DNA from: a virus
DNA length: 36,249 bases
Strand: one strand, 5' to 3'
Virus record (IMG/VR): IMGVR_UViG_3300043410_001642
Coordinates: 105,120-141,368 of that record
Part shown: piece by piece, positions 1-36,249 of the stretch
How the letters are laid out: each line of letters starts with the position of its first letter
Position numbering within the stretch: the first letter of the stretch is position 1
Program-made: the position numbers and the translations under genes
Notes under the pieces: generated by a model
The model's input: only the letters and a program-made list of their open reading frames with translations
Told to the model about the DNA's origin: nothing
Database searches by the model: none

Positions 1-117
1 AGAGGTAGGAAAAGAGATGAACAAATTTCACAAGGAATGTATGATGGTCGTTTCCGAAACAAAGTAGTGCCGGATAAGAAGAAACAACAAAGTAAAAATT
101 GGTGTAGACAAAAATAA
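1..117 (+). CDS. C-terminal fragment of a small basic protein
   Basis: An open frame enters from the left edge and ends at TAA 115-117, giving the last 38 residues of a protein very rich in Lys, Arg and Gln. The frame is open with no start in view. The composition suggests nucleic-acid binding, but no family is recognised. It is followed after 4 nt by the next gene, so it is probably co-transcribed with it. Confidence 0.55.
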   Translation, partial: RGRKRDEQISQGMYDGRFRNKVVPDKKKQQSKNWCRQK

Positions 118-121
118 AGTT

Positions 122-229
122 ATGAAAAAAGAAAAAACATATTTTGATGGTATTATCATAGGATTTGTAGTAACTCTCATAGGTTATTCAATCTTATTAG
201 GTATCGTAATTAGAATGCTAACACAATAA
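122..229 (+). CDS. 35-aa single-pass membrane microprotein
   Basis: The ATG follows aaagtt, the start context used repeatedly in this window. The 35-aa product has a charged N-terminus (KKEK) and one hydrophobic stretch at about residues 11-34 with few charges, predicted as a single transmembrane helix. It lies tightly between two genes on the same strand. No family is recognised. Small membrane proteins of this kind are common in phage accessory regions. Confidence 0.5.
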   Translation: MKKEKTYFDGIIIGFVVTLIGYSILLGIVIRMLTQ

Positions 230-240
230 CAAATAAAGTT

Positions 241-840
241 ATGATTAACAATATAGAACTTATTAAACCATTATTAAATTTCTCCGAAGTGGGGGATTTT
301 TATATGTTGTACATCTTTAAACGAAAGAAAGACCAATCAACTGATAAAGCAAACCATCAATCGGTAAGAACAATCAAAACTTATTGTATTGGAGGTATTG
401 AACAATTGGAAGAAAGGTATGATGAAATTAAGCAATTATGTGAGATGTTCAAAGCAAGAGCATACATTCATATTCAGAAACAAAACCATAAGGATGTTGC
501 GATGAATATGATTACTGAAATTGTAACTCGTATTCAATCGGGTCAAATCAATCAGAAAAATGTATTTGATTCAGTAGTTGGACAATTGAAGACAAGTGAA
601 AAGAGATGGATTGTAGATATTGATACAAAGGATTCTAACTATGTGAATGATGTAATCAATTTTATCAATTCTATTAGACCGGAAGGTGATAATGTAGAAA
701 CAACTATTCCAACCCCGAATGGAGTTCATATCATCACAAGAAGATTTGATGTAATGGAATTTAGAAAGAAATATGCTGATGTTGATGTTCAGAAAAAGAA
801 TCCAACATTATTGTTTTACCCAAATAGTTTAGATATATGA
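241..840 (+). CDS. Archaeo-eukaryotic primase-like (AEP/PrimPol-like) small protein
   Basis: The protein has 199 aa and starts at ATG after aaataaagtt. Residues 124-129 read IVDIDT, with an Asp-x-Asp pair (D126, D128) at a strand end. Residues 158-164 read TPNGVHI, a Gly-x-His element (H163) followed by IIT. This order, hhhDhD then a x-x-H strand, is the motif I/II arrangement of AEP-superfamily primases. A third acidic motif is not obvious, and the protein is short for a complete primase-polymerase. It overlaps the next gene by 4 nt (ATGA) and heads the nucleic-acid-repair cluster. AEP membership is inferred from motif pattern only; an uncharacterised phage protein with a chance match is the alternative. 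Confidence 0.45.
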   Translation: MINNIELIKPLLNFSEVGDFYMLYIFKRKKDQSTDKANHQSVRTIKTYCIGGIEQLEERYDEIKQLCEMFKARAYIHIQKQNHKDVAMNMITEIVTRIQSGQINQKNVFDSVVGQLKTSEKRWIVDIDTKDSNYVNDVINFINSIRPEGDNVETTIPTPNGVHIITRRFDVMEFRKKYADVDVQKKNPTLLFYPNSLDI

Positions 841-1415
841 AAGTAATTTTTTTAGATCATGATGGTGTGATATGTTTATCATCAGAGTGGGGAGGAAGAC
901 ATAAGAAACAACGAAGATACGGCAGAAAGATGTCTCAAAGTATTATGGAAATGCCAGTTGATGTTAGATTTGATAATTTTAATAAGAAAGCAATTGATGT
1001 ATTAAATGAAATATTGGAAGAAACAAATTGTAGTATTGTTGTCTCATCTGATTGGAAAAGATGGGCAAGTGTTGAGGAGATGGGTGAGTATTATGAATCA
1101 CAGGGTATCAAAATTAAACCAATAGGATTTACTAAATCAATTAATGATTGTGAAGTGCCAGAAGATTTCAGTTTCTCTCGTCAATTTGATTTAGAACAAC
1201 AAAGACACTTTGAAATTCTACAATATCTTAAAGATAATCCACAAATTACTCATTGGGTAGCAGTGGATGATTTGAATATGGGTAAGATTCAGAGCAATAC
1301 ATGGGGAGATATGGAATTGGATTGGGGTTTAGATAACTTTGTTCTAACACCAAGAGGAAGTGAAGGAATTAAACAAAGTGGAATTAAAGAAAAGATTATA
1401 GAATTCTTAAAATAA
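837..1415 (+). CDS. HAD-family phosphatase of the Swiss-Army-Knife RNA-repair type
   Basis: This 192-aa protein carries the HAD signature in order. Motif I is FLDHDGV with the D7/D9 pair (nucleophile and acid/base), motif II is VSSDW at 69-73, and motif IV is VAVDDLNM with D144/D145. HAD domains of the SAK family act as 3' or 5' phosphatases on RNA ends or nucleotides, and are often linked to ligases and kinases in RNA repair. Here the kinase (2269), phosphoesterase (1421) and RNA ligase (4462) lie within 5 kb on the same strand. The start is fixed by the ATGA overlap with the upstream gene. A nucleotide or sugar-phosphate phosphatase role cannot be excluded. Confidence 0.75.
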   Translation: MKVIFLDHDGVICLSSEWGGRHKKQRRYGRKMSQSIMEMPVDVRFDNFNKKAIDVLNEILEETNCSIVVSSDWKRWASVEEMGEYYESQGIKIKPIGFTKSINDCEVPEDFSFSRQFDLEQQRHFEILQYLKDNPQITHWVAVDDLNMGKIQSNTWGDMELDWGLDNFVLTPRGSEGIKQSGIKEKIIEFLK

Positions 1416-1420
1416 GAGTT

Positions 1421-2071
1421 ATGAAAATTATATTAAACAAAGGGCAAAAGTTATTCTTTACAAGTGATACACACTATAACCATGCTAACATTTGTTCTGC
1501 TACAACGAAGTGGAAAGACCCGGTTACATTAAGAGAGTTCAAAACATTAGAACATATGAACTCACATTTAGCCGGTAATATCAACGAAGTAGTTAGACAA
1601 GATGATATCCTAATTCACTTAGGTGATTGGAGTTTTGGTGGATTTGAAAGTATAGAACAATTTAGAAATCAAATCGTTTGTCAAAACATCCACATCGTAA
1701 CCGGTAATCATGATCATCACATTGAAAACAATAGAGGTGATTGCCAAAAGTTATTCAGTTCAGTGAGTAAATATATGGAATTGAATGTGAAATGGCCGGT
1801 AGGGCCTGAAATGCACGATGCTAATTTTGTATTGATGCACTTTCCGATAGCAAGTTGGAACAATATGGCAAGGGGAGCAATTCATTTGCATGGACATGTT
1901 CATTTCAATCCTAATATGAGATTGCAAGAAGGTAAGATGATGGATGTGGGATGTGATGGTAATATGTTATATCCAATTGGAATGGGTGAAGTATTACACA
2001 TAATGAAAGATAGACCTATTAAATCTTTATTCAAACAAGACCACCACGAAATTGTGGAAAACTATAAATAA
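1421..2071 (+). CDS. Calcineurin-like metallophosphoesterase
   Basis: The 216-aa protein has all metallophosphoesterase motifs: D16-x-H18 (SDTHYNH), G68-D69 (HLGDW), G95-N-H-D98 (TGNHDH), H140 (LMHFP) and H157-G-H159-x-H161 (HLHGHVH). These coordinate a dinuclear metal centre that hydrolyses phosphomono- or diesters. Such phage enzymes are variously annotated as serine/threonine phosphatases, 2',3'-cyclic phosphodiesterases or nucleases. Its place between a HAD phosphatase and a polynucleotide-kinase-like protein suggests end-healing of nucleic acids, which is inference. The gap to the upstream gene is 5 nt, and the start follows gagtt. Confidence 0.85.
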   Translation: MKIILNKGQKLFFTSDTHYNHANICSATTKWKDPVTLREFKTLEHMNSHLAGNINEVVRQDDILIHLGDWSFGGFESIEQFRNQIVCQNIHIVTGNHDHHIENNRGDCQKLFSSVSKYMELNVKWPVGPEMHDANFVLMHFPIASWNNMARGAIHLHGHVHFNPNMRLQEGKMMDVGCDGNMLYPIGMGEVLHIMKDRPIKSLFKQDHHEIVENYK

Positions 2072-2077
2072 AAAAAT

Positions 2078-2272
2078 ATGAAATTAGGTTTATTTGATTT
2101 ATTTGATGGGGCAATTGCGGAATTATTAGAAGTAGATGTAGAAACATACATCAGAATAATTGAAGATGAGAATACTACCGATGAGGAGCAAGAGCAAATC
2201 ATTATGGGTATATTAAGCGAAGATGAAGAACAAAAGGTAAAAGCAAAAGAATTATTTAAAAGTAAGTTATGA
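2078..2272 (+). CDS. Small acidic protein of unknown function
   Basis: A 64-aa protein rich in Glu and Asp, with a predicted all-helical profile (helices at roughly 5-30 and 33-62). No catalytic motif is visible and it is not recognised. It starts 6 nt after the phosphoesterase stop, and its stop overlaps the kinase ATG by 4 nt, so it is translated within the same unit. A regulatory or adaptor role for the neighbours is possible but unsupported. Confidence 0.6.
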   Translation: MKLGLFDLFDGAIAELLEVDVETYIRIIEDENTTDEEQEQIIMGILSEDEEQKVKAKELFKSKL

Positions 2273-2682
2273 AAAATTTAATCTTATTAAGGGGATTGCC
2301 AGGTAGTGGTAAATCTACATTCGCTAAAACTATGTGGAGTGAGTTAGTAGTTTGTGAAGCCGATGATTACTTTGTAGATGAAGAAACTGGTGAATATAAG
2401 TTCAATGCGAGAGATTTACCCAAAGCACACAATTGGTGTAAGTTTAGAGTAGAAACATTTATGAAGGATAATCAGGTGAATGACCAATTCTATCCAAACA
2501 TTGTAGTATCTAATACATTCACACAAGAGTGGGAGATGGAAGACTACTTTAAGTTAGGTGAAAAGTATGGATATAAAGTATTTACCCTAATTGTTGAGAA
2601 TAGACATGGGGGTCTAAATGGACATGGAGTACCAAAAGAAAAGTTGGAGCAAATGAAAGAAAGATTCAATATTAAATTATAG
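2269..2682 (+). CDS. P-loop kinase resembling polynucleotide kinase (AAA_33 type)
   Basis: The 137-aa protein begins almost directly with Walker A (GLPGSGKST, residues 9-17; K15, S16). The ADDYF segment (D32/D33) sits at the position of the substrate-binding acidic residue of T4 Pnkp-type and N4BP2-type kinases. The C-terminal half (NRHGGLNGHGVP, about 106-118) looks like the lid region that closes on ATP. The expected reaction is phosphate transfer to a 5'-OH of RNA or DNA or to a nucleotide. It overlaps the preceding gene by ATGA, and an RNA ligase lies 1.8 kb downstream. No fused phosphatase is present; the separate HAD gene at 837 could supply that activity. Confidence 0.75.
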   Translation: MKNLILLRGLPGSGKSTFAKTMWSELVVCEADDYFVDEETGEYKFNARDLPKAHNWCKFRVETFMKDNQVNDQFYPNIVVSNTFTQEWEMEDYFKLGEKYGYKVFTLIVENRHGGLNGHGVPKEKLEQMKERFNIKL

Positions 2683-2685
2683 TAT

Positions 2686-2886
2686 ATGACACTAAAGGAA
2701 TTAAAAGATTTTATCAATAAGTTACCCGATAGGTTCAACGAATATGAAGTAGAGAATGCTGAATATATGGGTGGTGATGAAGAAGATGTAAAATATCGTT
2801 TGGATAAACCCATAATCGCTATATATGTTAGAGAGGATACCAAAGAAATTTTAATAATGAATAAACCAATGGAGGAATATAAATAA
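2686..2886 (+). CDS. Small acidic hypothetical protein
   Basis: A 66-aa acidic protein. An N-terminal amphipathic helix (LKELKDFINKL) is followed by an acidic Gly-Gly-Asp-Glu-Glu-Asp turn and a beta-rich tail (IIAIYVRE). It starts 3 nt after the kinase stop at the tatATG context and ends 3 nt before the next gene. Not recognised. Confidence 0.6.
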   Translation: MTLKELKDFINKLPDRFNEYEVENAEYMGGDEEDVKYRLDKPIIAIYVREDTKEILIMNKPMEEYK

Positions 2887-2889
2887 GTT

Positions 2890-3324
2890 ATGACAAACCA
2901 TATAGATGAATTTTTCAATGATGATTTTGTTCCAAATTTTCCACCTAATCAATCCTTTGAATATACAATGATTCCAACACAAAAATTAGAAGCATATAAA
3001 CGATTGTTAGATGATACCTTTCAACTACAATTAAATGCAGGTGATTTTTTCTACTATGCTTGTGCTCAAATGTTGAATGTAGTTTCGGAAGATGTTGATT
3101 GGGTAGTGGAACATATTCAACAATTTGGTGATGAAGGATTATATTCAGCCATGGCGTATATTCAAAACCAACAACCAATCAACCCATATTTAACGATTAA
3201 GTTTACCGATGCAATGAAAGTATTGGTGGATAGAAAGCAAGAGGTCTTTGGTGATATTGATTGGGAATATCATGGATACAAAGAAGATGGCCCATATAGA
3301 ACTATAAACGAAGAATGGTTATGA
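2890..3324 (+). CDS. Hypothetical protein, 144 aa
   Basis: Soluble acidic protein with aromatic-rich segments (FFNDDF, DFFYYAC, DVDWVVEHI). The middle looks helical and the C-terminus (WEYHGYKEDGPYRT) less ordered. No motif or family is recognised. The start follows aataagtt, and its stop overlaps the next ATG by 4 nt, so it is one cistron of the repair-cluster transcript. Confidence 0.6.
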   Translation: MTNHIDEFFNDDFVPNFPPNQSFEYTMIPTQKLEAYKRLLDDTFQLQLNAGDFFYYACAQMLNVVSEDVDWVVEHIQQFGDEGLYSAMAYIQNQQPINPYLTIKFTDAMKVLVDRKQEVFGDIDWEYHGYKEDGPYRTINEEWL

Positions 3325-3740
3325 AACAATTCAATAATAGATACGAAGCAATAAAGGAATTCCGGAACTATCAACCAATGAATGAGGAAGTTGTAGATTT
3401 CTGGACTAAATACGATTGGGGTAAATGGAAAATGGGAGATTGGGTATTGTTTCAGTATATCAAATGTAGAGAGAATAAAATCAGTAGACCTATCTATGGT
3501 ATGTTTGTGGATTTTACAATATGGGATCAGGCATTAGTAGTTCATATAATTGAAAAACAAAGAGCAATGAGATGGCATACTGATATACTAACTAATCCTG
3601 AATTGGATATAACAATGAGATTAGGTGAGTTAGACCCGGAAGTAGAAGCATTTGAATTATGGACTGGTAATATTAAAGTGTTAGGGCATTGGAAAACTAA
3701 ACCAAGAATATCTGAATTAAAAGAGGCATTAAATAAATAA
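3321..3740 (+). CDS. Hypothetical protein, 139 aa
   Basis: The start is taken at the second of two in-frame ATGs (3315 and 3321). The 3321 codon has the gttATG context and forms the usual ATGA overlap with the upstream stop. The protein has a tryptophan-rich core (FWTKYDWGKWKMGDWVLF) and a beta-rich middle, with no membrane segment. No family is recognised. Confidence 0.6.
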   Translation: MKQFNNRYEAIKEFRNYQPMNEEVVDFWTKYDWGKWKMGDWVLFQYIKCRENKISRPIYGMFVDFTIWDQALVVHIIEKQRAMRWHTDILTNPELDITMRLGELDPEVEAFELWTGNIKVLGHWKTKPRISELKEALNK

Positions 3741-3743
3741 GTT

Positions 3744-4145
3744 ATGAACCCACAATTAGAAGCATTAAAGAAACATTTGGAATCCGATGAGGGTAAAGCA
3801 TCTATGAAACGATTTGTTGAAAAGATGGCTAATAGATATACTGTCAGACAACGATGGGTTGAAAAGATTCATACCTACTATGGTAATGATATTGATTCAC
3901 TAACTGAAAAGTTGATGGATAAGTATTATTCAAAAGAGTATAGTGATAGGGAACATTTTAAATGTAACTGCGAACCAAGAGAACCTCTATTATGGGTGTT
4001 AATGGAATATGCAGAAACTTATGGTAAGAAATGTAAGAACAAAAAGTATTACAATATGTTTACCGGAGTTGCATATTATTTGGGTTCGTATGTAATTCAA
4101 ACAATGCACGGACAAGGTTCAGTAATTAGAATAGATAAAAAATAA
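3744..4145 (+). CDS. Hypothetical basic protein with Cys pair
   Basis: A 133-aa protein, basic and largely helical. It has a C-x-C pair in FKCNCEP (about residues 72-76) and a further Cys near residue 93 (KKCKNKK), which might bind metal, although the spacing matches no standard finger. The start follows aataagtt. It is the last gene before promoter 4146-4177, which begins directly after its stop. Confidence 0.55.
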   Translation: MNPQLEALKKHLESDEGKASMKRFVEKMANRYTVRQRWVEKIHTYYGNDIDSLTEKLMDKYYSKEYSDREHFKCNCEPREPLLWVLMEYAETYGKKCKNKKYYNMFTGVAYYLGSYVIQTMHGQGSVIRIDKK

Positions 4146-4177
4146 TTTGGAAAATTCAATAATTTTTCATATATTTA
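4146..4177 (+). promoter_or_regulatory. Bacteroidota-type promoter for 4185
   Basis: TTTG (4146-4149), exactly 20 nt, then TATATTTA (4170-4177). This matches the -33 TTTG / -7 TAnnTTTG consensus of the Bacteroidota primary sigma factor, with A instead of G at the last position. The spacer carries TTGGAAAATTCAA, also seen in promoters at 24004, 30761 and 33865. The ATG of the next gene is only 7 nt beyond the -7 box, so the transcript should have almost no leader. Confidence 0.75.
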
Positions 4178-4184
4178 CAAAGTT

Positions 4185-4478
4185 ATGACACAACAAGAAT
4201 TCAATACAAAATACAAACAATACATACCTGAAGGTTGGGGTGGATTGGAATTCGGTATACCAGAAGTTACTGATTATTTGGATAGTATTATGGATTATGG
4301 ATTAGTGAATCTACCTAATTTCAAATTACATCAAATCAAATTAAAGTTTGGTATGTGTAGATTCTATTTTGAAACATCTATGGAAAATAAAAAGCTAGAA
4401 GCGATTATTGAATTTGGAATAGAACAACAAGTGAATAATATATTAATGAAAATATTAAAAGATGGAAAACTTAAATAG
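4185..4478 (+). CDS. Hypothetical protein preceding RNA ligase
   Basis: A 97-aa soluble protein. The N-terminus (FNTKYKQYIPEGWGGLEFG) is followed by a helix around a D-Y-L-D motif and a C-terminal helix rich in I, E and Q. The start follows caaagtt just downstream of its own promoter. It overlaps the RNA ligase gene by 17 nt, implying coupled translation. It may be a partner of the ligase, but no family is recognised. Confidence 0.6.
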   Translation: MTQQEFNTKYKQYIPEGWGGLEFGIPEVTDYLDSIMDYGLVNLPNFKLHQIKLKFGMCRFYFETSMENKKLEAIIEFGIEQQVNNILMKILKDGKLK

Positions 4479-5589
4479 TGTTTGTTACATTGCGGTAATC
4501 AATGAGATTAGAGCAATTGATGGTGCTGATAACATTGAATTAGCAGTAGCAGGTGGATGGAATTGTATTACTAAAAAAGGAGAACAAAAGGTTGGTGATA
4601 TGACTATGATTGCCACAACTGATGCGGTAATTCCTTTTGAACTTTCCGAAAAGATGGGAGTTACTAACTATTTGAGAAACGGAGGAAGAGTTAAGACTGT
4701 AAAGTTGAGAGGTGTATATTCAGAGTGTTTAATCATTCCTATGAAACATATTCCATTTATGGAAAATTACTATGAAGGTAAGGATATGATGTATGCAATG
4801 AATATCTACAAATATGAACCACCTGTTAAGACCGTTCAATTAGCAAGTGGTAGAAAGATTCGTTATCAAGATAATCCAAACTTTCATGTCTATTACAAAT
4901 TCCCCAACTTAAAGAATGTGCCAGGAATGTTTAATGAGGATGACATGGTTGAAATCACTCGTAAGATTCACGGAACAAATGCCAGATATGGAATTGTTAA
5001 GAAAACTAAATTATCCTTATTTGATAAGATTAAGAAATTCTTACGATTAGCAGATAAGTGGATTGATTATGAATTCGTAGTTGGTTCTCATAATGTAGAA
5101 AAGGGTTCTGATTCACAAGGTTTCTATGATACTAATGTATGGTATGAAATTGAAAAAAAATATGACATCAAAAACAAATTATGGAAATATGTACGAGCAT
5201 ATGAACCAGCGGTAATAGGTGATGGTGTTACCCTATATGGTGAGATTTACGGAGCTGGAATTCAAAAGGGATATGATTATGGGTTGAAAGAGATTGAGTT
5301 CGTAGGATTTGATATAAAGGGTAATGGTGAGTATTTACCTACTTACAATGCTTGGGCAATAATTGAAAAACAATTAGAATTACCATATGTGAAGGTTTTA
5401 CATTATGGCGATTGGTCACAAGAAGTTCAAGATAAGTTTGTATTCAACAACTTCATCAAAGGAACAAAAGTACCACATGAAGGTATTGTAATCAAATACC
5501 ATACAGGTGAAAGACAAAAGATTGCTAAAGTAATCAACCCAGATTATTTAATCTATGGTGAGAAACATAACATTGGGGATTCACATTGA
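4462..5589 (+). CDS. RNA ligase, DRB0094/Rnl5 family
   Basis: The 375-aa protein has the nucleotidyltransferase motifs of ATP-dependent RNA ligases in order. Motif I is K168-IHGTN (adenylated lysine), III is LYGEIYG (258-264), IIIa is FVGFDI (280-285), IV is HEGIVIK (339-345) and V is around K353-K356 (QKIAKVI). Residues 1-150 form an N-terminal OB-like region (GDNIELA-like start, GRVKTVKLRG), the layout of Naegleria/Deinococcus-type Rnl5 ligases that seal 3'-OH/5'-PO4 RNA nicks. With the upstream kinase and phosphatases it can complete a heal-and-seal set. It ends just before a strong terminator. Confidence 0.9.
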   Translation: MENLNSVCYIAVINEIRAIDGADNIELAVAGGWNCITKKGEQKVGDMTMIATTDAVIPFELSEKMGVTNYLRNGGRVKTVKLRGVYSECLIIPMKHIPFMENYYEGKDMMYAMNIYKYEPPVKTVQLASGRKIRYQDNPNFHVYYKFPNLKNVPGMFNEDDMVEITRKIHGTNARYGIVKKTKLSLFDKIKKFLRLADKWIDYEFVVGSHNVEKGSDSQGFYDTNVWYEIEKKYDIKNKLWKYVRAYEPAVIGDGVTLYGEIYGAGIQKGYDYGLKEIEFVGFDIKGNGEYLPTYNAWAIIEKQLELPYVKVLHYGDWSQEVQDKFVFNNFIKGTKVPHEGIVIKYHTGERQKIAKVINPDYLIYGEKHNIGDSH

Positions 5590-5594
5590 TAATC

Positions 5595-5620
5595 AATGGG
5601 TTAGAAATAACCCATTTTTT
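5595..5620 (+). terminator. Rho-independent terminator after RNA ligase
   Basis: Perfect 9-bp stem AATGGGTTA (5595-5603) / TAACCCATT (5608-5616) with a GAAA tetraloop, then a T-run through 5620. It begins 5 nt after the ligase stop and ends directly before the next promoter, cleanly separating the two operons. Confidence 0.9.
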
Positions 5621-5621
5621 A

Positions 5622-5653
5622 TTTGGAAATGTGAGCACTTTTTCGTATATTTG
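5622..5653 (+). promoter_or_regulatory. Promoter of the NAD/PRPP operon
   Basis: Perfect TTTG (5622-5625), 20 nt, TATATTTG (5646-5653), preceded immediately by a terminator. The ATG of the PRPP-synthetase-like gene lies 19 nt after the -7 box. Confidence 0.85.
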
Positions 5654-5672
5654 AATATAATAAAAAGATAAA

Positions 5673-6551
5673 ATGCAGATATTAAATCTAACAAACTTTG
5701 AAGAATCTAACATTAAGTTCTTCATAAATCAATTCCCCGATGGGCAACAATCTATTACCATTGATTTCAAATCGGACATTACCTTAAAGCTAGATAAAAC
5801 AATTCGTATAAAATCCAGAATGAATTCATTTAAGGATGTTGAATTGATTATTTGTGCTAATCAATCTCTGAAAGATTTGGGAGTTGAGAATGTAGAATTA
5901 TATGTTCCCTATTTTTTAGGAGGTAGAAGTGATAGAAGATTTCTAGCCGGTCAAACTAACTATCTTAAGAATGTTATTTGCCCGATTATTAATTCACAAG
6001 GATTCTCAAAAGTTTATGTAGTGGATCCTCATAGTGATGTGTTGGAAGCGTGTTTGAATAACTTTAATAAATTTACTAATAATAGTATAGTTGAATATAC
6101 ATTGGATAAACTTAATGGTCGTTCCTCTCAAACTATGTTAGTATCTCCCGATGCCGGTGCATTAAAAAAGATTTATGATATTGCTAAAGATTTCAATATC
6201 AAAAATGTAGTAACTGCATCAAAGGTTAGAGATATTGAAAGTGGTAATATTGTTAGAACCGAATTACCAACGATGGATTTAACTGATATAGAACAAATTA
6301 TTATTATTGATGATATATGTGATGGAGGTAGAACCTTTATTGAATTGGCTAAAGTAATTAAAGAACAAACGGATAAGCCGATTTATTTGGTTGTTACTCA
6401 TGGTATATTCAGTGGAGGATTTGAAAAGTTAAGTGATGTATTAGATGGTATCTTCTGCACGAATAGTATTAAAAATATTGACTTTGATATTGTTAAAGTT
6501 CAATCAAGACAAAATAGTTCAGATTTCGTAAAACAATTAAATATATTCTAA
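5673..6551 (+). CDS. Ribose-phosphate pyrophosphokinase-like enzyme (Prs or phage Adps)
   Basis: The 292-aa protein has the PRPP-synthetase architecture. YVPYFLGGRSDRRF (77-90) corresponds to the PYFxYxRQDR loop, VVDPHS (116-121) to the ribose-binding DPH loop, SPDAG (158-162) to the conserved SPDxG, K184 to the catalytic lysine, and IIDDICDGGRT (211-221) to the PRPP-binding loop. Prs transfers pyrophosphate from ATP to ribose-5-phosphate. Next to a NAMPT-like gene, phage members of this family are known as Adps, which instead makes ADP-ribose-pyrophosphate for NAD+ rebuilding (NARP1). It is slightly shorter than housekeeping Prs (about 310 aa) and reads GGRSDRR rather than the usual YARQDRK, consistent with an altered substrate. 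The choice between Prs and Adps is inference. Confidence 0.88.
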   Translation: MQILNLTNFEESNIKFFINQFPDGQQSITIDFKSDITLKLDKTIRIKSRMNSFKDVELIICANQSLKDLGVENVELYVPYFLGGRSDRRFLAGQTNYLKNVICPIINSQGFSKVYVVDPHSDVLEACLNNFNKFTNNSIVEYTLDKLNGRSSQTMLVSPDAGALKKIYDIAKDFNIKNVVTASKVRDIESGNIVRTELPTMDLTDIEQIIIIDDICDGGRTFIELAKVIKEQTDKPIYLVVTHGIFSGGFEKLSDVLDGIFCTNSIKNIDFDIVKVQSRQNSSDFVKQLNIF

Positions 6552-6554
6552 AAT

Positions 6555-8018
6555 ATGAACCCATTATTATTAACCGACGGTTACAAAACAGGTCATCATC
6601 AGCAATATCCTAAAGGAACAACTTTAGTATATTCAAACTTCACACCCCGTTCTAACAAATATGCACCGAAAGGATGTGATGAAGTAGTATCATTCGGGCA
6701 ACAAATGATTATGAAACAAATTCATGAAGCATTTGAAACGGAGTTCTTCTCTAAACCAAAGGATGAAGTATGTGGTGAGATGAAGAAAGAGTTAAGTTTA
6801 TATTTGGGAACTGAATATGATGTTACACATTTTGAGAAGTTACATGATTTAGGATATCTACCTATCAATGTTAAAGGTATTGAAGAAGGAACATTAGTTC
6901 CAATGAAAGTACCTGTATTAACAATCTATAATACATTGCCAGAGTTCTATTGGGTAACAAACTACTTAGAAACAATCATTTCTAACCTATTATGGAAACC
7001 AATGACATCTGCTACAATTGCACACACATATCGTAAGGTATTGACTAAGTGGCAAGAAAAGACAGATGCTGAAAAAGGTTGGTTTGTTGATTGGCAAGGG
7101 CATGATTTCTCTATGAGAGGAATGGATAGTATTGAAGCGACTATTGCAAGTGGATTGGGACACTTAACATCATTTAGTGGAACGGATTCATTACCTGCAA
7201 TTGGTGGAGCAAGAAAATTCTATGGAGAAGAAGGATTCGTTGGAGGTTCAGTAAATGCTACCGAACATAGTGTAATGTGTGCAGGTGGTAAAGAAGATGA
7301 AATAGAAACATTCCGTAGATTATTAAACACATATCCAACTGGCATCTTATCAGTGGTAAGTGATACATGGGATTTATGGAAAGTATGTACCGAACATATC
7401 GTAACTCTTAAAGAAGAAATCTTAGCAAGAGATGGTAAATTGGTTATACGACCTGATAGTGGAGACCCGGTTGATATTCTTTGTGGTAAGATGTTCCCAT
7501 TAGGTGCAACATTGACAGGAAGACAAATCAGCGAAAGTAAAGGTGTTATTCAATTACTATGGGAAGCGTTTGGTGGAACAACAAATGAGCAAGGATATAA
7601 AGTATTAGATTCTCATATCGGTGCAATCTATGGTGATAGTATTACAATTGATAGAGCAAATGAAATTTGTGAAAGATTAGAAAGAAAAGGATTTGCATCT
7701 ACTAATGTTGTATTAGGTATTGGTTCATTCACTTATCAGTATAACACAAGAGATACATTTGGATTCGCAATGAAAGCAACATATGTTGAAGTAAATGGTG
7801 AAGCAAGAGAAATCTTCAAAGACCCAATTACCGATGATGGTACAAAGAAATCTGCCACAGGTTTATTGGCTGTGTCAAGAGATGCATTTGGCAACATTGC
7901 TCTTAATGATAAAGTTGGTTGGGATTTAGAATCATTAGGATTATTGAAACCTATCTATGTGGATGGTGTATTCGGAGAACAAACAACATTAACTGAAATT
8001 AAAAACCGATTAAAATAA
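6555..8018 (+). CDS. Nicotinamide phosphoribosyltransferase-like enzyme (Nampt or phage Namat)
   Basis: A full-length, 487-aa NAMPT homologue. It opens with the family hallmark LLLTDGYKTGHHQQYPKGT. Residues matching human NAMPT R196, D219, H247, R311 and D313 are visible as R188 (MRG), D211 (GTDSLP), H238 (ATEHSV), R299 and D301 (RPDSGDP). The enzyme condenses nicotinamide with PRPP to NMN. In the NARP1 pathway the paralog Namat uses ADPR-PP to give NAD+ directly. The gene starts 3 nt after the Prs-like gene and its stop shares one base with the next ATG, so the three genes form a tight operon. Native substrate cannot be told from sequence alone. Confidence 0.92.
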   Translation: MNPLLLTDGYKTGHHQQYPKGTTLVYSNFTPRSNKYAPKGCDEVVSFGQQMIMKQIHEAFETEFFSKPKDEVCGEMKKELSLYLGTEYDVTHFEKLHDLGYLPINVKGIEEGTLVPMKVPVLTIYNTLPEFYWVTNYLETIISNLLWKPMTSATIAHTYRKVLTKWQEKTDAEKGWFVDWQGHDFSMRGMDSIEATIASGLGHLTSFSGTDSLPAIGGARKFYGEEGFVGGSVNATEHSVMCAGGKEDEIETFRRLLNTYPTGILSVVSDTWDLWKVCTEHIVTLKEEILARDGKLVIRPDSGDPVDILCGKMFPLGATLTGRQISESKGVIQLLWEAFGGTTNEQGYKVLDSHIGAIYGDSITIDRANEICERLERKGFASTNVVLGIGSFTYQYNTRDTFGFAMKATYVEVNGEAREIFKDPITDDGTKKSATGLLAVSRDAFGNIALNDKVGWDLESLGLLKPIYVDGVFGEQTTLTEIKNRLK

Positions 8019-8494
8019 TGGTAGTAGTTAAACCCGGAAACGATAACTTATATTATAGTAAGAATAATGTCAAAATATTTTTAGCAGGTTCTATTGAGAT
8101 GGGAGCAGCTGAAGAATGGCAGAAAGTAATTGAAGATACATTTAGACATAAATCTGAATTAGTGATATTCAATCCTCGTAGAGATGATTGGGATAGTAGT
8201 TGGGAACAAAAAGAATCAAATGGGCAATTCAACTATCAAGTTAATTGGGAGTTGGATAGATTAACCGAATCAGATATCATTTTTATGTATTTTGCACCGG
8301 ATACTAAATCACCTATCAGTTTATTAGAATTAGGATTATATGCTGGAAGTAAGAAAATGATTGTAGTTTGTCCAGATAGTTTTTGGAGAAAGGGTAATGT
8401 TGATATTGTATGTAATAGATATGATATTCCTATTTATGAAACATTGGATAAAGGAATTGGTGCTTTGAGAACCAGATTGAAAGATGTAAGATAA
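8018..8494 (+). CDS. Nucleoside 2-deoxyribosyltransferase-like protein
   Basis: The 158-aa protein has the features of the nucleoside 2-deoxyribosyltransferase-like family: FLAGSIE (21-27), FNPRRDDWD (51-59), VNWELD (75-80), SPISLLELG (98-106, with E104 at the catalytic-Glu position) and CPDSFWRKGNVD (118-129). The family cleaves or swaps N-glycosidic bonds of (deoxy)nucleosides, and the fold is related to TIR and other NAD- or nucleotide-glycosidases. The ATG overlaps the NAMPT-like stop by one base, so it belongs to the NAD/PRPP operon. It could recycle nucleobases, modify phage nucleotides or destroy a TIR-derived signal; these roles are inference. Confidence 0.82.
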   Translation: MVVVKPGNDNLYYSKNNVKIFLAGSIEMGAAEEWQKVIEDTFRHKSELVIFNPRRDDWDSSWEQKESNGQFNYQVNWELDRLTESDIIFMYFAPDTKSPISLLELGLYAGSKKMIVVCPDSFWRKGNVDIVCNRYDIPIYETLDKGIGALRTRLKDVR

Positions 8495-8495
8495 A

Positions 8496-8527
8496 TTTGG
8501 AAATGTAAAATAATAATAGTATATTTG
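8496..8527 (+). promoter_or_regulatory. Promoter for 8549
   Basis: TTTG (8496-8499), 20 nt, TATATTTG (8520-8527). It begins one base after the upstream stop; the ATG lies 21 nt beyond the -7 box. Confidence 0.8.
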
Positions 8528-8548
8528 TAAAAATAAAATCATAAAACA

Positions 8549-8977
8549 ATGAATGTAAAACAGGCATTAAAACAAAAGAACAAATTAGTAACTGAATTGA
8601 AAGCTAGTTATGAGATTTTGAAAAAGTATAACTCAATTGAGGAAGGTAATCCTCGTAGATATTCAATGAATGATACATTGGATAAAATTACTAACTTATC
8701 AAATGAGTTAGTAGAGTTAAAAGCACAAATTCATAAAGCAAATCAACCGGTGTATGATAAAATCTTTGCATTGGCAGAGTTGAAAGGATTGGTAAAGGAA
8801 TTAAAGAAAGTTCCAACGGATGAAGGAAAGCAAGTGGAAAGATATGGAAGTGTTGCTTCAGTAAAAGAAGTAGAATTAACTATTGTAGATATCCAAAACA
8901 AAGTTGATATCTTAACTACGAAAATTGAAGAGTTGCAAAATGAATTGGATATTCATAATGCGAATACTCAAATCTAA
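8549..8977 (+). CDS. Coiled-coil protein resembling the DIP1984/septicolysin family
   Basis: The 142-aa protein is nearly all helical with heptad-like Leu/Ile spacing (residues 3-25, 43-65, 105-137). The layout 'ALKQKNKLVTELK ... GNPRRYSMNDTLDKI ... LVELKAQIHKANQP' resembles small DIP1984-type proteins, which are a long hairpin of two helices with an E-G-x-P turn. The function of that family is unknown. It has its own promoter, and 236 nt of sequence without a recognisable gene follows. Confidence 0.55.
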   Translation: MNVKQALKQKNKLVTELKASYEILKKYNSIEEGNPRRYSMNDTLDKITNLSNELVELKAQIHKANQPVYDKIFALAELKGLVKELKKVPTDEGKQVERYGSVASVKEVELTIVDIQNKVDILTTKIEELQNELDIHNANTQI

Positions 8978-9213
8978 AAATATTGAGTGAGTGGGGTTTG
9001 AAACTGATTGATTAGTTTATTCTTACAATTCTACTATGATACCAAATAGCGGATGAACGAATAAGATAATGAATAATTAACAAACTTCAACAATATTAGG
9101 GTCATTTGTCGCGTAATTTCAATACCATCAAACCTCTTTGAAACCTGGATAACCTTTTTAATCCGAATCATTCCTCACAAACTCAAACTTATTAAACCAC
9201 TAAAAATTAAAAT

Positions 9214-9477
9214 ATGAACGCATTAATCGTTTATTACATCATTTGTATTATTTATTGTTTCTATCAACTGAATAAGAAATATAATAATAGAGGTGTTGAA
9301 TATGGAACATCACCAGAGTTGGATTCAATTATGGTATTAGTTATGGCATGGGTGTTAGCACCTATTGATGTATCTATTACTTGGATTAGAATGGTGAAAA
9401 ACGCTGAAGAAGCTAGAATTAAACATAGTAAAATAGATACAACTGATTTCAAAACTGAAAAAAGTAATATCTATTAG
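9214..9477 (+). CDS. Membrane protein with two predicted helices
   Basis: An 87-aa protein: TM1 at about residues 3-18 (LIVYYIICIIYCFY), a polar loop, TM2 at about 38-56 (SIMVLVMAWVLAPIDVSI), then a charged C-terminal tail. No family is recognised. The 236 nt before it (8978-9213) show no ORF or class-defining promoter; the only structure seen is a weak AAACT/AGTTT hairpin near 9000. It lies 8 nt before a tRNA gene. Confidence 0.55.
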   Translation: MNALIVYYIICIIYCFYQLNKKYNNRGVEYGTSPELDSIMVLVMAWVLAPIDVSITWIRMVKNAEEARIKHSKIDTTDFKTEKSNIY

Positions 9478-9485
9478 AATAAAAT

Positions 9486-9571
9486 AGAGAGGTGGTAGAG
9501 TTGGTTGAATACACCGGTCTTGAAAACCGGCAGATGTAAAAGTCTCGGGGGTTCGAATCCCTCCCTCTCTG
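9486..9571 (+). tRNA. tRNA-Ser (UGA anticodon)
   Basis: A class-II cloverleaf. The acceptor is AGAGAGG (9486-9492)/CCTCTCT (9564-9570) with G73. The D-stem is GTA (9495-9497)/TAC (9510-9512) with GG in the loop. The anticodon stem is CCGGT/ACCGG (9514-9518/9526-9530) with loop CTTGAAA and anticodon TGA (9521-9523). A 16-nt variable arm and T-arm GGGGG-TTCGAAT-CCCTC (one G-U pair) follow. CCA is not encoded (GCA follows). It decodes UCA and UCG/UCU-type Ser codons abundant in this AT-rich genome. Confidence 0.93.
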
Positions 9572-9579
9572 CACTTAAT

Positions 9580-9786
9580 ATGTTAGAGTTTAAGAAACCA
9601 ATACCAGTAGTAGTAGAAGGAAACAAAGATGGATATGCAATCTATGTTACTGATAGCGGAATGTTTGAAAATGATATTTGGTGTGTGGTACTATGTGAAG
9701 GTGGTGTTGTAAGACATTATCGTAGTGACCAAATCAGAATATTTTTCAATGCGACTTTTGATATAGAAAAGGATAAAACATTGTAA
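9580..9786 (+). CDS. Hypothetical protein between two tRNA-type genes
   Basis: A 68-aa protein. The ATG at 9580 is chosen because the longer frame (from 9505) would run through the tRNA-Ser. The sequence is beta-rich (IPVVVEG, YAIYVTD, WCVVLCEGGVVRHYRSDQIRIFF), suggesting a small SH3-like barrel. No family is recognised. Its last five bases overlap the acceptor strand of the tRNA-like RNA at 9782, so mRNA and RNA processing may be coupled. Confidence 0.55.
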   Translation: MLEFKKPIPVVVEGNKDGYAIYVTDSGMFENDIWCVVLCEGGVVRHYRSDQIRIFFNATFDIEKDKTL

Positions 9787-9951
9787 TGTGTTGGAATAAG
9801 CTCGATAAAAAGAGCTGTGGCAGACAAGCCCTCCTGTCTCGGGGGTGGTGAGAACGAAATAGATTAGTAATACGGGGGATGACCACCAGCTTGCAAGCAC
9901 TTTGTTACTAATTGAATCGCACCGTGGAGTGTTCGAATCCTCCCATTACAG
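9782..9951 (+). ncRNA. Oversized class-II tRNA-like RNA (about 170 nt)
   Basis: tRNA hallmarks are spaced as in a class-II tRNA. Acceptor TGTAATG (9782-9788) pairs perfectly with CATTACA (9944-9950), with G73 at 9951. TG at 8/9 is followed by D-stem TTG (9791-9793)/CAA (9825-9827). The D-loop would read GAAT-TGGCAGA but for a 20-nt insertion (9798-9817) that itself folds as AGCTC/GAGCT. The anticodon stem is CCCTC (9829-9833)/GGGGG (9841-9845), loop CTGTCTC, nominal anticodon GUC. The T-arm has loop TTCGAAT (9932-9938) with a bulged T9930. The variable region is about 80 nt (9846-9925) and holds two interleaved helices, TGGT/ACCA (9846-9849/9882-9885) and ATTAGTAA/TTACTAAT (9863-9870/9905-9912): a pseudoknot. 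Whether it is charged, spliced or a decayed tRNA is unknown. A second GGGGG at 9874-9878 offers an alternative anticodon stem with a 40-nt loop insert. Confidence 0.6.
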
Positions 9952-9972
9952 CAATACCTAAATAAAAAACAA

Positions 9973-10491
9973 ATGGATTACAAAGAATACATTTCCGATG
10001 TTCCCGATTTCCCTAAGAAGGGTGTAATGTTTAGAGATATAACTCCATTATTGGCTTCTCCTAAAATTTTTAATAATGTAATTGATGACCTTTCTTTATT
10101 ATTAGATGAATCTTTTGATGAAGAGGTTAAGTTATTGGCGGGGATTGAAGCGAGAGGATTCTTAATTGGTGCTGCATTGGCATCTTTGAATGGCAATGGG
10201 TTTGTACCAATCCGTAAAGAAGGAAAACTACCTCCACCTAAAGTAGCAACATATTCTACAAAGGAATATGGTGTTGATATGTTAGAGGTGAAAGAGAGTA
10301 TTGTTCAGCAAGATATTATTTTAGTTGATGATGTATTGGCAACCGGAGGAACATTGAAAGCATCAGAGAAGTTGTTAAATAGTGCTGGATACAATGTAGT
10401 GGGAGCAATCACACTAATAGATTTAACTTATTTACATTCTGAAGATATACTTATAGGAGGAAAGAAGGTTATTAGTTTGATACAATACTAA
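9973..10491 (+). CDS. apt: Adenine phosphoribosyltransferase
   Basis: The 172-aa, full-length APRT starts with the characteristic DVPDFPKKGVMFRDITPLL (residues 9-27). It has EARGF (59-63), the RKEGKLP flexible loop (81-87) and the PRPP-binding loop ILVDDVLATGGT (116-127). It converts adenine plus PRPP to AMP and PPi. It would draw on the same PRPP supply as the operon at 5673-8018 and salvage adenine released from host or defence-degraded nucleotides. It lies 21 nt after the tRNA-like RNA. Confidence 0.93.
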   Translation: MDYKEYISDVPDFPKKGVMFRDITPLLASPKIFNNVIDDLSLLLDESFDEEVKLLAGIEARGFLIGAALASLNGNGFVPIRKEGKLPPPKVATYSTKEYGVDMLEVKESIVQQDIILVDDVLATGGTLKASEKLLNSAGYNVVGAITLIDLTYLHSEDILIGGKKVISLIQY

Positions 10492-10502
10492 ACAAATTAG
10501 TT

Positions 10503-10781
10503 ATGGCTGAATTTAGTAAGCAATATTGTGAGATACATCAACCTGAAATGGGTTGGGATTTTGATATTGAAGAAATCGCTGAAGGTATTCCTAAAGGTCA
10601 TTACAAACCTATCATTTGTGAAGGGTTTGGATTCAGTGGAATAGGCGTAAGATTGGATGGAACTATTCAATTATTATTCAGAGATTACATTGAGGAAGAT
10701 ATTCAAAATGATGGATTATATAAACAAATTGATTACAAAAAGTTTATAGAAAAACAAAGATTAAAATCACAAGGAATCTAA
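10503..10781 (+). CDS. Hypothetical protein, 92 aa
   Basis: Acidic protein with one Cys near residue 8 and a second near 38 (IICEGFGFSGIGVRLDG). The central beta hairpin (GIGVRLDGTIQLLFRD) suggests a small mixed alpha/beta fold. The start follows attagtt. No family is recognised. Probably co-transcribed with apt (11-nt gap). Confidence 0.55.
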   Translation: MAEFSKQYCEIHQPEMGWDFDIEEIAEGIPKGHYKPIICEGFGFSGIGVRLDGTIQLLFRDYIEEDIQNDGLYKQIDYKKFIEKQRLKSQGI

Positions 10782-10782
10782 C

Positions 10783-10947
10783 ATGGGAAAATTCTATGAG
10801 GATTTAGATACTCTTAATGAGTTAGTAAAAAAATTAGATAAGAAAGACAAACTAAGTGAATTCATCATCAGAGCAATACGAAAGATGAAGGATAATCCAG
10901 ATAAATCAGTTTCAGATGTCATCAAAGAGACAAAAAAAGAATTCTAA
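10783..10947 (+). CDS. Small helical basic protein, 54 aa
   Basis: ATG GGA AAA ... to TAA 10945-10947, one base after the previous stop. The product is Lys/Asp-rich and predicted to be two helices (FYEDLDTLNELVKKLDK and KLSEFIIRAIRKM), ending in SVSDVIKETKKEF. It overlaps the next gene by 32 nt in another frame. Supported by tight spacing and phage-like composition; not recognised. Confidence 0.5.
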   Translation: MGKFYEDLDTLNELVKKLDKKDKLSEFIIRAIRKMKDNPDKSVSDVIKETKKEF

Positions 10948-11158
10948 ACCGGATATAAATCCAGGACACTATTTAGAATTAATGGATAGATTACATATAG
11001 TAGCATGTAATTTAGACCATCACTGCCTACAACATCCATTATCAGAAGCTCACCCTGAAATTGCTATTACAATAGAAGAGGCATTGGGTAGAGTATTAGA
11101 AGCATACCAAAGAGTGGGTGAAATGGAAAATTATTCAAATTATTTAGAGGAAAAATAA
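10916..11158 (+). CDS. Conserved-type phage protein with GHYLELMDRLH motif
   Basis: An 80-aa protein. The N-terminal 15 residues are basic, followed by PGHYLELMDRLHIVACNLD and a helical stretch (EIAITIEEALGRVLEAYQRVG). I recall this arrangement (GHYLELMDRxHxxxxxxxxxxxxHP, then IEEALGxxxEAYQ) from T4-like and Bacteroidota phage proteins of unknown function, but cannot verify it here. The 10916 start is kept despite the 32-nt overlap because an internal start at 10981 would cut into the conserved block. Confidence 0.6.
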   Translation: MSSKRQKKNSKPDINPGHYLELMDRLHIVACNLDHHCLQHPLSEAHPEIAITIEEALGRVLEAYQRVGEMENYSNYLEEK

Positions 11159-11159
11159 A

Positions 11160-11191
11160 TTTGTAATTATCACAAATTATTCGTATATTTG
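11160..11191 (+). promoter_or_regulatory. Promoter of groES-groEL
   Basis: TTTG (11160-11163), 20 nt, TATATTTG (11184-11191), directly after the upstream stop. The resulting leader before groES is about 95 nt, far longer than for other promoters here, leaving room for regulation. Confidence 0.8.
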
Positions 11192-11210
11192 TAATCACAA
11201 ACAAAAATAC

Positions 11211-11223
11211 TGACAATCTGTCA
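11211..11223 (+). promoter_or_regulatory. Inverted repeat in groES leader, possible operator
   Basis: TGACA-ATC-TGTCA, a perfect 5-3-5 inverted repeat 19 nt downstream of the -7 box; a related half-site TGACAATTGT follows at 11241-11250. It is not a CIRCE element. Its position just after the likely transcription start suits a repressor site or a small RNA hairpin; the factor is unknown. Confidence 0.4.
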
Positions 11224-11290
11224 ATATCAATGAGTTGGTATGACAATTGTATATAGTATATCGTTAAACTAAAAAAATAAAATTTATATT

Positions 11291-11566
11291 ATGAGCGTAA
11301 ATGTTAAACCATTACACGACAGGGTTATTGTAAAACCTGCAGAAAAGGCGGAAAAGACAGCAGGAGGTATTATCATTCCTGATACCGCACAAGAAAAACC
11401 TCAAAAGGGTGAAGTAGTAGCAGTTGGAAATGGGACTAAAGATTCTCCAATGACTGTGAAAGTTGGCGATACTATTCTTTTCGGAAAGTTTAGTGGAACT
11501 GAAATTGAAATTGAAGACCAGAAGTATCTTTTGATGAGAGAGAACGACATCTTCGCTATTATTTAA
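11291..11566 (+). CDS. groES: Co-chaperonin GroES
   Basis: The 91-aa protein has full-length GroES structure. [12 protein letters not shown] is at residues 5-16, the mobile loop is [19 protein letters not shown] (18-36; the IIIP tripeptide contacts GroEL), and the roof loop is near 44-55. The C-terminal strand has [13 protein letters not shown]. It caps GroEL to form the folding chamber. It is the first gene of a two-gene operon under its own promoter. Mobile loop and barrel appear intact, so it could work with phage or host GroEL. Confidence 0.95.
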
Positions 11567-11571
11567 CCTAA

Positions 11572-13218
<1,647 letters not shown>

Positions 13219-13244
13219 CCCCAAAATAGGGTAAAAATAGTGTG

Positions 13245-13273
13245 AAAAAGGCTTGGTAATTCAAGCCTTTTTT
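13245..13273 (+). terminator. Terminator of groESL, overlapping the next promoter
   Basis: Stem AAAAAGGCTTG (13245-13255) / CAAGCCTTTTT (13262-13272) with loop GTAATT and a trailing T-run. Eleven paired bases make this a strong terminator. The CTTG of the 5' arm doubles as the -33 element of the following promoter, so termination and initiation signals share the same DNA. Confidence 0.88.
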
Positions 13274-13283
13274 CGTATATTTG
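13252..13283 (+). promoter_or_regulatory. Promoter of the UV endonuclease gene
   Basis: CTTG (13252-13255), 20 nt, TATATTTG (13276-13283). An ATG occurs only 3 nt after the -7 box (13287), too close for a normal transcript, which supports use of the ATG at 13305. Confidence 0.75.
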
Positions 13284-13304
13284 GGTATGAAAAAGAGTCA
13301 AAAT

Positions 13305-14198
13305 ATGAACTTAGGTTATGCCTGTATTAATATGAGCATGGGTAAGAATGTATCTACCAACCGAACAATGGTTAAGAAAACCTTTGATTTGAAAGGATTA
13401 GATTATGTATCCGAACTTGCTCTTAAAAATGCTTCCGATATCATTAAGATATTAGAATGGAATCGTATGAATGGAATTAAGTTATTCCGTTTATCATCCG
13501 CTTTAATTCCTTGGGGTGATAAGTTAGATTTAACGCAACTCAAAGATTACAAAGAGATTAAGAGTGAGTTAAAGAAAGCCGGTGATTTCGCTAAGTTTTG
13601 GGGTATGAGAATCACATCTCACCCAGGCCCTTTCAATGTATTAGTATCTCCAAATGAAAATGTTGTAGAGAATACCATATCGGATTTAGAATTGCATGGT
13701 AAGATATTTGATATGATGGGATTAGAAAAATCTCCATACAACAAAATCAACATACATTGTAATGGTGTGTATGGTGATAAACAATCTGCTATGGATAGAT
13801 TTTGTGAGAACTTTAAACGATTATCACCATCAGTTCGTAAGAGATTAACAATAGAGAATGATGATAAAGGTAGTATGTATTCAGTAAGTGATTTGTTTTA
13901 TATTCATGATAAGATAAAGATACCTATTGTATTTGATTACCATCATCACCAATTTTGTACCGGTGGTTTTAGTGAAAAAGCGGCATTAGAGTTGGCAATA
14001 ACAACATGGCCTGAAGGTATTAAACCTATTGTTCACTATTCAGAATCAAAAGCATTGCATGAAAACAATAGTAAAGAAAAACCTCAAGCTCATTCTGATT
14101 ATATTAATTCATTACCAAATACTTATGGGTGTGATGTAGATATTATGGTGGAAGCTAAAGCTAAGGAATTGGCAATATTACCTTTTATTAATAAATAA
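13305..14198 (+). CDS. uvsE: UV DNA damage endonuclease (UvsE/UVDE)
   Basis: From ATG 13305 the 297-aa protein begins MNLGYACIN, the usual N-terminus of the family; starts at 13287 or 13281 would lie on the -7 box. Metal-ligand and active-site segments of the TIM-barrel enzyme are present: SHPGPF (H106), IHCNGVYGDK (H151), TIENDD (E184), DYHHHQ (D211, H213, H214), VHYSES (H244) and IMVEAK (E283). UVDE nicks DNA 5' to cyclobutane dimers and 6-4 photoproducts, starting excision repair independently of UvrABC. It sits directly after groESL under its own promoter. Confidence 0.93.
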   Translation: MNLGYACINMSMGKNVSTNRTMVKKTFDLKGLDYVSELALKNASDIIKILEWNRMNGIKLFRLSSALIPWGDKLDLTQLKDYKEIKSELKKAGDFAKFWGMRITSHPGPFNVLVSPNENVVENTISDLELHGKIFDMMGLEKSPYNKINIHCNGVYGDKQSAMDRFCENFKRLSPSVRKRLTIENDDKGSMYSVSDLFYIHDKIKIPIVFDYHHHQFCTGGFSEKAALELAITTWPEGIKPIVHYSESKALHENNSKEKPQAHSDYINSLPNTYGCDVDIMVEAKAKELAILPFINK

Positions 14199-14202
14199 TT
14201 GT

Positions 14203-15039
14203 ATGAGATTTCTATATGTAAGAAAAATAAATGTTTCGTTCCTATTCTTCAATAAATCAGGTAGTTCACTCTATCTATGTTTCATTGAGAGCTGGTTGAA
14301 ATGGTTAAAATTGGATTATGAGATTCTAAACTTAAATGAAGTGTATGAAAACTGTCCGACTGTTTATATGTTTGTTCGTAATCCATTGGAAAGAGCAGTA
14401 ACATCTTTCTATTGGACTAAAACATTTGATATTAAATCTCAAGCGGATAAATTCCCAATTGATAAGTTTACAAAATATGTGGAGAATCTATCAAATGAAA
14501 TGAATTCATCCGAAGATATGCATTTATTGCCACAATTGTGGGAGTTAATGAAACATCAGAGAGTTATAGATAATGATAGAACTAAATTGACCTGTGAAGA
14601 ATATATCAATTATGATTACCGAAAATTCTTTCCAAACGCTAAAATCAAATTCGTACAAGTAGAACCATTCAAACAAAACTTTCAGGCATTGAGAAGTATG
14701 TGCACACAATTGATGTTCTATCCATACTATCAGAAATTAGATATAGATATTCCGGAAGGGATTTGGTATAAAAAAACTATGGGGCAATTCACTGAATTAG
14801 ATGAGTTGATGGATCCATATCAAAAATTGTATGTGGTATTCTTATATAATTTTATTGAGAATTCATTTGATACGAACAATCATCATAATAATTTGTGGAG
14901 AGATATGATGAGTAACTTACGACAAAAGCCAGAATATGTTGATTTGTTGATAAAGATAAATGAAATAGTAAAAAGAGAAGCAACATTCTTAGGGTATAAA
15001 AATGATAACTACATTAATAAAAACAAATTCGTAGAATAA
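14203..15039 (+). CDS. Sulfotransferase-like protein (copy 1)
   Basis: The 278-aa protein has the two PAPS-binding signatures of the sulfotransferase superfamily. A P-loop-like 5' phosphosulfate loop FNKSGSSL has K18, and the 3'-phosphate site V58-RNPLERAVTSFY has R59, R64 and S68. The rest is helical with few recognisable motifs. A paralog with the same spacing lies at 18208 (K18-SGSS, RDPIDRFISSFY). Sulfotransferases move a sulfuryl group from PAPS to carbohydrate, protein or small-molecule acceptors; the acceptor here is unknown. It begins 4 nt after uvsE and shares one base with the next ATG. Confidence 0.72.
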   Translation: MRFLYVRKINVSFLFFNKSGSSLYLCFIESWLKWLKLDYEILNLNEVYENCPTVYMFVRNPLERAVTSFYWTKTFDIKSQADKFPIDKFTKYVENLSNEMNSSEDMHLLPQLWELMKHQRVIDNDRTKLTCEEYINYDYRKFFPNAKIKFVQVEPFKQNFQALRSMCTQLMFYPYYQKLDIDIPEGIWYKKTMGQFTELDELMDPYQKLYVVFLYNFIENSFDTNNHHNNLWRDMMSNLRQKPEYVDLLIKINEIVKREATFLGYKNDNYINKNKFVE

Positions 15040-15248
15040 TGAAGAACAACAACGATGCTAAAATTTATAGAAGACAAATTATAGAATCAGCAGAAGAAGC
15101 ACAAACTTACTTTAAGATACCAGCTGATATAATAAAGGAAACTTCAAATGATGCTGAATTGGGACATAAGATTAGAATAATGTATTGGGATATGTGTGAT
15201 AAATTAAATGAACATATTAGACACATTAAATCATTAGATAGTGAATAA
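15039..15248 (+). CDS. Small helical hypothetical protein
   Basis: A 69-aa charged protein predicted as two to three helices, with no motif recognised. The start overlaps the sulfotransferase stop by one base, and the stop overlaps the ClpS start by 8 nt, so translation of the three is probably coupled. Confidence 0.55.
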   Translation: MKNNNDAKIYRRQIIESAEEAQTYFKIPADIIKETSNDAELGHKIRIMYWDMCDKLNEHIRHIKSLDSE

Positions 15249-15507
15249 GACAGATACATTAGAAAAGACAAGTGAAGAAACTATACAACAATCATCTATA
15301 ATCTTATGGAATGATGAAGTGAATAGTTTTGATTGGGTAATAGATTGCTTAGTTAGAGTATTGGGACAGAACAAACTTCAGGCAGAGCAATGTGCTTATA
15401 TGGTTCATCATAAAGGTAAGTGTGATGTTAAGAGAGGTTGGTATGAAGAGTTAGAACCATATTCACAAAAGTTAAAAGATTTAGGATTAACAACGACAAT
15501 AGAATAA
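15241..15507 (+). CDS. clpS: ClpS-like adaptor protein
   Basis: The 88-aa protein matches the ClpS core. IILWNDEVNSFDWVIDCL (20-37) corresponds to the N-degron pocket strand, with N24-D25 equivalent to the E. coli N34-D35. MVHHKGKCDVKRG (54-66) has H56 at the pocket-histidine position, and the C-terminal strand is LGLTTTIE. ClpS delivers proteins with destabilising N-termini to ClpAP/ClpCP. The start is GTG because no in-frame ATG precedes the core. No ClpA or ClpP gene is in the window, so it would act on the host protease, either redirecting it or blocking the host adaptor. Confidence 0.85.
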   Translation: MNKTDTLEKTSEETIQQSSIILWNDEVNSFDWVIDCLVRVLGQNKLQAEQCAYMVHHKGKCDVKRGWYEELEPYSQKLKDLGLTTTIE

Positions 15508-15508
15508 T

Positions 15509-15808
15509 ATGGCTCATTTAAATAATGTGATAGGGGCTAATAACAATCCACTACCATTTACACAATGGCAAATGCATAAACCTATATTCATAGTTAGATG
15601 TCCGAATAACTTTGATCATGAAGAAATGAATGAAGTTCATAAACATTTCTATGGTAGAATAGGAGATGAATTAAAAGACCAATATAATGTTATTGTAGTT
15701 AGAGATGGAAATAGAGCCGGCGATATTAAGTTTGAATGTTATGGTTCGGTGTATGAAGAAAAAGAATTTTTAGAATTAAAACAACAAATATTATCTAAAC
15801 TAAAGTAA
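15509..15808 (+). CDS. Hypothetical protein, 99 aa
   Basis: Mixed alpha/beta: PIFIVRCPNNFDHEEMNEV, then YNVIVVRDG and a C-terminal helix. The strand-helix-strand pattern is reminiscent of a small ferredoxin-like fold, but no signature is recognised. It starts one base after clpS and ends 2 nt before the next gene. Confidence 0.55.
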   Translation: MAHLNNVIGANNNPLPFTQWQMHKPIFIVRCPNNFDHEEMNEVHKHFYGRIGDELKDQYNVIVVRDGNRAGDIKFECYGSVYEEKEFLELKQQILSKLK

Positions 15809-15810
15809 GA

Positions 15811-16050
15811 ATGAAAAACCCATTTTGTCATTTTGGTATTCATCGTTGGGAATATCGTAGAGAGAAACATAATGTAAAAGGGCATCCAACCGGAAGAGAT
15901 TGTATAAGAGTGATAGTGAGAGAATGTAAATGGTGTGGTCATAGAGAACATCATATGTTACCAAGAGTAAATGGTAGATTCAATGATTGGAGACCATTTG
16001 ATGATGTTAAGAAAGAAGATGAGGTGGAATTTAGTAGAGTTTGTAAATAA
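15811..16050 (+). CDS. Small zinc-binding-like protein
   Basis: A 79-aa basic protein. Candidate ligands are C6 and H11 (PFCHFGIHRW) followed by RECKWCGHREHH (C39, C42, H44). This C-x4-H ... C-x2-C-G pattern resembles small phage zinc-ribbon proteins such as the one at 17575 in this window. Zinc binding is inferred; function is unknown. Confidence 0.55.
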   Translation: MKNPFCHFGIHRWEYRREKHNVKGHPTGRDCIRVIVRECKWCGHREHHMLPRVNGRFNDWRPFDDVKKEDEVEFSRVCK

Positions 16051-16062
16051 AAAACTTAATAT

Positions 16063-16359
16063 ATGGATTTAGAAAAACAATGGCTTGAAGCTATGAAAGA
16101 AGCAGTTGATATGGAACCCGTAAATAATATGGGCAAGTGGGGTAAACAAACAAAGTTAGAATCAATTGCAGAAAAGTTAGATTGGATTGGTAAAGTTAAG
16201 AAGCAGGCCGAAGGCGGATATGATACCGAATCTGGCATTGATAAAGATGCATGGATTAAAGGATATATCTATGGTTTTGCTGAAGCGGCAGAAGCTCTTA
16301 ATAGTTTAGCTGAAAATGAAGAGAATGAAGAAGGAGAAGAAGAAACTGAAGGTGAATAG
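16063..16359 (+). CDS. Hypothetical protein with acidic tail
   Basis: A 98-aa protein. The first 80 residues are mixed helical (LEKQWLEAMKEAVDME), and the last 16 are almost entirely Glu, Asn and Gly (ENEENEEGEEETEGE). Strongly acidic tails in phage proteins can mimic DNA or bind basic partners; that is speculation. Not recognised. Confidence 0.55.
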   Translation: MDLEKQWLEAMKEAVDMEPVNNMGKWGKQTKLESIAEKLDWIGKVKKQAEGGYDTESGIDKDAWIKGYIYGFAEAAEALNSLAENEENEEGEEETEGE

Positions 16360-16438
16360 TATATGTCCAAAATGTCAATCGGTAATAACTGATAAGGATG
16401 GACTATGTTGGAAATGTTTAATAGAATCAAATAAATAA
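16352..16438 (+). CDS. 28-aa zinc-ribbon microprotein
   Basis: A frame open from GTG 16352 (overlapping the upstream stop by 8 nt) to TAA 16436-16438 encodes ICPKCQ ... GLCWKCL, with C5-x2-C8 and C19-x2-C22 in a 28-residue protein. The paired CxxC knuckles with a 10-residue loop are typical of a zinc ribbon. It lies 4 nt before the next gene. Expression depends on GTG use, so confidence is moderate. Confidence 0.4.
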   Translation: MNSICPKCQSVITDKDGLCWKCLIESNK

Positions 16439-16442
16439 AGTT

Positions 16443-16712
16443 ATGTCAAAAGAAGAATTAGTAGAAAGTTTGAAGCAAGGTGAAGTTGTAGTAACCTTTA
16501 AGAAAAAAGATGGTAGTGAGAGAGTGATGAAATGCACTAAATCGTTTAACATCATTCCAGAAGATAAACAACCAAAAACGGAAACGAATGTAGAACCTAA
16601 ATTAGATGAGAATGGTAATCCTATCGTATCTGATTTAATTACTGTTTGGGATGTTGAATCAAATGGATGGAGAAGTTTTGATTTCAAATCATTAATAAAA
16701 GTTGGAGAGTAA
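16443..16712 (+). CDS. WYL_2/DUF2693-like SH3-fold protein
   Basis: The 89-aa protein has VVVTFKKKDGSERVMKCT (15-32), IIPEDKQPK and the C-terminal VWDVESNGWRSFDFKSLI (about 68-85). This is the signature of the DUF2693/WYL_2 Sm-like SH3 barrel family common in T4-like and other large phages. WYL-type domains bind nucleic acids or ligands; the phage version has no established role. The start follows aataaagtt. Confidence 0.75.
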   Translation: MSKEELVESLKQGEVVVTFKKKDGSERVMKCTKSFNIIPEDKQPKTETNVEPKLDENGNPIVSDLITVWDVESNGWRSFDFKSLIKVGE

Positions 16713-16885
16713 TGTGTGATATGATTGTGATGGGAGAAACTCTTATGTTGATTGGAGCAAACGACCCAATGAGAGCAGAAGAATTATTCAGACAAGCAAA
16801 TGGAGAAGTTAAGGAAACTAAAAATGGTATAAGATATATTATTATTAAAGATAAAACTGAAACAAATGACAGAGAAACAAATTGA
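16712..16885 (+). CDS. Small hypothetical protein, 57 aa
   Basis: The ATG at 16712 overlaps the preceding TAA by one base; TGA is at 16883-16885. The product (MCDMIVMGETLML ... NGIRYIIIKDK) has a helix-strand pattern with an RAEELFRQANGE helix. It overlaps the next gene by 20 nt in another frame. Supported by its tight junction; family unknown. Confidence 0.5.
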   Translation: MCDMIVMGETLMLIGANDPMRAEELFRQANGEVKETKNGIRYIIIKDKTETNDRETN

Positions 16886-17366
16886 GTTCATTGAGCAACT
16901 CAAACAATTAGACAAAGGTGATGTTGATACTCAAATTATCATAAATCTTAAAAAATGGTCTTTAAGCGAAAGAACCGAACATTATGGAACATATGATGGT
17001 AGTGAGTTTACCTTCACTGCATACACTAATTGGAAGAGAGCAAGTTTAGAATGTGGAATGCCTTTAGAAGATTTTATTGAAGCGATTGAGAAAGAATCAA
17101 TTGAAACAATGGAAGCGGGACACTTTTATGACCTATGGTGTAATGAGATGAGTGATGGTGATACGGATTTTGAAGATGAAACATTTACTCCTGAACTGAC
17201 AGAAGAGCAAGAAGAAGGATTGAGTTTGAGTGATTTATATTTTGATAGTGAAATCAATGATTCAGAATATATCTTTGATGCTGGTTCAATATGGAGTATT
17301 GAAGTGAGCGGAGTAGTGGATGTGAAGAGCGGGACAATTCAAACAATAACTTACGAAACTGAATAA
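16866..17366 (+). CDS. Large acidic hypothetical protein
   Basis: A 166-aa, very acidic protein (DGDTDFEDETF, TEEQEEGLS). The N-terminal 70 residues are helical; the C-terminal 60 (SIWSIEVSGVVDVKSGTIQTITY) are beta. The overall charge would suit a DNA-mimic or inhibitor role, but nothing in the sequence proves it. Not recognised. Confidence 0.6.
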   Translation: MTEKQIEFIEQLKQLDKGDVDTQIIINLKKWSLSERTEHYGTYDGSEFTFTAYTNWKRASLECGMPLEDFIEAIEKESIETMEAGHFYDLWCNEMSDGDTDFEDETFTPELTEEQEEGLSLSDLYFDSEINDSEYIFDAGSIWSIEVSGVVDVKSGTIQTITYETE

Positions 17367-17376
17367 AATTTAGTAT

Positions 17377-17574
17377 ATGGATCAAATAATTGGTGGATAC
17401 AAAGAGTTCATAGTAATAGATAGGGTAACGATTAGAGACCTACAAGAACAGGCAGATATATTAGAACATAGTGATGAAGAGTTTTCAACACTAAGAGCTT
17501 TGGAGATACGAAGAGTGATAGATTTCATCAAAGCCCGAAACATATACAACAACGAGTTTAAGATTAAGAACTAA
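17377..17574 (+). CDS. Small hypothetical protein, 65 aa
   Basis: Predicted strand (FIVIDRVTI) followed by two helices (LQEQADILEHSDEEF and ALEIRRVIDFIKAR). The start has the tagtatATG context, and the stop is immediately followed by the next ATG. Not recognised. Confidence 0.55.
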   Translation: MDQIIGGYKEFIVIDRVTIRDLQEQADILEHSDEEFSTLRALEIRRVIDFIKARNIYNNEFKIKN

Positions 17575-17766
17575 ATGAAAAAATGGATTTGTAAAATATT
17601 AGGTCACAAATACTCATACAACTTTGGGTGGATGCCTAATAAGTGTGTGTGTAAAAGATGTGGTATGAAATGGAAAACGATTAACAACCCTAATTATGAT
17701 TTCCGAACATCAAATCCATTATCAGAAGATATGCATATTTGGGTTGAAGACAATGAAAATAAATAA
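17575..17766 (+). CDS. Zinc-binding small phage protein (DUF1660-like)
   Basis: A 63-aa protein. WICKILGHKYSYNF (C6, H11) and CVCKRCGMKW (C-x-C-x2-C-G) give the C-x4-H ... C-x2-C arrangement of small prophage proteins annotated as DUF1660. It is similar in layout to the protein at 15811. Probably a structural zinc site; function unknown. The start directly abuts the previous stop. Confidence 0.6.
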   Translation: MKKWICKILGHKYSYNFGWMPNKCVCKRCGMKWKTINNPNYDFRTSNPLSEDMHIWVEDNENK

Positions 17767-17767
17767 T

Positions 17768-18076
17768 ATGGAATATAGATACGATGTAAACCAATTTCGT
17801 TGGAGAAAAGAAGATAATACATTCTACGGAGAAGCACCTCATTTAGAATGTATAATGCCTGATGGTAATATTCATCCCGAAGCATTCCCCAACCAAAAGA
17901 AACAATTCTACATAGATAATAGTGAGACGGGAGGTTTTCGTAGATTTCAGTTTATGAAAGAGGAAATCGTTGAAGGAGTATCATTTGTAGAAGGAGTAGA
18001 TGGCCCACAATACTTATTTACCCAATGGTGGTTTGAAAGTGAAGATGGGATTAAATGTTGTATATCAATAGATTAG
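17768..18076 (+). CDS. Hypothetical protein, 102 aa
   Basis: The start at 17768 (aataatATG, one base after the upstream stop) is preferred over an upstream in-frame ATG inside the previous gene. The product is rich in aromatics and Glu (EYRYDVNQFRWRKED, GFRRFQFMKEEIVEG, YLFTQWWFESEDG), and the pattern suggests an all-beta fold. Not recognised. Confidence 0.55.
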   Translation: MEYRYDVNQFRWRKEDNTFYGEAPHLECIMPDGNIHPEAFPNQKKQFYIDNSETGGFRRFQFMKEEIVEGVSFVEGVDGPQYLFTQWWFESEDGIKCCISID

Positions 18077-18100
18077 GGTATATGATAACTATTACCTATA

Positions 18101-18127
18101 ACCGATTCGCGGGGCGGGGGTAGGGGG
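18101..18127 (+). other. G-rich tract in intergenic region
   Basis: Runs of 4, 5 and 5 G (18111-18114, 18116-18120, 18123-18127) stand out sharply in this AT-rich genome. With the GGG at 18075-18077 they could supply four G-runs, though the last spacing is long. Similar G-rich starts occur in the two RNA candidates at 22479 and 25601, but no 20-nt-spaced promoter or TAACTC repeat is found here. Confidence 0.4.
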
Positions 18128-18151
18128 TATCGTTCTCCCTTTGTCCTCCGG

Positions 18152-18182
18152 TCCGAAAAAAATTTCGGAGATAAGATTTTTT
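18152..18182 (+). terminator. Probable terminator before sulfotransferase copy 2
   Basis: TCCGAAA (18152-18158)/TTTCGGA (18163-18169) with an AAAA loop, followed 7 nt later by six T (18177-18182). The separation of stem and T-run lowers certainty. Confidence 0.55.
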
Positions 18183-18207
18183 GATAGTTATTTTAAAATA
18201 AAGTTGT

Positions 18208-18936
18208 ATGAAAGTATTAAGTTTACCACATAGTAGTAAGAGTTTAATCGTTTTTGAAAAGAGCGGTAGTTCTCTTATTAGTACCTTAATGAAAGCGGTA
18301 TGTGATTGGAAAGGAATACAAATAAAAAGTGGTGTAGATTTAAGACACGGAGACTTGGTATTAGTAGTAAGAGACCCAATAGATAGATTCATTTCATCGT
18401 TCTATCATAGTAAAGTGAGTAGGGAGGTGAGCATGAAAACACATATCAATTTAATCCTTAATCAGTTCAAAGAATTTCTAACCCATTATGAAAAATATGG
18501 GGAGGGTATAGAAGACCCTCACATTTACTCACAACTATGGCAGTTTCAAAAATATGGGATAGATATAAGAGAGAATCCCAATTGTAAAATTTATCATTTA
18601 GAAGATATACACATTGGGTTTAATCAGTTGAATAAAAAGTGGAAGGGAACGGATAACATAGATTGGAAGGGGATGGCTCACAATTTCTTCGAAGGTGGAG
18701 AGTTCAATGAGCAATTACCCATATTCAAAGATTTGGGAATAGATTTGGAAAAATGGGATAAATTTCATATCATTGCATTATATTCGTTCATCTTAGTAGG
18801 ATTAACACAACATCATAGGAATGAAGCGAGAGGATTTAGAGACTTTCTAAAATCTGATCACGGAGACCTATACAATAGAATGATAAAACTTCTTTATGAG
18901 GAGAACTATACATTAGGATACAAAATGGATTTGTAA
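18208..18936 (+). CDS. Sulfotransferase-like protein (copy 2)
   Basis: The 242-aa protein has the two PAPS-site signatures found at 14203. FEKSGSSL has K18 at the same residue number, and LVVRDPIDRFISSFYHSK (52-69) has R55, R60 and S63/S64. Both proteins also contain an LPQLW or YSQLW helix and a C-terminal xLGYK. The two are clearly paralogous but well diverged. The substrate is unknown; surface glycans of the host or of virions are possible targets. It ends by sharing a base with the next ATG. Confidence 0.72.
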   Translation: MKVLSLPHSSKSLIVFEKSGSSLISTLMKAVCDWKGIQIKSGVDLRHGDLVLVVRDPIDRFISSFYHSKVSREVSMKTHINLILNQFKEFLTHYEKYGEGIEDPHIYSQLWQFQKYGIDIRENPNCKIYHLEDIHIGFNQLNKKWKGTDNIDWKGMAHNFFEGGEFNEQLPIFKDLGIDLEKWDKFHIIALYSFILVGLTQHHRNEARGFRDFLKSDHGDLYNRMIKLLYEENYTLGYKMDL

Positions 18937-19178
18937 TGAAAAGGAAAAAAGACAAATGGGTTCAGCCCGAATGGGATTGCCACAATAAAACCTACGATGT
19001 AGTAGAGAGTGAGTTGGCAAATTGGATATTGATTAAGCAAGAGAACCTACCTCTACATATTATCACCGGAAACTCAAAGGAAATGAAAAAGAGAGTTGTG
19101 AGTATAATAGAGAGTATAGGATTCGAATGGATGGAGAGTATTACCAATAGTGGTATGATAATAGTAACGAATGGCTAA
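18936..19178 (+). CDS. Hypothetical protein, 80 aa
   Basis: Begins with a basic segment (KRKKDKW). NWILIKQENLPLHIITGNSKEMKKRVVSIIESIGFEW (about 30-67) has a strand, a Gly-containing turn and a helix, in the manner of a small Rossmann-like or Smr-like domain (LHIITG ... GFEW). This is a resemblance rather than an assignment. Overlaps both neighbours slightly. Confidence 0.5.
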   Translation: MKRKKDKWVQPEWDCHNKTYDVVESELANWILIKQENLPLHIITGNSKEMKKRVVSIIESIGFEWMESITNSGMIIVTNG

Positions 19179-19464
19179 GAAATTAACAATAAAAGGTTGG
19201 AAGAAGATAGAAGACTATTGGGATAGTAGAGAAGATGGAGGTTGGATTGCCGTAGAGACGGATACACAATATACTCTAATAGGAAAAAAGATGTCCATTA
19301 TCATTCATAGGATAATGAGAAAGGATGGTCTTTGGAACACCGATTTTGTAGTAAATGGGGATACGAAGAGGTTAGAACTACCAAAATCCGCATTTGGGTT
19401 AGAGAACCTATACCAATTATGGGATGGGGAAATAGATGCAATGATGATAAACCGAAACATATGA
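19171..19464 (+). CDS. Hypothetical protein, possible outlying member of the 27-31 kb paralog family
   Basis: A 97-aa protein. It opens KKLTIKGWKKIEDYW and later has YTLIGKKMSIIIHRIMRKDG, echoing the LxIxNxxKI start and the two core strands of the tandem paralogs (compare LNIKGIEKVSG at 27780). The match is short and could be chance. It overlaps the previous gene by 8 nt and the next by ATGA. Confidence 0.5.
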   Translation: MAKKLTIKGWKKIEDYWDSREDGGWIAVETDTQYTLIGKKMSIIIHRIMRKDGLWNTDFVVNGDTKRLELPKSAFGLENLYQLWDGEIDAMMINRNI

Positions 19465-20213
19465 GAAAGGAAATAATACTATATAGGGATACCCTAACGG
19501 GAAAGATAACGGATAATTGGGGCTATGAGTATTCCCTACCTCAAAGGGAAGAGGCAGCCCAACACACCCCACCTTTCCGAATGGAGAGTGGAGATTTGAG
19601 CGGAGATTTGACAATCACCGGTAATTTGACGGTACAACAATCCCAATGGGTTTACCTTAGAGGACCAATAACGGGTAGTGGGGCTCTAATAAACGGAGCG
19701 ATAACTGCGAGTAACTTATGGGTTAGGAATAGAACGGGAGGAGAGAATGAGGCAATGGAAGGAATGGGATACCTCCGAGTGGATGAAGATATCCTATTGG
19801 GAGGTGAATCGGTTAAAGGAAGATTGGATGATTTCCATAAAGTAGGAGTATTAGAGGGAGAGTTGGGAAGATTAGAAAAGAAATTGAGTAGAGTAGAGTA
19901 TGAAGTGGGTGAGTTGAATATGAGGAAAGGAAATGATGGGGGTATGGAAGAGGTTAAGAATCGTTTATATGCTTTAGGGAATAGAATATCGTTTTTGGAG
20001 CAAGGTATGGATGCGGTGAAGAAAAATAAAGGGGATGAAGGTATGGATTCCCTAATGGGGGAGTTTAAGAGATTAGAAGAAGTGGTGATGAGAAGGTTAG
20101 CGGAAGTAGAAGATAGTGGAGAGAGTAAACCAAAGGTAGAAGGGGATGTAATGAGTATGATGCATCAACTTAGAGATGATGTGAATATAATAATGGGTAT
20201 GTTACATAAATAA
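19461..20213 (+). CDS. Beta-repeat plus coiled-coil protein, possibly a fibre-type structural protein
   Basis: Start at 19461 by ATGA overlap; a longer frame from 19332 would run through the upstream gene. The 250-aa product has a Gly-rich repeat region (SGDLSGDLTITGNLTVQ at 43-59, then ITGSGALINGAITASNLWV) like the beta-solenoid stretches of phage fibres. Long Glu/Lys heptads follow (about 128-245), indicating a trimeric coiled coil. The Pro/Gly-rich order beta-repeat then coiled coil suggests an extended oligomer, but no tail genes are nearby and the position among accessory genes is odd. Confidence 0.5.
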   Translation: MRKEIILYRDTLTGKITDNWGYEYSLPQREEAAQHTPPFRMESGDLSGDLTITGNLTVQQSQWVYLRGPITGSGALINGAITASNLWVRNRTGGENEAMEGMGYLRVDEDILLGGESVKGRLDDFHKVGVLEGELGRLEKKLSRVEYEVGELNMRKGNDGGMEEVKNRLYALGNRISFLEQGMDAVKKNKGDEGMDSLMGEFKRLEEVVMRRLAEVEDSGESKPKVEGDVMSMMHQLRDDVNIIMGMLHK

Positions 20214-20222
20214 GAGAAAGTT

Positions 20223-20717
20223 ATGGATAGTAGAGAACTTAGGGAAATGAGTATTCGGAATGCGAAGATGGCATTGGAGCAAGCGAAGTGGAATAACGAA
20301 GCACACTTAACCCAATTGTATTATGATATGGTCTTAAAGGGAATAGACCCGACAAAGACCCGTAGAAGTGAAATAGTTGCGGAAACAAAAAATAATTCAG
20401 TGAAAAGACTTATTATAGAAGACCCTACTAAATTAAATAATATACATATAGAGTATGAAGGAAGGAATCTATTAGATAGTATGGATAACTACAGTTGGAA
20501 GGTAGTATTAGATAATAAGGTATGGAGAGTAATACTATATAGAGACTGGATAGATGGAGAGAGTGTAGAGGGAGAAGTACATCATAGAAGTAGAATAGAT
20601 AACTTAAGTGAATCACTAAGTAGAGAGGTATGGGTAGATAGAAGGATAGTAAAAGGAAGAGAAGGTTTTATAGAGTGGGTATATAAGAATACACTACATT
20701 ATGATAGAGTTAGATAA
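20223..20717 (+). CDS. Hypothetical protein, 164 aa
   Basis: N-terminal helices (MSIRNAKMALEQAKWNNEAHL) and a basic linker (KTRRSEIVAETKNNS) precede a beta-rich C-terminal half (WKVVLDNKVWRVILYRDW, VWVDRRIVKGREGF). The start follows gaaagtt and the gene overlaps the next by 17 nt. Not recognised. Confidence 0.55.
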   Translation: MDSRELREMSIRNAKMALEQAKWNNEAHLTQLYYDMVLKGIDPTKTRRSEIVAETKNNSVKRLIIEDPTKLNNIHIEYEGRNLLDSMDNYSWKVVLDNKVWRVILYRDWIDGESVEGEVHHRSRIDNLSESLSREVWVDRRIVKGREGFIEWVYKNTLHYDRVR

Positions 20718-20943
20718 GGGAGTAGAGGGTAAGAGGTATAGAGTAGTAGGAGTAAGAGAAGGAGACCCATGCCAACATTGTACTCCGTGTTTAAGGCTGA
20801 GATTATTAGAATTTGGTTTCCTTATAGGGGAAGAGTTAGAGGTTAAAAGAGGAGGAGAGCCAATGGTTATTCTAATAGGTGGAGTATGGAGTATGGGTAT
20901 AAGAGGGGATGAAGCCGTTAGAGTTCAAATAGAAGAAATATGA
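20701..20943 (+). CDS. FeoA-like domain protein with CxxCxxC insert
   Basis: The 80-aa protein matches the SH3-like FeoA fold in outline: GKRYRVVGV (10-18), RLRLLEFGFLIGEELEVKRGG (31-51) and MVILIGG ... IRGDEAVRVQIEE (55-79). FeoA domains regulate Fe2+ transporters or act as metal-sensing C-termini of DtxR repressors. The unusual point is GDPCQHCTPCLR: C24, C27 and C30 sit in the loop before the RLLELGF motif and may bind metal. There is no FeoB in the window, so it is a stand-alone domain. Assignment by pattern only. Confidence 0.65.
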   Translation: MIELDKGVEGKRYRVVGVREGDPCQHCTPCLRLRLLEFGFLIGEELEVKRGGEPMVILIGGVWSMGIRGDEAVRVQIEEI

Positions 20944-21074
20944 TTATAGAAGAAAAGATAGAGAAGTTAAAGGAGTTATTAAAGGTAATGATAGAGTTAG
21001 AAGAGTACCATATATGTGCTCAAATTAAGGGAATAATAGATAGATATGAGAGGTTAGAAGGGAGTGATACCTAA
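20940..21074 (+). CDS. 44-aa coiled-coil microprotein with UVR-like motif
   Basis: The ATG at 20940 overlaps the FeoA-like stop by ATGA; TAA is at 21072-21074. The protein is one long amphipathic helix pair (IEEKIEKLKELLKVMIELEEY). EEYHICAQIKGIIDRYERLE resembles the UvrB/UvrC interaction motif (EYExAAxIRDxIxxLE). It could mimic that motif or be a simple coiled coil. Confidence 0.45.
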   Translation: MIIEEKIEKLKELLKVMIELEEYHICAQIKGIIDRYERLEGSDT

Positions 21075-21397
21075 TTCTTTTTTTAATCAAAATCCACCCC
21101 TATATAAGAAGAAATAAAGCGGTATCCGCCCTATTGTTTAAACCCATTTTATACGGATTGTTGAAATGGAGATTGAAAGCGAGAAAAGAGTGTAAAATGT
21201 AGATTTATACACTTTAGTGACTTATTGTTATAGATAAGAGAGGGGTGAAAAAGTGGGAGAAAGTGGGTAGTAGTGGGATATACACATACACACATACGGA
21301 GAAATTTTTTTTACGCACAAAGGTACGGAAAAAAATCCATATTTCAAAGCCCTAAATACAAAATTTTATTCTCTTTTATACACCATATTCAGTAAAA

Positions 21398-21428
21398 TAT
21401 TCTGCGAGGTGTCGGGCTGAGCAGAATA
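21398..21428. terminator. Hairpin between converging operons
   Basis: TATTCTGC (21398-21405)/GCAGAATA (21421-21428) with a 15-nt GC-rich loop, flanked by A/T runs on both sides (ATTTTATT before, AAAATT after). It would read as a hairpin on either strand, so a bidirectional terminator is plausible. Confidence 0.45.
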
Positions 21429-21436
21429 AAATTCGG

Positions 21437-21487
21437 TTTACAAATGTTTACAAATGGGTAGGGATACTACTGATGTATTCACAAATG
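21437..21487 (+). repeat. ACAAATG direct repeats
   Basis: TTTACAAATG occurs twice back to back (21437-21446, 21447-21456), and the close variant TTCACAAATG follows at 21478-21487, running into GTAAAC. Three copies in 51 nt of non-coding DNA suggest a protein-binding cluster. Confidence 0.45.
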
Positions 21488-21491
21488 TAAA

Positions 21492-21824
21492 CTACTCAAA
21501 CCATTGGTCTCTGCGAGTTTTTATATTCTTAATACCAGGGTCTTTCAACTTAGGGTCACCACCTAACTTCTCTGCCGCCTGACGGATAGAGTTAGAATAT
21601 TCTTCATCACCGATACGACCAATCTCTTTAGCTTTTTTTAATTCTTCAGTAGTAAGTGCTTCACCCTTAGTGATTGCAGCAAATTGTTTTGTGTGATAAC
21701 TACCTAACGGCTTAATAGTGTGAGTGGCTCTTAAGTGAGCGGCTTTGGCATCTAAGTATTTGAAAAGGTCATCATCGGATAAACCTTTTAGTTCTTCATC
21801 AGTAAGTTCTTTAAATGTACTCAT
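21492..21824 (-). CDS. Hypothetical protein, leftward operon gene 3
   Basis: A 110-aa helical protein beginning FKELTDEELKGLSDDDLFKYLD, then basic segments (HHTKQF-like, KKAKEIGRIGDEEY) and a C-terminal basic tail. The SDDDLFKYLDAKAAHL helix might mediate binding. Not recognised. Last of three leftward genes; 13 nt separate it from the upstream gene. Confidence 0.6.
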   Translation of the reverse strand: MSTFKELTDEELKGLSDDDLFKYLDAKAAHLRATHTIKPLGSYHTKQFAAITKGEALTTEELKKAKEIGRIGDEEYSNSIRQAAEKLGGDPKLKDPGIKNIKTRRDQWFE

Positions 21825-21837
21825 AGAAAATAATTTT

Positions 21838-22104
21838 TTATTCTGAATCTAAACCTAACTCCATTAACTCCTCTTGGGCTTCTTTTGCTCCCTTAGAGAT
21901 TAACTTCTCTCCACATACTATATCGATTGCTCCAACCGCTTTAGCATAGTTGATGAACTTCTTACCGAATAGTTCCTTACCGAATGAAGGCCCTTTAGTA
22001 ATGATGACCATCTCTCCGAACTTCTCATGAGGGAATAACTCAATACGGAAGTTAGAATGTTTAGTGAAATACACACCCGCTTTGTCTAATTTGAAATCTT
22101 TCAT
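21838..22104 (-). CDS. Hypothetical protein, leftward operon gene 2
   Basis: An 88-aa protein of mixed alpha/beta character (GVYFTKHSNFRIELFPHEKFGEMVIITKG, then a helical C-terminal half). No motif recognised. It lies 22 nt downstream of gene 1 of this operon and shares its promoter at 22362-22393. Confidence 0.6.
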   Translation of the reverse strand: MKDFKLDKAGVYFTKHSNFRIELFPHEKFGEMVIITKGPSFGKELFGKKFINYAKAVGAIDIVCGEKLISKGAKEAQEELMELGLDSE

Positions 22105-22126
22105 TTGTTTTATATTTTAAGTTTTA

Positions 22127-22339
22127 TTAATAAAAGAAACTATTCCAAGCAATAGAGTTAGGTACTGGATACTTAACACCTACAAGACCGGAGTCTATAA
22201 ACTTAGCATAGGGTGATGGTACTGATTCAAAAATTGAATACTCTTTACCTACTTTAATCAACTTACCTCTACAAGTTGGTGATTGGTTTTGAGAAGTCTC
22301 TTTCCCAATAACCGATTTTAATTCATTTATCTTATTCAT
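22127..22339 (-). CDS. Hypothetical protein, leftward operon gene 1
   Basis: A 70-aa protein with GKLIKVGKEYSIFESV (a beta pair) and a Pro-rich aromatic C-terminus (VKYPVPNSIAWNSFFY). First gene downstream of the leftward promoter, with the ATG 22 nt from the -7 box after a taacaaagagataag leader akin to the rightward promoters. Function unknown. Confidence 0.6.
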   Translation of the reverse strand: MNKINELKSVIGKETSQNQSPTCRGKLIKVGKEYSIFESVPSPYAKFIDSGLVGVKYPVPNSIAWNSFFY

Positions 22340-22361
22340 ATCTTATCTCTTTGTTACATAG

Positions 22362-22393
22362 TAAAGGTAGGTAGTAGTTACGACATATCCAAG
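22362..22393 (-). promoter_or_regulatory. Leftward promoter of the 22339-21492 operon
   Basis: On the minus strand: CTTG (22393-22390), 20 nt, TACCTTTA (22369-22362). It shares GCTTGGATATGTC and the ACTATGTAA leader with the rightward promoters at 22607 and 23052, so they are diverged copies of one cassette and likely co-regulated. Confidence 0.75.
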
Positions 22394-22432
22394 CATTTTC
22401 CAAACTTTTTTTAAAATAAAGTGAAAATAAAG

Positions 22433-22441
22433 TTATCCACA
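22433..22441 (+). promoter_or_regulatory. DnaA-box-like nonamer
   Basis: TTATCCACA, identical to the high-affinity E. coli DnaA box, within the AT-rich divergent region just before the promoter at 22445. A single 9-mer can occur by chance, so it supports an origin only with the context. Confidence 0.4.
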
Positions 22442-22444
22442 TTG

Positions 22445-22476
22445 CTTGGATATATGATACTTTTTCCTTACCTTAG
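22445..22476 (+). promoter_or_regulatory. Promoter of G-rich RNA candidate 1
   Basis: CTTG (22445-22448), 20 nt, TACCTTAG (22469-22476). The following GGGCGG begins 2 nt after the -7 box, exactly as at 25567-25601. No start codon follows in a usable position before the next promoter. Confidence 0.65.
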
Positions 22477-22478
22477 TA

Positions 22479-22583
22479 GGGCGGGCGGGAGGCTAGTATA
22501 TACCAATAGCAGCCGGTCATCGTAACTCACTGATAATCAATCCATTGTAACTCACTGATAATCAAGCGAGAATTTTGTAGGAA
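22479..22583 (+). ncRNA. G-rich small RNA candidate 1
   Basis: A transcription unit without an ORF: G-rich start (GGGCGGGCGGGAGG, 22479-22492), a middle segment, two TAACTCACTGATAATCAA copies at a 25-nt period (22523, 22548), then GCGAG and an A/T-rich end. It is parallel in every part to the unit at 25601-25697. The 3' hairpin is weaker than in copy 2 (CTC/GAG only), so the end is approximate. Existence inferred from promoter placement and the duplicated architecture. Confidence 0.5.
22523..22565 (+). repeat. TAACTC repeat pair 1
   Basis: TAACTCACTGATAATCAA at 22523-22540 and again, identical, at 22548-22565; starts are 25 nt apart. Related copies are at 23934, 25641 and 25666 (consensus TAACTCnnTGATnnnCAA). 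Each contains a TGA-n-TCA-type dyad. Confidence 0.75.
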
Positions 22584-22606
22584 AAGTAAAAATAATTTAG
22601 TATATG

Positions 22607-22638
22607 CTTGGATATGTCCCAACTCCTTCCTATCTTTA
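22607..22638 (+). promoter_or_regulatory. Promoter for 22663
   Basis: CTTG (22607-22610), 20 nt, TATCTTTA (22631-22638). The box and leader ACTATGTAATCAAATGAG recur at 25748 almost base for base. Confidence 0.75.
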
Positions 22639-22662
22639 CTATGTAATCAAATGAGAGATACT

Positions 22663-22806
22663 ATGAAAAAGTCACTTCCTAAACATCGTAAGTTAATGAT
22701 GGAATCTTTAGAACTCCTATTCAATGGTAATAGAGTGGAGGCTAAGAAGAAGATTAAGAAGGCTAAAGTAGAGGTTGAGAAGTTTTATTCAGTAAAAAAT
22801 AAGTAA
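22663..22806 (+). CDS. Small basic helical protein, 47 aa
   Basis: The ATG at 22663 (after gagatact) is preferred to the one at 22651 because the homologous leader at 25780 uses the equivalent position. The product is Lys-rich (KKSLPKHRKL, AKKKIKKAKVEVEKF) with two helices. It is probably a nucleic-acid- or partner-binding microprotein. It is one base from the next gene. Confidence 0.55.
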   Translation: MKKSLPKHRKLMMESLELLFNGNRVEAKKKIKKAKVEVEKFYSVKNK

Positions 22807-22807
22807 T

Positions 22808-23029
22808 ATGAATATCAAGTTTTTAATTGAAAGGATGAGCGAAGAGAATGTAAAGAAATTGGAAAGCTATTGTGTTAAGTACCCTAATAGTGGCGGATGG
22901 TTAATGAATGAGTTAGCCAATCATTATTATTGGACGAACTTAACTTATGAGAGTATCGCTACCCTAAACGATGTATTGGATTGTGGGTGGAGACCTAACG
23001 ATATAGCTAACATCTTCAGCCGAAAATAA
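22808..23029 (+). CDS. Hypothetical protein, 73 aa
   Basis: Helical N-terminus (KFLIERMSEENVKKLESYC) followed by an aromatic, Asn-rich middle (WLMNELANHYYWTNLTYE) and a C-terminal helix (LNDVLDCGWRPNDIANIF). No family recognised. Second cistron after promoter 22607. Confidence 0.55.
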   Translation: MNIKFLIERMSEENVKKLESYCVKYPNSGGWLMNELANHYYWTNLTYESIATLNDVLDCGWRPNDIANIFSRK

Positions 23030-23051
23030 TCAAAAAATAATTGAGAAAAGG

Positions 23052-23083
23052 CTTGGATATGTCAGGCCTATTCCCTACCTTTA
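23052..23083 (+). promoter_or_regulatory. Promoter for 23107
   Basis: CTTG (23052-23055), 20 nt, TACCTTTA (23076-23083), with GCTTGGATATGTC upstream and a gagtaataaaagataagagat leader as in the other members of this promoter set. Confidence 0.75.
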
Positions 23084-23106
23084 TTGAGTAATAAAAGATA
23101 AGAGAT

Positions 23107-23685
23107 ATGAAAAACAAAATGAAATTTAGTTATGCGGGTATGGAGTTTGAAGTTCCTGCCGCTTGTTTAAAGACCACTGATTATTGGGGTAAACCTTTAG
23201 AAACCCCTTACATCTCCATCGGTCGTAAAGAGGTTGCTTCTATTAGTAAGGCCTTTGTTAAAAAGAACTTTCCCAATGTGTTAGTGTGGGCTAGTTCAGA
23301 GGTATTTGCTAATGGTAACTCCGTTTCCGTAAATGTTTGTAATTCAGATGGTTCAGATTTGGATTACGAAAGCAAGGAATGGAAAACTATTGCTGGTTTC
23401 GTTAATTCTCTTTCCGGCGGTAAATACAACGGATGGGAAGATATCTATGAGTATGGACCGGCGGGTGAAACCGATAATGGTACTAAGTTAGAAAGTTATG
23501 CGAAGTATGTTCATATTAACAATTCTGCTCCGCATGGAAGTTGGCCTTCAGCAGTTAAGTGTTTGAAAGGATTGATTGCTGGTGAGTATGTGTTCGGTCC
23601 CCTTTCAGTTGAGAAAGCGATTGAGAAGGCTAAAGGGTATGGTTATTCAGAGAGTAATATTGAGAAAGCATTAAACTTAATTTAA
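23107..23685 (+). CDS. LPD29-like polyvalent-protein-associated domain protein
   Basis: A 192-aa protein. ISIGRKEVASISKAFVKKNFPNV followed by GNSVSVNV and the acidic, aromatic GKYNGWEDIYEYGP resembles LPD29, a domain found in large polyvalent proteins of phages and conjugative elements and also alone. Residues 38-115 hold the match. The C-terminal part (SVEKAIEKAKGYGYSESNIEKAL) is a helix-turn-helix-like UBA-type motif. Domain function unknown. More GC-rich in codon use than the neighbours. Confidence 0.55.
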   Translation: MKNKMKFSYAGMEFEVPAACLKTTDYWGKPLETPYISIGRKEVASISKAFVKKNFPNVLVWASSEVFANGNSVSVNVCNSDGSDLDYESKEWKTIAGFVNSLSGGKYNGWEDIYEYGPAGETDNGTKLESYAKYVHINNSAPHGSWPSAVKCLKGLIAGEYVFGPLSVEKAIEKAKGYGYSESNIEKALNLI

Positions 23686-23686
23686 T

Positions 23687-23929
23687 ATGAGAGCTACAAT
23701 CAAAAGAGAGAAGTTATTAAAGAATTCAGCCGGTCAGTACCGATATCTATTCAATTGGGTAGGTGGAGGGTTCAATGATGTGTGGGCTAAGAACCTTAAA
23801 GAGTTCAAAGCGGAGGTAAAACGCCAGTTTGGTAACTCCAATTTGAAGGTAAATTACGATACTCTCCATAAAGCTACGGCGAGTGGGAGTAATGAATGGG
23901 ATAAAGCCGGCAATATGATGTGCTGGTAA
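23687..23929 (+). CDS. Hypothetical basic protein, 80 aa
   Basis: N-terminal basic segment (TIKREKLLK), then QYRYLFNWVGGGFNDVWAKNLKEFKAEVKRQFG, a beta-turn-helix unit, and a C-terminal region ending MMCW. It starts one base after 23107's stop and probably functions with it. Not recognised. Confidence 0.55.
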   Translation: MRATIKREKLLKNSAGQYRYLFNWVGGGFNDVWAKNLKEFKAEVKRQFGNSNLKVNYDTLHKATASGSNEWDKAGNMMCW

Positions 23930-23933
23930 TTCA

Positions 23934-23951
23934 TAACTCATTGATTATCAA
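23934..23951 (+). repeat. TAACTC repeat, single copy
   Basis: TAACTCATTGATTATCAA just after the stop of 23687; with the following TTAGTT it makes an imperfect hairpin (AACT, mismatch, ATTGA / TCAAT, AGTT). In this place it looks like a 3'-end hairpin of the mRNA. Confidence 0.65.
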
Positions 23952-23968
23952 TTAGTTGGATTTTCCAA

Positions 23969-23993
23969 TCTATTAAGAATTTTTCTTAATAGA
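23969..23993. terminator. Perfect 11-bp AT-rich hairpin
   Basis: TCTATTAAGAA (23969-23979)/TTCTTAATAGA (23983-23993), loop TTT. It lies between the end of one operon and promoter 24004. No clear T-run follows, so it may be an operator or an RNA-processing hairpin instead of a terminator. Confidence 0.45.
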
Positions 23994-24003
23994 CTAGAAA
24001 ATG

Positions 24004-24035
24004 CTTGGAAAATTCAATTTATTTACATATCTTTA
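24004..24035 (+). promoter_or_regulatory. Promoter for 24059
   Basis: CTTG (24004-24007), 20 nt, TATCTTTA (24028-24035), spacer starting GAAAATTCAA as in the promoters at 4146 and 33865. The leader ACTATGTAATAAAAGATGAGAG matches the set. Confidence 0.75.
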
Positions 24036-24058
24036 CTATGTAATAAAAGATGAGAGTT

Positions 24059-24304
24059 ATGATAAACAGAAACAACAACGGAAACCTTAACGGAAGATAC
24101 CCAGAAGGGTACAAACCAAAGATTGAGTATTGGGAAGCTAAATACTATATGGCGTTAGAGGAAGGTATTAAGAGTTATAGAGCAGGTAATAGGAAAGGTG
24201 GGATGTATTGGAATGAGAAAGCTGCCTATGCCAGTGAGAAGATGAACTACTTTAAGGGGAAAGAGAAGGAGAGAATGGTAGGAGTTGAGAGTAGTATTTG
24301 GTAA
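24059..24304 (+). CDS. Hypothetical protein, 81 aa
   Basis: Start at 24059 (gagagttATG) by comparison with homologous leaders, not the 24050 ATG that forms part of the shared leader. The product has an Asn/Gly-rich N-terminus and a Tyr/Lys-rich helical body (IEYWEAKYYMALEEGIKSYRAGNRKG, YWNEKAAYASEKMNYFKGKEKER). Repeated aromatic-Ala-Glu pattern suggests a helical hairpin. Not recognised. Confidence 0.55.
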   Translation: MINRNNNGNLNGRYPEGYKPKIEYWEAKYYMALEEGIKSYRAGNRKGGMYWNEKAAYASEKMNYFKGKEKERMVGVESSIW

Positions 24305-24326
24305 TTAAAAAAAATATTGAAAAAGA

Positions 24327-24358
24327 TTTGGAATATTGAAAAAGTTTCCTTATCTTTA
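24327..24358 (+). promoter_or_regulatory. Promoter for 24460
   Basis: TTTG (24327-24330), 20 nt, TATCTTTA (24351-24358). About 100 nt of leader precedes the ATG and contains no ORF; it includes GAGGCTCCCTA and GGGA repeats that may fold. Confidence 0.7.
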
Positions 24359-24459
24359 CGAAGTAAAAAAAGGGAAGAATAGAGGCTCCCTAATATAAGA
24401 CCTCTAAACTTTAACAAACCCTCCCATCAGTAGGGATAATCAAACTGATAAACAATAAC

Positions 24460-24648
24460 ATGGCAAGAATGTCAAAAAAGAAAGCAACAACAATGTATGA
24501 GACAGTATCTCACAACATTCAAAAAATCACTTCTCCTTCTGGTACTATCAACTACCGTGTAAGAGTAGGATTCAATGGTGAAGTATTATCTCAATATGCT
24601 CCTTCTTTGAAGAAAGCTAAGGCTGTTAGAGCAGAATTATTGGGTTAA
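24460..24648 (+). CDS. AP2/Arm-type DNA-binding-like small protein
   Basis: A 62-aa basic protein. GTINYRVRVGFNGEVLSQYAP followed by SLKKAKAVRAELL gives the three-stranded sheet plus helix of AP2 or integrase arm-binding domains. A small DNA-binding regulator is likely. It has its own promoter, a long leader and its own terminator, as expected for a monocistronic, highly expressed gene. Confidence 0.6.
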   Translation: MARMSKKKATTMYETVSHNIQKITSPSGTINYRVRVGFNGEVLSQYAPSLKKAKAVRAELLG

Positions 24649-24657
24649 TCCCACTCA

Positions 24658-24692
24658 AATAGGGGGAAACCTTTGGATTCTCCCTATTTTTC
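24658..24692 (+). terminator. Terminator of 24460
   Basis: AATAGGGGGAA (24658-24668)/TTCTCCCTATT (24678-24688), 11 pairs with one G-U, loop ACCTTTGGA, ending in a T-run (24687-24690). Confidence 0.85.
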
Positions 24693-24744
24693 TTAAAAAA
24701 ATACAATTAATTTTAATATTTATATAAAACAAAACAACTAAAAC

Positions 24745-24912
24745 ATGAAAAAAGTATTAGCAATCGTAGCAATCGCTACATCATTAGTGGCTTGTGGTGG
24801 TGCTTCAACTGAAGTAAAGACAGATTCAACAGCCGTTTCAACCGATTCAACAGCAGTAGTAGCTGATTCAACAACTGCACCAGCAGCTGCTGACACAATC
24901 GCTACTAAGTAA
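24745..24912 (+). CDS. Small lipoprotein with Asp-Ser-Thr repeats
   Basis: A 55-aa protein. The signal peptide MKKVLAIVAIATS ends in a lipobox LVAC with C17 as lipidation site, followed by GG. The mature part repeats D-S-T-(A/T) four times (TDSTAV, TDSTAV, ADSTT) and is low-complexity. Such surface lipoproteins are common in Bacteroidota and rare in phages; expression at the host envelope could mask receptors or block superinfection (inference). Terminator 25019-25049 follows. Confidence 0.75.
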   Translation: MKKVLAIVAIATSLVACGGASTEVKTDSTAVSTDSTAVVADSTTAPAAADTIATK

Positions 24913-25018
24913 GATAATAAAGATTACTTTAAGGGTGGGTAAGTAGGAAACATCTTCAATTGCAGTTCTATTCTCTCTTTTACTCTTTTATTACAATAAA
25001 GTTTCTTACATTATACCT

Positions 25019-25049
25019 AACGGAGGTTGAGAAGACAGCCTCCGTTTTT
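25019..25049 (+). terminator. Strong terminator downstream of the lipoprotein
   Basis: AACGGAGG (25019-25026)/CCTCCGTT (25039-25046) with a 12-nt loop and five T (25045-25049). The 106 nt between the lipoprotein stop and the hairpin have no ORF. Confidence 0.88.
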
Positions 25050-25086
25050 CTGTGTCCCATTCTATTTATAGAGGAACAAAGATAAT

Positions 25087-25118
25087 TTTGGTTTTTTGGT
25101 TGTTTTTTCGTATCTTTG
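25087..25118 (+). promoter_or_regulatory. Promoter for 25139
   Basis: TTTG (25087-25090), 20 nt, TATCTTTG (25111-25118). Located after a terminator; ATG 20 nt beyond the -7 box. Confidence 0.75.
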
Positions 25119-25138
25119 TAGAGTATAAACCTATTATT

Positions 25139-25549
25139 ATGAGCAGAATATACCTTAAAACACCGGCACAACCATTAGGAAGGAGAACATTGGGTAGAAT
25201 TGCTCATATGACAATCACTTGGTGCAAGAAAAACTTAGGAATTAACCAACGAAAGGCCTATCAGCCCATCTGGTCCCTATCATCATACAACGGAGATTCT
25301 AAACTTTGCGGAGATTATGATGATGTAGAGAATGAAATTACTATATACTATAAGAACATAGATGATGTCAGAGAATTAGTAGCAACTATTATACACGAAT
25401 GGACACATCAGAACCAACCTTGTCGTTCCAAATACAAAAAGTGGAAGGGTTCATATAAGACCAACCCATTAGAGGTGGAGGCCTATGCAGCAGAGAGATT
25501 ATATACCTCCCATTGTTGGAATGAGATAAAGGGTAAGGTTAATCGGTAA
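25139..25549 (+). CDS. HExxH zinc-metallopeptidase-like protein
   Basis: Start at 25139; the frame is open further 5' but that part lies on the promoter. The 136-aa protein has ATIIHEWTHQNQP (HExxH at 86-90; H86, E87, H90) and then NPLEVEAYAAER (109-120), where E112 or E114 could be the third ligand as in ImmA/IrrE or SprT-type gluzincins. ImmA-like enzymes cleave phage repressors and SprT-like enzymes act on DNA-protein crosslinks; which one fits is unclear. The N-terminal 80 residues are basic. No signal peptide, so cytoplasmic. Confidence 0.65.
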   Translation: MSRIYLKTPAQPLGRRTLGRIAHMTITWCKKNLGINQRKAYQPIWSLSSYNGDSKLCGDYDDVENEITIYYKNIDDVRELVATIIHEWTHQNQPCRSKYKKWKGSYKTNPLEVEAYAAERLYTSHCWNEIKGKVNR

Positions 25550-25566
25550 AAATAAATCGGTTTTCT

Positions 25567-25598
25567 CTTGGATTTCTCATACTTTTTTATTACCTTTA
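25567..25598 (+). promoter_or_regulatory. Promoter of G-rich RNA candidate 2
   Basis: CTTG (25567-25570), 20 nt, TACCTTTA (25591-25598), then TA and GGGCGG. The distance to the G-run is the same as for candidate 1. Confidence 0.7.
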
Positions 25599-25640
25599 TA
25601 GGGCGGCAGGGCGGGAGTAGATACCCATTAACCCTTTCCA

Positions 25641-25683
25641 TAACTCGCTGATTCCCAACAACTTGTAACTCGTTGATTCTCAA
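25641..25683 (+). repeat. TAACTC repeat pair 2
   Basis: TAACTCGCTGATTCCCAA (25641-25658) and TAACTCGTTGATTCTCAA (25666-25683), starts 25 nt apart as in pair 1. The second copy supplies the 5' arm of the terminator. Confidence 0.7.
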
Positions 25684-25697
25684 TCGAGTTTTTTTGT
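25667..25697 (+). terminator. Terminator of RNA candidate 2
   Basis: AACTCGTTGA/TCAA(T)CGAGTT with loop TTC and one bulged T (25667-25690), followed by a run of T to 25695. Ten paired bases plus T-run. Confidence 0.8.
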
Positions 25698-25723
25698 TTT
25701 TTCCAAAGATTTTTACCTATATG

Positions 25724-25755
25724 CTTGGGTTATGTTACCTTTTGCCCTATCTTTA
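25724..25755 (+). promoter_or_regulatory. Promoter for 25780
   Basis: CTTG (25724-25727), 20 nt, TATCTTTA (25748-25755), followed by the same ACTATGTAATCAAATGAG leader seen at 22639. The cassette 25567-25780 thus repeats the order RNA-promoter, RNA, gene-promoter, microprotein found at 22445-22806. Confidence 0.75.
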
Positions 25756-25779
25756 CTATGTAATCAAATGAGAGATACT

Positions 25780-25890
25780 ATGAATGAGACAATAACAATC
25801 GGAGAGACATTATTAGTTACCTTATTCACCTTTGTGTGTATTATAGGGTATGTGTTCGTTAAAACAATTTTAGAATCAAAAAATAAGTAA
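25780..25890 (+). CDS. 36-aa single-pass membrane microprotein
   Basis: MNETITIGETLL then a hydrophobic helix (about 11-29: LLVTLFTFVCIIGYVFV) and a short basic tail ending SKNK. It starts at the shared gagatactATG leader and ends KNK-stop, like 22663. Predicted inner-membrane protein. Function unknown. Confidence 0.6.
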   Translation: MNETITIGETLLVTLFTFVCIIGYVFVKTILESKNK

Positions 25891-25891
25891 T

Positions 25892-26068
25892 ATGAGTAAG
25901 AAAATAACAAAAGTAGTAAAAGAACCCAAAGTATCTAATGCCGGCAGTGATGCTATCTTTTTTGCCGGTCAATACCCCGATTGGATGACTAAGAAGACAG
26001 ACTTAGAGTGGGTAAAGTATATGAATAAGAAGTATGGGTTTGAATGGAATGGTAAAGACACTAAATAA
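25892..26068 (+). CDS. Small hypothetical protein, 58 aa
   Basis: ATG at 25892, one base after the previous stop; TAA 26066-26068. The basic N-terminus (KKITKVVKEPK) is followed by AIFFAGQYPDWMTKKTDLEWVKYMNKKYGFEW, an aromatic-rich helical unit. Not recognised. Confidence 0.5.
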   Translation: MSKKITKVVKEPKVSNAGSDAIFFAGQYPDWMTKKTDLEWVKYMNKKYGFEWNGKDTK

Positions 26069-26074
26069 CATTAT

Positions 26075-26182
26075 ATGAGTAGAGCAATTAAGGCTTATGT
26101 GGAGGCCATATATCCACAACAACCTTCTTTTTCCGAAATCTTTTTTGAGAAAATGCTTGGTTTATTCAAACTTTTTTCGTAA
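26075..26182 (+). CDS. Possible 35-aa peptide overlapping a promoter
   Basis: ATG 26075 to TAA 26180-26182, in the usual ttatATG context and co-linear with 25892. Its C-terminal ten codons coincide with the next promoter (26156-26187), so either the peptide is real with an internal promoter, or only the promoter matters. Sequence (AIKAYVEAIYPQQP ... FFEKMLGLFKLFS) is amphipathic. Confidence 0.35.
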   Translation: MSRAIKAYVEAIYPQQPSFSEIFFEKMLGLFKLFS

Positions 26183-26187
26183 TATTA
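26156..26187 (+). promoter_or_regulatory. Probable promoter for 26211
   Basis: CTTG (26156-26159), 20 nt, TAATATTA (26180-26187). The -7 box is the weakest of the set, but the ATGCTTGG start and the gagataatg-type leader agree with the others. Confidence 0.5.
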
Positions 26188-26210
26188 CAATGTACTAAGA
26201 GATAATGATT

Positions 26211-26432
26211 ATGGAAAGTTTAGTTGATGTGAGAGGTATGAGTGTTAATGAGTATTGTGACTTCGTAGTGAGTCGGGCAATGCATTTGAGAGTTTCTCCA
26301 TTTGAGTTGAATATGGAGTATTGCTTCGAGCGAGGTTTGATTTCTGATGAGATGTATGAGAAGGCGAAGTGGGAGATGAATGCCAGAAGAAATGATTCAT
26401 TTTGGTTAGAGAGAGGTGAGGTGGTTAGATAA
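26211..26432 (+). CDS. Hypothetical protein, 73 aa
   Basis: Start at the second of two ATGs (26205, 26211), which fits the leader. Helical protein (SVNEYCDFVVSRAMHL, ELNMEYCFERGLISDEMYEKAKWEM) with a basic C-terminus. No motif recognised. It is followed by 34 nt and a new gene. Confidence 0.5.
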   Translation: MESLVDVRGMSVNEYCDFVVSRAMHLRVSPFELNMEYCFERGLISDEMYEKAKWEMNARRNDSFWLERGEVVR

Positions 26433-26466
26433 TCAAAGCGGACACAAAAAATAATTTAGTTAAAAT

Positions 26467-26760
26467 ATGAGTAGTATAAGAGAAAGGTTACAAGAAGGTA
26501 GAGATAGAGTAGTAAGAGAGTTAGAAGAGAATACACCAGTATTAAACATATGTGATGTAATGGATTGGATATATTGGACATGGGAGAAAGAACCCTTCAG
26601 TATGCCCTATGAGTGGGAGAGTAAGAAGATAGAACAATTTTGTAAAAACTTCCAATTGTACCTGTATGAGGAGAGTAGAGAAAACTTTTCCCCATATGTA
26701 GGAGCAGATAGAGTGAGTAGAGGAAGGTATAAGGGGGTAGTATTAGGTGATTTAAGTTAA
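26467..26760 (+). CDS. Hypothetical protein, 97 aa
   Basis: N-terminal charged helix (RERLQEGRDRVVRELEEN), Trp-rich middle (VMDWIYWTWEKEPFSMPYEW) and a second helix (KKIEQFCKNFQLYLYEE). Codons are GA-rich (aga, gag), as in the paralog array that follows. Not recognised. Confidence 0.55.
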   Translation: MSSIRERLQEGRDRVVRELEENTPVLNICDVMDWIYWTWEKEPFSMPYEWESKKIEQFCKNFQLYLYEESRENFSPYVGADRVSRGRYKGVVLGDLS

Positions 26761-26771
26761 AAACCAATTAT

Positions 26772-26954
26772 ATGAGTAATGTAACAATTGAGGTATTAGA
26801 GAGAGTGGAGGCCGAGAGGGCAGAAACTATGTCTAAGGCCGAATTCGTAAAATGGATGGCAGAGTTAAATGTGGGTAGACTGTATGAAGACCCTACCGGC
26901 AGATTAAAAGCAAGAGAGATTATGAGTGAGTATGTATTCAAAAAGAGGGGTTAG
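26772..26954 (+). CDS. Small helical protein, 60 aa
   Basis: Charged helices (TIEVLERVEAERAETMSKAEFVKWMAEL, DPTGRLKAREIMSEYVFKK). Start at attatATG. 129 nt of non-coding DNA follow before the array, including a G-rich segment (GAGGGCGTGGGGGTGAC, 26989-27005) and a TATATTTG with no -33 partner. Not recognised. Confidence 0.5.
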   Translation: MSNVTIEVLERVEAERAETMSKAEFVKWMAELNVGRLYEDPTGRLKAREIMSEYVFKKRG

Positions 26955-27089
26955 GTTTTATGTAAACGCTAAATGCTTTTTGGTGGTGAGAGGGCGTGGG
27001 GGTGACAAATATATTTGGGTTGATCTTTCCCACATACGGAAAAAATATATATTATCCCTCCAAAGGGAAATAAAAAACACTATATGGTT

Positions 27090-27401
27090 ATGAAACTGAA
27101 GATAGAGAACTTAGATAAGATGGATGGGATGGAAAGAGGAAAGTATGAAGTAGATATTACTGTAGAGACATTAGATTCATATCGTTTCTATATTAGAGAT
27201 AATGAAATTAGAAGAGGATTCCAAATAGATTTGATGAAGGAAAGCAGAGAGGGAGGATTGATTTGGGAACTAAGATATTCTCCAACAAAGATAAAGGGAG
27301 TATCATGGGGTACTATCAGTAATATGAACCTATTACTATCAGATATAGCACATTTGATTTCAGTATATAGAAAACCTTTACCACATAAGAATAAACCATA
27401 A
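27090..27401 (+). CDS. Tandem paralog family member 1
   Basis: Start at gttATG 27090 rather than 27084. The 103-aa protein has the family signature: N-terminal LKIENLDKMDG, then a core strand SYRFYIRDN, then FQIDLMKE, and a hydrophobic C-terminal helix (LLLSDIAHLISVY). First gene of the array. Its first 35 nt match those of member 4 closely (gagaacttagataagat shared). No known domain recognised. Function unknown; soluble and about neutral. Confidence 0.65.
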   Translation: MKLKIENLDKMDGMERGKYEVDITVETLDSYRFYIRDNEIRRGFQIDLMKESREGGLIWELRYSPTKIKGVSWGTISNMNLLLSDIAHLISVYRKPLPHKNKP

Positions 27402-27429
27402 AATTTCTGGCAAAAAAAATTTACTACAT

Positions 27430-27780
27430 ATGAGATTAAACATAACACAAACGGCTAACATCCAAATGGAGGATTGGGATGCATACGATAGAACATACTA
27501 CGATGGGGATATTACAACATCAAATGAGGATTGGAAGTTGGATTGGTATCTATACTTCTTAAGACCTAAAGAGGGAGGATATAATAAGACGGTCGGTATT
27601 GCGATTCACCGAAACCCTTCACCACTAACTATGAAGGTTGAGGTTTGTTTTCCCGTTCGGATTTTGAGTGGGACGATGGATAATATAATCTATAAAGAGG
27701 ATGTATCTCTATCTACACTAAAGGATGGAGAACTATTTTGGGAGAGGGTAAATGATTATTTAAATGAAAATGTAAAGTAA
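27430..27780 (+). CDS. Tandem paralog family member 2 (divergent)
   Basis: A 116-aa protein. The N-terminal signature is weak (RLNITQTANIQ), but the two core strands are present (WYLYFLRPKEGG, then VGIAIHRNPS), followed by LSTLKDGELFWERVNDYL. Placed in the family by position and strand pattern. It has 27 nt of non-coding DNA upstream and overlaps the next gene by one base. Confidence 0.6.
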   Translation: MRLNITQTANIQMEDWDAYDRTYYDGDITTSNEDWKLDWYLYFLRPKEGGYNKTVGIAIHRNPSPLTMKVEVCFPVRILSGTMDNIIYKEDVSLSTLKDGELFWERVNDYLNENVK

Positions 27781-28085
27781 TGAAATGGCTAAATATAAAA
27801 GGGATTGAGAAGGTATCGGGGCGGACGGCACATTGGTTGTGGTTGGTAGGGTTTGTGGAAACTACGGAGAATCACTACATCCTTAAGATATGGAGGGGAA
27901 GTGAACACAAATACATCTATATAGAAAGGAAGAAATGGGGTGATGGTTATAGAATGTTTTTAGAGAGATGGGATGAAACATATGAGGGAGAACTTTACTT
28001 TTGGGAAGCGGATATTCAAAGACCCGAAGGACTCTTATTGATAACATCGGAATTAATAGATAATTGTGATAATGATAACGATTGA
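27780..28085 (+). CDS. Tandem paralog family member 3
   Basis: A 101-aa protein. Signature WLNIKGIEKVSG at residues 3-14, core strands YILKIWRGSE and YIYIERKKWGDG, Trp-rich. The start shares a base with the stop of member 2, and the gene overlaps member 4 by 14 nt. C-terminus ends in a short Asp/Asn run (NCDNDND). Confidence 0.6.
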   Translation: MKWLNIKGIEKVSGRTAHWLWLVGFVETTENHYILKIWRGSEHKYIYIERKKWGDGYRMFLERWDETYEGELYFWEADIQRPEGLLLITSELIDNCDNDND

Positions 28086-28359
28086 GAACTTAGATAAGAT
28101 TGTTGGCTCTCCGTTTAGAGTTGGGGAGATAGAGTATGAATTCTATTCGTTTAATGATTATCCTGGCCGTTATCAATATTGGTTTTGGATTAGGAATCAA
28201 AGGACGGGGAGAGAATCTCGCCTCACATTAGATAGAAGGGATTTAACCCTTAGTATGGATAAGATGGCGGGGCAACTCTTTCTTCTTAATGAGGAGAGTG
28301 TAAGGAGTTTCTCTTCTTTTGTAGAAGCAGTAGAAAGAATATTAAATTATCACACTTAG
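28072..28359 (+). CDS. Tandem paralog family member 4
   Basis: Start at 28072 gives MITIENLDKIVG, aligned with the other members; an in-frame ATG at 28066 adds two residues only. The 95-aa protein has core strands YWFWIRNQRTG and RLTLDRRD and a C-terminal helix SSFVEAVERIL. The sequence pattern SPFRVGEIEYEF after the signature is shared with members 5 and 8 (SFRID, PFRIQ). Confidence 0.65.
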   Translation: MITIENLDKIVGSPFRVGEIEYEFYSFNDYPGRYQYWFWIRNQRTGRESRLTLDRRDLTLSMDKMAGQLFLLNEESVRSFSSFVEAVERILNYHT

Positions 28360-28361
28360 AT

Positions 28362-28694
28362 ATGTTAAAAATAAAAGAATATGATAAGATAGTAGGTGAA
28401 TCCTTTCGTATAGATAAGGGATTAGGGAAGGGTTCACCCACTTTATATTCTATAATAGAAAGAATAGATGAGCATAAAAACTTCTATGATTTCATTATTA
28501 GGGATGTAGAAACGGGTTATACGGCAGTAGTCGGTCTTCATCGCCATTCTAAAGACAAATTTAAGGGTGAACGAACATATGATTTACTTTGGAATGGAAT
28601 AGATAGTAGGGTTTCGGTTACGGCGGGTTACATTAGTGATAAGAATAAAATGATTGAATCGATAAAAAGTGTGATAGATGATAATTGGTTTTAA
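28362..28694 (+). CDS. Tandem paralog family member 5
   Basis: A 110-aa protein with LKIKEYDKIVGESFRI at the start, core strands YDFIIRDVETG and AVVGLHRHS, then YDLLWNG and a C-terminal helix KMIESIKSVID. It follows member 4 by 2 nt. Family function unknown. Confidence 0.65.
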   Translation: MLKIKEYDKIVGESFRIDKGLGKGSPTLYSIIERIDEHKNFYDFIIRDVETGYTAVVGLHRHSKDKFKGERTYDLLWNGIDSRVSVTAGYISDKNKMIESIKSVIDDNWF

Positions 28695-28719
28695 TATGAA
28701 AAAATTAAATAGATAGTAT

Positions 28720-29118
28720 ATGTTAAAAATAAATGGTACGGATAAAATGGTCGGTAAATCCATCACTCTCTACAATCCAAAGGGAGTTATTCCTTCAGAT
28801 TGGAATTGGTGGGTATGTGATAGAGTAATAGAGTATCCTGGCCAATTTGATTCTGCCTACCCTATGGAAGAGGCTTATCGTTTTGAATTCTCTTCTACTG
28901 ATAAAGAAAATGATTTACCTCTATGTATCTACCTTTATAGAGAGGAGAGAGAAGGGGGTAGGTATTTAATGCAGAATAACCTTATGGATGGTGATTGGTT
29001 TTCCACAAAGGGAGAGATGAGTGATATGGGAGTTTTCACATCCGCTCTTACTATGTATTCCACCAAAGTTATCATTGATTGGTTAGTAGATAATGGAACA
29101 ATAGAAAACCCTTATTAA
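28720..29118 (+). CDS. Tandem paralog family member 6 (longest)
   Basis: A 132-aa protein with LKINGTDKMVGKSITL at the start. An insertion of about 20 residues (SDWNWWVCDRVIEYPGQFDSAYP) precedes the core strands YRFEFSSTDKE and LCIYLYREERE; C-terminal helix YSTKVIIDWLVD. The insertion carries the aromatic/Pro residues that differ most between members, as expected for a variable interaction surface. Confidence 0.65.
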   Translation: MLKINGTDKMVGKSITLYNPKGVIPSDWNWWVCDRVIEYPGQFDSAYPMEEAYRFEFSSTDKENDLPLCIYLYREEREGGRYLMQNNLMDGDWFSTKGEMSDMGVFTSALTMYSTKVIIDWLVDNGTIENPY

Positions 29119-29121
29119 TCT

Positions 29122-29454
29122 ATGCTAACCATTGAGAATATAGAAAGATTATTACAAAAAAGAATTTGCGACCCGAATGGCAAACCCGAATACTATGTAA
29201 AAAATATTCGTGAGTTAAAAGACCATTATCATATTATCTTGCGTTGTATGGGTGGGTGGAGAAGTGATGAGATATTGATATTGTTGAGAGAAAAAGAAGT
29301 GGGTAACTCCCAACCAATTTGTAATGGTTGTTATGCTCTATATGATAATAGCAATCCACAAAACCGAGTTTATTTGCCAACCGCCGATATAAGGGATATG
29401 ATAAACTTTGTTGGTTCAATACAATTTTTAATGCAAAAAGATTTAGTATGCTAA
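29122..29454 (+). CDS. Tandem paralog family member 7
   Basis: A 110-aa protein with LTIENIERLLQKRI at the start, core strands YHIILRCMGG and ILILLREKEVG, a Cys pair (ICNGC) and a C-terminal helix MINFVGSIQFLM. The 5' 23 nt are nearly identical to those of member 8, implying recent duplication. It overlaps member 8 by 7 nt through ATGCTAA. Confidence 0.65.
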   Translation: MLTIENIERLLQKRICDPNGKPEYYVKNIRELKDHYHIILRCMGGWRSDEILILLREKEVGNSQPICNGCYALYDNSNPQNRVYLPTADIRDMINFVGSIQFLMQKDLVC

Positions 29455-29753
29455 CGATTGAGAATATAGAAAAGTTGATGGGGTATCCAATTGTCATAAA
29501 GGGTTATCCTTTCCGAATCCAAACCGTCATCACCCATCCAAACGAATATCTAATTGGAATAGAAAATGATGTGAGAGTAACGGCTCATGCTCCGATAACC
29601 GTCATATTAAGTAGAGTGGATGTGAATGGGATGTATAGATTACAAAAGGCAAAAGGATATTATGATTATATAGAATTGTATATGGAGGAAATGGAAACCC
29701 GTAGTGAGTTTGTAAGTAGATTAATGATGTATCTAAATAGTATAGGGGTTTAG
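29448..29753 (+). CDS. Tandem paralog family member 8
   Basis: A 101-aa protein with LTIENIEKLMGYPI at the start, then PFRIQTVITHPNEYLIGIEND and ITVILSRVDVNG as core strands, and C-terminal helix EFVSRLMMYLNSI. Overlaps member 7 by 7 nt. 56 nt of non-coding sequence (29754-29809) follow. Confidence 0.65.
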   Translation: MLTIENIEKLMGYPIVIKGYPFRIQTVITHPNEYLIGIENDVRVTAHAPITVILSRVDVNGMYRLQKAKGYYDYIELYMEEMETRSEFVSRLMMYLNSIGV

Positions 29754-29809
29754 GACTCAAAACATTTAATCTATCAAAAAATTTTAGTGACGGGACAAAT
29801 TAAACACTT

Positions 29810-30133
29810 ATGTTGAATATAGAAAATTATTTACGAATCGTTGGAATGACACTTAGTCTGAAGAATGGAGAATGGAAGATTACCGATGCGAGAAAATCCG
29901 TTGATGGATTCCATTACATCATTGAGAGATTTAAATCCAATGGTAAGATTGATTATTGCACCCGCTTTTCAATTCGTAGGATGGGAAGGATGGTGTTGGG
30001 TGAAGAAACTACATACTATGATATTCTATTTGAATATAATATGTTTGGGAGATTAAGTATGGAACAATTGGTAAATCCGAATGCCTTTGTTGATGTTATA
30101 TGTGATAAAATAAGATGGATACCGCAATGCTAA
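29810..30133 (+). CDS. Tandem paralog family member 9
   Basis: A 107-aa protein with LNIENYLRIVGMTLSL at the start, core strands FHYIIERFKSNG and RFSIRRMGRM, then YDILFEYNMF and C-terminal helix AFVDVICDKI. The stop overlaps member 10 by 7 nt via the same ATGCTAA junction used between members 7 and 8. Confidence 0.65.
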   Translation: MLNIENYLRIVGMTLSLKNGEWKITDARKSVDGFHYIIERFKSNGKIDYCTRFSIRRMGRMVLGEETTYYDILFEYNMFGRLSMEQLVNPNAFVDVICDKIRWIPQC

Positions 30134-30438
30134 CAATTAAGAACATAGAAAAAATATTAAACACCCGATATGGTAGGGTTGATGAGCATTTTGATGAGTG
30201 GGAACTTATTAATATAAACGATATGAGTGAAACGGAATATGTTTTTCATTTCAGAAGAGAATATAAGGATAGGGGCAATCTTGTCCAAAGGAGGCAGATT
30301 ACAATGAATAGAGTTGGGAAGTTTCATACCCATGTGATGGAAAAAGTATATGAATGTGGGGGTGGATTATTTACAATGGGGTATTTGGAAAATAAGGATA
30401 ATATGAAACGAATATTTGAAGACCGATTAAACCATTAG
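30127..30438 (+). CDS. Tandem paralog family member 10
   Basis: Start at 30127 (ATGCTAACAATTAAG), aligned with members 7 and 8; an upstream ATG at 30115 would add four non-family residues. The 103-aa protein has LTIKNIEKILNTRY, core strands YVFHFRREYKD and RQITMNRVG, and a C-terminal helix KDNMKRIFEDRL. Overall mildly basic. Confidence 0.65.
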   Translation: MLTIKNIEKILNTRYGRVDEHFDEWELININDMSETEYVFHFRREYKDRGNLVQRRQITMNRVGKFHTHVMEKVYECGGGLFTMGYLENKDNMKRIFEDRLNH

Positions 30439-30439
30439 T

Positions 30440-30754
30440 ATGTTAGTAATAAAAAACTTCATAAGTATAGAAGGCCAAGAGTTTGAATTGACTGGTGGTA
30501 GAAGGTTCTTAATTGGTATTGCTAAAGATGAGGGTTTACACTATACCTTTGGAGTGTTTCCCCTAATAAACAATATAGCAAGTATCAAAGATGCTATTGT
30601 ATATAAATTGAATAAGGCTTTATTGAATAGGAGGGGATATGTATTGACATCGACATCAATGAAACACGATGTTTATGTAAAGCCGGCAAATTTGACACTA
30701 AGGAATTTTATATTGGAACTACACATACAAACCGCAAAGATATGCTCACAATAA
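30440..30754 (+). CDS. Tandem paralog family member 11
   Basis: A 104-aa protein with LVIKNFISIEGQEFEL at the start, core strands YTFGVFPLIN and AIVYKLNKAL, then a Thr/Ser-rich strand and C-terminal helix RNFILELHIQTAKI. The last member of the array, one base after member 10; the next gene has its own promoter. Confidence 0.6.
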   Translation: MLVIKNFISIEGQEFELTGGRRFLIGIAKDEGLHYTFGVFPLINNIASIKDAIVYKLNKALLNRRGYVLTSTSMKHDVYVKPANLTLRNFILELHIQTAKICSQ

Positions 30755-30760
30755 AAAATA

Positions 30761-30792
30761 TTTGGAATATTCAATAATTTTTCGTATATTTG
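30761..30792 (+). promoter_or_regulatory. Promoter for the lipoprotein operon
   Basis: TTTG (30761-30764), 20 nt, TATATTTG (30785-30792), spacer TTGGAATATTCAATAATTTTTCG nearly the same as at 4146 and 33865. Confidence 0.85.
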
Positions 30793-30816
30793 AAGATAAA
30801 TAAAACATAAAAGAAA

Positions 30817-31095
30817 ATGAAAAAAGTATTAGGATTGATGATTGGAGGGATAACATTAATGACCCTTTTATATGGCTGCACTGAAAACAATAGAGCAAGA
30901 GTTTGGGGTGGAACGGAAACCATTCAATTAGAATCAGGTGTTCGTTTAGTAAATGTAACTTGGAAAGGAGATAAGGGTTCAACCTCTTTATGGGTGCTAA
31001 CTAAAAAAGATACAACTAAACCATCAACCTATTCATTCAAAGAGAAATCTAGCTTTGGGGTAATGGAAGGTGAAGTAATCATTATAGAAAAATAA
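30817..31095 (+). CDS. Phage lipoprotein
   Basis: A 92-aa protein with signal peptide KKVLGLMIGGITLMTLLYGC, whose lipobox LYGC puts C21 as lipidation site. The mature part, RVWGGTETIQLESGVRLVNVTWKG ... WVLTKKDTT ... YSFKEKSSFGVMEG, is a compact beta domain. I recall its GGTxxIxLxxGxxLVNVTWK and FKEKSSFG motifs from small lipoproteins widespread in phages of unrelated hosts, function unknown. A role in superinfection exclusion is possible. First gene after its own promoter. Confidence 0.75.
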   Translation: MKKVLGLMIGGITLMTLLYGCTENNRARVWGGTETIQLESGVRLVNVTWKGDKGSTSLWVLTKKDTTKPSTYSFKEKSSFGVMEGEVIIIEK

Positions 31096-31100
31096 ACCCT

Positions 31101-31292
31101 ATGTTAAAATTTTTAGTAATAATAGTATTCTCACTTTTAATTTCATTTGGAATGTGGTATCTAATATTCGCATTTGTATCCGGTGAATGGAATCCACTTA
31201 ACTGGCATTGGATAGCCCGAATAGCTTATCTATGGATTGGATTATCCGCATCAACTGCTGTTAGTGAAGGAATGACAGATAAATTTTTATAG
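31101..31292 (+). CDS. Membrane protein, 63 aa
   Basis: TM1 about residues 4-27 (FLVIIVFSLLISFGMWYLIFAFV); a Trp-rich loop (GEWNPLNWHW); TM2 about 38-55 (IARIAYLWIGLSASTAV). Likely inner membrane. It follows the lipoprotein gene by 5 nt, so an envelope-directed unit is likely. Confidence 0.6.
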   Translation: MLKFLVIIVFSLLISFGMWYLIFAFVSGEWNPLNWHWIARIAYLWIGLSASTAVSEGMTDKFL

Positions 31293-31293
31293 T

Positions 31294-31482
31294 ATGAAGA
31301 ATCCACATTTAGAAATGCTTTCCGATATGGTTAGAAGGGGAGAACCCGTTTCAATGCAAGAAGCGTTGGATGTTATAGAATATCAAACGGAATTAAAGAA
31401 AAAAAGAAAAGAGAGAGGATGGTTCTCCTTAATATTTTCAGGCACCCCGATAGGGCAATTAATAAATCTATTCAAACAATAA
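31294..31482 (+). CDS. Small hypothetical protein, 62 aa
   Basis: Helical N-terminus (LEMLSDMVRRGEPVSMQEALDVIEYQTEL), basic stretch (KKKRKERGW) and a hydrophobic C-terminus (FSLIFSGTPIGQLINLF) that may touch the membrane. One base after the previous gene. Not recognised. Confidence 0.55.
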   Translation: MKNPHLEMLSDMVRRGEPVSMQEALDVIEYQTELKKKRKERGWFSLIFSGTPIGQLINLFKQ

Positions 31483-31485
31483 ATT

Positions 31486-31785
31486 ATGAAACATAGAATC
31501 ATTGAGGCAACTTATATGGATGATTATGGTAATCGGAATCATAAAGTATATCACGTACAAACAAAGAAGAGTTTCTTATCCTTTCCATATTGGAAGTATG
31601 AAACCCGTTTAGAGTGTGGGTATGGTGATTGTTATGATGTAAGGTTAGAATTCAAAACATATGGTGAAGCTCTTAAGTTCATAAAGGATAACCTATGTGG
31701 TAAAGATTTCAAACCAGGATGGAGTTACAAAGTAATGAGAGAAGTTGATTGTAATCCTAATCCAACATACCCAGACACATTATAG
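31486..31785 (+). CDS. Hypothetical protein, 99 aa
   Basis: Beta-rich, aromatic protein (KHRIIEATYMDDYG, KVYHVQTKKS, WKYETRLECGYGDCYDVRLEFK) with a Cys pair CGYGDC and a C-terminal DNLCGKDF. No family recognised. The start follows aaattATG. Confidence 0.55.
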   Translation: MKHRIIEATYMDDYGNRNHKVYHVQTKKSFLSFPYWKYETRLECGYGDCYDVRLEFKTYGEALKFIKDNLCGKDFKPGWSYKVMREVDCNPNPTYPDTL

Positions 31786-31786
31786 T

Positions 31787-32995
31787 ATGAGTAATATAAA
31801 AACATTAGATTTAGATTCTACCGAAGAATTATCAAGTGAGCAAATCCGAATATTAAAGGAAGAACATTTCCGTTATTCAGGTAATAGTAGTAACCCTCCA
31901 TTAAGTGGGCAACCATATCGTTTGGTTGATGTTGAATCTTTTCCTCACGCACATTATGTTTTGACCACCACTGGCAATCCAATCAATAAAGTGTTTGAAG
32001 TTTCTCAAAATGTATATGAGATAGATGTAACTTCTATAATGAGTATCATAGACGATTTTAGTTTTGAAGAAATCCATAAAAGAGATTATTATGGTTCGGA
32101 TTATCATTCAACATCTAAAATATTTGAGAAAAGAGATAGAGATGGGGTAACACTTTTGACGATATATAATATATTCAATGATTGGGCTAAAGGAAGTAAG
32201 AGCAAATATCATGAAGGAATCAACATTGCTATTCATTCAAATGGTAATAATGTTACATACAAAGAAATTACGGAGAAGATAATAAATGCTTGCAAACGAA
32301 AAGTTCTCAAATCAAACAACATTGCATTAGTAATCCAAACACAAAGAGGATATGAAACTCAAACATTTGAATTACCAAAGCAGAAGTTGGATATTGAATT
32401 AAACTATGGTAAGGATTTCAAACCTATTCACGAAAAAATCATTGGGCAATTAAACAAACAAAAGAGTAAAGGATTGGTTTTATTACACGGAACTCCTGGT
32501 ACTGGAAAAACTCACTACTTAAAATATCTTGCTTCAAAGATTAAAGATAAGAGAGTTCTATTCATTCCACCTTACTTAGCAGATTTCATTACATCTCCAC
32601 AAATGACTCCGTTCTTAATTGAGAATGCTAATTCAGTGTTATTCATTGAAGATGCGGAAAATGTTATTACGGATAGAACATCAAATGGTTCTACCGGTGT
32701 ATCAAACATTCTTAACTTAACTGATGGTATCCTAAGTGATATTCTTAATATTCAAATTGTCGCAACATTTAATATGGATAAGAAGAAGATTGATACTGCC
32801 TTACTAAGAAAAGGTAGATTGATTGCCGAACATAAATTTGAAGCACTACCTTTAGATGATACTAAAGCATTACTTAAACATTTAGGAAAAGATGTGGAAG
32901 TAAAAAATGGAATGACACTAACCGAAATCTACAACATAGATGAAACGGAATATAAATCAGAAGAAAAATATTCACCAATAGGTTTTAATAGATAA
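31787..32995 (+). CDS. AAA+ ATPase
   Basis: Start at 31787 (tagtATG, just after the upstream stop); the longer frame from 31745 is inside the previous gene. The 402-aa protein has an N-terminal domain of about 220 aa of unknown fold, then one AAA+ module: Walker A GTPGTGKT (235-242), Walker B VLFIEDAE (284-291), sensor-1 ATFN (N329) and Arg-finger-type LLRKGR (R341, R344). It resembles phage AAA ATPases of the Bcs1/FtsH-like branch. Substrate unknown; remodelling of a host or phage complex is the class role. Confidence 0.85.
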   Translation: MSNIKTLDLDSTEELSSEQIRILKEEHFRYSGNSSNPPLSGQPYRLVDVESFPHAHYVLTTTGNPINKVFEVSQNVYEIDVTSIMSIIDDFSFEEIHKRDYYGSDYHSTSKIFEKRDRDGVTLLTIYNIFNDWAKGSKSKYHEGINIAIHSNGNNVTYKEITEKIINACKRKVLKSNNIALVIQTQRGYETQTFELPKQKLDIELNYGKDFKPIHEKIIGQLNKQKSKGLVLLHGTPGTGKTHYLKYLASKIKDKRVLFIPPYLADFITSPQMTPFLIENANSVLFIEDAENVITDRTSNGSTGVSNILNLTDGILSDILNIQIVATFNMDKKKIDTALLRKGRLIAEHKFEALPLDDTKALLKHLGKDVEVKNGMTLTEIYNIDETEYKSEEKYSPIGFNR

Positions 32996-32998
32996 TAT

Positions 32999-33529
32999 AT
33001 GCCACATATACCAATGCCACCACCACTACAAAGAGATGCTTATTATGGAAATTATAGTGGTGGTTCTATTCAATTACCACCACCTCCACCTAAAACTAAA
33101 ACTTTGAAACCATTAACAATATCAAATTATGAAAGGTTAGAACACAACGAAACTCCTTTGGGATGGGTTTGTAGAGTATCACTTGAGCAACCGGATTCAT
33201 ATCGTTTCTTATTTGATAAAATTATGTGGAGTAAAACGGGCAAAGATTTTAAGTGTTCCGTTGAAATGAAGTTGGATAGAGATGGAGTTATGTTATATGA
33301 CCCACAAACATTTAATTCAGATGTGTATCATACGGTCTATGTAATGAATGATGATAACATATGGGTAAGGTTGGGTAAGATTAGTAAAACTGATATTGGA
33401 TATAAAAATATATTCTTAGTTAGAATGGAAAAGATATGTGAAGAGTATAAAGAAATTGTATTAAAGAGCATATATGATTCATTACCCTGGTATAAAAAGT
33501 TAATATATAAAACCCTTAAGATAAAATAA
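32999..33529 (+). CDS. Proline-rich protein fused to a paralog-family domain
   Basis: The 176-aa protein has a Pro-rich N-terminus (IPMPPPL, QLPPPPPK; residues 1-37). From residue 39 LTISNYERLEHN matches the N-terminal signature of the 27-31 kb paralogs. Further on QPDSYRFLFDKI and VEMKLDRDGVML match both core strands (compare TLDSYRFYIRD in member 1). The C-terminus is helical and basic. It lies directly after the AAA+ ATPase (3 nt), which may be its partner. Family function unknown. Confidence 0.6.
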   Translation: MPHIPMPPPLQRDAYYGNYSGGSIQLPPPPPKTKTLKPLTISNYERLEHNETPLGWVCRVSLEQPDSYRFLFDKIMWSKTGKDFKCSVEMKLDRDGVMLYDPQTFNSDVYHTVYVMNDDNIWVRLGKISKTDIGYKNIFLVRMEKICEEYKEIVLKSIYDSLPWYKKLIYKTLKIK

Positions 33530-33858
33530 TGAAAGGATATTATTGTATATACGAATGTTCAAAGAATGAATGGTTGTATGAAGGGGTGATGTGGGTGAAG
33601 GATAGGGATTATCATTCACGAACAATTGGAACAAAGCATGCAATTCAAATAAGTCAAGGATATAACTACAATCCAAATTTACCACAAATAGAAGTGATAG
33701 ATACTGAACATGAAATACTATTAACTCCTGGTAGTCAAAAAGTAGATCCAAATCAGTTAATGAAATTTGAAACAATGAATGAAGCTGAAGATTATCTATT
33801 AAAAACATTTTCATCTACAAATGGGCAATTTTATTCAATTCGTAAAATTTACTTCTAA
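33529..33858 (+). CDS. Hypothetical protein, 109 aa
   Basis: Mixed alpha/beta, aromatic N-terminus (GYYCIYECSKNEWLYEGVMWV), and a helix EAEDYLLKTF near the C-terminus. It shares one base with the previous stop. The next promoter begins 6 nt after its stop. Not recognised. Confidence 0.55.
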   Translation: MKGYYCIYECSKNEWLYEGVMWVKDRDYHSRTIGTKHAIQISQGYNYNPNLPQIEVIDTEHEILLTPGSQKVDPNQLMKFETMNEAEDYLLKTFSSTNGQFYSIRKIYF

Positions 33859-33864
33859 ACTATA

Positions 33865-33896
33865 TTTGGAAAATCCAATAATTTTTCGTATATTTG
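33865..33896 (+). promoter_or_regulatory. Promoter with start codon 4 nt downstream
   Basis: TTTG (33865-33868), 20 nt, TATATTTG (33889-33896), and ATG at 33901. The spacer has the perfect inverted repeat TTGGA-AAA-TCCAA. Transcription should begin at or next to the ATG, predicting a leaderless mRNA. Confidence 0.85.
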
Positions 33897-33900
33897 TTTT

Positions 33901-34086
33901 ATGACAGAATTTAATAATTGGTGTAAGGCGGTGGGAGTATCAACCTTATGCGACTACAATGACCCAAAGATTCTCCGTTGGATTGATAGAATTCAGGCAG
34001 CGAAATCAGTTGAGTTAGTGAATTATCAAAAGAAGTTTTCCGCAACAAACGGAATGATTAAAGAAAATGTAAAATATAAAATCTAA
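33901..34086 (+). CDS. Small hypothetical protein, probably leaderless mRNA
   Basis: A 61-aa protein with FNNWCKAVGVSTLCDYNDPKILRWIDRIQAAKSVELV, two helices with Cys at 8 and 17, and a basic C-terminus. The ATG is 4 nt from the -7 box; no alternative in-frame ATG occurs until residue 52 (NGM). Not recognised. Confidence 0.6.
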   Translation: MTEFNNWCKAVGVSTLCDYNDPKILRWIDRIQAAKSVELVNYQKKFSATNGMIKENVKYKI

Positions 34087-34550
34087 TGGGAGAAAAACAT
34101 ATAGAGGAGTTGTTTAATAAAATGGGATTGGATTACAATTCAATATATGATAAATATGGTCAAAGTATTGCATGGGAAGATATGATTAAAGAAATTGCCG
34201 TATTATTAAACGATGATAAGATTAAAGCTTCTCCTCACTACTTAGTTATTCAAAACTATTCAAAGTTATTGGGTAAATACATATTAGCAGATTCAACTGA
34301 TTATCAAATCACTCAAGTAGAAGAGAATGTTAGAACTTATGATATAGAAGGATTATATAATTCTCAAATGTTTAAGATTTATATTGAAAGAAGCTTTGAT
34401 GAAGGTTGGAATGGATACTTAATCACTTTTGAAGCAGGATTGATAAAAGATAGAAGGCATGTTAGTAAAAAATCTTTAGCTTCTCCATCTGATTTCACAA
34501 CACTTATAGAAACATTTATTACTAATAATTTAATTTCATTACCTTTTTAA
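34086..34550 (+). CDS. Hypothetical protein, 154 aa
   Basis: Helical N-terminal half (IEELFNKMGLDYNSIYDKYG, EDMIKEIAVLLNDDKI) and beta-rich C-terminal half (FKIYIERSFDEGWNGYLITFEAG), ending in a helix. No signature recognised. Shares one base with the upstream stop; co-transcribed from 33865. Confidence 0.55.
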   Translation: MGEKHIEELFNKMGLDYNSIYDKYGQSIAWEDMIKEIAVLLNDDKIKASPHYLVIQNYSKLLGKYILADSTDYQITQVEENVRTYDIEGLYNSQMFKIYIERSFDEGWNGYLITFEAGLIKDRRHVSKKSLASPSDFTTLIETFITNNLISLPF

Positions 34551-34552
34551 TT

Positions 34553-34720
34553 ATGGAAACATTAACAATTGGAGATTTACAAAGTATTGAACTAATTTTA
34601 ACCGAAGCATCAGCTTGGGGATTGAGAGTAGAAGTAGAAGAAACTGCTCAAAAGTATATTGATGAAGGAACTCCGGCAGTTGAAGCATATGAATGGGCAT
34701 ATGGTGATTGGATTAAATAA
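34553..34720 (+). CDS. Small acidic protein, 55 aa
   Basis: ATG 34553 to TAA 34718-34720; acidic helical product (LQSIELILTEASAWGLRVEVEETAQKYIDEG, AVEAYEWAYGDWIK). Fits the gap between 34086 and 34732 with 2- and 11-nt spacers. Not recognised; high acidity is shared with several neighbours. Confidence 0.55.
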   Translation: METLTIGDLQSIELILTEASAWGLRVEVEETAQKYIDEGTPAVEAYEWAYGDWIK

Positions 34721-34731
34721 TATTTATTAGT

Positions 34732-34971
34732 ATGAAAATAACTCAACAGCAATTAAACGAAGAGGTTAATCAAACCTTAATTCCATACTTAATGGATTCG
34801 GATATTGCACTTAAGGAAATCATCAAACTCGTTCATTTATATGCAACCGAAAGATTGAATGATTATGAGTGGCAAGAGAACGATAGAGTTATGGGTATTA
34901 TTAAAGATGAAGTTGATAAATTATTACATCCATCATTTGAAGACCGCTTCGGTCCAATATGCTTAAACTAA
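34732..34971 (+). CDS. Hypothetical acidic protein, 79 aa
   Basis: Helical protein (QQQLNEEVNQTLIPYLMDSDIALKEIIKLVHLYATERLNDYEW) ending FEDRFGPICLN. The start is in the ttagtATG context. No family recognised. Confidence 0.55.
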   Translation: MKITQQQLNEEVNQTLIPYLMDSDIALKEIIKLVHLYATERLNDYEWQENDRVMGIIKDEVDKLLHPSFEDRFGPICLN

Positions 34972-34974
34972 GTT

Positions 34975-35100
34975 ATGAAAAGAATTTGGAATTGGATAAA
35001 AGGATTATTTAAGAAAGATGAAATCTTCACATTCATTGTCACCAATAAAGAAGGTGTAGATGAATTGTGGATATATAAAAACGGAAAGCGAGTAAAGTAA
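34975..35100 (+). CDS. Small basic protein, 41 aa
   Basis: ATG 34975 (aagttATG) to TAA 35098-35100. Amphipathic start KRIWNWIKGLFKKDE, then two beta strands (IFTFIVTNKEG, DELWIYKNGKRVK). The amphipathic helix could bind membrane. Supported by tight packing; not recognised. Confidence 0.5.
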   Translation: MKRIWNWIKGLFKKDEIFTFIVTNKEGVDELWIYKNGKRVK

Positions 35101-35103
35101 GTT

Positions 35104-35361
35104 ATGCAAAAATTCAAAGTGATTCAATCGGAAAAATGGATTGAATTTTTAGAAGGTTTCGGAGTTGCAATGCGAATATTCTCATTTGGGATGTTGGCAA
35201 TAATGGGCAAAGATACTCCACTATTAACTATGTGGGTAATCAATTCAGTGGATGCGATTATCTTAACATGGTGTGCATGGGAAAGACATAACCGACCATA
35301 TATGATGTTAAACTTCTTTTGGTTGGTAGTAGGTGTAGTTGGAATATTTAATAGTTTATGA
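35104..35361 (+). CDS. Membrane protein with two to three helices
   Basis: An 85-aa protein: hydrophobic stretches at about 18-33 (GFGVAMRIFSFGMLAI), 41-58 (LTMWVINSVDAIILTWC) and 68-84 (MLNFFWLVVGVVGIFNS), linked by short polar loops. Inner-membrane protein of unknown role. The start follows gtaagtt. Confidence 0.6.
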   Translation: MQKFKVIQSEKWIEFLEGFGVAMRIFSFGMLAIMGKDTPLLTMWVINSVDAIILTWCAWERHNRPYMMLNFFWLVVGVVGIFNSL

Positions 35362-35543
35362 TGTTAAATAAAGAATTGGTTAAATACAATGATGAACTCT
35401 ATTGGGTTTATCGTAAAGTGAAAGTAGAACAGGTTGCAGATGCTACCGCACTAAAAGAATTTTGGATGTGTGATGTGGCGTTACGACAAAGTGAAATCAT
35501 ATTATTTTGCAGACACATACCAAACGCGGAAATTGTAGAATGA
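35358..35543 (+). CDS. Hypothetical protein, 61 aa
   Basis: Starts by ATGA overlap with the membrane protein. Alpha/beta product (LVKYNDELYWVYRKVKVEQVADATALKEFW, then IILFCRHIP). Stop overlaps the next ATG. Not recognised. Confidence 0.55.
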   Translation: MMLNKELVKYNDELYWVYRKVKVEQVADATALKEFWMCDVALRQSEIILFCRHIPNAEIVE

Positions 35544-35692
35544 GATTTATACAATTAGTAATAATTTATTTGATGTATATGTTATTAACAATCACTTTGT
35601 TACTCGCATACATATTAGGTATATCGGTATATTTTGTAATTTGGCTTTTCGCTAAAAAACTTTTGATTAGAAAAAAATTATTAAAAAAATAA
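35540..35692 (+). CDS. 50-aa membrane microprotein
   Basis: Start at 35540 by ATGA overlap. Very hydrophobic N-terminal 38 residues (IQLVIIYLMYMLLTITLLLAYILGISVYFVIW, written here only in part: LVIIYLMYMLL), giving one long or two short helices, and a Lys-rich tail (KKLLIRKKLLKK). Inner membrane with the basic tail cytoplasmic is expected. Confidence 0.55.
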   Translation: MRFIQLVIIYLMYMLLTITLLLAYILGISVYFVIWLFAKKLLIRKKLLKK

Positions 35693-35695
35693 AAT

Positions 35696-36037
35696 ATGTG
35701 TTGTAATAACAAAAGAGTAAAGGATGTGGGAACTATTCTTACCGCAAAACATTATGGAACAAAAATATCAGTTGAGTTTGATCATGATGATACTGATTTG
35801 GATGAAGTAATGGAAGGAGTGCAAACTTTAATAATTGGAATGGGGTTTCATAAAGATTCTCTTACCGAATGGATAATGAATAAGGCTTCTACAATTCAAG
35901 ATGAGAGAATTGAGAATGGTGAATTAATGTTTTCAATTGAGGATTTAGATGAGGCAATTGCTGAACATAATTCTATTGAAGAGTTAGATGAAGATGAATT
36001 TGATGATTACGGAATGAGAACACACAACCATGATTAA
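35696..36037 (+). CDS. Hypothetical acidic protein, 113 aa
   Basis: Begins MCCNNKR; acidic beta strand region (VEFDHDDTDLDEV), a helical middle (QTLIIGMGFHKDSLTEWIMNKA) and an acidic C-terminus (SIEELDEDEFDDYG) ending THNHD. Overlaps the start of the methyltransferase gene by 8 nt. Not recognised. Confidence 0.55.
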   Translation: MCCNNKRVKDVGTILTAKHYGTKISVEFDHDDTDLDEVMEGVQTLIIGMGFHKDSLTEWIMNKASTIQDERIENGELMFSIEDLDEAIAEHNSIEELDEDEFDDYGMRTHNHD

Positions 36038-36249
36038 ACCTTTCTCAATATTAGATAGTAGAACAAAAGAATGGCAAGATAGAAAGAGATGGTGGATTAA
36101 TACCTACAAAATACAATCAGAGTTAGGTAGAGAGAACACAATATCTAAATCTCGCTTTTGGGATACTGAAGAAAATACCGTCTCCATTTTTGATGCAACT
36201 CTTACTGAAAAAATGTATGAGTGGTTTTGTATCAAAGGGGGTAAAGTAT
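36030..36249 (+). CDS. DNA methyltransferase, N-terminal fragment
   Basis: Frame open to the window edge, 73 residues. IKPFSILDSRTKEWQDRKR, ELGRENT, VSIFDATLTEKMYEWFC and KGGKV match the conserved N-terminal block of phage DNA-modification methylases, in which ...FxxxGGxVLDPFAGG follows. The catalytic DPPY region is beyond the window. Start chosen at ATG 36030, since the family usually opens at this point. It would modify phage DNA against restriction. Confidence 0.78.
   Translation, partial: MIKPFSILDSRTKEWQDRKRWWINTYKIQSELGRENTISKSRFWDTEENTVSIFDATLTEKMYEWFCIKGGKV

Follow-up and report, generated by a model that had tools for sequence, protein, structure and literature searches.

The window analysed here (a 36,249-nucleotide stretch that closes a virus record of 141,368 bases) carries a pair of genes, Adps and Namat, which by all the sequence tests applied is a NARP1 operon, followed by a DRT-like gene that overlaps the second of them, and a three-gene phage NARP1 operon is probably the best explanation of this locus. 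NARP1 is already known in phages and bacteria, and the new part is the DRT-like third gene. No match between the window and known phages was obtained by megablast. The features of the locus are as follows.

5595 to 5616, plus strand: terminator-like hairpin 3' of the RNA ligase gene (9-pair stem, 4-nt loop, T-rich tail).
5623 to 5653, plus strand: promoter-like element TTGGAA-N17-TATATTTG, ending 19 bases 5' of Adps.
5673 to 6551, plus strand: Adps, ADP-ribose pyrophosphokinase-like protein of Prs fold, 292 aa (phrog_619, Adps clade, motifs, AlphaFold).
6555 to 8018, plus strand: Namat, nicotinamide ADP-ribose transferase, 487 aa (PHROG, Pfam, PDB, signature, tree).
8018 to 8494, plus strand: DRT-like gene (PF15891, Nuc_deoxyri_tr2), 158 aa, its start overlapping the Namat stop codon by 1 nt.
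8497 to 8527, plus strand: exact copy of the promoter-like element, beginning 3 bases past the DRT-like gene.

Adps and Namat both start with ATG and lie on the same strand; they are separated by 3 nt, as the initial annotation had described. It had also placed them alone under one promoter and behind a terminator, a description which stands in part. Four exact copies of the promoter-like element were found in the window, compared with a mean of 0.05 in shuffled sequences, and with its near-copies (at 4147 and 13253) it occurs on the plus strand at positions 4147, 5623, 8497, 13253, 30762 and 33866; it is likely the phage's own early or middle promoter. Some copies then carry a near-identical AATAATTTTTCG spacer. 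The -7 part of the element is similar to the Bacteroidota consensus (-33/-7 type), and the element hints at a Bacteroidota host. For the terminator-like hairpin, the support comes from its position, as one such hairpin was found where shuffled sequences give 1.6. The pair is not alone, however: a third gene overlaps the end of Namat, and only beyond this gene does the next promoter copy occur. Because the DRT-like gene starts inside the Namat stop and copies of the element lie 5' of Adps and 3' of the DRT-like gene, the three genes look like one transcription unit.

Upstream of this unit is an RNA repair neighbourhood, comprising a HAD_SAK_2 protein (837-1415), an AAA_33 kinase-like protein (2269-2682) and an RNA ligase (4462-5589). 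Downstream, the phage encodes another phosphoribosyltransferase-domain protein (PF00156, 9973-10491) and a GroEL-type chaperonin (11584-13218) followed by a UvdE-type UV endonuclease (13281-14198). A single tRNA-Ser(UGA) gene (9486-9572) overlaps the called ORF 9505-9786, which is for this reason probably not real.

The family identity proposed initially for both proteins was confirmed by matches far beyond chance, to phrog_619 (E 5.5e-64) and Pfam Pribosyl_synth/Pribosyltran for Adps, and to phrog_448 (E 3.6e-195) and Pfam NAPRTase/NAMPT_N for Namat. The AlphaFold model of Adps (pLDDT 93.5) has PRPP synthetases as its closest folds. In an Adps/Prs tree built by a quick method from 56 proteins, the window protein falls inside the 48 Adps rows (including SPbetaL1, VEcB, finno, ICP1, Constella, Staphylococcus WV, crAss and bacterial cluster copies). 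These are separated with an SH-aLRT of 100 from the Prs of E. coli and of five bacterial genomes, and the Prs of two giant phages also lie on the opposite side. Adps proteins differ from Prs by PHS[DE] in place of DLHA, by K.RD..TG.I, and by DDICDGG.TF in place of DDM.DTGGTL, this last motif varying in the SPbetaL1 and Staphylococcus WV proteins; the window protein reads PHSD, KVRDIESG and DDICDGGRTF. Judged by its sequence, the Prs-like protein is thus of the Adps type, outside housekeeping Prs. The initial annotation had taken GGRSDRR, where housekeeping Prs has YARQDRK, as a hint of altered substrate. The letters were read correctly, but the site is uninformative since proven or linked Adps vary there (YARQDRV in VEcB, YSRMDRS in SPbetaL1), one of them matching Prs, and it was rejected as a mark of specificity; known Adps do not share GGRSDRR. 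The motifs diagnostic of Adps are PHSD, KxRDxxTGxI and DDICDGGxTF.

The best PDB matches of the window Namat are the SPbetaL1 Namat structures 9W5X and 9W5W (PMC12774641), with an E value of 5.6e-160 for 9W5X, mammalian Nampt being reached at about 1e-65. Namat is characterised by a clamp-helix signature (SCH), GSX-phi-X-phi-X-phi-TRD with aromatics at positions 3 and 7, and by a clamp-loop rule (SCL), which calls for Arg at position 3, or for Lys/Tyr followed by a stacking residue (PMC12774641). Residues 390-400 of the window protein read GSFTYQYNTRD, letter for letter the clamp helix of SPbetaL1 Namat and in agreement with the signature, while its clamp loop differs, K35-Y36 aligning at SPbetaL1 Arg40 (R40) in accordance with the stacking alternative. 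Its catalytic residues are F185, R188, D211, H238, R299 and D301, of which F185, R188, D211, R299 and D301 align with F189, R192, D215, R306 and D308 of SPbetaL1. A careful tree of 35 proteins split 24 Adps-linked Namat, including those of SPbetaL1 and the window, from 11 Nampt with 100/100 support. The clamp-helix signature was found in every Adps-linked protein of this tree, with SRD for TRD in crAss cr111_1, and in none of the 11 Nampt. The nearest neighbours of the window protein in the tree are from other viral contigs, followed at a greater distance by Flavobacteriaceae. By sequence, the NAMPT-like protein is thus a Namat, and the earlier proposal of a NARP1-type pair is upheld by this placement of both proteins outside housekeeping Prs and Nampt (100% support). 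A Namat subgroup (L130:12976-14544 and L154:5523-7220) departs from the clamp-helix pattern (GSYSMGYATRD) and contains a long insert; its substrate preference may differ.

The locus resembles that of SPbetaL1 in having Adps then Namat back to back, and the two Namat are 53% identical. It departs from it in that SPbetaL1 has two genes, without the overlapping DRT-like gene, and in that the two Adps are only about 28% identical. Chromosomal Adps and Namat also occur in Paenibacillus foliorum, where NAD+ synthesis was shown (PMC12774641). By analogy with the NARP1 systems of SPbetaL1, DyoEdafos and P. foliorum (PMC12774641, PMC13232231), the window pair would have the same biochemical activity and anti-immunity use. 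In a first step, Adps would use ATP to pyrophosphorylate the ADP-ribose (ADPR) left after host NADase immunity has cut NAD+; in a second, Namat would join the resulting ADPR-PP and nicotinamide directly into NAD+, without an NMN adenylyltransferase. Both steps are very likely to hold, given how closely the two proteins agree in sequence and motifs with ones whose activity was proven in other systems.

The DRT-like protein matches PF15891 with an E value of 2.1e-34 (118.5 bits, for a cut-off of 30). Its AlphaFold model (pLDDT 93.5) matches the fold of 4MCJ, then those of YtoQ, deoxyribosyltransferases and the CMP hydrolase MilB. Sequence identity is about 40% to 4MCJ, an uncharacterised protein, and 12-19% to other structures of the NDT superfamily; 4MCJ was also the sole structure reached by a PDB profile search with the DRT alignment. 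Glu104 is invariant in 53 DRT-like sequences, and in the model it lies in a helix (99-108) after strand 3 (87-91), as does the conserved Glu of the NDT superfamily (4MCJ, YtoQ, MilB, NDTs). In the TIR-DrHyd-SLOG class, catalytic residues are found in the helix after strand 3, and the characterised active members all cleave N-glycosidic bonds of nucleotides or nucleosides (PMC9503650). Based on the model, Glu104 may thus be the catalytic residue.

We infer a role for this protein from its fold class, its conserved Glu, its linkage to NARP1 (see below) and an analogy with DyoEdafos, in which RyDEP, a cADPR glycosidase with a RyR domain, lies within the NARP1 locus and feeds ADPR to NARP1 (PMC13232231). 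In a third step, it would act as an N-glycosidase of the TIR-DrHyd-SLOG fold class, hydrolysing a nucleotide derived from NAD+ or ADPR, which would either release ADPR or nicotinamide for use by Adps and Namat or destroy an immune signal; we advance this step tentatively. Both loci would contain an extra gene of glycosidase type, predicted as such in our case, but RyDEP has the unrelated PF02026 fold. The whole record gave no RyR match, in a search without a positive control, and no NADAR or Macro match. Another contrast is provided by Retron-Eco1, which has an NDT effector of this fold class and defends through NAD+ hydrolysis (PMC12405507): it destroys NAD+, whereas the DRT-like gene accompanies genes for its rebuilding. 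Neither Namat nor DRT is covered by a PADLOC model.

Linkage was visible in viral loci. Searching viruses for Namat gave 80 loci; once the window had been added and near-identical Namats removed, 65 were left. Adps was present in 55 of these 65, and a DRT-like gene lay near Namat in 42 by profile and 40 by clustering, the next commonest neighbour families reaching 19. Writing A for Adps, N for Namat and D for the DRT-like gene, the gene orders were A-N-D (17 loci), A-D-N (15), N-D (6), D-N (2), N-A-D (1) and D-N-A (1). The DRT-like gene was on the same strand in all linked loci, and within 60 nt of Adps or Namat in 13. In the DRT tree, 28 of the 29 members of the window's group are linked (SH-aLRT 94); inner support is low (9 of 85 branches starred), and separate recruitments were for this reason not counted. 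These counts do not represent independent events, as the collections are unevenly sampled and viral loci are related by descent. Of the 65 loci, 19 encode a protein with a macro domain, which resembles BT1257 and ADP-ribose-1''-phosphate phosphatases, and 7 a NADAR protein. Release of ADP-ribose is known or predicted for both kinds of protein, examples of which lie at L078:3052-3570 and L010:10626-11099. Cluster C13, a HAD-like protein of some 145 aa devoid of any Pfam match, was observed in 12 viral loci, in many of them between or beside Adps and Namat (L002, L003, L005, L007, L057, L063, L072 and L075, for example), and is a possible further NARP1 accessory.

An independent scan that started from the DRT side, run with the DRT alignment over GTDB genomes, provided 80 bacterial loci. 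Adps or Namat lay within 8 kb of the DRT-like gene in 25 of them, nearly all from Bacteroidota and many on long contigs. According to Pfam, the neighbours in these 25 loci were NUDIX with an NrtR winged helix (22), NADAR (21), Tpt1/KptA (18), ADP-ribosylglycohydrolase (16), metallophosphatase (14), microbial PARG (8), DUF4291 (7), macro (7) and SLOG/LOG (3). No member of these families was found in 16 control stretches taken from the same set of genomes, and almost none in the 55 unlinked DRT-like loci. The resulting cluster looks like an ADP-ribose recycling regulon, and its DRT-like, NADAR, KptA, ADP-ribosylglycohydrolase, PARG-type and NrtR-type genes are additions relative to P. foliorum. 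Its Adps, Namat and DRT-like genes can be seen together with NrtR-type Nudix, NADAR, KptA, ADP-ribosylglycohydrolase, PARG-type, macro, DUF4291 and metallophosphatase genes at about 3000-16000 in L159, L163, L166, L171, L195, L211, L223 and L226. Among 120 relatives of one Flavobacterium genome, sampled evenly within one family and excluding the centre genome (chosen for having both genes), Namat was present in 9 and the DRT-like gene in 2, both of which carry Namat, 5 and 828 nt away (hypergeometric, 36/7140, ~0.005). Seven of the nine Namat-bearing relatives had no DRT-like gene.

Alternatively, the DRT-like protein may be an ordinary salvage or house-cleaning N-glycosidase (a nucleoside 2-deoxyribosyltransferase or a MilB-type hydrolase) acting on free nucleotides, and situated beside NARP1 as nucleotide-metabolism cargo. 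This is a serious possibility, if short of an even chance. Deoxyribosyltransferases and the CMP N-glycosidase MilB are indeed its closest characterised folds, and RNA-repair genes are also present in phage clusters. Moreover, DRT-like genes with the same conserved residues occur without Adps in bacteria and in phages, with a canonical Nampt in CcrColossus, Xanthomonas X1 and EliS-L02, and with neither Adps nor Nampt in Lactobacillus 3-521, where an annotated NMN transporter lies 4 kb away. Canonical Nampt in place of Adps was observed in the DRT-bearing phages of loci L133, L134, L135, L152, L153 and W01-W03, so that nicotinamide salvage of any kind may be what the DRT-like gene accompanies. 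Conversely, no DRT-like gene is found within about 2.5-3 kb of the SPbetaL1, VEcB, finno, ICP1, Constella, crAss and Staphylococcus NARP1 loci, which indicates that the pathway works without it. A residue-level specificity signal for NARP1-linked proteins was rejected, as linked and unlinked proteins differ only in frequency, at positions 70, 76 and 150. Their shared residues argue for a general rather than NARP1-specific substrate, and the enzyme may have other partners besides NARP1. Against mere cargo, the linkage persists through changes of gene order and in different viruses, it recurs in bacterial chromosomes among genes for ADPR and NAD+ enzymes, and no other neighbour family has a comparable frequency in viral loci. 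A more ambitious reading, which we regard as speculative, is that the DRT-like protein represents a new class of ADPR- or nicotinamide-liberating N-glycosidase, which would destroy an NAD+-derived immune signal or adduct and pass the product to Adps and Namat, as a third widespread part of both phage NARP1 and the Bacteroidota chromosomal ADPR-recycling cluster.

The unit could also serve general NAD+ and ADPR homeostasis rather than the evasion of NADases, with ADPR coming for instance from phage ADP-ribosylation or tRNA repair. The RNA ligase, HAD_SAK_2 and kinase-like genes nearby, as well as the bacterial relatives in NrtR-type clusters with KptA, point in this direction; yet the counter-defence effect of NARP1 is proven (PMC12774641) and cluster profiles identified no KptA-type gene in the window, so that this reading seems rather unlikely.

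As for the NMN adenylyltransferase that the initial annotation had reported as absent from the window, no NadM or NadR was recognised in the 141-kb record either; its single HIGH-superfamily match, L274, adjoins a glycosyltransferase-like gene and looks like a sugar cytidylyltransferase. Canonical salvage, in which the pair would make PRPP and then NMN for an NMN adenylyltransferase given by the host (NARP2-like), is thus very improbable: despite a fold and catalytic cores common to Prs/Nampt and the window pair, and despite NMN formation from PRPP by SPbetaL1 Namat in vitro (PMC12774641), it was rejected on both the Namat/Nampt and the Adps/Prs tree, the window Namat bears the selectivity-clamp signature and the record offers no recognisable enzyme for the last reaction.

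A DRT-like partner of NARP1 was not mentioned in the literature searched, the coverage of which was partial, some key papers lying outside it. Iyer et al. (2022) report viruses with DrHyd proteins of the cyclase type only, and describe NadV-NadM-NadR salvage rather than a link between DRT and NARP1 (PMC9503650). The three-gene reading of this locus places NARP1 in large phages with a Namat closest to Bacteroidota sequences, and makes of the DRT-like gene a specific, testable candidate for an extra enzyme. If this protein acts on ADPR-based signals, the name "nucleoside 2-deoxyribosyltransferase" would be masking a counter-defence enzyme, and the chromosomal cluster, with its ADPR recycling genes and NrtR-type regulator, would provide a physiological setting for bacterial NARP1, the role of which was stated to be open (PMC12774641).
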